Assembly: GCA_024641655.1 (NCBI GenBank)
Contig: JAHECR010000018.1
Span: 1-64,000, forward strand
Reading direction: 5' to 3'
Origin: Acidimicrobiaceae bacterium
GTDB taxonomy: Bacteria > Actinomycetota > Acidimicrobiia > Acidimicrobiales > UBA8592
DNA: 64,000 nucleotides
The notes below the pieces were generated by a model. It was given only the letters and a program-made list of their open reading frames with translations, did not search any database and was not told the DNA's origin. The translations under genes were made by a program, and so were the position numbers. This document shows, piece after piece, positions 1-64,000 of the stretch (position 1 is the stretch's first letter; each line of letters begins with the position of its first letter).

Positions 1-2010
1 ACCGAGCGCATCCTGTACTACACCGGCAAGAGCTACAAGATCGGTGAGGTCCACGAGGGCGCGGCCACGATGGACTGGATGGAGCAAGAGCAAGAGCGCG
101 GCATCACGATCACATCGGCTGCGACGACCTGTTTCTGGCGCGATCACCGCATCAACATCATCGATACACCGGGCCACGTGGACTTCACCGTCGAGGTCGA
201 GCGCTCGCTGCGTGTCCTCGACGGCGCGGTTGCCGTGTTCGACGGTGTGGCCGGCGTCGAGCCCCAGACCGAGACGGTCTGGCGCCAGGCCGAGAAGTAC
301 CACGTCCCACGCATGTGCTTCGTCAACAAGATGGACCGCACTGGCGCGGACTTCTATTTCGTGCTCGACACGATCAAGGACCGCCTCACCAAGAATGTCG
401 CCGTCCTCCAGCTCCCCATCGGGTCCGAGTCCGACTACAAGGGCGTTGTCGATCTCGTCGAGATGAAGGCCCTCGTATGGCAAGGCGAAGATCTCGGTGC
501 TTCCTGGGACGTGCTCGACATCCCCGACGAGCTCGCCGACCGGGCCGCCGAGTACCACGAGCTGCTCATGGACAAGCTCGCCGAGTTCGACGAGACGATC
601 ATGGAGAAGTTCCTCGAGGAGCAGGAGATCACGCCGGCGGAGATCCGTGCTGCCGTGCGTGAAGGCACCCTGCGCCACGGCCTCGTGCCGGTCCTCAACG
701 GCACCGCGTTCAAGAACAAGGGCGTTCAGCCCCTGCTCGACGCTGTCGTCGACTATCTCCCGTCACCGGTCGACGTTCCCGCGGTCGAAGGTCACAGCAT
801 CAAGGACGAAAACGAGGTCGTTCTCCGCAAGGCCTCCGATGACGAGCCGTTCTCCGCGCTCGCGTTCAAGATCATGACCGACCCCCACGTCGGCAAGCTC
901 GCCTTCTTCCGGGTCTACTCGGGCAAGCTGAGCAAGGGCGACCAGGTGCTCAACGCCCGCACGGGCAACAAGGAGCGCATGGGCCGCATCCTCGAGATGC
1001 ACGCCAACTCTCGCGAAGACGTCGATGCCGTCGCCACCGGCGACATCATGGCGGCCATCGGCATCAAGGACGTTCGTACGGGTGATTCGCTCGTCGCGCT
1101 CGACAAGCCGGTCGTGCTCGAGGCGATGTCGTTCCCCGACCCCGTCATCGACGTGGCCGTGGAACCGAAATCGAAGGCCGATCAGGAGAAGCTGTCCAAG
1201 GCCCTGATGGCACTGTCCGAGGAGGACCCGACCTTCCGGGTCCACACCGATCTCGACACCGGTCAGACAATCCTGTCGGGGATGGGCGAGCTGCACCTCG
1301 AGGTGCTGGTCGACCGCATGCTCCGCGAGTTCAAGGTCGATGCCAGCGTCGGCAAGCCGCAGGTCGCATACCGCGAGACCCTCACCAAGAAGGTCGAGGG
1401 GCACGTGTACACCCACAAGAAGCAGACGGGCGGCTCGGGCCAGTACGCCGAAGTCAAGATCGACGTCATCCCGGTCCTGGCCGGCGAGGGCTATGCCTTC
1501 GAGGACAAGATCACCGGCGGTCGTATCCCCCGTGAGTACATCCCCGCCGTCGATGCCGGCATCAAGGACGCGATGACCTCCGGCGTACTCGCCGGCTTCC
1601 CGGTCGTCGACGTCCACGTCGCGCTCCAGGACGGCAAGTACCACGAGGTCGACTCGTCGGACATGGCATTCAAGATCGCCGGCACCATGGCGTTCAAGGA
1701 AGCTGCCCGCAAGGCGGGCCCCGCACTGCTCGAACCGATCATGGCGGTCGAGGTCGTGACCCCCGACGACTATCTCGGCAGCGTCGTCGGCGACCTCAAC
1801 AGCCGGCGCGGTCAGGTGCAGGGCACCGAGCAGCGTGGACAGAACCAGGTGATCAACGCGCTGGTGCCGTTGTCGGAAATGTTCGGCTACGTCGGTGATC
1901 TCCGTACGATGTCGTCGGGACGAGCGAACTACACGATGCAGTTCGACTCCTACCAACAGATGCCTGCCAACGTGCAGGAGGAAGTCGTCACCCGCCTTCG
2001 GGGCGAGTGA
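1..2010 (+). CDS. fusA: Elongation factor G (5'-truncated by window edge)
   Basis: Ribosomal translocase GTPase that moves tRNA-mRNA after peptide-bond formation and works with RRF in recycling. The reading frame is open from base 1, so the start and the P-loop lie outside the window; 669 residues are visible of a usual ~700. Visible are the switch I region [14 protein letters not shown], the G3 motif DTPGHVDF, the G4 motif NKMD and the long domain II-V region ending in TRLRGE. It is followed by tuf after a 187-nt structured gap, the usual str-operon order. Nothing in the visible part looks degraded. Confidence 0.98.
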
Positions 2011-2197
2011 CCAAGAGCGGCCCGCTCCCTAGCGGGACCCGCATCTGCCCCCTCGGGGGTGGAACACGGCCATCAGGTCCGTGACAACCCGGTGGTCCGA
2101 ACCACCAGCAGAAAGAAAATGCGTCCGACCACCGGGGTCGGCGATCAAGTTCCGGTCGACCGACCGGGGCCCGATTACAGAAACCCGAGGAAGATCA
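2011..2197 (+). promoter_or_regulatory. fusA-tuf intergenic leader with successive hairpins
   Basis: 187 nt without a gene. It holds five short perfect inverted repeats in a row: CCCGCT/AGCGGG (2021-2036), CCCCC/GGGGG (2048-2059), GGTGGT/ACCACC (2091-2106), CCGACC/GGTCGG (2125-2141) and CCGGTC/GACCGG (2152-2167). GAGGAAG at 2187-2193 is the ribosome binding site of tuf. The first two hairpins could attenuate read-through from fusA and the later ones could structure the tuf leader; that is inference. I see no clear -35/-10 pair. Confidence 0.4.
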
Positions 2198-3385
<1,188 letters not shown>

Positions 3386-3396
3386 GAAGCACCATC

Positions 3397-3717
<321 letters not shown>

Positions 3718-3751
3718 CGCCGGGCCGACCCCGGCTTCGTCGAATCGAACA

Positions 3752-3784
3752 ACGAAGGGGTTCCGCAGTGCGGAGCCCCTTCGT
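3752..3784. terminator. Bidirectional intrinsic terminator between rpsJ and AI-2E gene
   Basis: Perfect hairpin: ACGAAGGGG (3752-3760) pairs with CCCCTTCGT (3776-3784), and TTCCGC pairs with GCGGAG inside it (one T-G wobble), giving a ~15-bp stem with the 3-nt loop AGT. It lies between the convergent rpsJ stop (3717) and AI-2E stop (3801), so it can stop transcription from both sides. A smaller hairpin GCCGGG/CCCGGC precedes it at 3719-3735. Confidence 0.8.
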
Positions 3785-3800
3785 CGCGTCCGGCGTCTCG

Positions 3801-4961
3801 TCAGTCGGGGTCGGAGCCGTGGCGCCCGCGACTCTTGTCGGAATGCGATCCTCTGAGCTGGCCGACCTCGGGCGCCATGGCCCGGACCATGCCGCGCTCT
3901 TGGAGGTAGGTCGAGACGAACGCTTGCAGCACGGCTGCAGCGGGGAGTGCCAGCAGCGCCCCAACCGCCCCGAGCAGGCTGGCACCGGCGAGCACGGCGC
4001 CGAAGGCGACCGCCGGGTGCACGTCCATGGTGTGGGCGGTGACCGGGGGAGCGAGGATGTAGTTCTCGATCTGCTGGTAGGCAACGACCACGATCACGAC
4101 CCAGACCGCATGGATCGGCTCGTTGAGCAAAGCGATCAGGATCGGGAATGCCCCAGCGAGGTAGGTGCCGATCACGGGGATGAACTGGCTCATCACCCCC
4201 ACCCAGAGCGCCAGTGGTAACGGGAACGGCACGCCGATGATCACGAAGGCGACCCAGTGGACCAGGAATGACGCCAGCGCCAGGACGGTGCGCGAATAGA
4301 TGTACCCACCCGTCTTGTCGATGGCGAGCTCCCAGATGCGCAGGACATCGCGCTCACGCTCGGGGGTGAGAACCGAGCAGACGGTGCGCCGCAACCGCGG
4401 TCCGTCGACCACCAGATAGAAGGTGAACAGCCCGACGGTCAGCACCTGCAACAGGATGCCCAGGGCTCGGGTCCCGAGATCGACGAGGTTGCCTGCGAGC
4501 CGGGTGGCGAGCTCGGTGGCGGCACCGCCGGCCTGGAACTCCTCGACCAGGCCGGCCGTGTCGAACTCGATCCCGAGATTGTCGGCAGTCCAGTCCTCGA
4601 TGTCGTTGATGTAGCCGGGGGCCTCGTCGACGAAGTGGGTCACCTGATCGGCGAGAACCGACCCTATGGCGAAGGCGAAGAAGCCGAGCGAGGCGATGAC
4701 CAGCGAGAACACGAGGAGGGTGCCGAAGCTGCGGCGGATACCCACCCGCTCGAGCCGGTTGACCGCCGGCTCGATGGCGAACGAGAGGAACAGCGACACC
4801 AAGATCAAGATGAGCAGCCCGCGCAGTTGCTGCACCATCCAATAGAGGACGTAGAGCCCCGCGAAGGTCGCGAAGAACAAGTAGATCGAGCGGCGTACCC
4901 ATCGCGGGACGGCGGTGTTGGCAGGAGGTTGCGTGGGTCCGCTGTCGGCCAGAGAGGACAC
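3801..4961 (-). CDS. AI-2E family transporter (PF01594-type membrane protein)
   Basis: 386-residue polytopic inner-membrane protein of the AI-2E/PerM exporter family. Known members move autoinducer-2 or act as Na+/H+ antiporters; the substrate here cannot be told. Evidence: hydrophobic segments from residue ~27, the conserved LLILILVSLFLSFAIEPAVNRLER region, a long amphipathic domain (~residues 110-170), and the C-terminal GVMSQFIPVIGTYLAGAFPILIAL and HPAVAFGAVLAGASLLGAVGALLALPAAA blocks. The start is GTG 4961, 6 nt after a TAGATT -10 box on this strand. It is antisense to, and physically splits, the S10 operon. Confidence 0.9.
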   Translation of the reverse strand: MSSLADSGPTQPPANTAVPRWVRRSIYLFFATFAGLYVLYWMVQQLRGLLILILVSLFLSFAIEPAVNRLERVGIRRSFGTLLVFSLVIASLGFFAFAIGSVLADQVTHFVDEAPGYINDIEDWTADNLGIEFDTAGLVEEFQAGGAATELATRLAGNLVDLGTRALGILLQVLTVGLFTFYLVVDGPRLRRTVCSVLTPERERDVLRIWELAIDKTGGYIYSRTVLALASFLVHWVAFVIIGVPFPLPLALWVGVMSQFIPVIGTYLAGAFPILIALLNEPIHAVWVVIVVVAYQQIENYILAPPVTAHTMDVHPAVAFGAVLAGASLLGAVGALLALPAAAVLQAFVSTYLQERGMVRAMAPEVGQLRGSHSDKSRGRHGSDPD

Positions 4962-4967
4962 ACCCGG

Positions 4968-4973
4968 AATCTA
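4968..4973 (-). promoter_or_regulatory. -10 box (TAGATT) of the AI-2E gene, leaderless
   Basis: Reading on the minus strand, TAGATT is followed by 6 nt and the GTG start, so the transcript would begin at or next to the start codon. It is divergent from the rplC promoter ~90 bp away. Confidence 0.5.
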
Positions 4974-5034
4974 GTGTCCCGTCGCTGTTGCTTCGGGCAT
5001 GGCGCGCCGGCCGATTCGTCGCCAAAGACCGGAG

Positions 5035-5063
5035 TTGGAGGTGAGGTCCCGCGTCGCTATGCT
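5035..5063 (+). promoter_or_regulatory. Promoter for the rplC (S10/spc) operon
   Basis: TTGGAG (5035-5040), a 17-nt spacer, then TATGCT (5058-5063): a good sigma-70-type match placed in the 307-nt gene-free stretch 4962-5268. It leaves a ~200-nt leader before rplC, room for post-transcriptional control. It would restart transcription after the antisense exporter gene interrupts the operon. Confidence 0.6.
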
Positions 5064-5268
5064 TACCCTCCTGCCACCGGCCTGGTCCGGCGGGCGGACC
5101 AATCGACGTCCTTGCAGGCCATGGAGAGCGCTCCGGCGGAACCGCAGGGCACAACCGAGTCACCGCTCCGCTGGGTCATGCCCATGCGGAGCGTTCGCGT
5201 GAGTGGGTGGCCAACGCCGCCAACACACTGATCAGCGAAGATCTTTCAGGAAGCAGAGGCCATCAGCT

Positions 5269-5925
5269 ATGGCGAGCAAGGCGATTGTCGGCGAGAAAGT
5301 CGGCATGACACAGATCTGGGATGAGGACAACCGTGTCATCCCCGTGACCGTGCTCCGGGTGACCCCCTGCCGCGTCGTGCAGGTCAAGACGTCCGACAAC
5401 GACGGTTACAGCGCCCTCCAGGTCACCTTCGGTCAGAAGGCGCCAGACAAGCTCAACCAGCCCCAGGCCGGGCACTTCGCCAAAGCAGGCGTGGAGCCGG
5501 GCAAGAGGCTCGTCGAGCTGCGTCTCGACGACGTCAGCGACTATCAGGTCGGTCAGGAGCTCGGTGTCGAGCTCCTGGGCAGCGGCGAGTTCGTCGACGT
5601 CACCTCGGTGAGCAAGGGCAAGGGGTTCGCCGGCGTCATGAAGCGTCACGGCTTCGCCGGCCAGCGGGCCAGCCACGGTGCGCACCGTGTGCATCGCAAG
5701 CCGGGCTCCATCGGGCAGTGCGCCACCCCGGCCCGGGTGTTCCGTGGCAAGAAGATGGCCGGCCGGATGGGCGGCAACAAGGTCACCACCCAGAACCTCG
5801 AGGTGGTCCGCTCCGACGCCGAGCAAGGCGTCCTTTTGATCAAGGGCTCGGTTCCCGGCCCGCGTGGCGCCACCGTCGTGGTGCGCAACGCGGTGAAGAA
5901 GCCGAGCACCGGAGGTGAGAGCTGA
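5269..5925 (+). CDS. rplC: 50S ribosomal protein L3
   Basis: Large-subunit protein that binds near the peptidyl-transferase centre and the 3' end of 23S rRNA. 218 residues from ATG 5269 ([21 protein letters not shown]), the normal family start, with GAGG at 5256-5259 upstream; an in-frame upstream extension to 5203 is not conserved and was left out. The signature [17 protein letters not shown] and the loop [23 protein letters not shown] are present. The stop overlaps the rplD start by one base (TGATG). Confidence 0.97.
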
Positions 5926-6890
5926 TGCCAAAGGTCGATCTTCTCAAGGCCGACGGCGGCGCGGCCGGCAGCGTGGACCTCGATGACGCCGTGTTCGGCA
6001 TCGAGCCCAACACGGCAGTGATGCACCAGGTCGTGACCGCCCAGCTGGCCAACCGCCGCAGTGGCACCCAGAGCACCAAGACCCGAGCCGAGGTCTCCAT
6101 GACCGGTGCCAAGCCGTGGAAGCAGAAGGGCACCGGTCGAGCTCGCGCCGGTTCGTTCTCCACGCCGAACATGCGCGGTGGCGGTGTCGCCCACGCCCCC
6201 AAGCCGCGCGACTACTCGCAGCGGACCCCCAAGAAGATGAAGCGGCTGGCGTTGCATTCGGCGCTGTCCGATCGCGCCGCCGAGGGCAAGGTGCTCGTCG
6301 TGGATGCCTGGTCCTTCGAGACGCCCAGCACCAAGTCCGCCAAGGCGGCACTCGCCGCTATCGGCGCCGAGGGCAAGGTCCTGGTGATCTGCGACGACGT
6401 CAACGCCGTCAAGAGCTTCCGCAACCTGGTCGACGTGCACGTGCTCAGCGCCACCCAGCTCAACGTCTACGACATTGTCGTGAGCGACGTCGTCGTGTTC
6501 ACGAAGGACAATCTGCCGGTCGCGCCCGTGCCCAAGCGCCGTGGCCTCGCTGCGGTGCCCGTCGCCCTCGACCCGACGATCGACTCCGATGACGATGGCG
6601 CGGTGAATCCCGACGATGCCACGCCGTTCGGTCCCGGCTCGGCGCACCCGCTCGAGGGCGGCGAGGCGCCATCGGCGGAGTACACGATCAAGGGCAACGC
6701 CGATTCCATGCTGTATCACCCGCCGACGTCGCCGTTCTACGGCCGCACGGTCGCCGAGGTGTGGTTCACGACGGCCGAAGCCGCCGAGGCGGCAGGCTTC
6801 AGCTTGCCGCCGAGCTTGCGTGACGACGAGGGCGCCGACGAGACAGACGAGACCGAGGCGGCCTCCGCCGACGCGGGTGAAGAGGAGTGA
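5925..6890 (+). CDS. rplD: 50S ribosomal protein L4 with long C-terminal extension
   Basis: Large-subunit protein lining the exit tunnel; also the S10-operon autoregulator in E. coli. Residues 1-~200 are a normal L4 ([15 protein letters not shown] at ~64-78, [15 protein letters not shown] at ~84-98). The protein is 321 residues instead of ~205-220. Residues ~200-321 form an added tail: an acidic linker ([12 protein letters not shown]), then a compact module at ~255-292 with the pattern YTIKGN...MLYH.P.S.FYGRT..EVWF.T...A..AGF, then an acidic end. The module resembles small stand-alone repeats seen in unrelated actinobacterial proteins; its function is unknown to me. Translation is coupled to rplC. 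Confidence 0.95.
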
Positions 6891-6892
6891 GC

Positions 6893-7183
6893 ATGAAGGA
6901 TCCCCGCGACATCATCATTCGGCCCGTCGTCAGTGAAAAGTCCTACGCGCTGCTCGACACGAACGTCTACACGTTCAAGGTGCACCCCGACGCCACCAAG
7001 CCCGAGATCCGCAATGCGGTCGAGCAGATCTTCGGCGTCAAGGTCACCAAGGTCAACACCTTGAACCGCCTCGGCAAGCGCATGCGGAACCGGAAGAACG
7101 GCACCTTCGGGAAGCGTCCCGACCAAAAGCGCGCCCTTGTCACCCTCGCCGAGGGCGACTCCATCGAGCTCTTCGACGTCTAG
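6893..7183 (+). CDS. rplW: 50S ribosomal protein L23
   Basis: Exit-tunnel rim protein and docking site for SRP and trigger factor. 96 residues from ATG 6893, chosen over GTG 6887 because AGGAG (6883-6887) sits 5 nt upstream of the ATG and overlaps the GTG. Signature [14 protein letters not shown] at the N terminus, then [20 protein letters not shown] and [11 protein letters not shown]. It lies 2 nt after rplD and 11 nt before rplB in the same operon. Confidence 0.96.
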
Positions 7184-7194
7184 GAATCATCGAG

Positions 7195-8031
7195 ATGCCC
7201 ATTCGCAGACGCAAACCCACCAGCCCCGGTCGCCGGTTCCAGACCCAGAGCGACTTCTCGGAGATCACGCGCACCACGCCCGAGAAGTCCCTCACTGGTC
7301 CCAAGACCAAGACCGGTGGTCGAAACAGTTACGGCCGCAAGACCTCCCGTCACCGCGGCGGCGGTCACAAGCAGCTCTACCGTCAGATCGACTTCCGTCG
7401 CAACAAGCCCGGCGTGCCGGCGACGGTTGCCTCGATCGAGTACGACCCGAACCGCACCTGCCGCATCGCGTTGCTCCACTACCACGACGGCGAGAAGCGC
7501 TACATCCTCGCCGCGCAAGGGGTGAAGGTCGGTGACGTGCTCCAGAGCGGCCAGGGCGCCGAGATCCGTCCGGGCAACGCTCTGCCCCTGCGTTACGTGC
7601 CCGTCGGCACGATCGTGCACAACATCGAGCTGCGCCCCGGTGGCGGCGGCAAGATGGCCCGCAGCGCGGGCGCCAGCGTCCAGCTCGTGGCCAAGGAAGG
7701 CGAATACGCGACCTTGCGCCTGCCCAGCAGCGAGATGCGGCGCGTGGCCATCGACTGCATGGCCACCATCGGTGAGGTCGGCAACTCCGAGCACGAGCTG
7801 CTCAAGGTCGGCAAGGCGGGACGCAACCGCTGGAAGGGCAAGCGCCCGCAGACCCGTGGTGTCGCGATGAACCCCGTCGATCACCCCCATGGCGGTGGCG
7901 AGGGCAAGACCTCGGGCGGACGCCATCCGGTGTCGCCATGGGGCAAGCCGGAGTCTCGTACCCGAAACAAGAAGAAGAAGTCGCAATCGCTGATCGTTCG
8001 CCGCCGGCGTACGCGTGGCTCGCGTCGATAG
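7195..8031 (+). CDS. rplB: 50S ribosomal protein L2
   Basis: Universal large-subunit core protein needed for subunit association and peptidyl-transferase activity. 278 residues, family length. Visible blocks: [29 protein letters not shown], the [13 protein letters not shown] segment, and the C-terminal [25 protein letters not shown]. The conserved histidine of [10 protein letters not shown] is present. RBS TAGGAA lies upstream of ATG 7195. Confidence 0.98.
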
Positions 8032-8043
8032 AGGAAGCAGAAC

Positions 8044-8321
8044 ATGCCGAGAAGCCTCAAGAAGGGACCGTTCGTCGACGGTCACCTGCTCAAGAAGGTC
8101 GACCGCCTCAACCAGGCGGGCGACAAGCAGGTCATCAAGACGTGGTCGCGTCGTTCCACCATCATCCCCGACATGCTCGGTCACACCATCGCGGTGCACG
8201 ACGGGCGCAAGCACGTCCCGGTGTACATCACCGAGACGATGGTCGGCCACAAGCTCGGTGAGTTCGCGCCGACGCGTACCTTCAAGTTCCATGCCGGCCA
8301 GGAGCGGGGAGCTCGTCGCTG

Positions 8322-8322
<1 letters not shown>
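8044..8322 (+). CDS. rpsS: 30S ribosomal protein S19
   Basis: Small-subunit head protein that contacts S13 and the A-site finger. 92 residues, typical. [19 protein letters not shown] and [32 protein letters not shown] are diagnostic. ATG 8044 follows GAGGAAG. The stop codon overlaps the first base of rplV (TGATG), so translation of the two is coupled. Confidence 0.97.
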
Positions 8323-9034
<712 letters not shown>

Positions 9035-9035
<1 letters not shown>

Positions 9036-9940
9036 TGGGCCAGAAGGTCAACCCATACGGGTTCCGCCTCGGCATCACCACCGACTGGAAATCACGTTGG
9101 TTCGCCGATCGTGACTATGCCGACTTCGTCATCGAGGACTGGAAGATCCGCGACTATCTGATGACGCAGCTGCCCCACGCAGCGATCTCGCGGGTCGAGG
9201 TCGAGCGCACGCGCGACCGGCTCCGCATCGACGTGCACACCGCTCGCCCCGGCATCGTCATCGGTCGTCGCGGCGCGGAGGCGGATCGCCTCCGTACCGG
9301 TCTCACCGAGATCACCGGCAACGCGAAGGTGCAGCTCAACATCCAGGAGATCAAGCAGCCCGAGCTCGACGCGGCGCTGATCGCCCAGGGCGTCGCCGAT
9401 CAGCTCGCCGGACGTGTTGCGTTCCGCCGGGCGATGAAGCGTGCGGTCCAGAATGCCCAGAAGGCCGGCGCTCTCGGAATCCGGGTGCAGTGCTCGGGCC
9501 GCCTCGGTGGCGCCGAGATGTCCCGGTCCGAGTGGTACCGCGAGGGGCGGGTCCCGCTCCACACCCTCCGCGCTGACATCGACTACGGCTTCCGGGAGGC
9601 CCACACCACCTACGGCCGTATCGGCGTGAAGGTGTGGATCTACAAGGGCGACATCCTTCCGTACCGGGTGCAGGTCGAGGACAAGATCAGCCGCGAAGCC
9701 GCGATGGCCGTGGGCGAGACCGCCGGTCCCAGCCGGCCCGCCCAGGTCGTCTCGTCGTCGGCAGCCCGCCGCAAGGCCGCAGCTGAGGCGGTGCCCGACG
9801 AGGGCGAAGACAAGCCAGTCCCACTCGTGCACGAGGCCGATCCAGAGTTCGAGCGTCTCCTCGACGAGGAGGAGGCCATTGCCGCCTCCACCCGCGAGCA
9901 CCACGAGACACCCAATTTCCGTCCCGGCGACGCGGACTGA
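9035..9940 (+). CDS. rpsC: 30S ribosomal protein S3 with acidic C-terminal tail
   Basis: Small-subunit mRNA-entry protein with a KH domain. 301 residues compared with ~210-275 in most bacteria. [14 protein letters not shown] is the classical N terminus; the KH motif is [13 protein letters not shown]; the C-terminal domain carries [31 protein letters not shown]. Residues ~225-301 form an Ala/Glu/Asp-rich tail ([23 protein letters not shown] and onwards) without a recognised fold. It is the third protein of this operon with an acidic extension, after L4 and L22. Confidence 0.97.
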
Positions 9941-9953
9941 GAGGTAGACCGAG

Positions 9954-10370
9954 ATGTTGATGCCGAGAAGAGTCCGGCACCGCAAACACCACCGTGGCCG
10001 GATGAAGGGCAACGCCAAAGGTGGCACCACTGTCGCCTTCGGCGAGTACGGCATCCAGGCCCTCGAGCCCGGCTGGCTCACGGCCCGCCAGATCGAGGCC
10101 GCCCGTATCGCCATGACCCGTCATATTCGTCGTGGCGGCAAGGTGTGGATCAACGTGTTCCCCGACAAGCCTGTCACCGAGAAGCCAGCCGAGACCCGTA
10201 TGGGGTCGGGCAAGGGCAACCCCGAGCGGTGGGTGGCCGTCGTTCGTCCCGGTCGAGTGCTCTTCGAGCTGTCGTACCACGACGAGACCGTCGCTCGCGA
10301 GGCCATCGATCGTGCCATCCAGAAGCTGCCCATGAAGGCGAAGTTCGTGACCCGGCAGGAGGGGTTCTGA
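9954..10370 (+). CDS. rplP: 50S ribosomal protein L16
   Basis: Large-subunit protein near the A site and the EF-G binding region. 138 residues. [19 protein letters not shown] at the N terminus and [19 protein letters not shown] in the core are diagnostic. ATG 9954 was preferred to ATG 9960 because GAGG (9941-9944) is 9 nt from the former. The stop overlaps the rpmC start (TGATG). Confidence 0.97.
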
Positions 10371-10594
10371 TGGCGAAGCCGAACACCGTGGCGTCGTTGA
10401 ACGATGCCGAGCTCGTCGCTGCCCTCGACGAGGCCAAAGGCGAGCTGTTCAACCTCCGGTTCCAGCTGGTCACCGGCCAGCTCGACAACTACAGCCGGAT
10501 CAAGCAGGTCAAAAAGGACGTGGCCCGTGCCATGACCGAGCTGCGCTCCCGCGAAATCGCCGCGGCCGAGGCGCTGGAGGAAGCAAATGGCTGA
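10370..10594 (+). CDS. rpmC: 50S ribosomal protein L29
   Basis: Small two-helix protein next to the tunnel exit that contacts L23. 74 residues from ATG 10370 ([27 protein letters not shown]). The signature [26 protein letters not shown] is the L29 motif. The start overlaps the rplP stop by one base, and the 3' end overlaps the rpsQ start by 8 nt. Confidence 0.95.
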
Positions 10595-10859
10595 GCAGGT
10601 AAGCGAGCGGCCGAACCCGCGCAAGGTCCGTGAGGGTCTCGTGGTTTCGAATGCCATGGACAAGACCGCAGTGGTGGCCACCGTCGACCGAGTGCGCCAT
10701 CTCCGCTACAACAAGACCGTGCAGCGCACGTCGAAGCTCTTCGTTCACGACGAGGGCAACGACCTCAACGTCGGCGACCGGGTGCGGATCCAAGAAACCC
10801 GCCCCCTTTCGAAGAACAAGCGCTGGCGCGTCATCGAAGTGCTGGAGCGGGCCCGATGA
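10587..10859 (+). CDS. rpsQ: 30S ribosomal protein S17
   Basis: Primary 16S-binding OB-fold protein. 90 residues. Motifs [16 protein letters not shown] and [27 protein letters not shown] are typical. ATG 10587 lies inside the end of rpmC, preceded by GGAGGAAG, and the stop overlaps the rplN start (ATGA), so expression is tightly coupled to both neighbours. Confidence 0.96.
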
Positions 10860-11224
10860 TCCAACAGGAAACCCGCCTCCGCGTCGCCGACAACTCCGGC
10901 GCCCGCGAAGTGCTCTGCATCAAGGTGCTCGGTGGCTCCAAGCGTCGTTACGCCTACATCGGCGACATCATCGTCGCCACGGTCAAAGACGCGCTCCCCG
11001 GAGCTGCAGTCAAGAAGGGTGACGTCGTGAAGTGCGTCGTCGTCCGCACCAAGAAGGAGCGCCGTCGGCCCGACGGCTCCTACATCCGCTTCGACGAGAA
11101 CGCAGCCGTGCTGATCAACGATGCCCGCCAACCGCGTGGCACCCGCATCTTCGGCCCGGTGGGTCGTGAACTGCGCGACAAGCAGTTCATGCGCATCGTC
11201 TCGCTCGCGCCCGAGGTGTTGTGA
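10856..11224 (+). CDS. rplN: 50S ribosomal protein L14
   Basis: Subunit-interface protein and the binding site of the silencing factor RsfS in other bacteria. 122 residues, exact family length: [31 protein letters not shown], then [33 protein letters not shown], ending [14 protein letters not shown] overlap with rpsQ upstream and TGATG overlap with rplX downstream. Confidence 0.97.
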
Positions 11225-11535
11225 TGAAGATCAAGAAAGGCGACCGAGTCGTCGTGTTGGCCGGTAAGGACCGCGGCAAGGAAGGCGTCGTCATGTTCGC
11301 CTATCCCGCCGAGGGCAAGGTCATCGTCGACGGCGTGAACGTCGCGAAGAAGCACCAGAAGCCGACGAAGGCCACCATGCAGGGCGGCATCATCGACAAG
11401 GAAATGCCGCTCGACGTGTCCAACGTCGCCGTCATCAGCCCGCAAGACGGCAAGCCGACACGTGTTGGCTACCGCTTCGACGCCGACGGCACCAAGGTGC
11501 GCGTCTGCAAGCGCACGGGAGCTGATCTGCCATGA
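11224..11535 (+). CDS. rplX: 50S ribosomal protein L24
   Basis: Assembly-initiator protein of the large subunit with a KOW motif ([19 protein letters not shown]). 103 residues from ATG 11224. GTG 11221 is also in frame, but GAGG at 11214-11217 is better spaced for the [15 protein letters not shown] is the L24 signature. The end overlaps rplE by 4 nt (ATGA). Confidence 0.95.
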
Positions 11536-12095
11536 CCACGACCCTTGCACCACGGCTCAAGACGAAGTACGTCACCGAGATCCGCCCGCAACTGCAGGAG
11601 CAGCTCGGCAAGGCCAACATCATGGAAGTGCCCCGCCTCGAGAAGATCGTGGTCAACATGGGCGTCGGTGAAGCGGTTTCGCGCGGTGCCCTCCTCGATG
11701 GCGCCGTCGCCGACCTGTCCACGATCACCGGTCAGAAGCCGATGATCACCCGGGCTCGGAAGTCGATCGCCGGATTCAAGCTCCGCGAGGGCAACGCGAT
11801 CGGTGCCAAGGTCACCCTGCGAGGCGACCGGATGTACGAGTTCTTCGATCGTCTGATCAGCCTGGCCGTTCCCCGCATCCGTGACTTCCGCGGCCTGCCC
11901 ACGAGGTCCTTCGATGGTCGGGGCAACTACACGTTCGGAGTCACCGAACAGCTGATCTTCCCCGAGATCGAGTACGACCGAATCGATGTCACTCGTGGCA
12001 TGGACATCACGCTCGTGACGACCGCCACCAACGATGAGGACGGTCGGGCCCTGCTCGACGCCTTCTCGTTCCCGTTCAAAGTTGAAGGACAGTAG
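11532..12095 (+). CDS. rplE: 50S ribosomal protein L5
   Basis: Binds 5S rRNA and forms the central-protuberance bridge with S13. 187 residues. Signature [14 protein letters not shown], then [21 protein letters not shown] and [16 protein letters not shown]. The start is ATG 11532, overlapping the rplX stop. Followed by rpsZ after 6 nt. Confidence 0.97.
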
Positions 12096-12101
12096 AGGCC
12101 A

Positions 12102-12287
12102 ATGGCGAAAAAGGCTCTGATCAACAAGCAGCAGAAGACGCCGAAGTTCAAGGTTCGCGCCTACACCCGCTGTCGTCGCTGTGGCCGTCCGAAGTCGGTG
12201 TATCGCAAGTTCGGGCTCTGCCGAATCTGCCTGCGCGAACTTGCCCACAAGGGCGAGTTGCCAGGTGTGACCAAGGCCAGCTGGTGA
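12102..12287 (+). CDS. rpsZ: 30S ribosomal protein S14, zinc-binding type Z
   Basis: Small-subunit head protein. 61 residues, the short zinc form, with the four zinc ligands Cys24, Cys27, Cys40 and Cys43 (CRRC...CRIC) all present. The protein therefore needs zinc and could be replaced by a zinc-free paralogue under starvation, as in other actinobacteria; no such paralogue is in the window. RBS GAGG lies upstream of ATG 12102. Confidence 0.97.
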
Positions 12288-12303
12288 GGGGAGGTACAGA
12301 TCA

Positions 12304-12708
12304 ATGACAATGACTGATCCAGTCGCCGACATGCTCACCCGCATTCGGAACGCCAACACGGCGATGCACGACGACGTCAAGATGCCGTCCTCGAAGCTGA
12401 AGGAGTCCCTTGCCGGTCTCCTCCAGCGTGAGGGCTACATCGGTGGCTACGAGGTGGTCGACAACGGCGACCGTCCCGGCCGCACGTTGAAGATCTCGAT
12501 GAAGTACTCGCCGCAGCGCGATCGCGTCATCTCGGGCATCACCCGAGTCTCGACGCCGGGTCTGCGGGTGTACTCCAAGTCCACGGAAATCCCGCGCGTG
12601 CTCGGGGGCCTCGGCGTTGCCGTTGTCTCCACGAGCAAGGGGCTGATGAGCGATCGTGAAGCTCGGAAGCGCCACATGGGCGGCGAAATCCTCTGTTACG
12701 TCTGGTAA
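12304..12708 (+). CDS. rpsH: 30S ribosomal protein S8
   Basis: Central-domain 16S-binding protein and spc-operon autoregulator in E. coli. 134 residues: [22 protein letters not shown] at the N terminus; [25 protein letters not shown] and GGEILCYVW at the C terminus are diagnostic. A strong RBS GGGGAGG precedes ATG 12304. Confidence 0.97.
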
Positions 12709-12723
12709 GGGAAAGGAACGTAT

Positions 12724-13263
12724 ATGTCCCGAATCGGGAAAGCTCCGGTCCCTGTCGCCTCCGGCGTGGACGTCACCATCAACGGCAGCACGGTAGAGGT
12801 GAAGGGCCCCAAGGGCGCCCTGCGCCATGACGTGCCCGAAGGCATCTCGGTTGCCGTCGATGGTGGCACCATCGTCGTCACCCGGTCCAACGACGAGCGT
12901 GATAGTCGTGCGCTGCACGGTCTCACCCGGGCCCTCATCAACAACATGGTTGTCGGTGTGAGCGAGGGTTACCGCAAGAACCTCGAGATCGTGGGCGTGG
13001 GCTACCGCGTCCAGGCGAAGAGCCCCACGGCCCTCGAGTTCCAGCTGGGTTTCAGCCACCCCGTCAATGTCGAGGCGCCCGATGGCGTTTCGTTCGAGGT
13101 GCCCACGCAGACCCAGATCGCCGTCATCGGCATCGACAAGCAGGCCGTGGGCCAGGTCGCTGCCGACATCCGAGCGCTCAAGAAGCCCGAGCCCTACAAG
13201 GGCAAGGGCATCCGGTACGCCGGTGAGCGCGTCAATCGCAAGGCCGGCAAGACCGGAAAGTAG
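12724..13263 (+). CDS. rplF: 50S ribosomal protein L6
   Basis: Large-subunit protein near the GTPase-associated centre, made of two similar domains. 179 residues. [19 protein letters not shown] at the start and [24 protein letters not shown] at the end are the L6 signatures. RBS AAAGGAA precedes ATG 12724. Confidence 0.97.
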
Positions 13264-13278
13264 TGCTGAGGAACTGAC

Positions 13279-13644
13279 ATGAGTGACAAGGCCAAGCACA
13301 AGCGCGACGGTCGTATTCGGCGGCACAACCGCCTGCGTCGCAAGATCCAGGGAACCGCCGAGCGTCCGCGCCTCGCGGTGTACCGCTCCAACCGACATAT
13401 CTCGGTGCAGGTCATCGACGACGAGGCGGGGCGTACCCTCGCGGCCGCGTCGACCCTCGAAGCACCGTTGCGCGAAAGCGCGACGGGTGGCATCGAGGCC
13501 GCGGCAAAGGTCGGTGCCCTCATAGGGGAGCGGGCCAAGAGTGCAGGCGTCCACACGGTCGTGTTCGACCGTGGCGGCGTGAAGTACCACGGCCGCGTGG
13601 CCGCGGTGGCAGAAGCAGCCCGAGAGGCAGGATTGAAGTTCTGA
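13279..13644 (+). CDS. rplR: 50S ribosomal protein L18
   Basis: 5S rRNA-binding protein of the central protuberance. 121 residues: [35 protein letters not shown] and the terminal [38 protein letters not shown] precedes ATG 13279. The TGATG overlap with rpsE couples translation. Confidence 0.97.
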
Positions 13645-14207
13645 TGGACGATCGAAACCAGTCCGCACCCGGCGAACTCCGGGAGTCGCGGGTCATCAAC
13701 ATCAACCGTGTTGCCAAGGTCGTCAAGGGTGGTCGCCGATTCGCGTTCACGGCCCTCGTGGTGATCGGTGACGGCGCCGGTCGGGTCGGCCTGGGCTACG
13801 GCAAGGCCAAGGAGGTGCCGCTGGCGATCCAGAAGGGCACTGAAGAGGCGCGCCGCAACCTGTTCCGCGTGCCGATGGCCGGCGCGACCATCACCCATCC
13901 CGTCATCGGCCAGACCGGTGCGGGCCGCGTGCTCCTCAAGCCCGCTGCCCCCGGTACCGGTGTCATCGCGGGTGGCGCAGCACGCGTCATCCTCGAGGAA
14001 GCCGGCATCCACGACGTGTTGTGCAAGTCCCTCGGGTCGAGCAACCACATCAACGTGGCCCGCGCGACCATCGACGGTCTGTCGTCTCTTCGTCGACCCG
14101 ACGAGATCGCGAAGCTTCGTGGGCTCGACGCCGAGGAATTCGTTCCGACCGGCATGTTGAACGCCTACAAGGAATCCGAGCGCCAGGTGCGCTCGGGAAG
14201 GGGCTGA
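13644..14207 (+). CDS. rpsE: 30S ribosomal protein S5
   Basis: Decoding-fidelity protein at the mRNA entry site. 187 residues. [18 protein letters not shown] followed by [25 protein letters not shown] is the S5 N-terminal domain; [26 protein letters not shown] is the C-terminal domain. A ~12-residue N-terminal lead ([12 protein letters not shown]) is common in actinobacteria. Confidence 0.97.
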
Positions 14208-14213
14208 TCGCGC

Positions 14214-14396
14214 ATGGCACTCAAGGTCACCCAGACACGCTCCGCCATCGGCAGCAAGCCCAAGCAGCGCGGCACGCTTCGTGCGCTCGGACTCGGCCGT
14301 ATCGGCAAGACCCACACCCTGCCCGACCGGCCCGAGATCCGGGGCATGCTCGCACGCGTGCCGCACCTGGTCGAGGTCGAAGAGCTCGCCGACTAG
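14214..14396 (+). CDS. rpmD: 50S ribosomal protein L30
   Basis: Small large-subunit protein. 60 residues: LKVTQTRSAIGSKPKQRGTLRALGLGRIGKTHTLPD is the L30 signature, ending in RVPHLVEVEEL. It sits between rpsE and rplO as usual. RBS AAGGGG precedes ATG 14214. Confidence 0.96.
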   Translation: MALKVTQTRSAIGSKPKQRGTLRALGLGRIGKTHTLPDRPEIRGMLARVPHLVEVEELAD

Positions 14397-14450
14397 CGCG
14401 GCGACGAAGACCCTTCGCCGGATTGTCGGCGATACGAACGAGGACACCCC

Positions 14451-14939
14451 ATGAAGCTTCACGATCTCCAGCCGCCCGACGGTTCCAACAAGCGCCGCAA
14501 GCGCGTCGGTCGCGGTACCGGCGGCAAGGGCGGCAAGACCGCCGGCCGCGGCAGCAAGGGCCAGAACGCCCGCAGCACCGTTCCGTCGTACTTCGAGGGT
14601 GGCCAGAACCCTTTGTCTCGGCGCCTGCCCAAGCTCCGCGGCTTCAACAACCCGTTCCGGGTCGAGTACCAGGGCATCAACCTCGACACGCTCGTCGAGA
14701 CCGGCCTCACCGATGTGACGCCCGCAGCGCTGCACGAGCGCGGGCTGGTGCGCAAGACGGCGCTGGTGAAGATCCTCGGGCGCGGCGAATTGACGGGTCC
14801 CGTCAACGTGTCGGCCCATGCGTTCTCGAAGTCCGCCGAAGCTGCCATCATCGCTGCAGGCGGTACGGTGACGGTGCTCTCCAAGCCATGGGGTGAGGGA
14901 CGTCCCCCGGCAAAGGGCAACGCTCTCACCAATCGCTGA
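14451..14939 (+). CDS. rplO: 50S ribosomal protein L15
   Basis: Late-assembly protein that contacts many 23S rRNA domains. 162 residues. MKLHDLQPPDGSNKRRKRVGRGTGGKGGKTAGRG is the Gly/Arg-rich L15 N terminus; VNVSAHAFSKSAEAAIIAAGG is the C-terminal domain. RBS GAGGA precedes ATG 14451. It is 11 nt before secY. Confidence 0.97.
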   Translation: MKLHDLQPPDGSNKRRKRVGRGTGGKGGKTAGRGSKGQNARSTVPSYFEGGQNPLSRRLPKLRGFNNPFRVEYQGINLDTLVETGLTDVTPAALHERGLVRKTALVKILGRGELTGPVNVSAHAFSKSAEAAIIAAGGTVTVLSKPWGEGRPPAKGNALTNR

Positions 14940-14950
14940 GGAGGCTCGCG

Positions 14951-16297
14951 GTGTCCGCGACCGTGTTGAACATGTTCCGGGTCCAAGACCTGCGGAACAA
15001 GATCCTGTTCACGATCATGATGATCCTGCTGTACCGGGTCGGGGCCTACATCCCCGCTCCCGGTATCGACATCGACGCGATCCAGCTGTTGAAGCAGTCC
15101 ACCAACGAGACCGGCGGCGCGCTGGCATTCCTGCGGCTGTTCTCCGGGGGCGCGCTCACGCAGTTCGCGGTCTTTGCGCTGGGCATCATGCCGTACATCA
15201 CGGCTTCGATCATCATGCAGATCCTCGGTGTGGTGATTCCGAGGGTCGAGCAGTGGCAGGAGATGGGCGCGGTGGGCCAGCGCAAGATCACGCAGGTCAC
15301 CCGCTACCTGACGGTCGCCATCGCGTTGCTGCAATCGACGGCGTTCGCGTTCTTGTTCCACAACGGCGGCGGCGGTTTCGGCACCTCCACCAACGGCACC
15401 CGGCTCGACCTGCTCCCGAACTTCACCGCACCACGCGTGGCGTTGGTCGTGCTCGTTCTCACTGCCGGTACGGCGTTGCTGATGTGGATGGGCGAGCTCA
15501 TCACCACCAAGGGCATCGGCAACGGCATGTCCATCCTGATCTTCGCATCGGTCGTGTCGTCGCTCCCCAACCAGGGGGCGCTCGTGCGGGCCGACGCCGG
15601 CAACGCCGGGCTGATCGGCGTGATCTTGTTGTTCATCGTCCTGCTGGTTGCGATCGTGTTCGTCGAACAGGGTCAGCGCCGGATCCCGGTGCAGTTCGCC
15701 AAGCGGGTCGTCGGGCGCAAGCAGTACGGCGGCCAGAGCACCTACATCCCGCTGAAGGTGAACCAGTCCGGCGTCATCCCCATCATCTTCGCCAGCTCGG
15801 TGCTGTATCTGCCACAGCTCCTGTCGTCGGTCCTGCCGAGCGACGACGACCCTGCGCACAACACGTGGGGCGAGTCGATCCAGAATTGGATCAGTCACAA
15901 TCTCGTACGATCCGACAGCCCGTTCTACCTCTTCTTCTTCGGTCTGCTGATCGTCGGATTCGCGTACTTCTACACCGCGATCACATTCGACCCCTTCAAG
16001 CAGGCCGACACGATCCGCAAACAGGGCGGGTTCATCCCCGGTATCCGCCCGGGTATCCAGACCGAGCGGTACCTGGGCCACATCCTCAACCGGATCACGC
16101 TCGCGGGCGCGCTGTTCGTCGCCGCGATCGCGCTGGTGCCCACCTTCATCCTTGCCAAGGTCCTCGACCAGGGCAATGTGGGGCAGATCTCCTTCGGTGG
16201 CATCTCGATCCTCATCGCGGTGGGCGTCGCCCTCGAGACGATGAAGCAGATCGATAGCCAGCTCATGATGCGCAACTACGAGGGCTTCCTCAAGTAG
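14951..16297 (+). CDS. secY: Preprotein translocase subunit SecY
   Basis: Pore-forming subunit of the Sec translocon in the inner membrane, acting with SecE, SecG and SecA. 448 residues with about ten transmembrane segments. Signatures: GAYIPAPGIDIDAIQ, FSGGALTQFAVFALGIMPYITASIIMQ, WMGELITTKGIGNGMSILIFA, and the cytosolic loop IPVQFAKRVVGRKQYGG. GTG start at 14951 with a strong GAGGAGG RBS. A 92-nt gap without a gene follows before adk. Confidence 0.98.
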   Translation: MSATVLNMFRVQDLRNKILFTIMMILLYRVGAYIPAPGIDIDAIQLLKQSTNETGGALAFLRLFSGGALTQFAVFALGIMPYITASIIMQILGVVIPRVEQWQEMGAVGQRKITQVTRYLTVAIALLQSTAFAFLFHNGGGGFGTSTNGTRLDLLPNFTAPRVALVVLVLTAGTALLMWMGELITTKGIGNGMSILIFASVVSSLPNQGALVRADAGNAGLIGVILLFIVLLVAIVFVEQGQRRIPVQFAKRVVGRKQYGGQSTYIPLKVNQSGVIPIIFASSVLYLPQLLSSVLPSDDDPAHNTWGESIQNWISHNLVRSDSPFYLFFFGLLIVGFAYFYTAITFDPFKQADTIRKQGGFIPGIRPGIQTERYLGHILNRITLAGALFVAAIALVPTFILAKVLDQGNVGQISFGGISILIAVGVALETMKQIDSQLMMRNYEGFLK

Positions 16298-16389
16298 GTG
16301 TGCCGACGGTGCGGCGACGGCGATGGACCCAGGGTCCGTTGCGTGGCGCGTCACCGACGGCGCCGATGACCAGGACGGGTAGGTTCAAC

Positions 16390-16950
16390 ATGGCACTAGG
16401 CCTCATCATTCTCGGCCGTCAGGGATCGGGGAAGGGAACCCAGGCGCTTCGGATCGCCGAGCGTTTCGGCGTCGTGCACATCTCCACCGGTGACATGTTG
16501 CGCGCCGCGGTCGCCGAGGGCACCGAGCTCGGGCGTCAGGCGAAGGCGATCATGGACGCCGGCGATCTGGTCCCCGACGAGATCATCATCGGCATCGTCG
16601 AGGAGCGGTTGCAGAAAGAGGACGTGCGCGCCCAGGGGTTCCTGCTCGACGGATTCCCCCGGACAGTCGGGCAAGCCGAGGCCCTCGCCGGGTTTGCCGG
16701 CGATGGTCTGCATCTGGCCATCAACCTCGATGTTGCTGTCGAGGAGGTCACGTCTCGCATGCTCGCCCGCGGCCGGGCGGACGACACCGTCGAGGCGATC
16801 GAACGCCGCCTGCACCTTTACGAGACCGAGACCGCACCGCTGCTGGCATGGTTCGCCGAGCGCGGGATTCTGGCGGTCGTCGACGGTCTGGGCACCGAAG
16901 CAGGGGTTTTCGAGCGGCTGCGCCAGGCGATCGAGGGGGTGCAGCAGTGA
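16390..16950 (+). CDS. adk: Adenylate kinase, short form without LID domain
   Basis: Interconverts ATP + AMP and 2 ADP in the cytoplasm. 186 residues from ATG 16390 (MALGLIILGRQGSGKGTQ); the open frame up to 16300 is not conserved. P-loop GRQGSGKGTQ has Gln where most families have Pro. The AMP-binding STGDMLRAAV and GFLLDGFPRT motifs are present. The LID insert is absent (TSRMLARGRADDTVEAIERRL runs straight on), as in mycobacterial Adk. A map gene, often found between adk and infA, is missing here. Confidence 0.96.
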   Translation: MALGLIILGRQGSGKGTQALRIAERFGVVHISTGDMLRAAVAEGTELGRQAKAIMDAGDLVPDEIIIGIVEERLQKEDVRAQGFLLDGFPRTVGQAEALAGFAGDGLHLAINLDVAVEEVTSRMLARGRADDTVEAIERRLHLYETETAPLLAWFAERGILAVVDGLGTEAGVFERLRQAIEGVQQ

Positions 16951-16984
16951 AATCCCCGGTGAGATGCAGCCCACGCGGGAGCAG

Positions 16985-17016
16985 GGTTGGTACCAACCGC
17001 CGCGCAACGGTAGGCT
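16985..17016 (+). promoter_or_regulatory. Promoter with overlapping palindrome upstream of infA
   Basis: TTGGTA (16987-16992), an 18-nt spacer, then TAGGCT (17011-17016). The -35 element lies inside a perfect 14-bp palindrome GGTTGGTACCAACC (16985-16998), a likely operator. Transcription would begin near 17023, giving a ~60-nt leader before the Shine-Dalgarno sequence of infA. Confidence 0.5.
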
Positions 17017-17072
17017 CACGTGTTGCCTCTGCGCTCTGATCTGCGCGCAGACATATCCCCTGCACCGCCACG

Positions 17073-17078
17073 AAGGAG
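17073..17078 (+). promoter_or_regulatory. Ribosome binding site AAGGAG deciding the infA start
   Basis: A perfect AAGGAG lies 7 nt upstream of a CTG codon (17086) that is exactly where IF-1 proteins begin. No ATG, GTG or TTG is in frame at that place. Confidence 0.65.
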
Positions 17079-17085
17079 TCGGACG

Positions 17086-17310
17086 CTGCCGAAGTCAAAG
17101 GAAGATGCGATCGTCATGGAGGGCACCGTTGTCGAGCCTCTCCCGAACGCCATGTTCCGCGTCGAGCTGGACAATGGCCACAAAGTTCTTGCGCACATCT
17201 CGGGAAAGATGCGGATGCATTACATCCGAATTCTTCCTGGCGACAAGGTCCAAGTGGAGCTCACGCCCTATGACCTCGAGCGCGGCCGCATCACCTATCG
17301 GTACAAGTAG
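17086..17310 (+). CDS. infA: Translation initiation factor IF-1, apparent CTG start
   Basis: OB-fold factor that binds the 30S A site during initiation. From CTG 17086 the product is 74 residues (M)[18 protein letters not shown] and so on, matching the normal ~73-residue family end to end: [35 protein letters not shown], ending [11 protein letters not shown] 17116 would remove ten conserved residues. GTG 17020 and TTG 17023 would add a non-conserved 21-22-residue lead; TTG 17023 does sit 6 nt after the TAGGCT box, so a leaderless longer form cannot be excluded. Weak non-AUG starts on initiation-factor genes can serve autoregulation (known for infC); applying this here is inference. Confidence 0.9.
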
Positions 17311-17337
17311 TCCACTCTTTCACTCGAGAGGCCAGTA

Positions 17338-17451
17338 ATGAAGGTTCGTCCAAGCGTCAAGCGCATGTGTGACAAATGTCGGGTCATCCGACGGTCGGGC
17401 GTCGTACGCGTCATTTGCACCAATCCGCGTCACAAGCAGAGGCAAGGCTGA
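17338..17451 (+). CDS. rpmJ: 50S ribosomal protein L36, zinc-binding type
   Basis: 37-residue zinc-ribbon protein: [20 protein letters not shown] and the second knuckle [13 protein letters not shown]. Zinc ligands Cys11, Cys14, Cys27 and His32 are all present. GAGAGG precedes ATG 17338. It lies between infA and rpsM, the standard position. Confidence 0.96.
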
Positions 17452-17452
17452 C

Positions 17453-17830
17453 ATGGCACGCATCGCCGGCGTAGACATCCCCCGCGAGAAGCGAACGATC
17501 ATCTCGCTCACCTACATCTATGGCATCGGCAACACCTTGGCCGCCCATGTGTGTGAAGCAACCGGGATCAACGAGAACACGCGTGTGCGTGATCTCACCG
17601 ACGAAGAGGTGGCTCGCCTCCGCAGCTACATCGAAGGTGAGCTGCGCGTGGAAGGTGATCTCCGCCGCGAGGTGTCCCAGGACATCAAGCGCAAGATGGA
17701 GATCGGCTGCTACCAGGGGCTGCGCCACCGTCGCGGCCTCCCGGTTCATGGCCAACGCACCCACACCAACGCCCGTACCCGCAAGGGACCGAAGAAGACG
17801 GTCGCCGGCAAGAAGAAGGTCAAGAAGTGA
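17453..17830 (+). CDS. rpsM: 30S ribosomal protein S13
   Basis: Head protein that bridges to L5 and contacts P-site tRNA. 125 residues from ATG 17453 ([26 protein letters not shown]); the frame upstream to 17369 overlaps rpmJ and is not conserved. C-terminal [28 protein letters not shown] is diagnostic. The last codons (KKKVKK) form the first copy of a 44-bp tandem repeat that runs on to the rpsK start. Confidence 0.97.
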
Positions 17831-17916
17831 GCGCAGTGAACGGATCTGACCACGAGAAGAAGGTCAAGAAGTGAGCGCAGTGAACGGATCTGACCACGAG
17901 AAGAAGGTCAAGAAGT
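17811..17916 (+). repeat. 44-bp tandem duplication between rpsM and rpsK
   Basis: Unit 1 17811-17854 and unit 2 17855-17898 are identical; a third partial copy (18 nt) covers 17899-17916. Each unit carries AGAAGG, then 7 nt, then GTG, so it opens a 15-residue ORF: GTG 17827 to TGA 17872-17874, then GTG 17871 to TAA 17916-17918, each overlapping the previous stop by 4 nt. Both encode a peptide starting [11 protein letters not shown] and ending KVKK. The last ends one base before rpsK ATG 17919. Best explained by slippage between the AAG-rich segments. Confidence 0.9.
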
Positions 17917-17918
17917 AA

Positions 17919-18317
17919 ATGGCCAAACCCAGTGCCGGGGGCCGTCGTCCCCGCAAACGCGAGCGCAAGAACGTCACCCACGGTGTCGCCCACATCAAGA
18001 GCTCGTTCAACAACACGATCGTGTCCATCACCGACCAGCAGGGCAACGTCCTTGCGTGGGCCTCAGCCGGCAACGTCGGTTTCAAGGGTTCCCGCAAGAG
18101 CACCCCGTTCGCGGCCCAGATGGCCGCAGAGCAGTGCGCTCGGCGCGCCATGGAGCACGGCGTCCGCAAGGTCGACGTGCAGGTGAAAGGCCCGGGCTCC
18201 GGTCGCGAGACGGCGATCCGTTCGCTGCAGAGCGTCGGCATCGAGGTGACCGGCATCAAAGACGTCACGCCGGTCCCGCACAACGGTTGCCGCCCCGCGA
18301 AGCGCCGCCGGGTCTGA
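17919..18317 (+). CDS. rpsK: 30S ribosomal protein S11
   Basis: Platform protein near the anti-Shine-Dalgarno end of 16S rRNA. 132 residues: [43 protein letters not shown] in the core and [26 protein letters not shown] at the end. Its upstream ribosome binding region is supplied by the third partial copy of the 44-bp repeat. Confidence 0.97.
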
Positions 18318-18330
18318 GTAGGAGACAGAG

Positions 18331-18948
18331 ATGAGTCGTTACACCGGACCCAAGGCGCGCGTTTCCCGCCGCCTCGGCACCAACATCTGGGGCACCAAGG
18401 GCGAGACCATCGCCCTCGACAAGCGCCCGTACCCTCCCGGCGAGCATGGCCGTACCCGTCGGCGCGGCAACGTGTCGGAGTACCTCCTGCAGCTGCAGGA
18501 GAAACAGAAGGCCCGTTTCAGCTATGGCCTCAACGAGCGCCAGTTCCGCAACCTGTTCAAGGAAGCCAGCCGCCGTCAGGGCGTGACCGGCGACAACATG
18601 TTGCAGTACCTCGAACTGCGTCTCGACAACCTGGTCTACCGCGCCGGCTGGGCCGCCACCCGCCCACAGGCCCGCCAGCTCGTCAACCACGGCCACATCA
18701 ACGTCAACGGCCGACGGGTCGACATCCCGAGCTACCGGCTCCGCAAGGGTGACACCGTGACGCTGCGTGACAAGACCCGAAACCTGGTCCTGATCCAATG
18801 GAACCGTGACGTGCTCGACCGCCAGGCACCTGCCTGGATCGACATGATCGATGACGGCTTCGGCGCCACGGTGCGCGAGCTCCCCATCCGGGAGCAGATC
18901 GACATACCGATCCGCGAGCAGCTCATCGTCGAGCTGTACAGCAAATAG
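18331..18948 (+). CDS. rpsD: 30S ribosomal protein S4
   Basis: Primary 16S-binding assembly protein with an S4 RNA-binding domain. 205 residues. MSRYTGPKARVSRRLGTN, LRLDNLVYRAGWAATRPQARQLVNHGHINVNGRRVDIPS (S4 domain, ~residues 94-132), ending in REQLIVELYSK. RBS TAGGAGA precedes ATG 18331. No zinc-knuckle cysteines, so it is the Cys-free form. Confidence 0.97.
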   Translation: MSRYTGPKARVSRRLGTNIWGTKGETIALDKRPYPPGEHGRTRRRGNVSEYLLQLQEKQKARFSYGLNERQFRNLFKEASRRQGVTGDNMLQYLELRLDNLVYRAGWAATRPQARQLVNHGHINVNGRRVDIPSYRLRKGDTVTLRDKTRNLVLIQWNRDVLDRQAPAWIDMIDDGFGATVRELPIREQIDIPIREQLIVELYSK

Positions 18949-19004
18949 TCGACTGAGGCCGTCCCTTCCGGTCGGCACCGAACACCCCAAGAGGAAGCAC
19001 CACG

Positions 19005-19943
19005 ATGCTGGTCATTCAACGACCGACCGTCGAAGCAGTCGACGAAGAACGCGACAACACCCAACGATTCGCGATTTCCCCGCTCGAGCCCGGCTTCGGC
19101 CACACGCTCGGTAATTCGCTGCGGCGGACGCTGCTCTCGTCCATCCCGGGCGCTGCGGTCACGCAGGTCCGTTTCGACGACGCCCTGCACGAATACGACA
19201 CGATCGGTGGTGTCACCCAGGACGTCACCGACATCTTGTTGAATCTCAAGGACCTGGTCCTTCGATCCGAGAGCGATGAACCCGTGGTCCTGCGGCTCGA
19301 CGTACGTGGTCCCGCCGATGTGACCGCTGGACACCTCGTCGGTAGCGCCGACGTGACGGTCCTGAACCCCGGGCTGGAGATCGCGACCGTCAACGCCAAG
19401 GGTCGCCTGGCCCTCGACGTCACCGTCGAACGCGGTCGCGGCTACGCCTCGGCGGACTCCAACAAGAACTCTGCGACCATCGGGGTCATCCCCCTCGATT
19501 CCATCTTCTCGCCGGTGCGACGCGTCACCTTCGACGTCGAAGCCACCCGCGTCGATCAGTCCAATGACTTCGACCGCCTGGTGCTCGAGATCGAGACCGA
19601 CGGCTCCATCAGCCCCCGCGAAGCGCTGGCGTCAGCGGGCGGCACGCTGCGGGCTCTGGTCCAACTCGTCGAAGAGATGAGCGACGAGCCCAAGGGCCTC
19701 GAGCTCACCGACGTGGCCACCGGATCGGCCGGCTCGCCTGACCTCGAGCTCCCCATCGAGGATCTCGACCTTTCCGAGCGTCCGCGCAACTGTCTCAAGC
19801 GGGCACAGGTCAACACCGTCGGCGAGCTGCTGCGAAAGACCGAAGATGACCTGCTCGCCATCACCAACTTCGGCCAGAAGTCCCTCGACGAGGTCATCGT
19901 CAAGCTCGATGAGCGCGGACTCAAGCTGGCCACGAGGGATTAG
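19005..19943 (+). CDS. rpoA: DNA-directed RNA polymerase subunit alpha
   Basis: Scaffold for RNA polymerase assembly and contact point for activators and UP elements. 312 residues. N-terminal domain: [33 protein letters not shown]-terminal domain ~residues 250-312: [47 protein letters not shown] with the helix-hairpin-helix. RBS AAGAGGAAG precedes ATG 19005. Confidence 0.98.
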
Positions 19944-19951
19944 GAATATCG

Positions 19952-20305
19952 ATGCCGGCACGACCGAAGAAGGGCCGCCGTTTCGGCGGCAGCGCCTCAC
20001 ACCAGAAGGCGATGATGGGCAACCTCGTGGCGTCGCTGATCGCCGCCGAGGCAATCGTGACCACCGAGGCCAAGGCCAAAGCGTTGCGACCAATCGCCGA
20101 GAAGATGATCACCAAGGCCAAGAAGGGCGGGCTGCACAATCACCGCCAGATCATCGCCTTCATCCGTGATCAGGAGATCGCCGACAAGCTGATGCAAGAC
20201 GTCGGCCCGCGGTACGCCGACCGCCAGGGTGGCTACACCCGCATCTTGAAGGTCGGCCCCCGCTACGGCGACAACGCACCCATGGCGCGCATCGAACTCG
20301 TCTGA
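19952..20305 (+). CDS. rplQ: 50S ribosomal protein L17
   Basis: Tunnel-exit protein. 117 residues, minimal L17 length with no C-terminal extension (in contrast to L4, L22 and S3 here). [46 protein letters not shown], then [39 protein letters not shown] precedes ATG 19952. Last gene of the ribosomal super-cluster proper. Confidence 0.97.
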
Positions 20306-20473
20306 TTCGTTCCGCCTACTCGCGCCCTTCGGGCCCTCCCACGGCGGCTGTTGCCAATCCCCCGTCGGGGCCGGCCAAGCCGGACCCCGACTGCCGGTGC
20401 TGATTCGTTCCGCCTACTCGCGCCCTTCGGGCCCTCCCACGGCGGCTGTTGCCAATCCCCCGTCGGGGCCGGC
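20302..20473 (+). repeat. 98-bp-period direct repeat with paired hairpins between rplQ and truA
   Basis: 74 nt at 20302-20375 recur without mismatch at 20400-20473 (period 98). Each copy begins at the CTGATT that contains the rplQ stop in copy 1, and carries two hairpins: GCCC-TTC-GGGC and CCCC-GTC-GGGG. The pair may act as a doubled transcription terminator or be a dispersed repeat element; nothing here codes for protein. Confidence 0.85.
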
Positions 20474-20492
20474 AATTCCTGTGCCCGACTGC

Positions 20493-20498
20493 CAGAAT
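20493..20498 (+). promoter_or_regulatory. Possible -10 box (CAGAAT) of truA
   Basis: CAGAAT then 7 nt then ATG 20506. Only a partial match to TANNNT, but the spacing is the same as at other leaderless starts in the window. Confidence 0.3.
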
Positions 20499-20505
20499 CG
20501 TGGGC

Positions 20506-21330
20506 ATGGTCCGTCCTGTCGCCCCTGACATCGCGCCGCCGCCGCCAGGCGAGCGGAGGTACCGGATGGTGGTGGGCTACGACGGTGCAGCATTCCACGG
20601 GTTCGCAGCCAACCCTGGCGTGGCGACCGTCGCCGGAACGCTCGCGCAGTCGATGCGACGCGTGCTGGGGTACGAGCCGACGCTGACGTGCGCGGGGCGC
20701 ACCGACGCGGGGGTCCACGGGTGGGGGCAGGTCGTCTCCTTCGACGCGGCACCATTCGACCGGGAACGCTTGCTGCGATCGTTGAACGGCCTCTGCGCAC
20801 CGGCGGTCGTCGTGCGGTCGATCGACGAGGCCTCACCGGACTTCGACGCACGGTTCTCGGCACGGGCGCGCACCTACCGCTACCGCGTGCTGAACCGTGA
20901 CGTGCCCGACCCGTTCCTCGCGACCACGACGTGGCAGGTGCACGACGCCCTCGATGTCGCCGCTATGAACGCTGGGGGTTTCGCTCTGATCGGCGAGCAC
21001 GACTTCACCTCGTTCTGTCGTCGCCGGGTGACGGTGGTGTCGGGGGAGACCGTTGCCGCCTCGATGCGACGCGAGGTGCTCTCGTTGGCGTGGCAGCGCG
21101 TCGCCCCGCGATTCGACGGTGATGGCGACGGCGACCTTGTCGAGCTCTGGATCACCGCCACGGCGTTCTGCCACCAGATGGTGCGATCGATCACCGGGAC
21201 CCTTGTCGATGTGGGTCGGGGGCGGATCGAGGCCGAGGCGGTCGCGGGCATCCTCGAGGCCCGCGACCGGGGGGCCTCCGGGCCTGTGGCGCCTCCCCGC
21301 GGCCTCACGCTCTGGTCGGTCGCGTATTGA
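20506..21330 (+). CDS. truA: tRNA pseudouridine(38-40) synthase TruA
   Basis: Converts U38-U40 of the anticodon arm to pseudouridine. 274 residues from ATG 20506 (GTG 20500 is also in frame). The catalytic motif CAGRTDAGVHGWGQV carries the nucleophile Asp67. A short Pro-rich lead (APPPPGERR) precedes the core YRMVVGYDGAAFHGFA. C-terminal FCHQMVRSITGTLVDVGRG is diagnostic. It sits between rplQ and rplM, the usual actinobacterial position. Confidence 0.95.
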   Translation: MVRPVAPDIAPPPPGERRYRMVVGYDGAAFHGFAANPGVATVAGTLAQSMRRVLGYEPTLTCAGRTDAGVHGWGQVVSFDAAPFDRERLLRSLNGLCAPAVVVRSIDEASPDFDARFSARARTYRYRVLNRDVPDPFLATTTWQVHDALDVAAMNAGGFALIGEHDFTSFCRRRVTVVSGETVAASMRREVLSLAWQRVAPRFDGDGDGDLVELWITATAFCHQMVRSITGTLVDVGRGRIEAEAVAGILEARDRGASGPVAPPRGLTLWSVAY

Positions 21331-21354
21331 TCGTCGCGTGGTGCCGCCGCGGAG

Positions 21355-21383
21355 TTGTGCCTGCACCCGCGCGGCCGTATCGT
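21355..21383 (+). promoter_or_regulatory. Promoter for rplM-rpsI
   Basis: TTGTGC (21355-21360), 17-nt spacer, TATCGT (21378-21383). It lies between truA and rplM and would give a leader of ~90 nt containing a small GGCC-TGACC-GGCC hairpin. Confidence 0.5.
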
Positions 21384-21477
21384 TGTCTGCTGGCCTGACC
21401 GGCCGCGCTACGTGCGCTGCACTGCGTCGGAAACGGCCTGCCTTGTCTCGCAACCACTGCACCATCAGAGAGTCCGC

Positions 21478-21930
21478 GTGTCCACCTACACACCAAAGAA
21501 GTCCGAGATCGAGCGTGTCTGGCACGTCGTCGACGCAGAGGGCATGGTGCTCGGTCGTATGGCCACCGAGGTCGCCCGAGTGCTGCGTGGCAAGCACAAG
21601 CCGACGTACACCCCCCACATCGACACCGGCGATCACGTGATCATCATCAACGCCGACAAGGTCGTCCTCACCAACGACAAGGCCGGCGACAAGATGATTT
21701 ACCGCCACACCGGCTACCCCGGCGGCATCCGGTCGACGTCCTATGCCGACATGCTGGCGAAGAAGCCTGCCGAGGCCGTGCGTCGCTCGATCCGGGGCAT
21801 GATCCCCAAGACCCGCCTCGGTCGCCAGCAGCTCACGAAGCTCAAGGTCTACGCCGGCGCCACCCATCCCCACGAAGCCCAGAAGCCCGAACCACTCGTG
21901 TTCGAGCACGCTCGGGCCAAGGAGTCCTGA
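21478..21930 (+). CDS. rplM: 50S ribosomal protein L13
   Basis: Early-assembly large-subunit protein. 150 residues from GTG 21478 ([22 protein letters not shown]); the upstream open frame to 21355 lies in the promoter/leader and is not conserved. [39 protein letters not shown] and [37 protein letters not shown] are the L13 signatures. Forms a two-gene unit with rpsI. Confidence 0.97.
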
Positions 21931-21937
21931 GTCTCAG

Positions 21938-22333
21938 ATGTCCAGCACGCTTCTCGCCCAGACCACCGGCCGCCGAAAGCGCGCGGTCGCCCGCGTCCGT
22001 GTTCGCCCCGGCGACGGCATCATCACCGTGAATGGTCGCAAAGTCGACGAGTACTTCCCGAACGACACGCACCGCATGGTGCTCACAGAACCGTTGCGTC
22101 TGACCCAGACCGACCAGGCATACGACATCGACGTCACGATGCACGGCGGCGGCCCGAGCGGGCAGGCCGGCGCTCTGCGTCTGGGTATCGCCCGAGCGCT
22201 CATCGATATCGACAGCGAACTGCGTGAGCCGCTGAAGCGTGCCGGCTTCCTCACCCGCGACCCGCGGAAGAAGGAGTCCAAGAAGTACGGCCTCAAGAAG
22301 GCCCGGAAGGCACCGCAGTACTCCAAGCGCTGA
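21938..22333 (+). CDS. rpsI: 30S ribosomal protein S9
   Basis: Head protein whose C-terminal tail touches P-site tRNA. 131 residues: [45 protein letters not shown], and the tail [17 protein letters not shown] with the invariant terminal KR. AAGGAG of the RBS overlaps the end of rplM. Confidence 0.97.
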
Positions 22334-22367
22334 CCTGACGCCGCGAGTCGCCACAGGACCGACGACC

Positions 22368-22392
22368 GACCCGCCTCGACAGGAGGCGGGTC
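22368..22392 (+). terminator. Intrinsic terminator after rpsI
   Basis: GACCCGCCT (22368-22376) pairs perfectly with AGGCGGGTC (22384-22392) across a 7-nt loop, 35 nt after the rpsI stop. There is no long T-run, which is usual for GC-rich actinobacteria. Confidence 0.65.
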
Positions 22393-22466
22393 GTCTCGCG
22401 TACGCACCGTTCGGGGGAGTGCTCCCGAAGCCTGTGGGGCGTCCCCACTCGCTGCGTCGACACCGG

Positions 22467-22472
22467 TACCCT
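22467..22472 (+). promoter_or_regulatory. -10 box (TACCCT) of glmM
   Basis: TACCCT followed by 9 nt and ATG 22482; no Shine-Dalgarno sequence is visible, so the mRNA is probably leaderless or nearly so. Confidence 0.45.
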
Positions 22473-22481
22473 GACGCCGTC

Positions 22482-23816
22482 ATGAACCTCACGTTCGGTA
22501 CCGACGGCGTCCGCGGACGGGCCCACGAGGAGCTCACCGTGCCATGGGTCTCCAAGCTCGCTCGTGCGGCGGCTCGGGTGCTCGGGGCCGACACCTTCGT
22601 CATCGGCGCCGACGGCCGCGAGAGCGGCCCGGCATTCGTGCAGGCACTCTGCGGCGGCTTCGCCGCCGAGGGCGTGAAGGTCTGGAACCTCGGCGTCGTG
22701 CCCACTCCGGCGATCGCCTACGTCGCGGCACAAGAGAACATCGCCGGTGCCATGGTGTCGGCGTCGCACAACGGGTACCAGGACAATGGCATCAAGTTCT
22801 TCGCGCCCGGCGGCCGCAAGCTCACCGACGCCATGCAGGCCGAGATCGAGGCCCTGCTCGTCGGAGCGGCCCTCGTGGGCAGCGGCAAGGCTGCCGAGCC
22901 TGCCTCGGAGCGACCGGACCTAATCGATGGCTGGGTCGCTTCTCTCGCGGCATCACTCCAGGGACGCCGCCTCGACGGCATGTCGGTGGTCATCGACTGC
23001 GCCAATGGTGCAGCGTCGGAGATCGCCCCGCGTGTTCTTCGCGACCTCGGCTGCACCGTCACCGCGATCAACAACCTCCCCAACGGGCGCAACATCAACG
23101 CCGACTGTGGGTCGACGCACCCTGCGCAGCTGCGCGAGGTGGTACAGCTCGCCGGGGCTGCCGTCGGGCTGGCCTTCGACGGCGATGCCGACCGGGTGCT
23201 CGCGGTCGACGCCGCCGGCGAGTTCGTGGACGGGGATCAACTCATCGGCATCTTCGCCGTCGATCTGCACGAACGGGGCATGCTGACCGACGACACGGTC
23301 GTCATCACCGTGATGACCAATCTCGGGTTTCGCATCGCGATGCGCGAACGGGGAATCCGCGTGCACGAGACCGCGGTGGGCGACCGGTACGTGCTGGAGG
23401 CACTCGAGGAGCACGGCTGGGCACTCGGTGGTGAGCAGTCTGGCCACGTCATCTTCCGCAACCTGGCGACCACCGGCGATGGGCTGCTGACCGGCCTGCA
23501 GCTGCTCGATGCGCTCCAGCGGGCCCGACGACCGCTCAGCGCGTTGGCCGGCGAAACGATGACCCGCCTGCCGCAGGTGCTCGAGAACGTGCGGGTGGTC
23601 GGCGATGCAGCGGCACTCCTCCCCGTGCTGGCTGACGAGATCGCTGCAGTCGAGGCTGATCTCGGCGACAGTGGGCGGGTGCTCGTGCGCCCCTCGGGAA
23701 CCGAGCCGTTGCTCCGCGTGATGGTGGAGGCGGCCTCAGGCGATGCTGCGCAGGCAGCCGTGGATCGGCTCATCGCCGCGACCCACGAGCTCCTGCGCCG
23801 AGAGGGCACTCGATGA
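22482..23816 (+). CDS. glmM: Phosphoglucosamine mutase
   Basis: Converts glucosamine-6-phosphate to glucosamine-1-phosphate on the way to UDP-GlcNAc for peptidoglycan. 444 residues from ATG 22482 (MNLTFGTDGVRGRAHEELT). The catalytic serine is Ser95 in SASHNGYQDNGIKFF (most homologues have SASHNP; Pro is Gly here). Mg site FDGDADRVLAVD, sugar-binding GGEQSGHVIF, phosphate-binding VRPSGTEPLLRVMVEA. Followed 62 nt later by glmS, giving the two enzymes of the same pathway side by side. Confidence 0.97.
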   Translation: MNLTFGTDGVRGRAHEELTVPWVSKLARAAARVLGADTFVIGADGRESGPAFVQALCGGFAAEGVKVWNLGVVPTPAIAYVAAQENIAGAMVSASHNGYQDNGIKFFAPGGRKLTDAMQAEIEALLVGAALVGSGKAAEPASERPDLIDGWVASLAASLQGRRLDGMSVVIDCANGAASEIAPRVLRDLGCTVTAINNLPNGRNINADCGSTHPAQLREVVQLAGAAVGLAFDGDADRVLAVDAAGEFVDGDQLIGIFAVDLHERGMLTDDTVVITVMTNLGFRIAMRERGIRVHETAVGDRYVLEALEEHGWALGGEQSGHVIFRNLATTGDGLLTGLQLLDALQRARRPLSALAGETMTRLPQVLENVRVVGDAAALLPVLADEIAAVEADLGDSGRVLVRPSGTEPLLRVMVEAASGDAAQAAVDRLIAATHELLRREGTR

Positions 23817-23865
23817 TCGCCCGTGCTCACCCGGCGCCGTGCCACTCGCGATGACGCCGTCCTCG

Positions 23866-23871
23866 TAGACT
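23866..23871 (+). promoter_or_regulatory. -10 box (TAGACT) of glmS, leaderless
   Basis: TAGACT, 7 nt, then ATG 23879. The ATG must be the real start because the next codon is the catalytic Cys2, so the promoter position is well anchored. Confidence 0.55.
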
Positions 23872-23878
23872 CCTGGAG

Positions 23879-26800
23879 ATGTGCGGCATCATCGCAGTCC
23901 TGCGTCGGCGAGCCACGCGGACGGCGCCGACTTCGTCCATGGTGATCTCAGCACTGCCCCAGGCCCCATTGATCGGCCTCGATCCCGACCAGCTCGCTGC
24001 GATCGCGACGTCGCTCGAAGCCGTGGACACGCTTCTCGGTGGCGTGCCCGGGGTGCAGTGTCTGCTCGCCGACGCCAACCTCCTCGCCACCGTCGAGCAT
24101 CGCTGTGCTGGCTTCGAGGCCGTGGTCGCAGATGTCGAACGGGCCCTCGAGGAGGCCGCTCTCGATGTCGGCGAGCTCGAACGGGTGAATGCTTCGCTCC
24201 TCCGCGTGAAAGATGCGGTCTGGGCGATCGGTCGTGATCGGCTACGCACGGCACGCTCGGTGAGCGCGTTGTGCGCCGGTTTCGGCTCGCCCAGTGCAAT
24301 CGAGACCTTCACGTCGGTCCAAGAGGCCCTCTCGGCGCTCGATCGTCTCGAGGTCCGAGGACGCGACTCCGCTGGGCTCCACCTCCTCGTCCGCAATCAT
24401 GGTCTCGACCTCGGCGATCCCGCCGTCGCCGCGGCGATCGACGGCCGGTCGGGCGACCTGAACTTCGGCTCGGGGTCGGTACGCCGTGTCGACGGTGGGC
24501 TGTTGAGCTTCGTGTACAAGGCCGCGGCCGAGATCGGTGAGCTGGGGGACAACACTGCGGCGCTGCGGGCGGCCATCACCGCCGACGAGCTCCTGCATCG
24601 GGCCCTCGACACCGACAACGCCGTCACGGTCGTGCTCGGGCACACGCGTTGGGCCAGTGTTGGCATCATCTCCGAGCCCAACACCCACCCGCTGAACTCC
24701 GAGCAGCACGAGGGTGCGCCGTGTCCTTACGTCACCGCGGTGCTCAACGGCGACGTCGACAACTTCGCCGACGTGCGGGAGCTGGAAGGGCTGCGCATCG
24801 CACCAGCGATCACCACCGACGCCAAGGTCATCCCCACCTTGATGGGCAAGCACCTCGCGCAGCTCGACGGCTCACAGGAGCGCAGTGGCATCGACGAGGC
24901 CTTCCGGCGAACCGTTGCCGCGCTCGACGGGTCCGTGGCCATCGCTGCCAGCGTCGCGTCGGCCCCGAGTGCGCTGCATCTCGCGCTCCGCGGGAGCGGT
25001 CAGGCGATGTATGTGGGCCTCGCGGAAGACGCGTACATCGTCGCCAGCGAACCCTACGGCGTCGTCGAGATCACCTCGCGTTACCTTCGGATGGACGGCG
25101 AAACGCCCGGGAACGCCGACAACCCCACGGCGAGCAGGGGACAGATCATCACGCTCGACGCCTCCGCTGCGGGGACACTGGCGGGCATCCGTCGCGTCGC
25201 CTACGACGGGACCCATCTTCGCGTCGAAGAGGCTGATCTCGCACACGCAGAGATCACCACCCGAGACATCGATCGTGGCGCGTTCCCTCACTTCCTCCTG
25301 AAGGAGATCACCGAGTCACCCCAGTCGTTCCGCAAGACCCTCCGGGGCAAGCTCGTCGAGGTCGACGGCGCGCTGCAGGTACGCGTCGGCCACGCCACCC
25401 TCCCCGCTGAGATTCGGGACCGGTTGCGGTCGGGCGCCATCGGTCAGGTGCTGGTCATCGGGCAGGGCACCGCGGCGGTCGCCGGACAGAGCTTGGCGCT
25501 CCTGCTGCGCAGCCTCGTTGCGCTCGAGGTAGACGCACTCCCCGCGACGGAGCTCTCCGGGTTCCATCTCCGCAGCGACATGAAGGCGACGCTGGTCGTG
25601 GCCATCAGCCAGTCGGGCACCACCACCGACACCAACCGCACCGTCGATCTCGTTCGTGCCCGTGGCGCGGCAGTGGTCGCCATCGTGAACCGCCGCAACT
25701 CCGATCTCACCGACAAGGCCGACGGTGTGTTGTACACCTCCGACGGTCGTGACGTGGAGATGAGCGTTGCGTCCACGAAGGCCTTCTACGCGCAGATCGC
25801 CGCTGGTGCGCTCCTCGCCGTCGCCATTGCCGACGAGGTGCAGCCCGCGCCCGACGCTGCTGCGCTGGGCGTGCGGCGGGCATTGCTCGCGACCTTGCGC
25901 GAGCTCCCCGCTGCGATGGAACAGGTCATCGCCCAGCGGGCGACGATCGGTGCAGCGGCAGCCCAGTTCGCGCCCTCGCGCCGGTACTGGGCGATCGTCG
26001 GCAACGGGCCGAACATCGTGGCCGCTCGCGAGATTCGCATCAAGCTCTCCGAGCTCTGTTACAAGTCCATCGCTGCGGACTTCACCGAGGACAAGAAGCA
26101 CATCGACCTGTCGTCCGAGCCGCTGATCCTGGTGTGCGCCGCGGGGTTGGCGGGGTCCAACGCGACCGACGTGGCCAAGGAGGTCGCGATCTACCGGGCG
26201 CACAAGGCGGCCCCGATCGTCATCGCCGACGAGTCGGCGTCGTTCCCCGCAGCCTTGCACGTGATCAAGGTTCCGACGGTCGATCCGGCACTCGCATTCG
26301 TGTTGTCCACCGTGGTCGGGCACCTCTTCGGCTACGAGGCTGCCTTGTCGATCGACGCGCAGGCGCTCCCGCTGCGCGAAACGCGCGCCGCGATCGAGCG
26401 CACCGCTGCCGAGCATCCCGGCATGTCCGGTGAGGTCATGTTGACGATGCTGCGACCCGGCATCATCGCCGGGGCGCAAACCTTCCTCGACGGCCTCCGG
26501 TCGCGCGAATACGACGGCCACCTCGAGGCCAGCACCGCGGCGCGTGTCTCGTCGCTGTTCCGCTACGCCGCCGGTACCACCTCTCTCGATTCGTACCAGC
26601 TCGACTGGGGCAAGGTGGGAACTCCGGGAACGGTGCTCGAGGACCTCGTCGCGGCGCTGAGCGTGGGTATCGAGGAGCTCACCCGCCCGATCGACGCGAT
26701 CAAGCACCAGGCCAAGACCGTCACCGTCGGGATCTCGCGCTCGGACGAGGAATTGATCGAGCTTCCCGTGATCCGCGAGCTGCTGGCCTCGGGTACTCCC

Positions 26801-27313
26801 CGCGATCGCCTCAGCTATCGCAACCTCCGCATCCTCGCCGCGCTCGATCCGGCGATCGCCCGGGTGCTCGGCTATATCCGCTACCGCGTCGAGGGCGACC
26901 CGACGAGCTCCCCTGCCACGCTGGCGGTCGTCGACCGGGGCGGGGTGGCCGCCGACTTCCCGTCTCGCGTCGACCGCGATCCGGTTCTGCGCGGCAGCAA
27001 ACACCTCGTGGCCCTCGAGCAACTGGTGGTGCTCACCAAGGGGCGCAACGACGGTCGGACCATCATCATGGTTCCCGAGGTGAAGGACCGTCAGACGGTC
27101 GGCATGACCCTGTTGCACGTGGCGTTGCCGGCGTATCTCCCCGAGGGCGTCATCCGGGGCGTGCTCCAGGGGTACCGCAACCGTTACGCCGCGCTTCGCG
27201 ACTTCGTCACCGAGTCGGAGCCGACGTTTCGCGACGACCTCCTGGCGACGGTGCCCGTCGAGGATCTCCTGATCCGACCGGTTTCGGACCTCGCCGAGCT
27301 CTGGCGCAGCTGA
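23879..27313 (+). CDS. glmS: Glutamine--fructose-6-phosphate aminotransferase, giant 1144-residue form
   Basis: Makes glucosamine-6-phosphate from fructose-6-phosphate and glutamine. The usual enzyme has ~610 residues. The class II glutaminase domain starts MCGIIAVL with catalytic Cys2, but ~140 residues (12-150) are inserted before LDRLEVRGRDSAG (154-166); GHTRWASVG follows at 254. LKEITESPQSFRKTLRGK (~474-491) opens the isomerase half; SIS1 has ISQSGTTTDTN (576) and STKAF (632); SIS2 spans ~690-830. A GlmS-like tail RPIDAIKHQAKTVTVG appears only at 936-951, followed by ~190 further residues of unknown fold. Both catalytic halves look intact, so activity is expected. The added parts may be regulatory. 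Neighbour glmM supports the pathway. Confidence 0.93.
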   Translation: MCGIIAVLRRRATRTAPTSSMVISALPQAPLIGLDPDQLAAIATSLEAVDTLLGGVPGVQCLLADANLLATVEHRCAGFEAVVADVERALEEAALDVGELERVNASLLRVKDAVWAIGRDRLRTARSVSALCAGFGSPSAIETFTSVQEALSALDRLEVRGRDSAGLHLLVRNHGLDLGDPAVAAAIDGRSGDLNFGSGSVRRVDGGLLSFVYKAAAEIGELGDNTAALRAAITADELLHRALDTDNAVTVVLGHTRWASVGIISEPNTHPLNSEQHEGAPCPYVTAVLNGDVDNFADVRELEGLRIAPAITTDAKVIPTLMGKHLAQLDGSQERSGIDEAFRRTVAALDGSVAIAASVASAPSALHLALRGSGQAMYVGLAEDAYIVASEPYGVVEITSRYLRMDGETPGNADNPTASRGQIITLDASAAGTLAGIRRVAYDGTHLRVEEADLAHAEITTRDIDRGAFPHFLLKEITESPQSFRKTLRGKLVEVDGALQVRVGHATLPAEIRDRLRSGAIGQVLVIGQGTAAVAGQSLALLLRSLVALEVDALPATELSGFHLRSDMKATLVVAISQSGTTTDTNRTVDLVRARGAAVVAIVNRRNSDLTDKADGVLYTSDGRDVEMSVASTKAFYAQIAAGALLAVAIADEVQPAPDAAALGVRRALLATLRELPAAMEQVIAQRATIGAAAAQFAPSRRYWAIVGNGPNIVAAREIRIKLSELCYKSIAADFTEDKKHIDLSSEPLILVCAAGLAGSNATDVAKEVAIYRAHKAAPIVIADESASFPAALHVIKVPTVDPALAFVLSTVVGHLFGYEAALSIDAQALPLRETRAAIERTAAEHPGMSGEVMLTMLRPGIIAGAQTFLDGLRSREYDGHLEASTAARVSSLFRYAAGTTSLDSYQLDWGKVGTPGTVLEDLVAALSVGIEELTRPIDAIKHQAKTVTVGISRSDEELIELPVIRELLASGTPRDRLSYRNLRILAALDPAIARVLGYIRYRVEGDPTSSPATLAVVDRGGVAADFPSRVDRDPVLRGSKHLVALEQLVVLTKGRNDGRTIIMVPEVKDRQTVGMTLLHVALPAYLPEGVIRGVLQGYRNRYAALRDFVTESEPTFRDDLLATVPVEDLLIRPVSDLAELWRS

Positions 27314-27373
27314 CCGGACCACCGCTGCGGGCACGACCTCCGGGGGAGCCGACCGCTGGGGGTCCGCGGAAAG

Positions 27374-27379
27374 TAGCGT
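27374..27379 (+). promoter_or_regulatory. -10 box (TAGCGT) deciding the nnr start
   Basis: TAGCGT then 7 nt to GTG 27387, but only 1 nt to the upstream in-frame GTG 27381. The window-wide spacing of 6-7 nt therefore favours GTG 27387. Confidence 0.45.
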
Positions 27380-27386
27380 TGTGCGC

Positions 27387-28733
27387 GTGCGACCGATCGT
27401 CACCCCACTCGAGATGGCTGCCATCGACCGCGCTGCGGTCGAGCCGGTGGAGGTGCTGATCCGGCGCGCCGGCGCGGCCGTCGCCTGGGCGGCACGCCGT
27501 CGGCTGGGCGGAACCTACGGCAAGCGGGTGGTCGTCCTCGCAGGCAAGGGCAACAACGGCGCTGACGGACGCATTGCCGCCACACGACTGCGTAGTTGGG
27601 GCGTGCGGACCCGGGTCGTCGACGCCGCCGCTCCACCTCGGAACCTGCCGCCGTGTGACCTGGTGGTCGATGCCGCCTACGGGACCGGGCTGCAGCGTGC
27701 CTACGAGCCCCCGCAGGTCGACGCACCCGTCCTCGCCGTCGATATCCCGAGCGGGGTCGACGGCCTCACCGGTGCCTGCCTGGGGTCGCCGCTCCACGCC
27801 GTGGAGACCGTGACCTTCCAAGCCCTGAAGCCGGGGCTGTTGCTGCACCCGGGCTCGGAGTGCGCCGGCGCCATCTCGATCGCCGACATCGGACTCGACA
27901 CGAGCACGGCGACAGCGCACCTCGTCGATCGAGAAGCGGTTGCCGCCTGGTTGCCGTCTCGGTTGCCGACCGCGCACAAATGGCAGCGCGCCTGTTGGGT
28001 CATCGCCGGGTCGCCGGCGATGACCGGCGCCGCCCAGATGGCCGCCGCAGCAGCACAGCGCTCCGGCGCAGGGTACGTCCGCCTGAGCATGCCCGGGACC
28101 GCTCCGTCAGGCCCGCTGGAGGTCGTGCATCACGAGCTGCCCGCCGAGGGTTGGGAGCGGGGCCTCTCGACCGATCTCGAGCGGTTCGGCTCGGTGGTCA
28201 TGGGTCCGGGCCTCGGCCGAGCTCGTTCCACCCGGACTTCGGTGCGAGCCGCACTCGCCGCGATCGACGTCCCGCTGGTGCTCGACGGCGACGGGTTGGC
28301 GGCGGTGGCCCGGCGGCCCGAGATGCTGCTGCTCCGACCCGCCGCCACGGTGCTCACCCCCCACGATGGGGAAGTCGAGCTCCTGATCGGACGCCGACCT
28401 GGACCCGATCGTTTCGACGAGGCTCGCCGCCTGGCAGCGACCCTCGGGGCGGTCGTCCTGCTCAAGGGCCCGACCACGATCGTGGCCGAGCCCGGCGGGC
28501 GCTGTCTCGTCGTCACCAGCGGCGATGCCCGGCTGGCGACCGCAGGCACCGGCGACGTGCTCGCCGGTATTGTCGGCGCCCTGCTGGCGCGAGGCGTCGG
28601 AGCTTTCGAAGCCGCCGCCGCCGGCGCTTGGATTCACGGGGAGGCAGGCATGCGCCGTGCCCGCCGGGGGCTGATCGCCACCGATCTCATCGACGCCATC
28701 CCGGAGGTGCTGGATGCGACCCACCTGGGCTGA
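27387..28733 (+). CDS. nnr: Bifunctional NAD(P)H-hydrate epimerase / ADP-dependent dehydratase
   Basis: Repairs damaged NAD(P)HX: the N-terminal YjeF domain (~1-190) epimerises it and the C-terminal kinase-like domain (~200-448) dehydrates it using ADP. 448 residues from GTG 27387 (GTG 27381 adds two). N-domain motifs: VVLAGKGNNGADGRIAATRL, VVDAAYGTGL, AVDIPSGVDG. C-domain: VMGPGLGRA, VLTPHDGEVELL, TAGTGDVLAGIVGALLARG. It overlaps the start of alr by 20 nt, so the two are co-expressed. Confidence 0.95.
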   Translation: MRPIVTPLEMAAIDRAAVEPVEVLIRRAGAAVAWAARRRLGGTYGKRVVVLAGKGNNGADGRIAATRLRSWGVRTRVVDAAAPPRNLPPCDLVVDAAYGTGLQRAYEPPQVDAPVLAVDIPSGVDGLTGACLGSPLHAVETVTFQALKPGLLLHPGSECAGAISIADIGLDTSTATAHLVDREAVAAWLPSRLPTAHKWQRACWVIAGSPAMTGAAQMAAAAAQRSGAGYVRLSMPGTAPSGPLEVVHHELPAEGWERGLSTDLERFGSVVMGPGLGRARSTRTSVRAALAAIDVPLVLDGDGLAAVARRPEMLLLRPAATVLTPHDGEVELLIGRRPGPDRFDEARRLAATLGAVVLLKGPTTIVAEPGGRCLVVTSGDARLATAGTGDVLAGIVGALLARGVGAFEAAAAGAWIHGEAGMRRARRGLIATDLIDAIPEVLDATHLG

Positions 28734-29820
28734 CATCGATCTCGCTGCCATCGAACACAACGTGAACGAGCTGGCCCGCCTGGTCGATCCGGCGCAGCTC
28801 TGCATCGTCGTCAAAGCCGAGGGCTACGGACACGGAGCCGTTCCCGTCGCGCGCGCTGCTGTCGATGCCGGAGCGCCGTGGCTCGCAGTGGCGCTCGTCG
28901 AGGAGGGCCGACGACTGCGGGAGGCAGGGGTGCGGTCACCGATCCTCGTGCTGTCGGAGCCGCGCCCGTTGGAGATGGTCGAGGTCGTCGCCTACGATCT
29001 CCAGCCCACGGTCTACAGCGGCGAGGGACTCGCTGCCGCGGCCGCGGCCGCGATGCAGTACAGCCAACACCTCGCCGTGCATCTCAAAGTCGACACCGGC
29101 ATGCGTCGCGTCGGCGTCGAGCCCGAGTCGGCCGTCGACATGGCCAAGGCCATCCTCGACAAGCCCGCACTCGAGCTCGCAGGCGTCTGGACCCACTGCG
29201 CCATTGCCGACCACCTCGACAGCACGTTCACCGACACCCAGCTCGACCGCTACGACGACGTGCTTTCTGCGCTTGCCGATGCTGGCATCGATCCCGGTCT
29301 GCGCCATGCCGCCAACTCGGCGGTCGCGCTGGCGCACCCGCGCGGACGCTACGACCTCGTCCGTTGTGGCATCGCCGCCTACGGCCTGACCCCTGGGCCG
29401 CACCTCCGGGGCTTCGCCGACCTACGGCCGGCCATGAAGGTGCGTTCGGAGGTGTCGTTCGTGAAGCGGGTCGAGGCGGGGGAGCGGGTGTCGTACGGGC
29501 TGGCCTGGGCCGCTCCCAAGACGACCAACGTTGCCACCGTGCCGATTGGCTACGCCGACGGCGTCCCTCGGCGTGCCGGCATGGTCGGGGCCCACGTCTT
29601 GATCCGTGGGCGCCGCATGCCGATCGTCGGACACGTCACGATGGACCAGCTCATGGTCGACTGCGGTGACGAGCCCGTCAGCGCCGGTGACGAGGTAGTG
29701 CTGATCGGCGCCCAGGACGACGACGAGATCACCGTCGACGAGTGGGCGGCCTGGCTCGACACCATCAGCTACGAGATCGTCTGCTCCGTCGAGAGCCGTG
29801 TGACCCGCCGCTACCTGTGA
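28714..29820 (+). CDS. alr: Alanine racemase
   Basis: PLP enzyme making D-alanine for peptidoglycan. 368 residues. RPTWADIDLAAIEHNVNELARL at the N terminus; the PLP lysine is Lys34 in VVKAEGYGHGAVPVA (KADAYGHG in most homologues). GVWTHCAIAD, RCGIAAYGLTP, SYGLAWAAPKTTNVATVPIGYADG (catalytic Tyr region) and GHVTMDQLMVDCG are present. Standard length; overlaps nnr by 20 nt. Confidence 0.97.
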   Translation: MRPTWADIDLAAIEHNVNELARLVDPAQLCIVVKAEGYGHGAVPVARAAVDAGAPWLAVALVEEGRRLREAGVRSPILVLSEPRPLEMVEVVAYDLQPTVYSGEGLAAAAAAAMQYSQHLAVHLKVDTGMRRVGVEPESAVDMAKAILDKPALELAGVWTHCAIADHLDSTFTDTQLDRYDDVLSALADAGIDPGLRHAANSAVALAHPRGRYDLVRCGIAAYGLTPGPHLRGFADLRPAMKVRSEVSFVKRVEAGERVSYGLAWAAPKTTNVATVPIGYADGVPRRAGMVGAHVLIRGRRMPIVGHVTMDQLMVDCGDEPVSAGDEVVLIGAQDDDEITVDEWAAWLDTISYEIVCSVESRVTRRYL

Positions 29821-29848
29821 GCATCGGCAGCCGCGTCACCGACTCGCG

Positions 29849-30946
29849 ATGAGGGTTCTCCTCGTCGAGCCCTACGCGTCGGGCTCCCATCTTGCGTGGC
29901 TCGACGGCTATCGCCGTCACAGCGGCCATGACATCGACGTCTGCGCGCTTCCCGGCCGCTTCTGGAGATGGCGCCAGCGCGGCAGCGCTGTCGAGCTCGC
30001 GGTTGCGATCTCGAGCCACGTAGCCAAGATGGGCAGGCCCGACGCGCTCGTGGTCAGCAGCCCGACGGACCTTGCTTCACTCCTCGGTCTGGCTCGGCGC
30101 TCGATCAGTGGCGTTCCGGTCGTCGCGTACCTCCACGAGAACCAGCTCGCGTATCCGCATCGCGACGCCGGCGATCTCGACGCGGCGATTCGGTCGTGGA
30201 TCACCCTCGTTGCTGCTGACCGTGTCGTGTTCAACTCGGCGCATCATCGTGCAGTGGTCGCCGCGGCGCTCCCCGGCCTGGCCTCGGCCATGCCCGACGG
30301 TGAGGTCGACCTCGATCCCGCCTGGCTCTTGGCGAAGTCCACGGTGGTCCCCGTCGGCATCGACTTCGAGGCCCTGGCAGCACGGGCCGCCCACGCCGTA
30401 CGCCGATCCGTCCCGCCCTTGATCGTGTGGAACCACCGCTGGGACGACGACAAGGCGCCCGAGGTGTTCGTGCGAGCCTGTCAGCGCCTTCTCGCCGAAG
30501 GAATCGAGTTTCGCGTCGCCTTGTTGGGCGAGGACTCATGGGACGGCGAGCCGCGGCGGGGAGCGGCAGCCGCATCGCTGGGTGCTGCGGTGGCCCAGTG
30601 CGGGCATCTCGGTCACGAGGCGTATCGTGATGTCCTGTCGGAGAGCGACATCGTGGTGAGTACGGCGCGTCACGAGTTCTTCGGCGTCAGCGTGGTCGAG
30701 GCGATCGCCGCAGGTTCCCTTCCCCTCCTGCCGAACGCTCTCAGCTACCCGGAGCTCATCCCGGTGCGCTGGCACGACACGGTGCTCTACCAGCCGGGGA
30801 CCTTCGGTCGTCGTCTAGCCGACATGGTGACCGGGCTCGACGAGGCCCGTCGCGCCACATCGGGGCTGGCCGCGTCCATGGAGCGTTTCGCGTGGTCCGC
30901 GGTGGCGGCCCAGCTCGACGCTGTCGTCACCGCAGCCACCTGCTGA
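29849..30946 (+). CDS. Glycosyltransferase, tRNA-queuosine alpha-mannosyltransferase (QTMAN/GTDC1)-like
   Basis: 365-residue GT-B-type protein. The N-terminal domain matches the DUF3524 family: VLLVEPYASGSHLAWLDGY, ALPGRFWRWRQRGSAVELA and VAYLHENQLAYPH correspond to the conserved blocks of animal GTDC1, which mannosylates queuosine in tRNA-Asp. The C-terminal half has the glycosyltransferase group 1 pattern: PLIVWNHRWDDDKAPEVF and SESDIVVSTARHEFFGVSVVEAIAAG. Family membership is seen in the sequence; mannosylation of tRNA queuosine here is inference. It lies among tRNA-modification genes (truA upstream; tsaE, tsaB, tsaD downstream). Confidence 0.8.
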   Translation: MRVLLVEPYASGSHLAWLDGYRRHSGHDIDVCALPGRFWRWRQRGSAVELAVAISSHVAKMGRPDALVVSSPTDLASLLGLARRSISGVPVVAYLHENQLAYPHRDAGDLDAAIRSWITLVAADRVVFNSAHHRAVVAAALPGLASAMPDGEVDLDPAWLLAKSTVVPVGIDFEALAARAAHAVRRSVPPLIVWNHRWDDDKAPEVFVRACQRLLAEGIEFRVALLGEDSWDGEPRRGAAAASLGAAVAQCGHLGHEAYRDVLSESDIVVSTARHEFFGVSVVEAIAAGSLPLLPNALSYPELIPVRWHDTVLYQPGTFGRRLADMVTGLDEARRATSGLAASMERFAWSAVAAQLDAVVTAATC

Positions 30947-30972
30947 CCGAGAATCGTTGCCGGTCAGGGCAC

Positions 30973-30978
30973 TAGGGT
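30973..30978 (+). promoter_or_regulatory. -10 box (TAGGGT), leaderless start of the P1 peptidase gene
   Basis: TAGGGT, 7 nt, GTG 30986; no Shine-Dalgarno sequence is present. Confidence 0.5.
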
Positions 30979-30985
30979 CTGCGAC

Positions 30986-31927
30986 GTGATCACCGAGATC
31001 GATGGTGTACGTGTTGGCCACTGGACCGACCCGGAGGCGTGCACCGGGTGCACGGTCGTGCTGTTCCCGGAGGGAACCGTGGCGTCGGGCGAGGTGCGTG
31101 GCGGCGCGCCGGCAACACGCGAGTTCGCGCTGCTCGATCCGCTTCGGATGATCAACCGACTCGACGCCGTCGTGCTCTCGGGTGGGTCGGCGTACGGTCT
31201 CGCTTCCGCTGACGGGGTGATGCGGGTGCTGGAGCGACGCAAGGCCGGGTTCGTGACCACCGCCGGCGTCGTACCGATCGTCGTGGGCATGTCACTGTTC
31301 GACCTGAACGAGGGCAACGGAAAAGTGCGCCCGGGCCGTTCGGAGGGTCGCAAGGCTGCGCTTGCCGCGACCGCTGCTCCCACGCCGCTTGGGCGGGTGG
31401 GCGCCGGAGCGGGCGCGACCGTCGGGAAGTGGCGCGGCAAGGACCACGCGCGGCCCGGTGGACTCGGCGGGGCCGTGGCTCACGTCGGCGACCTCACGGT
31501 GGCTGCGCTCATCGCGGTGAACGCGGTCGGCGACATCGACGATGGCGTCACGATGGCCGAGATCCTCGCCGGCGCGTTCGAACCCCCGAAGATTGAGCCC
31601 TTCAACGAGGAGGAGGCCGCGGCTCCCGACCTCGAGTCCGTGATCGCGGGCGGCATGGGCGAGAACACGACCATCGGGGTCGTGGCGACCAACGCGATCC
31701 TCACGAAGGCCCAGTGTCGCCTCGTCGCCGAGAGCGCCCACGACGGCTTTGCCCGTGCGCTGGTCCCGGCGCACAGCATCGGCGACGGGGACGCTGTTGT
31801 CGCTGCGGCCACCGGGTTGATCGAGGCCGACCTGTCAACCGTTCGGCTGCTCACGGTCGCAGTCGTCGAAGCCGCGATTCGCAGCGTCGCCTCGACCGGG
31901 GGAGGGTCGAGCGCAAGTAGCCTGTGA
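30986..31927 (+). CDS. P1 family (DmpA-like) aminopeptidase
   Basis: 313-residue Ntn-type hydrolase of peptidase family S58, which self-cleaves to give an N-terminal Ser/Thr nucleophile. ITEIDGVRVGHWTDPEACTGCTVVLFPEG and GEVRGGAPATREFALLDP at the N terminus, VLSGGSAYGLASADGVMR, and the cleavage region GGMGENTTIGVVATNAILTK with the candidate nucleophile Thr228 or Thr229. Substrates range from D-amino-acid amides to beta-peptides, so the physiological role is open. The stop overlaps the tsaE start. Confidence 0.9.
   Translation: MITEIDGVRVGHWTDPEACTGCTVVLFPEGTVASGEVRGGAPATREFALLDPLRMINRLDAVVLSGGSAYGLASADGVMRVLERRKAGFVTTAGVVPIVVGMSLFDLNEGNGKVRPGRSEGRKAALAATAAPTPLGRVGAGAGATVGKWRGKDHARPGGLGGAVAHVGDLTVAALIAVNAVGDIDDGVTMAEILAGAFEPPKIEPFNEEEAAAPDLESVIAGGMGENTTIGVVATNAILTKAQCRLVAESAHDGFARALVPAHSIGDGDAVVAAATGLIEADLSTVRLLTVAVVEAAIRSVASTGGGSSASSL
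31918..31923 (+). promoter_or_regulatory. Possible -10 box (TAGCCT) before tsaE
   Basis: TAGCCT, 6 nt, GTG 31930. It lies in the last codons of the P1 peptidase gene and could be chance, since GTG 31924 overlapping the upstream stop offers a simpler coupled start. Confidence 0.3.
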
Positions 31928-32418
31928 GGGTGATCCAGGCTCGAACGAACGCGCCGTCGGAGACGGGTGCGCTGGCAGCGGCAATCGCAGGGCTCGCCCG
32001 GCCCGGTGACCTGATCGTGCTGGTCGGCGACCTGGGTGCCGGGAAGACGGCTTTCGTGAAGGGATTCGGTGCCGCGCTCGGCGTCGCCGAGGTCATCACG
32101 AGCCCAACGTTCACCTTGGTCCACGAATACCGGGGCACCATTCCGGTGCACCATCTCGACGTGTACCGCATCGAGCAGCTCGACGAAGTCCGTGACCTGG
32201 CGTTGCCGGAGCTGCTCGATGGTGGTTCGGTCACCTTGATCGAGTGGGGGGACAGGATCGCCCCGATGCTGCCGAACGACTACCTCGAGGTCTGTTTCGA
32301 ATTCGGTGAGGGTGACGACGACCGGACGGTGTCGTTGAACGTGCTCGGCATAGGGTGGTCATCTCGCGTCGCCGCGTTGCGGGCGGCGCTCGAGAACTGG
32401 ACGAACGAGTCATGCTGA
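31924..32418 (+). CDS. tsaE: tRNA t6A biosynthesis ATPase TsaE
   Basis: ATPase that resets the TsaB-TsaD complex in N6-threonylcarbamoyl-adenosine (t6A37) synthesis. 164 residues from GTG 31924 (GTGA overlap with the previous stop) or 162 from GTG 31930. Walker A LVGDLGAGKTAFVKGFGAALG; TSPTFTLVHEYRG; HHLDVYRI; LIEWGDRI are the family motifs. The last 7 nt overlap tsaB. Confidence 0.95.
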   Translation: MRVIQARTNAPSETGALAAAIAGLARPGDLIVLVGDLGAGKTAFVKGFGAALGVAEVITSPTFTLVHEYRGTIPVHHLDVYRIEQLDEVRDLALPELLDGGSVTLIEWGDRIAPMLPNDYLEVCFEFGEGDDDRTVSLNVLGIGWSSRVAALRAALENWTNESC

Positions 32419-33113
32419 TCCTCGGGATCGAGTCGGCCACCGCGCAGGTGGGTGCTGCCATCGGCGGGCACGAAGGCGTGCTCGCCTCCGCACATTCGTC
32501 GCGGGGGAAGCGCCACGCCGAAGTGCTGACGCCGCAGATCGACTTCGTCTGCCGGCAGGCGCGCGTCGACCTCAGCGAGATCTCTGTCGTGGCCGTCGAC
32601 GTCGGGCCCGGTCTCTACACCGGTTTGCGGGTCGGAATCGCTGCCGGCATGGCCATCGCCTTCGGCCTCGGGGTGCCGATGATCGGCGTGTCGAGTCTCG
32701 ACCTGCTCGCCTTCCCCGTTCGGCACAGCCCGCGGTTGATCGTCGCCGCCGTCGACGCCCGCCGCGGCGAGATCTTCCACGCGTTCTATCGCCAGGTCCC
32801 CGGAGGGGTGCAGCGTCTGAGCGAGCCCGCCGTCGGCACTGCCGCAGACCTCGCCGCGGACCTGCTCGCGCGCGGCGAGGAGGCGCTGCTCGTCGGCGAC
32901 GGCGCGTTGCGCTACTCCGACGAGTTCGCCGACATGCGCGGCATCGAGCCGGCCGAGGTCGGCCTGGCCCATCCGACGGCCTCGTCGCTCGTGCAGCTCG
33001 CCCACGCGAGGGCCTTGCGAGAGGAATTTGTATCGCCCTCGGAGCTCCAGCCCGTCTACCTGCGCAGGCCCGACGCCGCGCAGATGAGTTGGGTCACGCG
33101 GGAGGGCGTGTGA
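32412..33113 (+). CDS. tsaB: tRNA t6A biosynthesis protein TsaB
   Basis: Inactive ASKHA-fold partner that dimerises with TsaD. 233 residues from ATG 32412 (MLILGIESATAQVGAAIGG); the open frame further up lies inside tsaE. VAVDVGPGLYTGLRVGIAAGMAIAFG corresponds to the conserved GPGSFTGLRIG block. The long C-terminal part (AAVDARRGEIFHAFY and onwards) is typical of actinobacterial TsaB. Overlaps tsaE by 7 nt and rimI by 4 nt. Confidence 0.95.
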   Translation: MLILGIESATAQVGAAIGGHEGVLASAHSSRGKRHAEVLTPQIDFVCRQARVDLSEISVVAVDVGPGLYTGLRVGIAAGMAIAFGLGVPMIGVSSLDLLAFPVRHSPRLIVAAVDARRGEIFHAFYRQVPGGVQRLSEPAVGTAADLAADLLARGEEALLVGDGALRYSDEFADMRGIEPAEVGLAHPTASSLVQLAHARALREEFVSPSELQPVYLRRPDAAQMSWVTREGV

Positions 33114-33643
33114 GCGCTGTCGACGGTCACGAAATCGCCGTCGTCGATCTGACGCTTGCGCACCTCAGGCCGCTCATGCGCATCGACGCGCTGGTGTACC
33201 CCCAGCCGTGGAGCAGGCGGCTCTGGAAGGCCGAGCTCGGGCGCGACAATCGGATCTACCTCGCCGCAGTCGCCGGCGGGCAACTCGTGGGGTACGCCGG
33301 AGCGTTGCTGATGATCGATGACGCCCACGTGACAACGGTGGTGACCGCACCGGAACAGCAGCGTCGCGGGATCGCGGCGCTGCTGATGGTGGAGCTCGCC
33401 GAGCGGGCCATCGCAGCAGGGGCGACGGCCTTGACGCTCGAAGTGCGGGTGAGCAACGAGGGTGCGCAGGCGCTGTACCGCCGCTTCGGCCTCGCTCCCG
33501 TCGGTGTGCGGCGCGGTTACTACGAACCCGGCAATGAGGACGCGCTCGTGATGTGGGCCCATGACATCGATTCCGCCGACTACCGCTCCCGGCTCGACGC
33601 CATCGGGGCCGACCTGGCCAGCCGGGCGGGGGTGGGCACATGA
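33110..33643 (+). CDS. rimI: GNAT N-acetyltransferase, RimI-type
   Basis: Probably acetylates the N terminus of ribosomal protein S18 or other proteins. 177 residues from GTG 33110, which overlaps the tsaB stop as GTGA; the longer frame from 33089 lies inside tsaB. Acetyl-CoA site QQRRGIAALLMVELAERA, then LEVRVSNEGAQALYRRFGLAPVGVRRGYY. Wedged between tsaB and tsaD with 4-nt overlaps on both sides, the standard arrangement. Confidence 0.92.
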   Translation: MSAVDGHEIAVVDLTLAHLRPLMRIDALVYPQPWSRRLWKAELGRDNRIYLAAVAGGQLVGYAGALLMIDDAHVTTVVTAPEQQRRGIAALLMVELAERAIAAGATALTLEVRVSNEGAQALYRRFGLAPVGVRRGYYEPGNEDALVMWAHDIDSADYRSRLDAIGADLASRAGVGT

Positions 33644-34644
33644 GTCGTGGTCTGGTCCTGGGCATCGAGACGTCCTGCGATGAGACCGCGGCGTCGGTCG
33701 TCTCCCATGGCACCGACGTCTTGTCGTCGGTGGTGAGCAGCCAGGTCGATCTCCACGCCCGCTACGGCGGCGTCGTCCCCGAGGTCGCCAGCCGCGCCCA
33801 CGTCGAGCTGCTGACGCCGGTCATCGCACAGGCCCTGGTCGAAGCGGGGGTCGAGCCCAGCGAGCTCGATGCGATCGCTGCCACCTACGGGCCGGGTCTG
33901 ATCGGCTCACTCCTCGTGGGCGTGTCCAGTGCCAAGGCGCTGTCGCTGGTGTGGGGTGTGCCCTACGTCGCGGTGAATCATCTCGAGGCCCATCTGTACG
34001 CGGCCTTCCTCGAGGAACCCGGCCTTGAGTTGCCGCTGGTCGTCCTGCTGGTTTCGGGGGGTCACACCCAACTGGTGGTGATGGAAGGCCATGGGGTCTA
34101 CCGGGTGCTCGGCCAGACCGTCGACGATGCCGCGGGTGAGGCCTACGACAAGGTGGCGCGGTACCTCGGCCTCGGGTATCCGGGCGGACCGATTCTCGAT
34201 CGGCTCGCCATGGACGGAACTGCGTCGATCGACTTCCCGCGGCCCATGATCCACTCCGGCTACGACTTCAGTTTCAGCGGGCTCAAGACCTCGGTCATCA
34301 ACCACGTCCGCAAACATCCCGACGTCGCCGTCGAGGATGTGGCGGCGTCGTTCCAGGAGGCCGTCGTGGAGGTGCTCGTCACCAAGGCCCGCCGCGCCGC
34401 TGCTGATGTGGGCGCCAAGGGCATCTGCATCGGCGGTGGCGTGGCAGCGAACTCGCGCCTGCGCGAGGCCGTGCTCGACGCCTGCGTGGCCGACGGGCTC
34501 CAAGGCTTCGTGCCGAGCCGCTCGTTGTGCACCGACAACGCGGCCATGGTCGCGTCGGTCGGTTGGTATCGGTTGCAGTCCGACGGCGCAAGCCCGCTCG
34601 ACTCCGGAGCGAACCCCAACCTGCGGCTGCCGGTCGTCGACTGA
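33640..34644 (+). CDS. tsaD: tRNA t6A transferase TsaD (Kae1/Gcp)
   Basis: Catalytic subunit that transfers the threonylcarbamoyl group to A37 of ANN-decoding tRNAs. 334 residues. LGIETSCDETAASVV at the N terminus; metal-binding NHLEAHLYAAF; VLLVSGGHTQLV; YDKVARYLGLGYPGGPILDRLA; GGVAANSRLREAV; CTDNAAMVASVGWYR. ATGA overlap with rimI. It ends 10 nt from the convergent gene at 34655. Confidence 0.98.
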   Translation: MSRGLVLGIETSCDETAASVVSHGTDVLSSVVSSQVDLHARYGGVVPEVASRAHVELLTPVIAQALVEAGVEPSELDAIAATYGPGLIGSLLVGVSSAKALSLVWGVPYVAVNHLEAHLYAAFLEEPGLELPLVVLLVSGGHTQLVVMEGHGVYRVLGQTVDDAAGEAYDKVARYLGLGYPGGPILDRLAMDGTASIDFPRPMIHSGYDFSFSGLKTSVINHVRKHPDVAVEDVAASFQEAVVEVLVTKARRAAADVGAKGICIGGGVAANSRLREAVLDACVADGLQGFVPSRSLCTDNAAMVASVGWYRLQSDGASPLDSGANPNLRLPVVD

Positions 34645-34654
34645 ACCAGTCGGG

Positions 34655-35596
34655 TCAGCGCGTCGCTCGGGCTTGGAGCTCGCGTACCTCGAGGGTGATC
34701 GCACCGGCAGAGCGCCCGGCGATGTCGAGTGGCCCTCCGCCGCAGGACGACTCGCGAACACCGTCGAGGTTCCGGTCCCAGGTGCAGGTCCATTCGAGCG
34801 TCCACGCCGCGGTGACCGTCACCGGGTACGCCTCGGTCCCACTGGCTTGGGTGTAGACGTGACCGCAGTGCGGTCGTCCCGACTGCTCGGACCAGGGAAG
34901 CGTCGGGTCATAGCCCACGACGCCAGCGCACGCGAACGTTCCACTCCCGTCGCCCATGTTCGCCTCGAGGTGATCGAAGGTCGCAGTGATGCTCGCGCAG
35001 GCGTAGTCGGCCGGCCCGGTGCATCCCGCAACCGTGATCGGCGCGGTGTAGAGGTCGGGCACCCAGAACCAGGTCTCGACCCCGGTGATCTGAGGGGTCC
35101 CCTCGCCTGGGGAGAACAGCGGCTGGGGGAGGGGGAGGGTCAGCAACCCCCGGGCGATGGACTCCATGAGCGAGGGGGGTGGCGGGTCCACCGAGAGCTG
35201 CAAGAGGTTCGCCAGCGTGCTCGCGATCCACGGGACCGGACAGTGGATGACGAGCCACGGTGGTTCGGACGCAGCGGTTCGTGGTGGCGGGGCGTCCGCC
35301 GGCGACAGGTCGAGCTCGATCACGATCTGCCGCCACGCCGTCTCGAAGTCGAGGACTTCCCAGGTGCAGGGGTTCTCCGAGGTCGACGCCCACGCTTCGT
35401 CGCCACTGCCCGACACGCTCACCACGAACTCCGCCGACGTGCCCGACGTGCCCGCAGAGGCATCCACGCTGCCGCCAAGACCATCCAAGCCGCCTCCACC
35501 GGTCGCGAGGGTCTGGGCAGCTCCGGCGGGCAGCGCGAGGAGAATGAGTAAGCAGACTGGTATGACCGCAATGGATGCGTTCACTCGATAGAGCAC
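34655..35596 (-). CDS. Secreted protein of unknown function
   Basis: 313 residues with a clear Sec signal peptide (hydrophobic ~8-25, VIPVCLLILLALPAGAAQ) and a Gly/Ser-rich mature N terminus. Several Cys (in CTWEVLDFETAW, VIHCPVPWIA, VAGCTGPADYACASI, FACAGVVGY, HCGHVYTQ, WTCTWDRN, SSCGG) suggest extracytoplasmic disulfides. The tail TVTAAWTLEWTCTWDRNLDG looks beta-rich. I do not recognise a family function. The start overlaps the end of the upstream lipoprotein gene by 16 nt, so the two are one transcription unit and may form an envelope complex. Confidence 0.8.
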   Translation of the reverse strand: MLYRVNASIAVIPVCLLILLALPAGAAQTLATGGGGLDGLGGSVDASAGTSGTSAEFVVSVSGSGDEAWASTSENPCTWEVLDFETAWRQIVIELDLSPADAPPPRTAASEPPWLVIHCPVPWIASTLANLLQLSVDPPPPSLMESIARGLLTLPLPQPLFSPGEGTPQITGVETWFWVPDLYTAPITVAGCTGPADYACASITATFDHLEANMGDGSGTFACAGVVGYDPTLPWSEQSGRPHCGHVYTQASGTEAYPVTVTAAWTLEWTCTWDRNLDGVRESSCGGGPLDIAGRSAGAITLEVRELQARATR

Positions 35597-36204
35597 TGGA
35601 CCTCCTCGACGTCAACGGCGGCGACCCGCCAGCCGGTTGAGAACCACTCGACCCGCGCGCGGATTCGGAAGGTCTTCGGTCCCTCAATGAGGAGCTGCTC
35701 ACTGTCTCTACGGCGGAACTTACGCCAGTTCGTGGTCATGCACCCCGACACGATGACGGCATCCGCAGTGATACGGGTTTCACCGGGAAGCACGTCGGTT
35801 TCACCCTCCCAATAGATCCCTTCGTCGAGTTCACTTTGAACCAGCGCAGCGAGGTCAGAAGCAGCGACGGGGGCGGCGTAAGAAGCGAACTCCAGCGATT
35901 CCGAACTCGGTCGCTCGGATCTCGCCTCAGCGGCGCGAATCAAGAAGCGCTCGAATACGTCGATGGCGGCCTGTTCGTCGGCGGTGAGGGAGGCGGTCGG
36001 CCCGGCGGTCGCGGTGGCGGCGGTGGACGGAGGTGGGGTGGTGGGCGCCGGTGACCACGCTGCGATGGTTGCAGTGGTTGCTGCCATGGGGTCCTCAGCC
36101 CCACAAGAGAGCAGCGCGTAACCAAGCGCGACGGCCAGGAGCAGGGTCGGGCCCGGTCGATGGTGGGATCGGGCGGCGCGTATGGCCCAGATTTCATCAC
36201 GCAT
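35581..36204 (-). CDS. Putative lipoprotein of unknown function
   Basis: 207 residues from ATG 36204 (MRDEIWAIRAARSHH); ATG 36228 adds eight. A basic lead, hydrophobic LLLAVALGYALL and the lipobox LLSC point to a lipid-anchored protein. A Pro/Thr/Ala-rich linker (~45-75) is followed by a helical then beta-rich domain (LTADEQAAIDVFERFLIRAAEA; VFRIRARVEWFSTGWRVAAVDVEEVQC is approximate to the C-terminal part). The domain resembles the small NTF2/low-complexity lipoproteins common in actinobacteria; the function is unknown. The upstream ~60 bp are AT-richer than the surroundings. Confidence 0.7.
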   Translation of the reverse strand: MRDEIWAIRAARSHHRPGPTLLLAVALGYALLSCGAEDPMAATTATIAAWSPAPTTPPPSTAATATAGPTASLTADEQAAIDVFERFLIRAAEARSERPSSESLEFASYAAPVAASDLAALVQSELDEGIYWEGETDVLPGETRITADAVIVSGCMTTNWRKFRRRDSEQLLIEGPKTFRIRARVEWFSTGWRVAAVDVEEVQCSIE

Positions 36205-36310
36205 AGTGGTATATGCCGCATTTTCCATGTATTTCGGCCCGCCCATTGTCGCCAACGTGAGCTCGCGCGTCAACCTCGCTCGGCGGCCCCGGTCACCGTT
36301 GCCGGAACGC

Positions 36311-37132
36311 TCAGTTGGCGTTGGCCGGATAGACCCAGCCGTTTGGTGCACACCCGAGCAGATCGATCGTCTGCTGCATCATGATCGGCGCAGGGTCGCC
36401 TGGGGTGTGGCAGGTGTTCTCGTGATAGGGACCGAGGATGTAGTGCCCGACCTCGTGGTTCACGAGATAGTGGCGGTAGACGTCGAGGGTCCCGGGCCAG
36501 TCCTCCGTGGCGGTTTCCCAGCGGAACAGGTTCAGGGCGATCCAGCCGTTGGTCCCGCACGAGTACGTGCTCTCGGTGGTGAGGGGTAGGCAGAGCTTGT
36601 CGACGGTCTGCGGCGCCGCCACGGCGAGGGTGAAGGCCACGTCCTCACCTTCGCCGACGCGCTGGAAGCCCTGTACGCCATCGCCGATCCAGCTTCGCTG
36701 GTCGCTCAAGACCGAATCGACGAAGGTCGCCAACTCCACCGGGTCGACACCGGAGCCATCCTCGGCAGCAACGTTGAAGCGTCGATAGGGCGCGGTTCCG
36801 TAGGCTGCGGCCGCGGCTGGGGCATAGGTGAAGGTTCCCGGACCCGACAGCGGCAGATCCTCGATGGAGCGACCGGGCGTCGGCGTGGGCTCGACGGTCG
36901 GCCCCGGCGTCGCGGTCGGTTCAGGGGCCGGCTCGGGTGATCCGGTGACACCGGGCGCCGATGAGCCGGTCGGTGCCACCGTCGGCGTGGCCGTCGCTTC
37001 GGCTGCACCCAGCGTGGGCTCGTCGTTTCCGCCACGCAACGCTGCCGCCACGACCACTCCCAGCAGCACCAGCGTCAGCACCATTGGGAGCAGGCTGCGC
37101 CGACCGGCTCGGTGCTGCGGGGGTGCGGTCAT
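36311..37132 (-). CDS. DUF3152 family membrane-anchored protein, metallopeptidase-like
   Basis: 273 residues from ATG 37132; the longer upstream frame is a shadow. A single membrane anchor (residues ~15-33, LLPMVLTLVLLGVVVAAAL) is followed by a Pro/Thr/Glu linker and a C-terminal DUF3152 domain (~95-273). It contains VNHEVGHYILGPYHENTC and PIMMQQTIDLLGC, a zinc-peptidase-like HEVGH...H arrangement with two or more disulfide-type Cys. Family members are actinobacterial, exported and uncharacterised; peptidase activity is inference. Confidence 0.85.
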   Translation of the reverse strand: MTAPPQHRAGRRSLLPMVLTLVLLGVVVAAALRGGNDEPTLGAAEATATPTVAPTGSSAPGVTGSPEPAPEPTATPGPTVEPTPTPGRSIEDLPLSGPGTFTYAPAAAAAYGTAPYRRFNVAAEDGSGVDPVELATFVDSVLSDQRSWIGDGVQGFQRVGEGEDVAFTLAVAAPQTVDKLCLPLTTESTYSCGTNGWIALNLFRWETATEDWPGTLDVYRHYLVNHEVGHYILGPYHENTCHTPGDPAPIMMQQTIDLLGCAPNGWVYPANAN

Positions 37133-37139
37133 CGGCACC

Positions 37140-37145
37140 AACCTA
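37140..37145 (-). promoter_or_regulatory. -10 box (TAGGTT) of the DUF3152 gene, leaderless
   Basis: On the minus strand TAGGTT is followed by 7 nt and ATG 37132. Confidence 0.45.
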
Positions 37146-37239
37146 CGCGATTGGTGCCGCCAAACCACGGAGAGGTGCCAGCAGGAGCGGGCTCGCGAAC
37201 GCGCTCCTGTCCCCATTGCTCGGGTTGTCCGCCAGCGCG

Positions 37240-38166
37240 CTAGTGGCCCGCGTCGTAGGAGTCCTTGAACACACCCTGGTGCAGGAGGACCTGCGCGGTG
37301 GGGGTGTCGGTCTCGGCGTCGGTCAGGGTCGTCAGCGTCCAGAACGACTCCGTTCGCCGGCTCGACCCGAAGGCGAGGATCTCCCGATCGAGGCGGTACC
37401 GATGATCGACGAACACCGGCCCTGCCAGCATCCGGACCTCGAGGTCGATGAACAGCCCACGCGACGGTTGCCGCGGGACGAAGCCTGCCGCGTGGGCACC
37501 GGAGAAGGTGATGACGCTCATCATCTCGAACGGCACGACGGCTCGACCCCACGGGTTGGCGGAGGCCCGCGAGGGGTCGTGCCATGACACGAGTTCGGTG
37601 ATGTTGGCGAGCTTCTCGCGCAGCGTGAACGGGTACATCTCTCCGTTGTCGGAGTCGAGCGTGAGTCGGGTGGTCTCCTCGCTGGTGCCGTGTTGGCCGA
37701 CCGCCAGTACGTCCACGATCCGCAGTCCGTCGGGCGGCTCGGCCTTGGCTCGTGCAAGCCGAGGCCCGAGCATGGTGGCCCCCAGGTCACCGTCGACTCC
37801 GGCGGTGCCCTCGAGCACGGGGGTGCCGTCGGCCTTCTCGGCCCGGATGCGCGCCTGGAGTGCTGCGGGCCCATCGATCTCGACGATCGCCCGCACCTCC
37901 TCGCCTTCGAACACCATGGTGAGAAAGTGGCAGCTGATGACGCCATGGGTCGCCCAGCGTTCGCCCCACAGGGCGATCAGGAGCGGCTCGAATTGGCTGA
38001 AGTGGGTAGGGGCCTCGATGGGGGCGCCCTGCAATCCCAGGCTCCGCGCGACCGTCGCGTCGTGTACGCCGAGCATGCCGTCGTGGCGCTGCTCGGCGAG
38101 CATCTGCACCGGTGTACGCAGCGGCCCGGTGAGCACGATGGGGGTGGCGGAGAGCGGGAGAAGCAC
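37240..38166 (-). CDS. Hot-dog-fold (MaoC-like) protein
   Basis: 308 residues, GTG start at 38166. The first half has a hot-dog pattern: HDATVARSLGLQGAPIEAPTHFSQFEPLLIALWGERW, then VEFEGEEVRA-like strands (MVFEGEEVRAIVEI); the second half may be a second, degenerate copy (RPSRGLFIDLEVRMLAGPVFVDHRYRLDREI). Double hot-dog proteins are dehydratases or thioesterases acting on acyl-CoAs. No clear catalytic D-H pair of the classical hydratase motif is visible, so the reaction is unassigned. Confidence 0.65.
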   Translation of the reverse strand: MLLPLSATPIVLTGPLRTPVQMLAEQRHDGMLGVHDATVARSLGLQGAPIEAPTHFSQFEPLLIALWGERWATHGVISCHFLTMVFEGEEVRAIVEIDGPAALQARIRAEKADGTPVLEGTAGVDGDLGATMLGPRLARAKAEPPDGLRIVDVLAVGQHGTSEETTRLTLDSDNGEMYPFTLREKLANITELVSWHDPSRASANPWGRAVVPFEMMSVITFSGAHAAGFVPRQPSRGLFIDLEVRMLAGPVFVDHRYRLDREILAFGSSRRTESFWTLTTLTDAETDTPTAQVLLHQGVFKDSYDAGH

Positions 38167-38258
38167 GGCGGCTCGGGTCCTGTGTCGTGGGCGGGCCCCG
38201 CGATCGTAGAACCCTGGTTCGCCGGCTGCCGCCCCACCCGCGGTGTGCGACGGCCCTG

Positions 38259-38264
38259 TAGGGT
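38259..38264 (+). promoter_or_regulatory. -10 box (TAGGGT) of the aldo/keto reductase gene, leaderless
   Basis: TAGGGT, 6 nt, ATG 38271; no Shine-Dalgarno sequence. Confidence 0.5.
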
Positions 38265-38270
38265 CCGGTC

Positions 38271-39263
38271 ATGCAACACGTTCAGCTCGGTCGCACCGGC
38301 CTGCCGGTTTCCCGCCTGTGCCTCGGCACCATGACTTTCGGTCTCCAGTGCGACGAAGACCTCTCGTTCGCCATCCTCGACGCCGCAGCAGAGGCTGGGT
38401 TCACGTTCCTCGACACCGCCGATGTGTACCCACTCGGCACCACCCTCGACGGGGTCGGTCGCACCGAGGAGATCGTCGGCCGCTGGCTCCGGGGCAAACG
38501 CGACGGCTTCATCGTCGCCACCAAATGCGTTGGGGCGATGTCCCGCAGGCGTTGGGATCGTGGTGCTTCCCGCAAGCACATCATCGACGCGGTCGACGCA
38601 TCGCTGCGGCGCCTCGACACCGACTATCTCGATCTCTACCAGCTCCATTCACCCGATCCGAACACGCCGATCGACGAAACGCTCCAGGCGCTCGACGACG
38701 TCGTCCGGCAGGGGAAGGTTCGCTACGTGGGCTGCTCCAACTTCCCCGCGTGGGAGCTCGCTCGAGCCATCGGCCGCAGCGAGGTGCTCGGCACCGCGCG
38801 CTTCGACTCCGTGCAGCCGCGCTACAACCTGCTGTACCGACGCAACGAGCTCGAGCTGTTCCCCCTGTGCGAACGCGACGGCGTCGGCGTGATCCCCTAC
38901 AACCCGATCGCCGGCGGCCTCCTGTCTGGCAAGCACCGTGGCGACGCCCCTCCCGACGAGGGCACCCGGTTCACGCTCGGCACTGCTGCGGAGCGCTACC
39001 AGGATCGGTACTGGCACCCCACCGAGTTCGAGACCATCGAGGCGCTCAGGCCCCTTGCCGCCGAGGCTGGTATCAGCATGGTCACCCTCGCCGTCGCGTG
39101 GACGCTGGCACAACCCGCGGTCACCTCCCCGATCATCGGTGCCAGCAAGCCCGAGCAGCTCGCCGACTCGGTGGCTGCGCTCGATGTGCAGCTCGACGAG
39201 GACCTCTATGCGGCGCTCGATCGGTTGACGGCGCCCTACCTGGCGAGTGCGGAGCTGCGCTGA
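38271..39263 (+). CDS. Aldo/keto reductase
   Basis: 330-residue NADPH-dependent TIM-barrel oxidoreductase. N-terminal VQLGRTGLPVSRLCLGTMTFG; catalytic tetrad residues are visible in LDTADVYPLG (Asp, Tyr), VATKCVGAM (Lys) and DLYQLHSPDP (His). C-terminal cofactor segment SPIIGASKPEQLADSVAAL. The substrate cannot be predicted; closest in pattern to the AKR11/12-like group acting on aldehydes or sugars. Monocistronic from a leaderless start, followed by ~140 nt with no gene. Confidence 0.93.
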   Translation: MQHVQLGRTGLPVSRLCLGTMTFGLQCDEDLSFAILDAAAEAGFTFLDTADVYPLGTTLDGVGRTEEIVGRWLRGKRDGFIVATKCVGAMSRRRWDRGASRKHIIDAVDASLRRLDTDYLDLYQLHSPDPNTPIDETLQALDDVVRQGKVRYVGCSNFPAWELARAIGRSEVLGTARFDSVQPRYNLLYRRNELELFPLCERDGVGVIPYNPIAGGLLSGKHRGDAPPDEGTRFTLGTAAERYQDRYWHPTEFETIEALRPLAAEAGISMVTLAVAWTLAQPAVTSPIIGASKPEQLADSVAALDVQLDEDLYAALDRLTAPYLASAELR

Positions 39264-39392
39264 GGACGCTCGCCGGTTCCGCTGGTCGGCTCGTGGATCG
39301 GCTCGCTGAAGCTCGACCACCAGCGCGTTGTCCAGGACGCAGTGACCCGCGCACGGCGCTGACCGGGGGCGACAGAGTTGCATCGAAGGACC

Positions 39393-39398
39393 TAGGCT
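39393..39398 (+). promoter_or_regulatory. -10 box (TAGGCT) of bfr, leaderless
   Basis: TAGGCT, 6 nt, ATG 39405. No iron-box palindrome is evident next to it. Confidence 0.5.
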
Positions 39399-39404
39399 CG
39401 GGTC

Positions 39405-39881
39405 ATGAAAGGCTCACCGAAGATCATCGACTTCCTGAACGAGGCGCTCACCGCCGAGCTGACTGCGATCAACCAGTACTTCGCCGCCTACAAGTTGGCC
39501 GAGAACTGGGGCTGGATGCGGATCGCCGCGAAGTTCCGAGAGGAATCGATCGAGGAGATGATCGATGCCGAGAAGCTGATGGACCGGATCCTGGTGCTCG
39601 ACGGTATGCCCAACCTCCAACGGATCGGGCATGTCCGTGTCGGCGAGAGCATCCAGGAGCAGTTGGCTCTCGACCGTGATCTCGAGATCGAGGCCATCGA
39701 TCGCTATCGGCGGGGCGTGGCGCTGTCGCTCGAGGAGGGCGACCCAGGTACCCGCGAGCTGCTCGAACACCTACTGGTGGGTGAGGAACACCACCTCGAC
39801 TGGATCGAGACCCAACACACGATGATCGAGGACATCGGCATCGAGCGGTATCTCCAGTCGAACATGCACGCAGCTTCCTGA
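39405..39881 (+). CDS. bfr: Bacterioferritin
   Basis: Iron-storage 24-mer subunit with haem. 158 residues, normal length: [26 protein letters not shown]. Ferroxidase ligands by direct numbering: Glu18, Glu51, Glu94, Glu127 and His130 are present, but the usual His54 is Asp54 ([10 protein letters not shown] instead of the SIDEMKHADR type). The haem ligand Met52 is kept. The change at site 54 may alter iron oxidation or retention of the di-iron centre. It stands alone, without a bfd ferredoxin neighbour. Confidence 0.95.
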
Positions 39882-39903
39882 CGTCGGGCGTCCCTCGACG
39901 CGG

Positions 39904-39925
39904 GGTCGATCGGGGGCCATCGACC
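39904..39925 (+). terminator. Weak terminator-like hairpin after bfr
   Basis: GGTCGAT (39904-39910) pairs with ATCGACC (39919-39925) across an 8-nt loop, 22 nt after the bfr stop. Confidence 0.35.
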
Positions 39926-40031
39926 GCTGTGCTTGCGCACGTCGGCCTCATCACTGGAAGAATGCGGATCGACCGCGCGGTGACCGCCGCCGCAGCGGAC
40001 ACAATCTCAGACGACGGGGGATCTGCACGCG

Positions 40032-40946
40032 ATGAAGTTCATGACCGAGTACCCACTGCACAGCGACGAAGACAACGGCGCCTGGCTCGACCCGGCCAAC
40101 ATCGCCGAGTTCGCACGGGTGGCCGAGGCGTCGGGTATCGACGGTCTCGCTCTCACTGACCACCCGGCACCGTCGAAGAAGTGGCTGACCCACGGTGGTC
40201 ACGAGACCCTCGACCCTTTCGTGGGCCTCGGCTTCGCCGCGGCGGTCACCCAGCGCATCGCGTTGATGACCCACCTCGTGGTGGTGCCCTACCGCAACCC
40301 CTTCCTGACCGCGAAGTCCATGACAGCCGTCGATGTGTTGTCCGCCGGGCGCACCATCTTCGTGCTCGGCACCGGGTACCTCCGGTCGGAGTTCGCAGCG
40401 CTCGGCGTCGATTTCGACGAGCGCAACGAACTCTTCGACGAGGCCGTCGAGGTCATGCGAGGGCTCTGGTCCACCGACGAATTCCACTACGAGGGTCGGC
40501 ATTTCAGCGCGCTCGGCGTGACCCTCAAACCGGCGGCAGTGCAGAAGCCGCACCCGCCGCTGTGGCTGGGCGGGAACGCGAAGATCGTTCGTGAGCGCGT
40601 GGCCGCGTGGGGCAGCGGCTGGGCGCCGCTGCTCGGCGGCCCCCAGCTCATCAAGACGACCCGCACCCCCGCCATCGCCTCCGATGACGACCTGGCGACC
40701 CGCATCCTCGAGATCAAGGACGCGATGGCCGCCAACGGTCGCGACCCCGAGGGCCTCGACGTCAACGCCTCGGGATTCAACCGACCCCCGGCGGACGCCG
40801 GCGTCGATCAGACCCTCGAGCACCTCGCCCATCTCGCCGAGATGGGGATCACCTGGACGGCTGCGCCCGTAGCCCGATCATCGTACGCGGCGTCGCTGGA
40901 GAGCATGCAGCAGTTCGCAGAAGAGGTCATTGCCAAGCTGCGATGA
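40032..40946 (+). CDS. LLM class (F420-dependent type) oxidoreductase
   Basis: 304-residue luciferase-like TIM-barrel protein. FMTEYPLHSDEDNGAWLDPANIAEFARVAEASGIDGLALTDHPAP is the N-terminal barrel; GRTIFVLGTGYLRSEFAALGVDFDERNELFDEAVEVMRGLW is the characteristic LLM motif (TIGR03619-like). PHPPLWLGGNAKIVRERVAAWGSGW completes the cofactor pocket. Most actinobacterial members use F420 rather than FMN; the substrate is unknown. GGGGGAT at 40015-40021 is a possible RBS for ATG 40032. Confidence 0.9.
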   Translation: MKFMTEYPLHSDEDNGAWLDPANIAEFARVAEASGIDGLALTDHPAPSKKWLTHGGHETLDPFVGLGFAAAVTQRIALMTHLVVVPYRNPFLTAKSMTAVDVLSAGRTIFVLGTGYLRSEFAALGVDFDERNELFDEAVEVMRGLWSTDEFHYEGRHFSALGVTLKPAAVQKPHPPLWLGGNAKIVRERVAAWGSGWAPLLGGPQLIKTTRTPAIASDDDLATRILEIKDAMAANGRDPEGLDVNASGFNRPPADAGVDQTLEHLAHLAEMGITWTAAPVARSSYAASLESMQQFAEEVIAKLR

Positions 40947-41338
40947 GACGCCGCCCCTGACCCAGCGACCACCGGAAACAGCGCGCGCTGCGCACCACCG
41001 CGCGTGGTGGCCCGAGAGCCATTGCGACCAGCGGGAGCCTCCCTGGGGGCGCGGGGTAGTCGACGGGTCCATCGCCTGATCGGGTGATTGCTGCTGGCTT
41101 CGCGCCCGAGGCGAGCGTTGTTGTCGAGGCGGCTCCGGGCCTGGTCGCGAGCGGTTTTCGGCGGGTGCGCCCCGTCGAAGCGCCCTGCAACCGTTGTAAT
41201 TCGAACTACAGCTCTATGACCAAGGTCACGGCCCAATTGTTGCGGTTTGATGTACTCCCCGCGCTCGGGCCCATAGGGTCACCACTTGGTTCGAAGCAGG
41301 CCGCGCAAACTCAGCGGTCGCGGGCATGGGAGCCAAGC
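40947..41338 (+). other. Gene-free stretch before rpf with two inverted repeats
   Basis: 392 nt. Open frames crossing it have no family resemblance. It contains TGTAATTCGAACTACA (41195-41210, a palindrome with one mismatched pair in each half) and TGACC-AA-GGTCA (41217-41228), with a possible -10 TATGAC at 41215-41220 overlapping the second repeat and TTGTAA at 41194. These look like operators of the rpf gene. I looked for a c-di-AMP (ydaO) riboswitch, common before rpf genes, and could not match its conserved segments. Confidence 0.45.
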
Positions 41339-42115
41339 ATGCAACATCCAATCAAGCGCACGGCCTCATGGGCCGCGGTCGCCGTCGCAAGCACCGTCTT
41401 CGGTTTTCCGCTTGCGGGCCTATCCATCGGGGTGATTGCGTTGCAGCGCGCCGACGCGACGGGTCCATCGGCCCAGGTTGCGATCGTGGATGCCATCGCC
41501 CAGGAAGCCCCAGGGGCGGTCCCCACGCCCTCGCCGGCCGACGCAGCAGTCGTGGCCGAGGCCACCGACCGCAGCGACATCGCAGCCGTCGCGGTCGCCA
41601 TGATGGTCGATCCGGCGCCTTACCCGATCGAGCCCTCAGTCGACGGCTTCGACGCAATCCAGGACGATCTGCTGATCGCGGCGGCGGAAGCGCCGCCGGC
41701 GCCTGCCCCCAAGAAGCGTCGTCCCGCCAAGGGTGCCATCACCGTGTCGGCTTCCACCGAAGCTGCACCCCGCCCCGCGGCGGCAACGGTGCCGCAGGCG
41801 CCCCCAGCGCAGCCCACGGTGAGCGCCAACGAGGCTGTGGAGCCGAGCGACGACCCCTGGGCGCCCGTGCGGTGGTGCGAGTCCCGGAATCGCTACGGGA
41901 TCAATACTGGCAACGGCTTCTTCGGCGCCTACCAGTTCACGATCTCGACCTGGAACTGGGTTGCGAGCCTCATCGACCGCCCGGACCTCGTCGGTGTCCG
42001 GCCTGACCTGGCCGCGCCCGCCGATCAGGACCGTCTCGCGCAGGCACTGGCCTTCGAAGTACGTGGCGGCGGGCTGGGGCACTGGCCGGTCTGCGGCACG
42101 TACTACGGCAGCTGA
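41339..42115 (+). CDS. Resuscitation-promoting factor-like protein (Rpf domain)
   Basis: Exported cell-wall lytic transglycosylase that helps dormant actinobacteria resume growth. 258 residues from ATG 41339 (MQHPIKRTASWAAVAVAST); the frame upstream to 41084 is leader. A signal sequence/anchor (~10-40) is followed by an Ala/Pro-rich linker and the Rpf domain at ~172-258. There WCESRNRYGINTGNGFFGAYQFTISTWNWV carries the catalytic Glu181 next to Cys180; the second conserved Cys is in HWPVCGTYYG. The linker probably spans the peptidoglycan. Confidence 0.93.
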   Translation: MQHPIKRTASWAAVAVASTVFGFPLAGLSIGVIALQRADATGPSAQVAIVDAIAQEAPGAVPTPSPADAAVVAEATDRSDIAAVAVAMMVDPAPYPIEPSVDGFDAIQDDLLIAAAEAPPAPAPKKRRPAKGAITVSASTEAAPRPAAATVPQAPPAQPTVSANEAVEPSDDPWAPVRWCESRNRYGINTGNGFFGAYQFTISTWNWVASLIDRPDLVGVRPDLAAPADQDRLAQALAFEVRGGGLGHWPVCGTYYGS

Positions 42116-42161
42116 GTCGGTCCGATCGAAGCGAGTGGGCGTGGGTCACGCCCGGACGTGG

Positions 42162-42284
42162 TCAACGTCGGGTGCGCCCCACGATCTGCTCGATGACGCT
42201 GACGAGGCCCGCGACGCCGATCGAGCCGATCAGGGCTGTCCATATCCAGGCGGAGGTGTCGCCGTCGACGTCGAGCAGGCCCAT
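42162..42284 (-). CDS. Possible small two-helix membrane protein, start uncertain
   Basis: 40 residues from ATG 42284 (MGLLDVDGDTSAWIWTALIGSIGVAGLVSVIEQ in outline), ending GRTRR. The same frame continues upstream with GNRRGGIGLAFIGTGL, which looks like a first transmembrane helix with a basic lead, but I find no ATG, GTG or TTG there before it runs antisense into the next gene. Either a rare start codon is used or it is a remnant. Confidence 0.35.
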   Translation of the reverse strand: MGLLDVDGDTSAWIWTALIGSIGVAGLVSVIEQIVGRTRR

Positions 42285-42377
42285 GAGCCCGGTCCCGATG
42301 AAGGCGAGCCCGATCCCGCCGCGACGATTTCCGCGACCAGCGACGGCACCAGCCGAATCGTCTGAGAGACTCCTGTC

Positions 42378-43598
42378 ATGACTTCCACGTCTGGGCTGCC
42401 GAGCGAGGATCGCGAGCGAACGCTGGTCTCGGCGACCATCGACGCGTTCCTCGCCGAGCAGGACCTCGCAACGATGGACCACGTCGCGCGGCGGGGAGCC
42501 CAGTTCGACGCGGGCCTGGCGTGGGTCCACTTCGCCGAAGGTGACGGTGGACTCGGCGTGCGACCGAGCCTGCAGTCGCTGGTCGACGATCGGCTATCGA
42601 GCGCGGGCATCGAGGGCCCGAGCGAAGCCGGGTTCTTCTTGGCGCTCGCCGGGCCCACGATTGCCACCCATGGCACCGTCGAGCAGCGGCGCCGATACCT
42701 GCGGCCGATGTTCACCGAGCAAGAGCGCTGGTGCCAGCTGTTCTCCGAGCCCGGCGCCGGGTCGGACTTCGCGGGCCTCGGGTGCCGGGCGGTGCGCGAC
42801 GGCGACGAGTGGGTGGTCAACGGTCAGAAGGTGTGGAACACGCTGGCGCACATCGGCGACTGGGGAATGCTGGTGACCAGGACGCACCCCGAGCTACCCA
42901 AGCACAAGGGCATGACCTACTTCCTGTTGGACATGCATGCGCCTGGTGTCGAGGTACGGCCGCTGCGACAGATCACCGGCGAGGCAGAGTTCAACGAGGT
43001 CTATCTCGCCGACGTTCGGATCCCCGATGCCTGCCGGCTCGGTGAACCCGGCGACGGTTGGCGGGTCGCGCTCACGACGTTGATGAACGAGCGCACCGCG
43101 ATCGGGGGCGGAGCGAGGCCCGGACCGGGCTCGGGGCCGATCGCCGACGCCGTCGCCCTGTGGCAGGAGATTCCCGCGGACCGACGACGCCCGGCCGACC
43201 GTGACCGGCTCGTCGGGTTGTGGAACCGGTCCGAGGTACTGCGATTGACGAACCTACGGGCCGCAGCTGCGGCGACCGTCGCCAATCCCGGCCCGGAGGG
43301 CTCAATCGGAAAGCTGATGTCCGCCGAGCTGCACCAGGCGGTCTACACCTTCTGTGTCGAGCTGCTGGGAGCTTCGGCGATGGTCGGGTTCGACTACACC
43401 TTCCGCCGTCCGCAGACCTTGTCGACCGACGGCGCCATCCACGGCCCACGGCATGCATTCCTGCGTACGCGAGCCAACTCCATCGAGGGTGGGACCTCCG
43501 AGATCATGCGGAACATCCTCGGGGAACAGGTCCTCGGGCTGCCAGGCGAGCCACGCGTCGACAAGGACCTGGCGTGGAGTGACATCCCTCGTTCATGA
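42378..43598 (+). CDS. Acyl-CoA dehydrogenase family protein
   Basis: 406-residue FAD flavoprotein catalysing alpha,beta-desaturation of an acyl-CoA. QLFSEPGAGSDFAGLGCRAVRDGDEWVVNGQKVWNT is the FAD/substrate signature; FNEVYLADVRIPDACRLGEPGDGW follows; the catalytic Glu is in the C-terminal SIEGGTSEIMRNILGEQVLGLP. The N-terminal helical domain is somewhat divergent. The chain-length specificity is unknown. The hexamer GAGACT lies 6 nt before ATG 42378, a possible weak -10 box. Confidence 0.93.
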   Translation: MTSTSGLPSEDRERTLVSATIDAFLAEQDLATMDHVARRGAQFDAGLAWVHFAEGDGGLGVRPSLQSLVDDRLSSAGIEGPSEAGFFLALAGPTIATHGTVEQRRRYLRPMFTEQERWCQLFSEPGAGSDFAGLGCRAVRDGDEWVVNGQKVWNTLAHIGDWGMLVTRTHPELPKHKGMTYFLLDMHAPGVEVRPLRQITGEAEFNEVYLADVRIPDACRLGEPGDGWRVALTTLMNERTAIGGGARPGPGSGPIADAVALWQEIPADRRRPADRDRLVGLWNRSEVLRLTNLRAAAAATVANPGPEGSIGKLMSAELHQAVYTFCVELLGASAMVGFDYTFRRPQTLSTDGAIHGPRHAFLRTRANSIEGGTSEIMRNILGEQVLGLPGEPRVDKDLAWSDIPRS

Positions 43599-43783
43599 GC
43601 TCGCAGGCTTGCTCTCGACGCCCGCGATGGACGAGCCCGAGACCGGGCAGGCCCGCGGGCCACGCTCTGTGGTACCGAGGTGAGCCCTTCGACCAGCATG
43701 AACGTGCTCCGCGCTCGTCGAACGGGGAATATTTTGGCGCTCGTTTTGACGTTTGACGCGAACCGTGGTGGCCTTTGGTACCG

Positions 43784-43819
43784 GGGAGTGGCGCAGCGCC
43801 GCCCGGCTGCGCCGCTCCC
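43784..43819. terminator. Hairpin terminator 1 in the convergent region
   Basis: GGGAGTGGCGCAGC (43784-43797) pairs with GCTGCGCCGCTCCC (43806-43819), one T-G wobble, 8-nt loop: a 14-bp stem between two convergent genes. Confidence 0.6.
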
Positions 43820-43869
43820 TATCCTTCGCCCTTCCGATGCCCCGTTCGAGCATCGCTGGCAGGTCCGAA

Positions 43870-43900
43870 GCCAGATGACCACAATGAGTGGTCATCTGGC
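43870..43900. terminator. Hairpin terminator 2 in the convergent region
   Basis: GCCAGATGACCAC (43870-43882) pairs perfectly with GTGGTCATCTGGC (43888-43900) around a 5-nt loop AATGA. It lies 64 nt past the PIG-L stop when read on the minus strand. Its symmetry would also suit a repressor site. Confidence 0.6.
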
Positions 43901-43963
43901 CGGCAACACTGAACGCGTTGTGTGGTTTGGGTCCGCTGACTCAGCGATGCGTGACGCGGGAGT

Positions 43964-44701
43964 TCAGGCCGAAGGGACGCGGCGGAAAGCCTCGGTGAGC
44001 CGTCCGGGCGGTAGGCCGTGCTCGGTGGTCGTGCGGGTCGCCCACTCACGAAGCAGGGTCTCGACATCGAATCGGCCGTGGGTCAGCTGGGTGGCGTGGC
44101 TCGTGAGCGCGGCGAGCTTGCGGTCGAAGACGTCGGTGATGTCGACGAAGACGTCGAGTGGCTCCAGCTGGCCGATCCACACCTCGGGAACCGCGTGGGG
44201 GGCGTACCCCGCTTGGAGGAGCTCGACATGTGCGTGGGGGTTTCTTGCGTCGGGGTACACCGCCGCCATGGTCGCCTCGGCCACCGCGAGGTGATCGGGG
44301 TGCGAACGGTAGACGTTGTCCCAGGAGCGCTCGGGATTCATGCCGATGACGACATCGGGTCGGGTCAGGCGGATGATGCGGCTGATCTCGCGCCGCAGCG
44401 CGAGCGTGTATTCCACGTGACCGTCGGGGAACCCCAGGAAATGGACGTCCTCGCTGGCGACTCCGACCTGCTTGGCGGCTTGGCACTGCTCGGCTTCGCG
44501 GATGCGACGGACCTGATCGCGGGGCAGCTCCTCGGGGGCGCCGGCCTCGCCGGAGGTCGCGAGACAGTAGGCCACCCGGGTGCCGGCGTCGGTGAGTCGA
44601 GCCACCGTCCCCGCCGTGCCGAAATCGATGTCGTCGGGATGGGCGACGACGACGAGCACCGATCCCGGTGCGTCGAGGGCGAGGTCGAGGTGGGTCTTCA
44701 T
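43964..44701 (-). CDS. PIG-L family deacetylase (MshB/Mca-like)
   Basis: 245-residue zinc hydrolase of the LmbE/PIG-L family, which removes acetyl groups from GlcNAc conjugates (mycothiol synthesis or detoxification, lincosamide-type pathways). ATG 44701 is the start; the longer upstream frame is a shadow. Zinc motif VVVAHPDDIDFGTAGT at residues ~16-31, then RIREAEQCQAAKQVGV, FLGFPDGHVEYT and YRSHPDHLAVAEA with the third ligand His. Whether it acts in mycothiol metabolism cannot be decided from this window. Confidence 0.9.
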   Translation of the reverse strand: MKTHLDLALDAPGSVLVVVAHPDDIDFGTAGTVARLTDAGTRVAYCLATSGEAGAPEELPRDQVRRIREAEQCQAAKQVGVASEDVHFLGFPDGHVEYTLALRREISRIIRLTRPDVVIGMNPERSWDNVYRSHPDHLAVAEATMAAVYPDARNPHAHVELLQAGYAPHAVPEVWIGQLEPLDVFVDITDVFDRKLAALTSHATQLTHGRFDVETLLREWATRTTTEHGLPPGRLTEAFRRVPSA

Positions 44702-44707
44702 GACGCC

Positions 44708-44713
44708 AGGGTA
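44708..44713 (-). promoter_or_regulatory. -10 box (TACCCT) of the PIG-L gene, leaderless
   Basis: On the minus strand TACCCT, 6 nt, ATG 44701. It is divergent from the MaoC-gene promoter 55-60 bp away. Confidence 0.5.
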
Positions 44714-44767
44714 GGAGGCCAGACCCGTCGACCGGTGTCGAATGGGACCGACGTCACGCAGAGGCCG

Positions 44768-44773
44768 TAGTCT
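44768..44773 (+). promoter_or_regulatory. -10 box (TAGTCT) for a leaderless leader ORF before the MaoC gene
   Basis: TAGTCT, 7 nt, ATG 44781 of a 17-codon ORF whose stop overlaps the MaoC start. Confidence 0.45.
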
Positions 44774-44780
44774 TCGAACC

Positions 44781-44834
44781 ATGCCGGAGGGAAGCCTTCG
44801 GGAGCCGGCCGTTGTGAACGAGGTACGACCATGA
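44781..44834 (+). CDS. 17-residue leader ORF upstream of the MaoC gene
   Basis: ATG 44781 to TGA 44832-44834, product MPEGSLREPAVVNEVRP. It starts 7 nt after a -10 box, i.e. at the likely 5' end of the mRNA, and its stop overlaps the MaoC start as ATGA. It contains the GAGG that serves the MaoC gene. It probably feeds ribosomes into the next gene rather than making a functional peptide. Confidence 0.4.
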   Translation: MPEGSLREPAVVNEVRP

Positions 44835-45298
44835 GCGAGTACGCAGCACGGGCCAACGAGATCCTCACGGCGCAGATCGGCGCCGCGCCTCTGGTGGGCG
44901 ACTGGATGGAGATCAGCCAACAGCGGATCCAGGACTTCGCCGACGCCACGCTCGATCATCAGTTCATCCACGTCGATCCCGAACGGGCCGCCGAGACGCC
45001 CTTTGGTGGCACGGTGGCCCACGGTTTCCTCACGCTTTCGCTGCTGGTCCACCTGTCGACCTCGTTGCCGGCGGTTCCCCTCGAGGGCGTCGCCATGGGG
45101 ATCAACTACGGACTGAACAAGGTGCGGTTCATCGCGCCGGTGCCGTCGGGTGCTCGGGTGCGGGCGAGCGCCACGACCGACGCGGTGGTTTTGAAGGGCA
45201 ATGCGATCGACCGGACCCGCACCTTCACCATCGAGATCGAAGGTTCCGACAAGCCGGCGCTCATCGCCGAGTGGATCGATCGACGGGTCTTCGACTGA
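44831..45298 (+). CDS. MaoC-like dehydratase (R-specific enoyl-CoA hydratase family)
   Basis: 155-residue single hot-dog protein. ISQQRIQDFADATLDHQFIHVDPERAAETPFGGTVAHGFLTLSLL is the hydratase-2 motif with the catalytic Asp and His (FADATLDHQFIH). Ending IAEWIDRRVF. Acts on 2-enoyl-CoAs in fatty-acid or related catabolism; similar to NodN/Rv0130 proteins. GAGG 8 nt upstream of ATG 44831 lies within the leader ORF. Confidence 0.93.
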   Translation: MSEYAARANEILTAQIGAAPLVGDWMEISQQRIQDFADATLDHQFIHVDPERAAETPFGGTVAHGFLTLSLLVHLSTSLPAVPLEGVAMGINYGLNKVRFIAPVPSGARVRASATTDAVVLKGNAIDRTRTFTIEIEGSDKPALIAEWIDRRVFD

Positions 45299-45378
45299 CT
45301 GGCTTTCGTGCCTTCGCCGCCGACTTGTCGCCCGACCCGAGGTCCAGCTCGCCGAGCTGCGCTTCCGCCTGGAGATCC

Positions 45379-45412
45379 TCACGTGCCAGGTCTGAACGGA
45401 CGAGGCACGTGA
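45379..45412 (+). promoter_or_regulatory. Inverted repeat (possible operator) before the PNPOx-like gene
   Basis: TCACGTGCC (45379-45387) and GGCACGTGA (45404-45412) are exact inverted copies 25 bp apart. The right half lies where the -35 region of the following promoter would be, which suits a repressor or activator site. Confidence 0.4.
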
Positions 45413-45432
45413 CGAGAACGCTCTGGCGGTAC

Positions 45433-45438
45433 TACCGT
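45433..45438 (+). promoter_or_regulatory. -10 box (TACCGT) of the PNPOx-like gene, leaderless
   Basis: TACCGT, 6 nt, ATG 45445; no Shine-Dalgarno sequence. Confidence 0.45.
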
Positions 45439-45444
45439 CGCGCC

Positions 45445-45837
45445 ATGAGCATCCCTGTGCCGGTGGAAGATCTCGACGTGGTGATCGGCCGCTACGGACC
45501 CCGCCCGTTCCTCCTCACGACCGGTGATGACGCCCGGCCGCACGCAACCCATGTCGCCGTCACCGTCGATGGCAATCGCCTCCACTGCGCGATCGGTCGG
45601 CGCACCGCCCGCAATGCCGGAGCTCGCCCGCTCGTGTCACTCGTCTGGCCACCCATCGAAGCCGAGGGCTTCAGCCTCATCGTCGACGGCGCCATCGAGG
45701 TGGACTCCGACGTCGCGGAAGCCAGGGCCACGATCATCGCGACCAATGCCGTGCTCCATCGCCCGGCACCGGTCGCTGAGACCGAGCCCGGAGCGTGCGG
45801 GTCCGACTGTCTCGAGATCCGCATTCCCGAGAGCTGA
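45445..45837 (+). CDS. Pyridoxamine 5'-phosphate oxidase-family protein
   Basis: 130-residue split-barrel flavin-binding-type protein. IPVPVEDLDVVIGRYGPRPFLLTTGDDARPHATHVAVTVDGNRLHCAIGRRTARNA followed by PLVSLVWPP and a strand-rich end GSDCLEIRIPES. Small actinobacterial members bind F420 or FMN and reduce diverse substrates, or bind haem. Which applies here is unclear. The start ATG 45445 was chosen from the -10 spacing and the conserved N terminus rather than the longer frame from 45271. Confidence 0.82.
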   Translation: MSIPVPVEDLDVVIGRYGPRPFLLTTGDDARPHATHVAVTVDGNRLHCAIGRRTARNAGARPLVSLVWPPIEAEGFSLIVDGAIEVDSDVAEARATIIATNAVLHRPAPVAETEPGACGSDCLEIRIPES

Positions 45838-46054
45838 CTCGCTGGGTGCCGGCGTCTCGGCTGCCGGTGCAACCGCGGTCTCGTTCGTCCAACGCGCGCC
45901 CAGCTCGCGCCGAGCGGGACTGCCGACGGGGAGCTGCGCTCGAGGAACATCCTCCGTGACCCGTTCGGGATGTCGATCGCTGCCGGATGTGCCATGCTCG
46001 GGCAGACGGAGTCGATCCGGCCCGCCCGTTGGATCGGCCCGCATGTGGCGGGAC

Positions 46055-46106
46055 GGTGGGAGGGGGAAGAGAGGTGGGCTCGAAGCCCCCTTCCACCCCT
46101 CCCGCC
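46055..46106. terminator. Composite hairpin between convergent genes
   Basis: GGTGGGAGGGG (46055-46065) pairs with CCCCTCCCGCC (46096-46106) with one wobble, enclosing a smaller GGGCT-CGA-AGCCC hairpin (46076-46088). It lies in the 296-nt gap between the PNPOx-like gene (+) and a secreted-protein gene (-), where otherwise nothing was found. Confidence 0.45.
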
Positions 46107-46133
46107 GCAGCGCCGGGCCGGGCCGGAGCGCGA

Positions 46134-46724
46134 TCAGGCGCCCGGTTCGGCAGCGGCGTCGTCGCCGTCGGCCAGCGGTCCGCCGAAGGGCCCGTGATGG
46201 TGCCCGCCGAACCCCGGACCGCCGAAGCCCGGACCATCGGGCCGGGCGGTGCCGTCCACGATTGCCTGGGCCTGCGCTGCGAATGCGGCTTTACGCTCGG
46301 CGGCGGTTGCGGCGTCGATGCGTCCGCTGTCGACGGCAGACGCCAGGTGCTCGGCGTGGTCGTCGATGAGCGCTTGAACGACGTCGTCGGCGCTGATGCC
46401 ATTCGCTTCTGCGATCTCACCGAGGCTCTGCCCGGACCGGAGTCCGTCACGCACCGTGGCCGGGTCGAGCCCGAGTTCCTCGAGGACCTGACCGGGTCCA
46501 CCGGGGCCGTGGTCGGGTCGGACGGGGCGAGCCTCTCGGAGCGCGGCTTCGACGGCGTCGACCTGGGCGTCGGTGAGGACACCGTCGTCGACGAGGCCGC
46601 CGAGAGCGTCATCGATCCAAGATGAGCTCTGGTCGTCCTGGGCCGCAGCGATTGCCGTCCCGGCGAGCAGACCGCCTCCGATCACCGTGGCGGCGAGCGT
46701 GGTCGTTGCGAGGAGCTTCTTCAT
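46134..46724 (-). CDS. Secreted helical protein with Gly/His-rich tail
   Basis: 196 residues from ATG 46724 (MKKLLATTTLAATVIGGGLLAGTAIAAAQD), a classical Sec signal peptide cleaved after AAA/AQ. The mature part has two similar helical segments (DDALGGLVDDGVLTDAQVDAVEAALREA; LGLDPATVRDGLRSGQSLGEIAEANGISADDVVQALIDDHAEHLASAVDSGRID) reminiscent of small repeat domains in other actinobacterial exported proteins. The C-terminal GFGGPGFGGHHHGPFGG run could bind metal. Function unknown. AAAGG lies ~7 nt before the ATG. Confidence 0.8.
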   Translation of the reverse strand: MKKLLATTTLAATVIGGGLLAGTAIAAAQDDQSSSWIDDALGGLVDDGVLTDAQVDAVEAALREARPVRPDHGPGGPGQVLEELGLDPATVRDGLRSGQSLGEIAEANGISADDVVQALIDDHAEHLASAVDSGRIDAATAAERKAAFAAQAQAIVDGTARPDGPGFGGPGFGGHHHGPFGGPLADGDDAAAEPGA

Positions 46725-46825
46725 GACACAACCTTTCGTTGGGGGGTGAGCCCATGAAGCATCCAACGCGCGAGTTAAGGCGATGCCGGTATCGGTCAAG
46801 AATCAGGTGAGAAAGGTGAGCGGGC

Positions 46826-49696
46826 TCACGCGCCGACCACGAGTGCGAGGAGCTCGTCGCCGTACTTGTCGAGCTTGGCCGGGCCGATGCCTTTGATGGT
46901 GAGCAGGTCGTCGCCGGACTGCGGCCGCTGGTCGGCGAGCTCGTGCAAGGTCGCATCGGAGAAGATCACGTACGCGGGGACGGCATCGGCCTTGGCTCGC
47001 TGGGCGCGCCAGGATCGAAGTCGTTCCCGGAGTGCCGCGATCTCGATCGTCGAGGCCGGGGGAGCCGGGGCCCGCCGGACTGCTGGGCGATCGGCCGGCA
47101 GTGCTTTCGGTACGTCGTCTGAGGGAGCATCGGGCGCTGCGGGCTCGGCGAGTTCGGCGAGGAACCGCGATGGCGGCCGCCCCGACAGCAGATGTGCCGA
47201 GACGGAGCATCGCGTGAGAGCGACGTGGAACACCCGCCGCTCTTCTTCGATGCTCTCGGCCAACCGGTGCGGGAACAGGCCGGCGGTCAGGTCGTACACG
47301 ACGACGTGTGGCCACTCGCGCCCCTTGACGCGGTGCACTGTCGACAGCCGCACGCCGCCGGGGGTGTGGGGCAGTTCGACGAGACGTTCGATCAACCACG
47401 GGCGGAAGCCGACGGGGTCGCGATGGAGGTCGGCGATCGACAAGAGGGCGTTGAGGTCATCACTGTGGCTGGAACGGTCGACGGCGCGTCGCGATGCATC
47501 GAGGCGGGTGTCGAGCGCTTGGCCGAGCCCGATGTCATCGCGGATTGCCTCGAGGATCCTCCGGGTGTCGGCGCCGCCATCGGCGAGCTGTCGGATACCG
47601 GCGAGGTGGCCGATGAAGCCCGCCACCTTGCGCATGTCCTTCTCGTCGCGCATGCGTGACGAGAGATCTTCGAGCTCTCGCAGCGACGCCTTCTCGGACA
47701 TCCAGTCGACGACCCGCGGATGGAGCGCGCGTGGTGGTCGTCGGGCAGCGGTGGCGATGGCTTCCGAAGGTAGGAGGCGTTCGGGAGCGGTGGCGAGGTC
47801 GAGCCAGGCGAGTGCTCCTGCGACGCCAGTGCGTTCGACGAACCCGGCATCGACGGGCTTGGTGGTGGGTACCCCGGCGCTTGACAAAGCGATGAACGGC
47901 GCCAGCAGTGTGGCGTTGACGCGTGTGAGGATCGCGATGTCGCGCGGTTGCGCCCCGCCGGCGATGAGCGCCTGCACGTGGGCCACGAGATCCTGCGCGG
48001 GATCGTCACTGGTCGCTTCGGTGAGGGCCTCGCCACGGCTGCGTTCCGGCGGTGCCTCGATGATCTTGGGGACCCGCCGGCGATTGTGGGTGAGGAGCGT
48101 GGCGGCGGCCTCCACGACCTCGGGCGGGCAGCGGTAGTTCACTCGTAGATCGTGGGTCGTCGATCCCGGGAACAACCCGGTGAAATCGATGAGCCATTCG
48201 GGCGTGGCGCCCGAGTAGCCGTAGATCGTCTGGTCGTCGTCTCCGACACCGAACACCTCGCCACGGGGACCGGCGAGGAGACGTACGAGCAGGACGTGCG
48301 CAGGTGTCAGGTCCTGGAACTCGTCGACGAGGAGCTGGCCGCACACGCCACGCGCCACGGCGCGCGCCTGGGTGTCCGTGAGGAGGATCTCGATGGCTCG
48401 GAGGATCTGCTGATCGAAGTCGACCAGGTCACGCGATCTGAGAAGGTCCACATAGCGAGGAGCGAGCTCGGCGAACCCCCGAACATCGCCACCGAACTCC
48501 TGCTCCACTGCTGTCGGCGAGCGCAGTCCCAACCGACTGGCGGTGAGCGCCTCGATCCATGCGGCGATCGGGTCCGACATCGCCTGGCGCCGCACGGATA
48601 CAAGCTCGTCGAGGATGCGTCGGACCTGGTGCTCGTCGATTACCGAGACCCGGCGGTGCCGCTTCGGCGTCGCGAACGGCCCGGTGCCGTTGCAGATCGC
48701 CAGGGCGAGGCTGTTGAGCGTTCGGACCTCGATGCCGGGGAGCTCGCGTGTGCGTTGTTCCATCTCTTCCCGGGCACGCACGTTGAACGCGACCAGGCAG
48801 ACCGCCCCCGGATGGATGCCACGGTCGTTCACGAGATGGCGGACCCGTTCGGTGAGCACCCGTGTCTTGCCGGAGCCTGCCGGTGCGATGATCCGCGCGC
48901 CGCCGCCTTCGTGGATCACCGCGGCGTACTGGTCGGGTGCGAGCTCGACCGAGGGCACCCTGTCGCCCAGCGGGGTGAGCACCCCGTGGGCGAGATTGCA
49001 TGCCGGGATGACGGCGACGTCGAGGTCGTCGAACCATCGCAACGATCCACCGTCGCACCAGGCAGGCCGCCCGTCGGGCAACACGATGTCGGTGTCGCTC
49101 CCGAGCATGGCCCCCGCGGCGATGGCGAGCTCGATGGGTCGAAAGCGCGGCGACGCGTCGCGGAGGTCGACGGCGTTCGCGGTGAGGAACAGGGTGAGGG
49201 CCTCCCCGGCGAGCTCGAGGTCGGCAGCGAGCTCCCACCACGAGGTATCGAGGACCGGCTCGTGGCCGAGCAGGTCGGGCGCGACTTCGATGACCACCCT
49301 GGTGCGTTCGGTGTACGCCGTGCGGAGCAGCTTGGCGAGGTCACCGTCGAGTCGGCGGGAGGTGATGTGGACACGTGGGGCATGGTTCCACGGCGCAGGG
49401 GCGGAGGCGCCCCGCGTGACGATCAGCCAACGCCCGAAGACCTCGGGTCCGGCGAGGAGCGGCAGGGAGGAGTCGTCGAACACGACCGTGGGAGCGGCCC
49501 CGAGCGCCGAACGACGCGGCGGCAGCGGCGCGTCGAACGCAGGGTACGACGGGGGGTCGAACAGGTTGCGCTCGCCGGGCGCGCCACCGGCGCCGGACTG
49601 GGCGGGATCGATGGGTACGTCCGAGCAGGACCGCACTTCGGCAACGCTGTGGTGGGCTCCCCCACAATGGCCGCAGCGGATCACGAGGCGTTGCAC
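46826..49696 (-). CDS. UvrD/PcrA-family ATP-dependent DNA helicase with C-terminal HRDC domain
   Basis: 956-residue SF1A helicase from GTG 49696 (the longer frame to 50071 is a shadow). N-terminal zinc-knuckle-like CGHCGGAHHSVAEVRSC at residues 8-24, then ~300 residues of unassigned lead. Helicase motifs: Q-motif LAPDQYAAVI, Walker A APAGSGKTRVL, Walker B LLVDEFQDLTPA, GVGDDDQTIYGYSGA, VNYRCPPEVV, STVHRVKGREWPHVVVYDL and EEERRVFHVALTRC. An HRDC domain (FSDATLHELADQRPQSGDDLLTIKGIG) closes it. Similar in architecture to mycobacterial UvrD2. Role in repair or recombination. Confidence 0.93.
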   Translation of the reverse strand: MQRLVIRCGHCGGAHHSVAEVRSCSDVPIDPAQSGAGGAPGERNLFDPPSYPAFDAPLPPRRSALGAAPTVVFDDSSLPLLAGPEVFGRWLIVTRGASAPAPWNHAPRVHITSRRLDGDLAKLLRTAYTERTRVVIEVAPDLLGHEPVLDTSWWELAADLELAGEALTLFLTANAVDLRDASPRFRPIELAIAAGAMLGSDTDIVLPDGRPAWCDGGSLRWFDDLDVAVIPACNLAHGVLTPLGDRVPSVELAPDQYAAVIHEGGGARIIAPAGSGKTRVLTERVRHLVNDRGIHPGAVCLVAFNVRAREEMEQRTRELPGIEVRTLNSLALAICNGTGPFATPKRHRRVSVIDEHQVRRILDELVSVRRQAMSDPIAAWIEALTASRLGLRSPTAVEQEFGGDVRGFAELAPRYVDLLRSRDLVDFDQQILRAIEILLTDTQARAVARGVCGQLLVDEFQDLTPAHVLLVRLLAGPRGEVFGVGDDDQTIYGYSGATPEWLIDFTGLFPGSTTHDLRVNYRCPPEVVEAAATLLTHNRRRVPKIIEAPPERSRGEALTEATSDDPAQDLVAHVQALIAGGAQPRDIAILTRVNATLLAPFIALSSAGVPTTKPVDAGFVERTGVAGALAWLDLATAPERLLPSEAIATAARRPPRALHPRVVDWMSEKASLRELEDLSSRMRDEKDMRKVAGFIGHLAGIRQLADGGADTRRILEAIRDDIGLGQALDTRLDASRRAVDRSSHSDDLNALLSIADLHRDPVGFRPWLIERLVELPHTPGGVRLSTVHRVKGREWPHVVVYDLTAGLFPHRLAESIEEERRVFHVALTRCSVSAHLLSGRPPSRFLAELAEPAAPDAPSDDVPKALPADRPAVRRAPAPPASTIEIAALRERLRSWRAQRAKADAVPAYVIFSDATLHELADQRPQSGDDLLTIKGIGPAKLDKYGDELLALVVGA

Positions 49697-49802
49697 CGTC
49701 CAGGGACGCGTTGCTGCGGGCGGTTCGTCACGGTCCCAGTGTGCTCGCTCGTGATGACACCCCCAACGTCGCGGACCGGGACGGTCCAAGACCGTGCCGG
49801 CG

Positions 49803-50753
49803 TCACTTGATGGCCAGCGCGTTCGGTGGTGAGCCGACACCCCCTCGGAGGTGCAACGGGGCAGAAGACAGGAAGAACTCGTGGACGCCGTCGGCGGCAC
49901 AGTCAGCGGCGAGCGCCGAGAGGTCCCACAGCTCTCCGATGGGGATCCCGAGGAGCGGGAGCAGGTTGTGGTGCAGCGTTGCGAACGGTGAGTCACGCTC
50001 GGCCGAGTCGAGACCGGCAGAGAACGGGGCAACCTCGAACGATGGGGTGTCGGCGACCACGGCGGCGACATGCAGGTTCCACAGCAAGGTCACCATCGTC
50101 TGCCCCGCCATCAGACCCGGGCACCGCGGGGCTCGCAATGACGCGATCTTGGCCCGGACCTCATGGTCGAGGCTCCGGTACCAGTCGTGCCAGCCGATGT
50201 GGATCAACAAGATGTCACCGGGTTCGATCGTGGTGCCCTGGTGCTCGACGATCGCGAGCAGCTCGTCTGCGCCGATCGCCTCGGGCGTGTCGACTTGCAG
50301 GGGCGTGCCCTGCGCCGCCCGCCATCGGGCCACGTCGACCAGGACGCCCCGACCGACGATGCCGTGCCGGGACCAGTGGTCGACACCATGGCGGTCGTGA
50401 GGGAGCCCGTTGTAGAGCTGACCTTCCACGGCGACGTGGCGAAATCCGTCCCATTGGCTGGAACTCTGGGTGTTGTAGGCGTCGATCGCGTCGTCGACGA
50501 AGTCACCTCCCTTGTCGATGATGCGGTGGTGCATCGGTGCCCGCCCGAACAACGGGGGGTCGGGGAGTGCCAAATCGGCGTCCAGCGGAAACACCGCGCC
50601 GCGCCGTATGAGGCTTGCGGCCCGTCGCACCCGCTCCGCAGTGAGCAGGTTCAGAGCCCCGAGCGTGTCGTCGGCCCCCCACAACCCCCACGAAGACCGA
50701 GCAGGTGCTTCTGGTGTGACCGGGAGCGCGTCGTATGCCGGCAGCTCGTCCAC
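49803..50753 (-). CDS. Cyclase family protein (kynurenine formamidase-like)
   Basis: 316 residues from GTG 50753, chosen because GAGGGGG lies just upstream; the longer frame is not conserved. The metal-dependent cyclase fold (PF04199) shows as SSSQWDGFRHVAVEGQLYNG (substrate His/Asp), RHGIVGRGVLVDVARW, GDILLIHIGWHDWY and FEVAPFSAGLDSAERDSPFATLHHNLLPLLGIPIGELWDL. Members hydrolyse formylkynurenine, isatin or cyclic amides. The large 316-residue form is common in actinobacteria and its substrate is unknown. Confidence 0.88.
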   Translation of the reverse strand: MDELPAYDALPVTPEAPARSSWGLWGADDTLGALNLLTAERVRRAASLIRRGAVFPLDADLALPDPPLFGRAPMHHRIIDKGGDFVDDAIDAYNTQSSSQWDGFRHVAVEGQLYNGLPHDRHGVDHWSRHGIVGRGVLVDVARWRAAQGTPLQVDTPEAIGADELLAIVEHQGTTIEPGDILLIHIGWHDWYRSLDHEVRAKIASLRAPRCPGLMAGQTMVTLLWNLHVAAVVADTPSFEVAPFSAGLDSAERDSPFATLHHNLLPLLGIPIGELWDLSALAADCAADGVHEFFLSSAPLHLRGGVGSPPNALAIK

Positions 50754-50847
50754 TCGACCCCCTCGGCGTCGTCGTCCGGGCTGCACACTACCGGGTGGCC
50801 CGGTGCGGTGGGAGCGGTCCCTGCGGTGCTGCAGTCGACGACTCGCG

Positions 50848-52350
50848 TCAGCGCGGTGCGGGGAGCCCGAGGGCTGCCGCGACCGCAGCCGGATCGGCGC
50901 AGCCGGCTCCCGTGGGGCATCGGGTGAAGACCTCGGCGAGGTCGTCGCGGTACACGGGGACCCATGCCGTCGATTCGTCGAGGACGGTGCCGAGCGCAGT
51001 TCCCTTCTCCAGCAGGACGTACTCGACGTCGTATTCGTCGAGCAGGTCACGCCAACCCTCCTTGGCGCCGGCCACGTCGACGTAGCGCTCGACGAACTCG
51101 TCACCGTAGACATCGGCGCGTCCGTCGATGAAGACCGACATGTCGCGCCAGATCATGTAGCCGCCCCAGGTGTAGGAGTTGAAACCCCGGGCATCGGCCA
51201 GGTCGCTCGTGAGGATCGAGTCGACGGCGTCCACCGGGTAGTACTCGGCGAGGACACGGTCGTTGTTGCCGACCGCGCCGGCGACGAACATTGCGGCGAC
51301 CACCAGGGAGAGCACAGCGGTGAGCAGGGCCACGGGACGTGATCGACCTAGGCCGGCGGCCAGCGTCGACGGTTCTTTCCGGAGGAGGCTCCAGGCGTCC
51401 TCGAGGTGCGGCGCAACGAAGGGAATGGCGACGACGGCGAACAAGGCGATGTGGCGCATCGACTGGAGCCCGGCTATCCCGGTTCCGAGGAGCAGGAGGG
51501 CATGGGTCGGGATCGGTCGGGTCCGGCTGAGGACGAGCGAGGCAACCGCGAGGGCGAGGAGGGCCAGGAACGGCCAGAGTGCCGGGCTGTGGAAGTCGGG
51601 AGAGTGCCACTCCTGGATGTTGCGCTGCATCGCGTCGGAACGCAGCGTCTCGATCGGGTAGGTCCACATCGCGAACCCGTTCGGGTTGAGGGCCGCTGCG
51701 GCGAAGGCGGCCGCCGCCACCAACGGCAGGGAGCCGATCGCCGCGGCGGGCAGTGCCGCGTTGCCCCGTCGACGCTCGATCCGCTCGCCGACGCCATACA
51801 CGACGATCACCGCGACCCCGACCAGATAGCCGGAGTGGAGGTTCGCCCAGACGAGAATGATCGCCGGGGCGGCCCACACCCATCGTGGTGAGAGCCGCCC
51901 CGAGCGGATGCGCTCGAAGAGGAGGATCATCACGGCGAGCCCCAGGAGATTGAACATCTGTGGCCGCGGAGCGGTCGTGAGGCGGGCCGTCAGCGCGGCG
52001 AGCGCGACGAGCCATGCGGTCGGGAGCGCGCCGGCGGTGCTGGTGCGTGCCGCGATCGCGTAGACACCGACGACGAGAGCCGTGAACGAGAGGATGAGCA
52101 TCGTCGAGCCGCCGGCCTGCCAGAGCAGCCACAAGATCACCTGGGATCCCCATTCGTGGGCGACCCAGGCTCGGCCCGGCACCGTGAACGAGAAGATGTC
52201 GGTGGACGGGATGCCGTGGTTGACGATGAACTCGCCGGTACGGAGATGCCAGAACAGATCGGGATCGGTGGCGGTGGCCGCAGACGCCGCCACGGCGATC
52301 CCGTAGAGCAGCCAGACGACGCTTCGGCGGGTGGTCAGTCGCGCGAGCAT
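50848..52350 (-). CDS. Polytopic membrane protein, GT-C-like
   Basis: 500 residues with about 10-11 transmembrane helices and a soluble C-terminal ~110 residues. The first outer loop has DPDLFWHLRTGEFIVNHGIPSTDIFSFT, the DxD-like acidic motif of GT-C glycosyltransferases, and WVAHEWGSQVILWLLWQ follows. The C-terminal end FIDGRADVYGDEFVERYVDVAGAKEGWRDLLDEYDVEYVLLEKG is typical of this uncharacterised actinobacterial family. The sugar and acceptor are unknown; polyprenyl-phosphate sugars would be the usual donor. Confidence 0.8.
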   Translation of the reverse strand: MLARLTTRRSVVWLLYGIAVAASAATATDPDLFWHLRTGEFIVNHGIPSTDIFSFTVPGRAWVAHEWGSQVILWLLWQAGGSTMLILSFTALVVGVYAIAARTSTAGALPTAWLVALAALTARLTTAPRPQMFNLLGLAVMILLFERIRSGRLSPRWVWAAPAIILVWANLHSGYLVGVAVIVVYGVGERIERRRGNAALPAAAIGSLPLVAAAAFAAAALNPNGFAMWTYPIETLRSDAMQRNIQEWHSPDFHSPALWPFLALLALAVASLVLSRTRPIPTHALLLLGTGIAGLQSMRHIALFAVVAIPFVAPHLEDAWSLLRKEPSTLAAGLGRSRPVALLTAVLSLVVAAMFVAGAVGNNDRVLAEYYPVDAVDSILTSDLADARGFNSYTWGGYMIWRDMSVFIDGRADVYGDEFVERYVDVAGAKEGWRDLLDEYDVEYVLLEKGTALGTVLDESTAWVPVYRDDLAEVFTRCPTGAGCADPAAVAAALGLPAPR

Positions 52351-52431
52351 GCGGTATCCATCGGCATTCCCGCGGCTGTCTCAAGCCCGAACGGTTCGGG
52401 AGAGCCTCGTCGACGGTCGCGGGCCGTCAGC

Positions 52432-53454
52432 TCACCGGTCGATCAGGTCACGCGCCGACCAGTAGGCCGCCAGTCGAGCGACGAACGGTTTGGTGGGCTC
52501 GACGAAGATGCGGGCGCCGAGCACCGCTGCGACCCTTTGAAGCTCGGTGGAGGCGCCACTCACGAGGGCGTCGAGCAGCGCCCGTTCGACGGGGTCGGGG
52601 CAAAGGCGCGGGTCGGTGGCGACCATGTCGCGCAACGCGGCGACCTCGTCGGCCTCACCCAGTGCGGATTCGAGATGCGCGCAGCTGCTGGCCATGGCGC
52701 CGATCACGTCGGGCCACAACGTCGCCAGCACGTCGAGGTGATGACCGAGCTGTCGCGTCTGGGCGCGCCAAGAGTCGATGTCGGGGAGGGTGCCCGAGGC
52801 CTGCATCGTGTTCCAGTAGGCCCGCGCGTTCTTGTAGCTCGCCCGGAGCCCCGGCTCGATCGACGCGAAGGCATCGGGGATCGGCTCGCGTCCGTACATG
52901 CGTGCTGCGTCACCCTCGATCGGCCACGCCGCGAAGCGGGCGCGTGCGCGGCGCAGGGTGTGCAACGTGGCGTCGACCGTCTCACTGCCCGACATCGCAT
53001 GGAGCCGCGAGACCATGTGGTGGCGATCGAGGGCGATGCGTAGGCCACCGAAGGTCGAGGGCCGCAGCACCGGGTCGAATCGGGCGCGGATCCGGTCGAG
53101 GGCGGCGATCGCTCCGCGTCCGGCGAGCAAGGCGTCGAGGCGCGCTGCAGTGTCGTCGAGGATCGTGACTTCGGTGCGGTAGGCCTCGTCTCCGATGACC
53201 GAACGGACCAGAGCCAGCACCGCGACGATCCGGTGGAGCGCGTCGAGGGCGCGAGCGGCGGCAGCGGGCACGTCGTCGCAGGGTTCGGCCAGGGCGTCGA
53301 TGGCCACCGTGAACTGGGCGGTGGTCAGGCGGTGCAGTGCCGCAGCGAGGCTCTCGTCGTCGCCGACGCGGTACCCCTGCGGCGCGACGGGTGGCAGGTA
53401 CCGGGCGCGCGGCGCGAGTGCGGTCGTCACTGCCAGTGGTTCGAGTCCGGACAC
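52432..53454 (-). CDS. CHAD domain-containing protein
   Basis: 340 residues, GTG start 53454. Helical CHAD domain, a four-helix-bundle-type fold with basic conserved residues that binds inorganic polyphosphate. Visible: LALDRHHMVSRLHAMSGSETVDATLHTLRRARARFAAWPIEG and ARAYWNTMQASGTLPDIDSWRAQTRQLGHHLDVL. CHAD proteins often associate with polyphosphate granules, and some are fused to CYTH domains; none is present here. Divergently arranged with the ACT gene. Confidence 0.8.
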   Translation of the reverse strand: MSGLEPLAVTTALAPRARYLPPVAPQGYRVGDDESLAAALHRLTTAQFTVAIDALAEPCDDVPAAAARALDALHRIVAVLALVRSVIGDEAYRTEVTILDDTAARLDALLAGRGAIAALDRIRARFDPVLRPSTFGGLRIALDRHHMVSRLHAMSGSETVDATLHTLRRARARFAAWPIEGDAARMYGREPIPDAFASIEPGLRASYKNARAYWNTMQASGTLPDIDSWRAQTRQLGHHLDVLATLWPDVIGAMASSCAHLESALGEADEVAALRDMVATDPRLCPDPVERALLDALVSGASTELQRVAAVLGARIFVEPTKPFVARLAAYWSARDLIDR

Positions 53455-53460
53455 CCCCGC

Positions 53461-53466
53461 AGACTA
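53461..53466 (-). promoter_or_regulatory. -10 box (TAGTCT) of the CHAD gene, leaderless
   Basis: On the minus strand TAGTCT, 6 nt, GTG 53454. Confidence 0.45.
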
Positions 53467-53601
53467 CCGAGCACCCTGGTGTCGGACCCAATGCCACCGA
53501 CGACGAGGCGGCTCCGACGCGCAGTGACGGCGTGATCGCCTGCCCTCTTCGGATGCTTCCCCAAGTCATACGCCGTTCACACAAGCGACACATCGGCCCC
53601 A

Positions 53602-53607
53602 TACGAT
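53602..53607 (+). promoter_or_regulatory. -10 box (TACGAT) of the ACT-domain gene, leaderless
   Basis: TACGAT, 7 nt, ATG 53615. The 160-nt divergent region shared with the CHAD gene otherwise shows no strong palindrome. Confidence 0.5.
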
Positions 53608-53614
53608 CGCCCTC

Positions 53615-54202
53615 ATGTACTACTGCGCGCTCAGAGTGTGGCTGCCCGACGAACCAGGAGCTCTCGGATCGGTCGCGAGTCGCATCGGCATCGCCGGTGG
53701 CGACGTGCTCGCGATCGACGTCCTCGAACGAGACCGCGGGCGGGCCATCGATGAATTCCTTGTCTCGCTGAAGCGTGCGGGCGATGTCGAACTGTTACGC
53801 CGCGAGGTGGAGTCGGTCGGTGGAGTGTCGATCGAGGAGATCCGCGAGATCGTCTCGGAGGCCCACGAATCGGGGTTGTCGGGTCTCGAGCACGTCATCG
53901 GGCTGCTCGACACGGCGGACTCCGACGCCTTCGTCGCTGCAGTGCTCGAGGACTTGGTCCAGCGCACCCACTCCGCAGGCGGAGCGGTCATCGACGCCGA
54001 CGGTTCCATCCGAGCTTCGTTCGGCGCCGCTCCGGACGCGGTCGACGACGTCGCGCCCACGGTCTGCACCGCGTCCCTCGACGCACTGGACGCCTTCCTC
54101 GTGTTGGCTCGACCGGGTTCGCCGTTCCGCGACCGGGAACATCGTCGAGTGCGTGCGGTTGCGGCGATGGCCGATGCCAAGCTCCGGTGGGACCACCGCT
54201 GA
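53615..54202 (+). CDS. ACT domain-containing protein
   Basis: 195 residues. An N-terminal ACT fold (~1-75: YYCALRVWLPDEPGALGSVASRIGIAGGDVLAIDVLERD) is the small-molecule (often amino-acid) sensing module. The C-terminal ~110 residues (GLEHVIGLLDTADSDAFVAAVLEDLVQRTHSAGGAVIDADGSI) look like a degenerate GAF/PAS-type sensor region. No catalytic domain, so a regulatory role is likely; the ligand is unknown. Confidence 0.8.
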   Translation: MYYCALRVWLPDEPGALGSVASRIGIAGGDVLAIDVLERDRGRAIDEFLVSLKRAGDVELLRREVESVGGVSIEEIREIVSEAHESGLSGLEHVIGLLDTADSDAFVAAVLEDLVQRTHSAGGAVIDADGSIRASFGAAPDAVDDVAPTVCTASLDALDAFLVLARPGSPFRDREHRRVRAVAAMADAKLRWDHR

Positions 54203-54203
54203 C

Positions 54204-54234
54204 GGTGCGGTGACGCACCAGCGCCCCAGCGGGG
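54204..54234. terminator. Hairpin pair between ACT and pirin genes
   Basis: GGTGCG-GTGA-CGCACC (54204-54219) and CCCC-AGC-GGGG (54224-54234) in the 45-nt gap between two convergent genes. Confidence 0.45.
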
Positions 54235-54247
54235 TCGCCCGCGACGT

Positions 54248-55297
54248 TCAGTGAGCGGCCGGGGCGTCCTCGCGCCGACCGTCGGCATGGACCGCGAAGC
54301 GGGTGGTCGACGGTCCGTGGTTCGGGTCCGGGGCCGGCCAGGGCCAGCCACCGAACTGGGTGCGTTGGTAGTCGCTGACGGCTTGCTCGATCTCGGCGCG
54401 GGTGTTCATGACGAACGGCCCGTACTGGGCCACGGGCTCGGCGATCGGGCGTCCTTGGAGCACGAGGATCTCATACCCCTTCCCCGTGTCGGTGAGCGTG
54501 AGCCCCCGCTCCCCGTCGACGACGACGGCGTTGTCGCACTCGACGGCGTGCCCGTTTGCGGGGTCCCCATCGGTGTCGCGGACGGTCGCGCCGCCTCCCT
54601 CGAAGACGTACAGCGTGCGGATCGTGCCCGGGGTCGCAGGCGGGAGCGTGACCTGCGCGTCCGGCTCGGCGATCACGTGCCAGATCGCGACGTCGGCATG
54701 GGGCTTCGACGCCCAGGAGTCCGGTGGCGGTGGCGGGGGCGTCGCGTCGGCGAGGCGGCCGGCGATGACCGTTATCGTGGCGGATCGGCCGGCGGCGTCT
54801 GTCTGGATCGCGCGTGGGATCGAGGCATCCCAGAACATGGTGAAGTACGGGTCGACCATCTTGTCCGCGGCGGGCAGGTTCAGCCAGATCTGGAACAGCT
54901 CGAGGGGGTTGTCGGCCTCTCGGTCGAGGAGCGGGAACATCTCGCAGTGTTGGATGCCTGCTCCGGCGGTGAGCCACTGGACGTCGCCGCGACCGAAGCG
55001 AGCGGTTGCGCCGAGCGAGTCGGCGTGGTCGATGATCCCCCTGCGCACGTAGGTGACCGTTTCGAACCCGCGATGGGGGTGTTGCGGGAAGCCCGGCACG
55101 ACGCTGCCGTGGTACATGTTCCAGCCGTCGCGTTCGTCGAAGTCCATGCCGATGCGTCGCCCCTGCAGCGACGCGGCAGGTCCGAGGTCGCTGCGGCCGG
55201 CGGGGTAGGCGTCGTCGTGGTGGGCACAGAACAGGAACGGATCGATCGTCTGCCACTGTGGGCCGAGGGCAAAGGTCTGAAGCACGAGCTCATCCAT
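54248..55297 (-). CDS. Pirin family protein
   Basis: 349-residue bicupin. The iron-binding N-terminal cupin shows as FPQHPHRGFETVTYVRRGIIDHADSLG (two metal His) and VQWLTAGAGIQHCEMFPL; the second cupin lies in residues ~190-300. The C terminus carries an extra ~50 residues ending in PDPNHGPSTTRFAVHADGRRED. Bacterial pirins act as quercetin 2,3-dioxygenases or redox-dependent regulators; which applies here is open. Confidence 0.9.
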   Translation of the reverse strand: MDELVLQTFALGPQWQTIDPFLFCAHHDDAYPAGRSDLGPAASLQGRRIGMDFDERDGWNMYHGSVVPGFPQHPHRGFETVTYVRRGIIDHADSLGATARFGRGDVQWLTAGAGIQHCEMFPLLDREADNPLELFQIWLNLPAADKMVDPYFTMFWDASIPRAIQTDAAGRSATITVIAGRLADATPPPPPPDSWASKPHADVAIWHVIAEPDAQVTLPPATPGTIRTLYVFEGGGATVRDTDGDPANGHAVECDNAVVVDGERGLTLTDTGKGYEILVLQGRPIAEPVAQYGPFVMNTRAEIEQAVSDYQRTQFGGWPWPAPDPNHGPSTTRFAVHADGRREDAPAAH

Positions 55298-55303
55298 CAG
55301 CCC

Positions 55304-55309
55304 AGCCTA
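55304..55309 (-). promoter_or_regulatory. -10 box (TAGGCT) of the pirin gene, leaderless
   Basis: On the minus strand TAGGCT, 6 nt, ATG 55297. Confidence 0.5.
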
Positions 55310-55354
55310 TGAGTCCTGGTCGCGAGCGGTGACGTCGAGCCGGCGCCGAGGTGA

Positions 55355-56116
55355 TCAGCTCCGCGTGAAGTTCGGTCGGCGCCGCGCCGCGTCGGCCGCG
55401 ACGCCTTCACTCCAGTCGGCGGTCGCGCGCAGGCGGTCCTGCTCGGCCTTCTCGCGGACCACGGCGTTCGCGATGCGATCGGCGAGGCCTTGTCGCAACG
55501 TCTCGCGGATCGACTCGACGGCGAGCGGTGCCGAGGTCGCGATCTCCGCGGCGTACGCGTGTGCGGTGAACCGGAGGTCGTCGAGGGCCACGAGCTGGTC
55601 GGCGAGGCCGAGGAGCACTGCTTCGTCGCCGTTGACCCGTCGGCCGGTGAAGAGGAGGTCCCGGGCCGCTTGTTGGCCGATGAGGTCCGGCAGCGTGACC
55701 GAGAGCCCGAAGCCCTGATGGAACCCGAGTCTGGCGAAGTTCGCCGCGAACCGGGCCTCGGGTGCGGCGATGCGGAAGTCGGCGGCGAGGGCGAGACCGA
55801 GCCCGCCGCCCACCGCGGCGCCCTGCACCGCAGCCACGATCGGCTTGCGGCAGCGGAAGATCCTGACCGCGCTCTGATAGAGCGCGGCGACATCGCTCGG
55901 GCCGTCAGCGCCGCCGTAGTCGGCGCCGGCGCAGAAGTGCTTTCCCTGCGAGCACAACATCGAGACGCGCACCGAGTCGTCCTCATCGAGGGTTTCGAGC
56001 GTCACCGCCAGCCCCTCGACGAGCGCGTTGTCGAAGAAGTTGTTCGGCGGCCGTCGGATCTCGACCTCGGCGACGTGGTCGTCGCCGAGGGTGACGGCGA
56101 TGTCGGTGGTGTCCAT
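55355..56116 (-). CDS. Enoyl-CoA hydratase/isomerase family protein
   Basis: 253-residue crotonase. The CoA oxyanion motifs HFCAGADYGG and AVQGAAVGGGLGLALAADFRIA are present; the Glu pair typical of hydratases is not clearly seen in the second region (RLGFHQGFGLSVTLPDLIG), so it may be an isomerase or other crotonase. A GGGGGA RBS precedes ATG 56116, and a TAGACT -10 box lies at 56144-56149 on this strand. Confidence 0.9.
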   Translation of the reverse strand: MDTTDIAVTLGDDHVAEVEIRRPPNNFFDNALVEGLAVTLETLDEDDSVRVSMLCSQGKHFCAGADYGGADGPSDVAALYQSAVRIFRCRKPIVAAVQGAAVGGGLGLALAADFRIAAPEARFAANFARLGFHQGFGLSVTLPDLIGQQAARDLLFTGRRVNGDEAVLLGLADQLVALDDLRFTAHAYAAEIATSAPLAVESIRETLRQGLADRIANAVVREKAEQDRLRATADWSEGVAADAARRRPNFTRS

Positions 56117-56143
56117 GGGTAGTCCCCCGTTGTCGGTGCCAGG

Positions 56144-56149
56144 AGTCTA
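56144..56149 (-). promoter_or_regulatory. -10 box (TAGACT) of the enoyl-CoA hydratase gene
   Basis: On the minus strand TAGACT, followed after ~22 nt by the GGGGGA ribosome binding site: a short-leader promoter, unlike its leaderless neighbours. Confidence 0.4.
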
Positions 56150-56228
56150 GGAGTACCGACCTCGCACCGCCGAGGTCGCCCGGCGCCGCGGTGCAGCGCG
56201 TCGTCTACAGGTCGTCGGCGTCACCCCC

Positions 56229-56234
56229 TAGGCT
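56229..56234 (+). promoter_or_regulatory. -10 box (TAGGCT) of the DUF2277 gene, leaderless
   Basis: TAGGCT, 6 nt, ATG 56241. Confidence 0.5.
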
Positions 56235-56240
56235 CGCGGC

Positions 56241-56489
56241 ATGTGCCGTAACATCACCCCCCTGCGCGGGCTCGAACCTCACGCAACCGTCGAGGAGATC
56301 GAGGCCGCGGCCTTGCAGTACGTGCGCAAGGTCGGTGGCATCGGCACCGTCAGCGCCGCCACGGCTCCTGCGGTTGCGGTTGCCGTCGCCTCGATCGCTG
56401 CAGCGACGACCGAGCTGCTCGCATCGTTGCCCGAACGCAAGGTGCCACCCAAGACCGTGCCGCCCCTGCGGCGCCGTCGCGTGGGTTGA
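56241..56489 (+). CDS. DUF2277 family small protein
   Basis: 82 residues: MCRNITPLRGLEPHATVEEIEAAALQYVRKVGGIGTVSA matches the small DUF2277 family (CRNI...F.P.AT..EI..AA.Q.VRK..G). The N-terminal Cys-Arg-Asn is the conserved hallmark and the end is basic (PPLRRRRV). Function unknown; the family is widespread in actinobacteria and proteobacteria. Convergent with the CoA transferase gene, 15 nt away. Confidence 0.85.
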   Translation: MCRNITPLRGLEPHATVEEIEAAALQYVRKVGGIGTVSAATAPAVAVAVASIAAATTELLASLPERKVPPKTVPPLRRRRVG

Positions 56490-56504
56490 GCCTCGCCGGA
56501 ACGC

Positions 56505-57716
56505 TCAGGCGATCACACCGGCGTCGTGGAGTGCAGCGAGCTCGTGATCATCGAGCCCCAGCAGCTCGTGGAGCACCTCGTCGGTGTGCTGGCCGAGGGT
56601 GGGTGCCGGCCTCACGTCGTCGCGCGGGAGCGCACCGAATTCGAGGGGTGAACCGGGCGTGAGGTAGCGGCCCACGCCCGGCTGGTCGACCTCCGCGAAC
56701 ATCGGGTTCGCCGTCGACACCCGGGGGTCGTCGTTCACGAGCTGGAGGAAGGTCTGGTAGGGCCCCCAACACACCCCGTGGGTGTCCCAGGCGGCACGAA
56801 CTTCTGCCAAGGAGCGCGCCGCGCACCAGGCCTCGATGTGGGGGTGGATCTGATTCCGCAGCGCGAAGCGGTGGCCCTCGCTGCGATCGAGGTCGAGTCC
56901 CGACGCCGCGGCGAGCGCCGACATATCGGCTTCGATCCCGCAGGCTTCTATGAGCGCACGCCACTGGTTGGGACTGATCGCCACTGCGATCACGGTTCGG
57001 CCGTCCGCCGTCGAGTAGTCGCGGCCCAGCGCGCCGTAGAGCTCGTTTCCGAGCCGCTCCCGCTCGGTACCGAGGATCTGCGCCTCGGCGACGTGGCCGA
57101 GTGCAGCGACGGCGGCGAGGGCCACGTCGCTGAGCGCGAGCCGCACCAGCTGACCCTCGCCGGTGCGGGTTCGATGACGGTCGGCTGCCAGGAGGCCGAC
57201 CGCGGCGGCCTGACCACACGCGAGGTCCCACCCCGGCATCACATGGTTGATGACCCCTTCGAAGCCGACGGGTCCGGTCGCACTGGGGTAGCCCACGGCC
57301 GCGTTCACCGTGTAGTCGAGGGCGGTCGTCCCGTCATGGTTTCCGACGATGTTGACCATCACGAGGTCACGCCGGCGGGCCTGCAGCCGTTCGTAGTCGA
57401 GCCAGCCGACGGCAGGGAAGTTGGTGAGGAACAGCCCGCCCTCCTCGCCGGGCGCCGAGATGAGGCCGGTGAGGAGGTCTCGTCCCTGCTCGGACCGCAC
57501 GTCGACCTGGACCGAGCGCTTCCCCTTGTTGAGCCCGGCCCAGTACAGCGAGACGCCCTCGGGAGTGATCGGCCAACGGTGGTGGTCGATCCCGCCCCCG
57601 ATGGTGTCGAAGCGGATGACGTCGGCCCCGAGCTGGGCAAGGGTCATCCCGCCCGAGGGCGCAGCGACGAAGGCCGACCCTTCGATGACCCGCATGCCTG
57701 CGAGGGGGCCGGTCAT
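56505..57716 (-). CDS. CaiB/BaiF family CoA transferase (family III)
   Basis: 403 residues. MTGPLAGMRVIEGSAFVAAPSGGMTLAQLGADVIRFD is the N-terminal Rossmann part; YWAGLNKGKRSVQVDVRSEQGRDLL follows. Family III enzymes use an Asp to form an aspartyl-CoA intermediate; here MPGWDLACGQAAAVGLLAADRHRTRTGEGQ contains Asp residues in that area. Transfers CoA between carboxylic acids. The start overlaps the peptidase stop by 4 nt (ATGA), so the two are co-translated. Confidence 0.92.
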   Translation of the reverse strand: MTGPLAGMRVIEGSAFVAAPSGGMTLAQLGADVIRFDTIGGGIDHHRWPITPEGVSLYWAGLNKGKRSVQVDVRSEQGRDLLTGLISAPGEEGGLFLTNFPAVGWLDYERLQARRRDLVMVNIVGNHDGTTALDYTVNAAVGYPSATGPVGFEGVINHVMPGWDLACGQAAAVGLLAADRHRTRTGEGQLVRLALSDVALAAVAALGHVAEAQILGTERERLGNELYGALGRDYSTADGRTVIAVAISPNQWRALIEACGIEADMSALAAASGLDLDRSEGHRFALRNQIHPHIEAWCAARSLAEVRAAWDTHGVCWGPYQTFLQLVNDDPRVSTANPMFAEVDQPGVGRYLTPGSPLEFGALPRDDVRPAPTLGQHTDEVLHELLGLDDHELAALHDAGVIA

Positions 57717-59809
57717 CGGTCAGGGTTGCCGCCGAGGCCGAGGACCTCGCGGAGGAACGCAAGCTGGAAGAGGAGCAGGTTCTCCGCGACGACTTCCTGC
57801 GGCGTCATGTGGGTGACGCCCGACAAGGGGAGGACCCGATGCGGGCGCCCGGCCTCGAGCAGCGAACGCGAGAGCCGGAGCGTGTGCGCGGCCACCACAT
57901 TGTCGTCGGCCAGGCCATGGATGAGCAGCAACGGGCGCGTGAGCTCGTCGGCTTCGCCGGTGAGGTCGGTGCGCTCGTAGTGCTCCGGGTACACGTCGGG
58001 ATGACCCAGGTAGCGCTCGGTGTAGTGGGTGTCGTAGAGCCGCCAGTCGGTCACCGGAGCGCCGGCGACCGCGGCATGGAAGACATCGGGGCGTCGCAGG
58101 ACGGCGAGGGCGGCGAGGTAGCCGCCGAAGGACCACCCCCGAATCGCGACCCGGCCCAGATCCATGCCCGGGTACTCGTGGGCGACGGCGTGCAGGGCCG
58201 CGACCTGGTCGTCGAGCACCGGCGTGGCGAGGTCGCCCCACACCTCTCGCTCGAACGCAGGCCCTCGCCCGGGTGTCCCGCGCCCGTCGATGATCACGAC
58301 GGCGAAGCCCTGGTCGGCGAACCACTGGGACGCGCCGTAGGCGCTGCGAGCGTGGACGACCCGTTGCGCGTGGGGGCCGCCGTAGGGGTCGAGCAGCACG
58401 GGCAGGGGGGTGTCGCGCTCGGCGCCTCTGGGCAAGAGGACCGCGGTGTTGAGTGCTCGGTCGCTGCAGCGATGGAACCGGGCGCGTACGGTCACGAGCG
58501 GACTCTCGGCGAGGTTGTCGATCGCGCCCACCTCGACGCCCGAGCGGATGACGCGGACCGAGGTTCCGTCGTGGTCCATGCCTGCGGAGGTGACCAGGGC
58601 GACCTCGCCGGAGACCTCGCTGTCGTGGATCCCCGCGTCGTGGGTGAGTCGCGTCGTCGTCCCGTCGAGCGCGACATGCACGAGGTGCTGCTCGGTCGCG
58701 GCCTCGTCGAAGGACACCACCGCCACGATGCCGTCCTCGTCGGCCTGCACGACCCTGCGGACCTGGAGGTCGTCGCCGCTGATCGGCTTGCCATCGAGGA
58801 CGAGTCGCCGTGCCGCGCCGCGATCCTCGATGGTGAGGAGCCGCTGACCGATCCACTGGGCCGCCCCGGCGACGACGTCGACCCACACCTCGTCACTCCA
58901 GCGGTAGCGTTCCGCGACCGCACCATCGGACGCGACCTCGAGGACCGCCATCGTGCGTTGATCCCGGCTCTCGACGAGCAAGGTCGGTGCCGCTCGCGGC
59001 GCCCAGCTGGCATCGACGAGGTATTCCCAGGTGCCCCCGTGTGACCAGTCGATGTCGACGACCGAACCGTCCAGTCCGTGGAACGCGAGATGGACCCGTG
59101 CGTTCTCGGTGCCCGCTGCGGGGTAGCGGTGCGTGGTGGCCGGTGTCGCGGGTTCGATGGGCGAGGCGATGTGCCACTCGAGGACGTGGGAGCTGTCGAC
59201 GCGGCTCACCAGGAGGGAGGCACCGTCGGGTGCCCACCAATACCCCCGGCCGCGGCGCATCTCCTCGGCAGCGATGAACTCGGCCAGCCCGTAGGTCGTG
59301 GTCGGTCCGTCCGCGATCGCGAGGGAGCGGTCGCCACGGGTGAGGTCGGTCAGGTGCAGCGATCCAGCGGCGACATAGGCCACCGTGGTGCCCGACGGAT
59401 CGGGCCGGGGGTCGAATGCACCGGCCTGCGATGGCAGCCCGGCGGTCTCGCCGCGGAGCAGGTCGGTTCGGTACAGGCGTCCACCGAGCGAGAACACCGC
59501 GACGGTCACCGCGGCATCGGTCGCATAGGCCACGATGCCGCCACCGGCTTCACGCGCCCGTTCGCGCCGGGCGCGTTCCTCGGCCGGCAACGTCTCGTCG
59601 TCGTCGCCCAGGAGCTCGTGGGGGTCGGCGACCATGCGGACGGCGCCGCTTTCGACCTCGTGGACCCACAGCCGATTGACCGGGTCGTCGCCGGCGGTCG
59701 ATCTGAGGAAGACCACCCGACTCTCGTCGGGTGCGACCCGGAACGCTCGCGGCGCGCCCAGGGTGAAGCGCCGGGTGCGGGCCTGTTGGCGGGGGAACGT
59801 GTCGGTCAT
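57713..59809 (-). CDS. S9 family serine peptidase (dipeptidyl-peptidase IV type)
   Basis: 698 residues: an N-terminal ~400-residue beta-propeller-type region and a C-terminal alpha/beta-hydrolase domain. The catalytic Ser is in IRGWSFGGYLAALAVLRRP (GWSxGGY), the Asp in LLLIHGLADDNV and the His in SGVTHMTPQEV. LDPYGGPHAQRVV and FAVVIIDGRGTPGRGPAFER are S9 signatures. No signal peptide, so cytoplasmic. The glutamate pair of DPP-IV is plausibly FIAAEEMRRGRGYWW. Cleaves X-Pro or X-Ala dipeptides if true DPP-IV. Confidence 0.92.
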   Translation of the reverse strand: MTDTFPRQQARTRRFTLGAPRAFRVAPDESRVVFLRSTAGDDPVNRLWVHEVESGAVRMVADPHELLGDDDETLPAEERARRERAREAGGGIVAYATDAAVTVAVFSLGGRLYRTDLLRGETAGLPSQAGAFDPRPDPSGTTVAYVAAGSLHLTDLTRGDRSLAIADGPTTTYGLAEFIAAEEMRRGRGYWWAPDGASLLVSRVDSSHVLEWHIASPIEPATPATTHRYPAAGTENARVHLAFHGLDGSVVDIDWSHGGTWEYLVDASWAPRAAPTLLVESRDQRTMAVLEVASDGAVAERYRWSDEVWVDVVAGAAQWIGQRLLTIEDRGAARRLVLDGKPISGDDLQVRRVVQADEDGIVAVVSFDEAATEQHLVHVALDGTTTRLTHDAGIHDSEVSGEVALVTSAGMDHDGTSVRVIRSGVEVGAIDNLAESPLVTVRARFHRCSDRALNTAVLLPRGAERDTPLPVLLDPYGGPHAQRVVHARSAYGASQWFADQGFAVVIIDGRGTPGRGPAFEREVWGDLATPVLDDQVAALHAVAHEYPGMDLGRVAIRGWSFGGYLAALAVLRRPDVFHAAVAGAPVTDWRLYDTHYTERYLGHPDVYPEHYERTDLTGEADELTRPLLLIHGLADDNVVAAHTLRLSRSLLEAGRPHRVLPLSGVTHMTPQEVVAENLLLFQLAFLREVLGLGGNPDR

Positions 59810-59851
59810 GATGGTGAGAGCCGCTGCGATGGGGGCGAGGCGTCCACCGGG

Positions 59852-60886
59852 TCAGAGGTCTCCATAGCGCTGACGAGCTCCCTCGAGCAGCCCGTCGACC
59901 CTTGCTTCGAAGCCGGCCATCTCGTCGCCGATGTCCTTGCCGCCCATGGCCCCGGCGACGAAGCGCACCCGCACGCCTTCGATGATCGCGGCCAGGCGCC
60001 AGAACTGGAAGGCGAGGTAGTAGGGGAGGTCGGACAGGTCGCGCGAGCTCGACGCGGCGTAACGCTCGATGACCTCGGCCTCGGTGAGGTGGCCCGGCGC
60101 CAGCGTCGGTACGTCGCGGAGGTTCTCATCGGCGCTGTCGGGGTCGCCCCACCAGACGACGAGGCCACCGAGGTCGGCCAGCACGTCGCCGAGGGTGCAG
60201 AGCTCCCAGTCGAGGACCGCGGCGACAGTGTTGTCCGGGCCGATCATGCAGTTGTCGAGGCGGTAGTCGCCGTGCACGATGCCCGCCCCCTGCTGCACAG
60301 GGATACGGGCTTCGAGTTTGCCGTGCAGCTCGGTGAAGAGGGGCAGCGTACGATCGGATCCCTCGTCGACTTGACGCTTCCACCGCCGCAGCTGGCGGGC
60401 GATGTAGTCCTCCTTCTTGCCGAGATCTCCGAGGCCGACCGCGTCGGGGTCGAGGCCGTGGAGCGTGCCGAGCACATCGACGAGCGACTCGCCCTGGGTG
60501 CGGCGCTGCTCGGGCGTGAAAGGCTCGGCATCCGCGAGGGTCTTGATGATGTGACCCTCGACGAAGGCCATGACGTAGAACGGAGCGCCGTTGACGGCGT
60601 CGTCGGAACAGTGCCCAACGAGGCCCGGGACGGGTACACCGCTGCCCTGGAGGGCGGCGATGATGCGATGTTCGCGGCCCATGTCGTGGGCCGAGGCCAG
60701 CACATGTCCGAGTGGTGGCCGGCGCAACACCCATTTGCGGCCGGCCTGGTCGTTGACGACATAGGTGAGGTTCGACCGGCCGTGGACCACCAGGTCGAAG
60801 TCGAGCGGACCCTCGAGGTCCACGCGCTCACGCAGCCACGCGGTGACCCGGGGTACCTCGATGCCGATCACGTCTTCGGTTGCCAT
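59852..60886 (-). CDS. Phosphotransferase (APH/ACAD10-like) family protein
   Basis: 344-residue kinase-like protein. LEGPLDFDLVVHGRSNLTYVVNDQAGRKWVLRRPPLGHVLASAHDMGREH is the glycine/lysine-type ATP site; the catalytic loop is VHGDYRLDNCMI (HGDxxxxN) and the DFG-equivalent is AVLDWELCTLGD. This matches the actinobacterial ACAD10/11-N-terminal-like kinases that phosphorylate 4-hydroxyacyl-CoAs. A catabolic link to the acyl-CoA genes nearby is inference. Confidence 0.88.
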   Translation of the reverse strand: MATEDVIGIEVPRVTAWLRERVDLEGPLDFDLVVHGRSNLTYVVNDQAGRKWVLRRPPLGHVLASAHDMGREHRIIAALQGSGVPVPGLVGHCSDDAVNGAPFYVMAFVEGHIIKTLADAEPFTPEQRRTQGESLVDVLGTLHGLDPDAVGLGDLGKKEDYIARQLRRWKRQVDEGSDRTLPLFTELHGKLEARIPVQQGAGIVHGDYRLDNCMIGPDNTVAAVLDWELCTLGDVLADLGGLVVWWGDPDSADENLRDVPTLAPGHLTEAEVIERYAASSSRDLSDLPYYLAFQFWRLAAIIEGVRVRFVAGAMGGKDIGDEMAGFEARVDGLLEGARQRYGDL

Positions 60887-60892
60887 CGCCGC

Positions 60893-60898
60893 ACCCTA
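60893..60898 (-). promoter_or_regulatory. -10 box (TAGGGT) of the phosphotransferase gene, leaderless
   Basis: On the minus strand TAGGGT, 6 nt, ATG 60886. Confidence 0.5.
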
Positions 60899-60961
60899 CT
60901 CAGCGGGACGGTGTCGGGGCGACACTCGGTGGGAGGGTCTCAGGTGAAGACGCGCGACGAC

Positions 60962-61780
60962 TCAGGCTTCGGCGACGAAGTCGATGAGGCGCTCCACGGC
61001 CGTGATGAGCGGAGTCTCGAGATCCTTGTAGGTTTCGACTCTTCCCAGGAGCTTCTTCCAGAACAGGCCCGGGTTGTCACGGCTGCCGATTGCCGCGAGC
61101 ACCCCTTCCTTCCACGGGGTGCCCATCGCGACCTCGGGCCACATCTCGATGCCCGCGACCGAAGGGCGGATCGCTTGCCAGACGTCGATGTAGGGGTGCC
61201 CGCACACGAGCACGTCGGGGTCCCCGATCGACGCGGCGAGGCGCTGTTCCTTGGTGCCCTCGACCAGGTGGTCGAGCAGCACGCCGAGGCGTCGACGAGG
61301 GCCTGGCTGGAACCGTCTGACGAGGACCGCCAGGTCGTCGGCGCCGTCCATTTGTTCGACGACGATGCCTTCGACACGAAGGTCGTCACCCCACACCTTC
61401 TCGATCAGCTCCGCGTCGTGGATGCCCTCGACATAGATACGACTGGCGCGCGCCACCCGCGCCGGCACGGCACCGGCGTCGATGGAGCCCGAGGCGGTGA
61501 ACCGCATCTCGGCGGGCCCGGCCTCGGCGACGAGCTTGCGCAGCGCTACCGGTCGCCCTTCGAGTGCAAACGCTCCGTCCTGGGGCCGGAACGCGTGGTC
61601 CTTGCCCGACTGGTCCCGCAGCAGGATCTGTTGCCCCTCCACGTAGCGCACAACCGCTCCGGTCGTGGCCGTGGCCCGGTGGGTCAGGACCATGCCGACG
61701 GTGACGTTGCACGGTGTGGCCGTGGCCCCACGTTGTCGGTTGGCGTCGACGTCGAGCGGCCCCGACAAGATCCCGTCCAT
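60962..61780 (-). CDS. DUF3097 family protein
   Basis: 272 residues. An N-terminal barrel-like part (GMVLTHRATATTGAVVRYVEGQQILLRDQSGKDHAF) is followed by RIYVEGIHDAELIEKVWGDDLRVEGIVVEQMDGADDL, which has the look of a TOPRIM-type nucleotidyl fold (E...D...D). WPEVAMGTPWKEGVLAAIG and WKKLLGRVETYKDLE complete the conserved family. It is found in actinobacteria and its activity is not known; a nuclease or primase-like role is only a guess. Confidence 0.85.
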   Translation of the reverse strand: MDGILSGPLDVDANRQRGATATPCNVTVGMVLTHRATATTGAVVRYVEGQQILLRDQSGKDHAFRPQDGAFALEGRPVALRKLVAEAGPAEMRFTASGSIDAGAVPARVARASRIYVEGIHDAELIEKVWGDDLRVEGIVVEQMDGADDLAVLVRRFQPGPRRRLGVLLDHLVEGTKEQRLAASIGDPDVLVCGHPYIDVWQAIRPSVAGIEMWPEVAMGTPWKEGVLAAIGSRDNPGLFWKKLLGRVETYKDLETPLITAVERLIDFVAEA

Positions 61781-61787
61781 CGCCGCG

Positions 61788-61793
61788 AGCCTA
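61788..61793 (-). promoter_or_regulatory. -10 box (TAGGCT) of the DUF3097 gene, leaderless
   Basis: On the minus strand TAGGCT, 7 nt, ATG 61780. It lies in the end of the upstream channel gene/gap. Confidence 0.45.
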
Positions 61794-62822
61794 CGAGACG
61801 CGGGAGCGGATCTCGGTCAGCTCCTCGTCGGTGCCCAAGACGATCAGGACATCGTTGGCCTCGCATCGGGTCGACGCTGGTGGGTGGTGCTCGAACGTTC
61901 CGTTCGACCGCCGGCGGGCGAGGACGGTGGTTCCGGCCAGGTCACAGTCAGCGAGGGGCCGTTGGGTGAGCGGTGAACCGTCGGGCACCCTGATCTCGCT
62001 GATCGACACGGCGAGCTCCCGGTCGTTCATGGTGATCGCGAGGAAATCGGTGACATGGGGTTGACTCACGAGCGCTGCCATGTGCGAGCCGCCGAGTCGA
62101 TGAGGGTTCACGACCCGATTGGCGCCGGCGCGGTACAACTTTGCCTCCGCCTCGGGGGCGTTTGCTCGGGCCACGATGAACAGTGCGGGGTTGGCCGCAC
62201 GTCCGCTGAGTGTGACGTAGACGTTTGCGGCGTCCGTGTCGAGCGCGACCACAAGGGCGCGGGCACGTTCGAGGCCCGCCTCCGCGAGGATCGAGTCCTC
62301 CGTCGCGTCGCCGAACACGCGTAGCTGCGTGTCGGGCATCTCGAGATGGTCGGAGCGGTCGATGACGACGACGTCGTCACCCTCGTCGCTGAGGGTGGTC
62401 ACGATCGCCTGCCCGACCTGGCCCCAGCCGGCCACGATGACGTGCCCTTCGAGCCCGTCGATGTCGCGTTCCATCCTTCGCCTCCAGAACTCTTGGGTGA
62501 GCCGCCCCTCGAGGAGGGTCTCGATGAGCACCCCGAGGGTGTACAACACTGCGCCGGCGCCGATCATGATCAACGCCATGGTGAAGATCTTGTAGCCGGC
62601 GTCGACCTCCTCGACGCCGCCGACCTCTCGGAACCCGACCGTCGAAACGGTGATCACCGTCTGATAGAGCGCATCGAGCGGCGACAGCCCGTGGACCATG
62701 TAGCCCGCTGTTCCGGCGAGGAGCACGCTGATGAGCACTACGGCCGCGATGCGCAGCCGACGCCACAGATCCGAAACCGGGTGGCGTCTCGTGTCCTCAC
62801 CTTGCAGGCCGATCATGGGCAC
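61791..62822 (-). CDS. Ion channel (Ion_trans_2) with TrkA-N/RCK domains, K+ channel-like
   Basis: 343 residues, GTG 62822 (ATG 62816 also possible). Two transmembrane helices (~25-45 and ~80-100) flank a pore helix and a filter LYQTVITVSTVGFREVGG: Thr61-Val62-Gly63-Phe64-Arg65 takes the place of TVGYG, with Arg65 in the position of the last Gly. The cytosolic TrkA-N domain has the Rossmann motif VAGWGQVGQAI (132-137) and a C-terminal RCK-C domain (~260-343). Likely a tetrameric ligand-gated channel; strict K+ selectivity is uncertain. Confidence 0.88.
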   Translation of the reverse strand: MPMIGLQGEDTRRHPVSDLWRRLRIAAVVLISVLLAGTAGYMVHGLSPLDALYQTVITVSTVGFREVGGVEEVDAGYKIFTMALIMIGAGAVLYTLGVLIETLLEGRLTQEFWRRRMERDIDGLEGHVIVAGWGQVGQAIVTTLSDEGDDVVVIDRSDHLEMPDTQLRVFGDATEDSILAEAGLERARALVVALDTDAANVYVTLSGRAANPALFIVARANAPEAEAKLYRAGANRVVNPHRLGGSHMAALVSQPHVTDFLAITMNDRELAVSISEIRVPDGSPLTQRPLADCDLAGTTVLARRRSNGTFEHHPPASTRCEANDVLIVLGTDEELTEIRSRVS

Positions 62823-62961
62823 CAGCGTGCCAGTTCAGCTGCCGACCCGCGGACATAGTGCCGACCCGTTCCCAGGACCCCGGGCCGGCGATCGCCGAGG
62901 TCGAGCGGAGGTGCGCGCCCGCCCGATACGCGCGGTGGCGCATTCACGGGCCGGAACCGGC

Positions 62962-62967
62962 TACTCT
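62962..62967 (+). promoter_or_regulatory. -10 box (TACTCT) before the small TM protein gene
   Basis: TACTCT in the divergent gap between the channel gene and the 63039 gene. It leaves a leader of ~65 nt to ATG 63039. Confidence 0.35.
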
Positions 62968-63038
62968 GGGCCACGGCTTGCGAGCGGGGTCTGGGCACGA
63001 TCGTGTCCTCGATCGTCGACGATTCCAAGGCAGGCCTC

Positions 63039-63374
63039 ATGCGACGCAACATGACCTACGGGCTGCTCGTGCTCTTCATGTTGTTCCTGATCACGGCGAA
63101 CCCGCAGGGGACCGGCACGAACGGCCGCGAGTTCATCACCTGGTTGTCGAGCGGATGGGACGATACGCGCGCCTTCGTGAGCTCTCTGCTCGGTGAGGCC
63201 GACACCCCGGTCACCGACGAGTTCGGTGAGGTGGTCATCCCTACCGTGCCGCCTGTGGGCAGCACCACTGTCAATCCGACCCCTACGCCTCTGCCCACCG
63301 CGATCCCGACCGCGCCGGCACTGGCGCCTCCGGCTGACCCCGGTGCGGAATCCGAGCTCGGTACGATCGAGTGA
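63039..63374 (+). CDS. Small membrane-anchored protein with Pro/Thr-rich tail
   Basis: 111 residues from ATG 63039 (MRRNMTYGLLVLFMLFLITANP), preferred because AAGGCAGG lies just upstream; GTG 63003 would add 12 residues. One N-terminal membrane anchor (~8-18) with a basic lead, then a short polar helix (FITWLSSGWDDTRAFVSSLLGE) and a Thr/Pro-rich end (NPTPTPLPTAIPTAPALAPP). No family recognised; a cell-wall-spanning or scaffold role is possible. Confidence 0.6.
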   Translation: MRRNMTYGLLVLFMLFLITANPQGTGTNGREFITWLSSGWDDTRAFVSSLLGEADTPVTDEFGEVVIPTVPPVGSTTVNPTPTPLPTAIPTAPALAPPADPGAESELGTIE

Positions 63375-63390
63375 CACCGAGGCGCGACCG

Positions 63391-64000
63391 GTGATGGAAC
63401 CACGGGTGCTCGGCGCGCAGTGGCTCTTCCTGCCGCTCGCAGACGAGGACGTCCTGCTCACCGGTGAACGGGTGCTGTACCGAGACCGTCGCCACTGGGC
63501 GGCCGTGTGCCCCGAGCTGTGGCAGCTCTCGGCCGTCGTGTTCCTCCGGGTCGTCCTCGCGATTCACCAGGCCCGAGGTCTCGAGACGCTCTTCCTGTTC
63601 GGCGGTGTCCTGTCGATCCTCGCACTGCGCCCCCTCGTGCGCCGAGAGCGCTGGAACACCGCCGGACTGGTGGCGGTTGGGCTGTTCGCTTGGTGGGCAG
63701 TCGCCAGCGGACGCTCGCTCACTGACATCGCGGACCTGCTGGTCGTCGCCATGGTGGCGCGCTTCGCGATCCGGGTCCTGAAGTGGGCGCTGTTCCAGCA
63801 CCTGTACGTCACCGATCGTCGGGTCATGGAGACCGATGGTTTCCTGGGGGTGACGGTCAACAGCATGCCGCTGAAGAGCGTGACCGATGTACGTTTGCAC
63901 CGGAGCGCCTTCGGCGAGATCCTCGGCTACGGCTCGTTCCACGTCGAGTCTGCGGGCCAGGAGCAGGCACTGGGTCACATCGGCTACATCGTCGACCCCG
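63391..64000 (+). CDS. bPH2-domain membrane protein (3'-truncated by window edge)
   Basis: The frame is open to the right edge (203 codons). GTG 63391 is followed by ATG 63394; GAGG at 63379-63382 fits the GTG better. MEPRVLGAQWLFLPLADEDVLLTGERVLYRDRRHW is followed by four hydrophobic stretches (for example LWQLSAVVFLRVVLAI, FLFGGVLSILALR, LVAVGLFAWWAVA) and then the PH-like LYVTDRRVMETDGFLGVTVNSMPLKSVTDVRLHRSAFGEILGYGSFHVESAG. This is the bPH2 (YdbS/YdbT) pattern. Function unknown. Confidence 0.75.
   Translation, partial: MMEPRVLGAQWLFLPLADEDVLLTGERVLYRDRRHWAAVCPELWQLSAVVFLRVVLAIHQARGLETLFLFGGVLSILALRPLVRRERWNTAGLVAVGLFAWWAVASGRSLTDIADLLVVAMVARFAIRVLKWALFQHLYVTDRRVMETDGFLGVTVNSMPLKSVTDVRLHRSAFGEILGYGSFHVESAGQEQALGHIGYIVDP

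Follow-up and report, generated by a model that had tools for sequence, protein, structure and literature searches.

The window analyzed here, that is, the whole 64,000-nucleotide stretch of DNA, belongs to a draft genome of 121 contigs that is 92.8% complete. On its forward strand, positions 23879-27313 form one unbroken frame for a 1144 amino acid protein with a complete core of glucosamine-6-phosphate (GlcN-6-P) synthase, GlmS, and large extra blocks. GlmS, a universal enzyme that is here about twice its usual length, makes the first committed peptidoglycan precursor and is a drug target. Upstream of the ATG the frame is open for just 8 codons (1152 amino acids in total) and holds no alternative start codon, so the protein starts with Met-Cys, the start required of an Ntn glutaminase. 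The genes and features of the locus are as follows:

22482-23816 (+): glmM, phosphoglucosamine mutase, an ORF directly upstream, conserved beside long glmS in Acidimicrobiia and beside ordinary glmS in sister families
23879-27313 (+): long glmS, an ORF for a 1144 amino acid glucosamine-6-phosphate synthase variant (Pfam SIS and GATase_6; TIGR01135, 225.9 bits; model similar in fold to E. coli GlmS and human GFAT-1)
23879-23905 (+): strand 1 of the Ntn glutaminase domain (residues 3-9 in the model), Met1-Cys2-Gly-Ile, with Cys2 as the nucleophile (E. coli Cys1); Cys in 34 of 34 long and 10 of 10 ordinary proteins
23906-24319 (+): N-terminal insertion, residues 10-147, an all-helical bundle that separates strand 1 of the glutaminase domain from its helix 1 (alignment and model)
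24320-25255 (+): remainder of the glutaminase domain, plus the interdomain linker, residues 148-459, with Arg257, Trp258, Asn290, Gly291 and Asp314 (residue alignment)
24392-24622 (+): second glutaminase-domain expansion, residues 172-248, 77 amino acids (74-92 in long vs. 26-31 in ordinary proteins)
25256-26365 (+): isomerase, two SIS subdomains, residues 460-829, with the SQS(G)xT phosphate loop at 577-582, Ser632, Glu718, Lys722, Glu725 and His741 (Pfam and residue alignment)
26366-26683 (+): helical insertion that follows the last SIS helix and precedes the catalytic C-tail, residues 830-935, 106 amino acids (88-110 in long vs. 2 in ordinary proteins)
26684-26737 (+): catalytic C-tail, residues 936-953, RPIDAIKHQAKTVTVGIS, with Ala945 and the Schiff-base Lys946 (E. 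coli Ala602 and Lys603); Lys in 34 of 34
26738-27310 (+): C-terminal alpha/beta domain, residues 954-1144, GAF/PAS-like by weak fold matches to its model, 191 amino acids vs. 1 in ordinary GlmS; 64 relatives aligned
27381-29820 (+): nnrD and alr, downstream neighbors, ORFs by which the slot of ordinary actinobacterial glmS is recognized

Only two Pfam domains were detected in the protein, GATase_6 (residues 250-391) and SIS (523-649), and its score against TIGR01135, the NCBI glmS model, does not reach the cut-off (225.9 vs. 418.05 bits); the long relatives among the matches listed all fall below it too. These scores place long GlmS outside the curated equivalog, and its superfamily assignment stands. 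As a warning to annotators, genomes with the long form appear to be without glmS, since it is rejected by the curated model. The AlphaFold2 model of the whole protein, built from 34 sequences, reached pLDDT 89.5 and pTM 0.80, with residues 947-953 of the C-tail as the sole stretch below pLDDT 50, and in a PDB fold search it matched GlmS and human GFAT-1 (TMt 0.72-0.80, E about 1e-29).

The roles of the catalytic residues are well established for E. coli GlmS. Their counterparts Cys2, Arg257, Trp258, Asn290, Gly291, Asp314, Ser577, Gln578, Ser579, Thr582, Ser632, Glu718, Lys722, Glu725, His741, Ala945 and Lys946 are kept in 34 of 34 long proteins. This set provides the glutaminase with its Cys nucleophile, glutamine-binding Arg and Asp and oxyanion Asn-Gly, and the isomerase with its phosphate loop and the equivalents of E. 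coli Glu488, Lys485, His504 and Lys603, Ser303 being replaced by Ala. The earlier note had read the ORF as a 1144-residue GlmS with all catalytic motifs, a reading borne out by the intact frame and by these residues. The differences from E. coli that are fixed in the long form are Tyr28 to Arg162, Thr76 to Ser260, Cys300 to Gln529, Ser303 to Ala532, Glu351 to Thr581 and Asn600 to His943; judging from their position near the active sites in all members, the changes at Tyr28, Cys300, Ser303, Glu351 and Asn600 could alter substrate or kinetics. Long GlmS shares with bacterial GlmS (TIGR01135; E. coli GlmS, EC 2.6.1.16) the domain order, the Cys nucleophile, the glutamine site, the oxyanion Asn-Gly, the SQSGxT phosphate loop, the isomerase Glu/Lys/His, the C-tail Lys and the slot after glmM. 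In contrast, it has ~26-31% identity to bacterial GlmS in local alignments, forms a separate deep branch, and carries the fixed substitutions and ~490 extra residues.

These extra residues fall mainly into four blocks, which were measured in the window protein by aligning 34 long proteins with 11 ordinary ones (E. coli K-12 GlmS included) and which each keep a narrow length range across the 34 long proteins. Blocks of ~140, ~100 and ~190 residues had been noticed before and measured 138, 106 and 191 amino acids; that list was right for all three and incomplete, having missed the 172-248 expansion (77 vs. ~27 amino acids). The N-terminal insertion, which has 135-156 amino acids in long proteins vs. 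5 in ordinary GlmS, is modelled at high pLDDT as helices 36-53, 55-64, 66-92 and 97-132; Asp112 and Trp115 are invariant, and its conservation is lower than that of the C-terminal domain. Invariant positions of the second expansion are Lys214, Gly220, Gly223-Asp224-Asn225, Arg230 and Asp236. In the 830-935 insertion, the model places helices at 830-845, 851-874, 884-898, 903-910 and 916-942, leading into the catalytic C-tail. In ordinary GlmS, as known from E. coli, the chain ends with this tail, which carries Lys603 and Ala602 and forms a lid on the isomerase site and the channel. Positions 26684-26737 are the counterpart of the 3' end of ordinary glmS and lie ~190 codons inside the long gene. 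The 3' end of ordinary glmS is where Tn7 recognizes its attachment site; with its counterpart internal to the long gene, a Tn7-type insertion downstream of that stretch would strike coding sequence.

Modelled alone from 64 sequences, the end domain reached pLDDT 93.5 and pTM 0.88, with a layout of helices, two strands, a helix, three strands and helices, an order that agrees with GAF/PAS domains. Its top fold matches were largely GAF- or PAS-bearing proteins and were weak (best E 2.4e-3, none below 1e-3; TMq 0.36-0.52, with large rmsd). The GAF domains of fRMsr/YebR (1vhm) and PtsP (3ci6) recurred among these matches and have the same helix/strand order, but their TMq is only about 0.36 and a GAF profile matched 0 of the 64 members. 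The best match by TM-score, a moderate one (TMq 0.52), was 7jsr, the 180 kDa large glutamate dehydrogenase, the matched part of which is not given in the fold-search output. This enzyme carries PAS and ACT-like domains, and its ACT-like and C-terminal domains form subunit contacts (PMC8175468). Here, too, an enzyme of nitrogen metabolism occurs in an enlarged version, with helical motifs and domains of PAS/ACT type; its catalytic core is unrelated to that of long GlmS, and there is no sequence match. No GAF, PAS or ACT Pfam profile matched the 64 C-terminal domains, even at E 10, and scattered matches to other Pfam families, all with E above 0.02, were taken as chance. A PDB sequence search with the C-terminal-domain profile returned one match, a nucleoporin helix at E 0.48, and the viral fold library gave only GAF-like names at weak E. 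Because no fold match had E below 1e-3 and no profile agreed, we use GAF/PAS-like for a fold resemblance and not for proven membership; the end domain, as modelled, weakly resembles GAF/PAS in fold. An earlier description of its fold as unknown thus goes too far in view of this resemblance, weak though it is. Across the 64 aligned relatives, Gly998, Tyr1002, Gly1022, Ser1029, Gly1039, Lys1041 and Pro1066 are invariant and Arg1030 is nearly so.

Our family scan of 84,980 species genomes identified 79 loci, in Acidimicrobiia, other Actinomycetota, Planctomycetota and Desulfobacterota. The 69 complete long proteins have 1091-1175 amino acids (nearly all at least 1132) and a nearly identical layout, with an identity to the window protein of 52-71% in most Actinomycetota and Planctomycetota and of 35-39% in Desulfobacterota. 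Among 296 sampled genomes of other Actinomycetota, carriers occur in four more families. Within the Desulfobacterota, a second and longer branch of the family (loci L094-L101, L116 and L118) has open frames of ~1195-1430 amino acids. In a tree of the shared core, the root of which is not known, long and ordinary GlmS are separated by a single branch with full support, so long that its length is not to be read as a date. This phylogeny, which the earlier note had proposed, indicates at the level of sequence that long GlmS is one deep separate clade. The giant GlmS with extra domains is accordingly real and conserved; far from being a lone oddity, it represents a whole clade that replaces ordinary GlmS. 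In the literature covered, which takes in only a minority of subscription journals, we came across no account of a GlmS of this length, and we regard it as a new form of a known enzyme.

A second, normal-length glmS in the source genome, which had been raised as a sign that this copy uses another substrate, was searched for and is absent: the weak matches to GlmS were two glutaminase-only ones of ~220 positions each, and an explanation through a second glmS was rejected. NagB was not found in this genome either. For the comparison across genomes, the long form was counted where the C-terminal domain was present and the ordinary form where a GlmS scored over the cut-off, and Fisher p values were computed ignoring the relatedness of genomes. 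Of the 198 Acidimicrobiia genomes, 78 carry long GlmS and 104 ordinary GlmS, and the two never occur together (p 2e-39, leaving out one weak extra match in genome G181, E 4e-4), with neither form in 16, many of which are incomplete. The corresponding numbers are 18, 93 and 0 in 121 genomes of a planctomycete class (p 1e-14), and 25, 155 and 1 in 198 genomes of Desulfobacterota, the phylum of Desulfomonile (p 4e-18). The exclusion is not absolute, since one sampled Desulfobacterota genome (G510) and one Desulfomonile bin hold both forms. In G510, the neighbor of the long gene (L116) encodes a nucleotide-sugar epimerase/dehydratase; the ordinary gene (L117) lies on a separate contig. There is good evidence that the long form substitutes for ordinary glmS in several lineages.

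The gene order in Acidimicrobiia is rplM-rpsI-glmM-[long glmS]-nnrD-alr, and in sister families (loci L107, L108 and L109) an ordinary glmS occupies the same slot. The product of glmM is the next pathway enzyme after GlmS. In planctomycetes, Desulfobacterota and other Actinomycetota the neighbors have no function in common, and hence no channel or regulatory partner was found in those groups. The suggestion of a channel partner thus found no backing, as no conserved neighboring gene points to one beyond the cell-wall operon. Neither a glmS ribozyme nor another Rfam family was found near long glmS, and a sigma-70 scan at the gene gave no promoter-like site. A glycosyltransferase-like gene lies at 29849-30946 of the window, between alr and a P1-type peptidase gene; only some related loci have one.

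From residues, fold and replacement, we infer that long GlmS would convert fructose-6-phosphate and glutamine to GlcN-6-P and glutamate. As the source genome has no other GlmS and no NagB, glmM is adjacent, and the two forms exclude each other, we consider it probable, with some reserve, that this protein is the sole GlcN-6-P synthase of its cell, belonging to a deep clade that displaces ordinary GlmS and regulated by its extra domains via the tail. In the proposed mechanism, Cys2 would free ammonia from glutamine, which would pass through the Trp258 gate to the isomerase site, where the SIS domain, with Lys946, Glu725 and His741, would form glucosamine-6-phosphate from fructose-6-phosphate for peptidoglycan. 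In ordinary GlmS the mobile catalytic C-tail is unattached at its end; here it is fixed on both sides by lineage-specific domains, the helical insertion (830-935) and the GAF/PAS-like domain (954-1144), and a small ligand on the end domain may control where the tail lies, thereby linking the glutaminase to the isomerase or separating the two. We infer this sensing and the use of the tail as a lever; the evidence for a regulatory role is moderate and indirect, and allosteric control is the likeliest purpose of the extra domains. It is speculation that Ser1029, Lys1041 and Arg1030 of the end domain suit a phosphate-bearing ligand.

Eukaryotic GFAT-1, which is inhibited by UDP-GlcNAc, has the fold in common with long GlmS, catalyzes the reaction that long GlmS probably carries out, and is a precedent for allosteric control, although eukaryotic GFAT does not have the extra domains. 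In human GFAT-1, UDP-GlcNAc contacts Arg343, Gly355, Thr447, Thr458, Gly461 and His463 (PMC7000685). The aligned residues in the window protein are Lys491, His505, Val603, Ala614, Val617 and Tyr619, so that 0 of 6 contacts are kept (after a shift of 6 in the chain numbers, for which the L405R residue of the 6zmk chain served as guide), and the sequence does not support UDP-GlcNAc control through the known eukaryotic site.

The extra domains of a sole GlcN-6-P synthase might instead be structural, building a larger oligomer or sealing the ammonia path with no metabolite sensing, as the mostly helical modelled insertions and the subunit contacts made by the ACT-like and C-terminal domains of large glutamate dehydrogenase (PMC8175468) would suggest. 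We hold this to be rather unlikely: the end domain is of a sensor-type alpha/beta kind, with its invariant Ser1029 and Lys1041 and near-invariant Arg1030 more like a ligand site than a contact surface, and the N-terminal insertion is less conserved than the end domain. It is improbable that the protein is an aminotransferase of the same chemistry acting on another keto-sugar phosphate, e.g., one from which a sugar of the envelope or of an exopolysaccharide is made. What speaks for such a role are the sugar-phosphate loops, with their fixed changes (Ser303 to Ala, Glu351 to Thr, and the TSDGRD loop), and the nucleotide-sugar epimerase gene beside the long gene in the sampled genome with both forms. 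Against it, the phosphate-loop and catalytic residues are all kept and glmM adjoins the gene, and, given the near-total exclusion with ordinary GlmS in three groups and a source genome devoid of other GlmS or NagB, some enzyme must supply GlcN-6-P for peptidoglycan. The 121-contig draft could also raise the suspicion that assembly or binning created the long gene through a fusion or a frameshift; the chance of this is negligible, and we rejected it, since the 69 full-length relatives of 1091-1175 amino acids come with the same layout from independent assemblies, single-contig genomes included.

Returning to a sole synthase regulated through its tail, we tentatively propose, as a quite possible extension, a second, self-regulated type of GlcN-6-P synthase, in which a deep clade displaced ordinary GlmS in several phyla and a C-terminal sensor tied to the catalytic tail reads a metabolite. 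Ordinary bacterial GlmS is controlled from outside, by a ribozyme, small RNAs and GlmR, and direct control by binding of the end product is, to our knowledge, known only for eukaryotic GFAT. We know of no bacterial case in which the first cell-wall step is controlled by a metabolite-reading C-terminal sensor on the enzyme. If the proposal is true, a clade with built-in domains would be a natural experiment in shifting control into the enzyme.

Further along the pathway, the best GlmU-like protein of the source genome (G000:C47:70131-71183, locus L128; open frame of 421 amino acids) covers positions 2-344 of the 452 of the glmU model at 205 bits, below the cut-off, and the GlmU of this genome may, by this sequence match, also be a variant.
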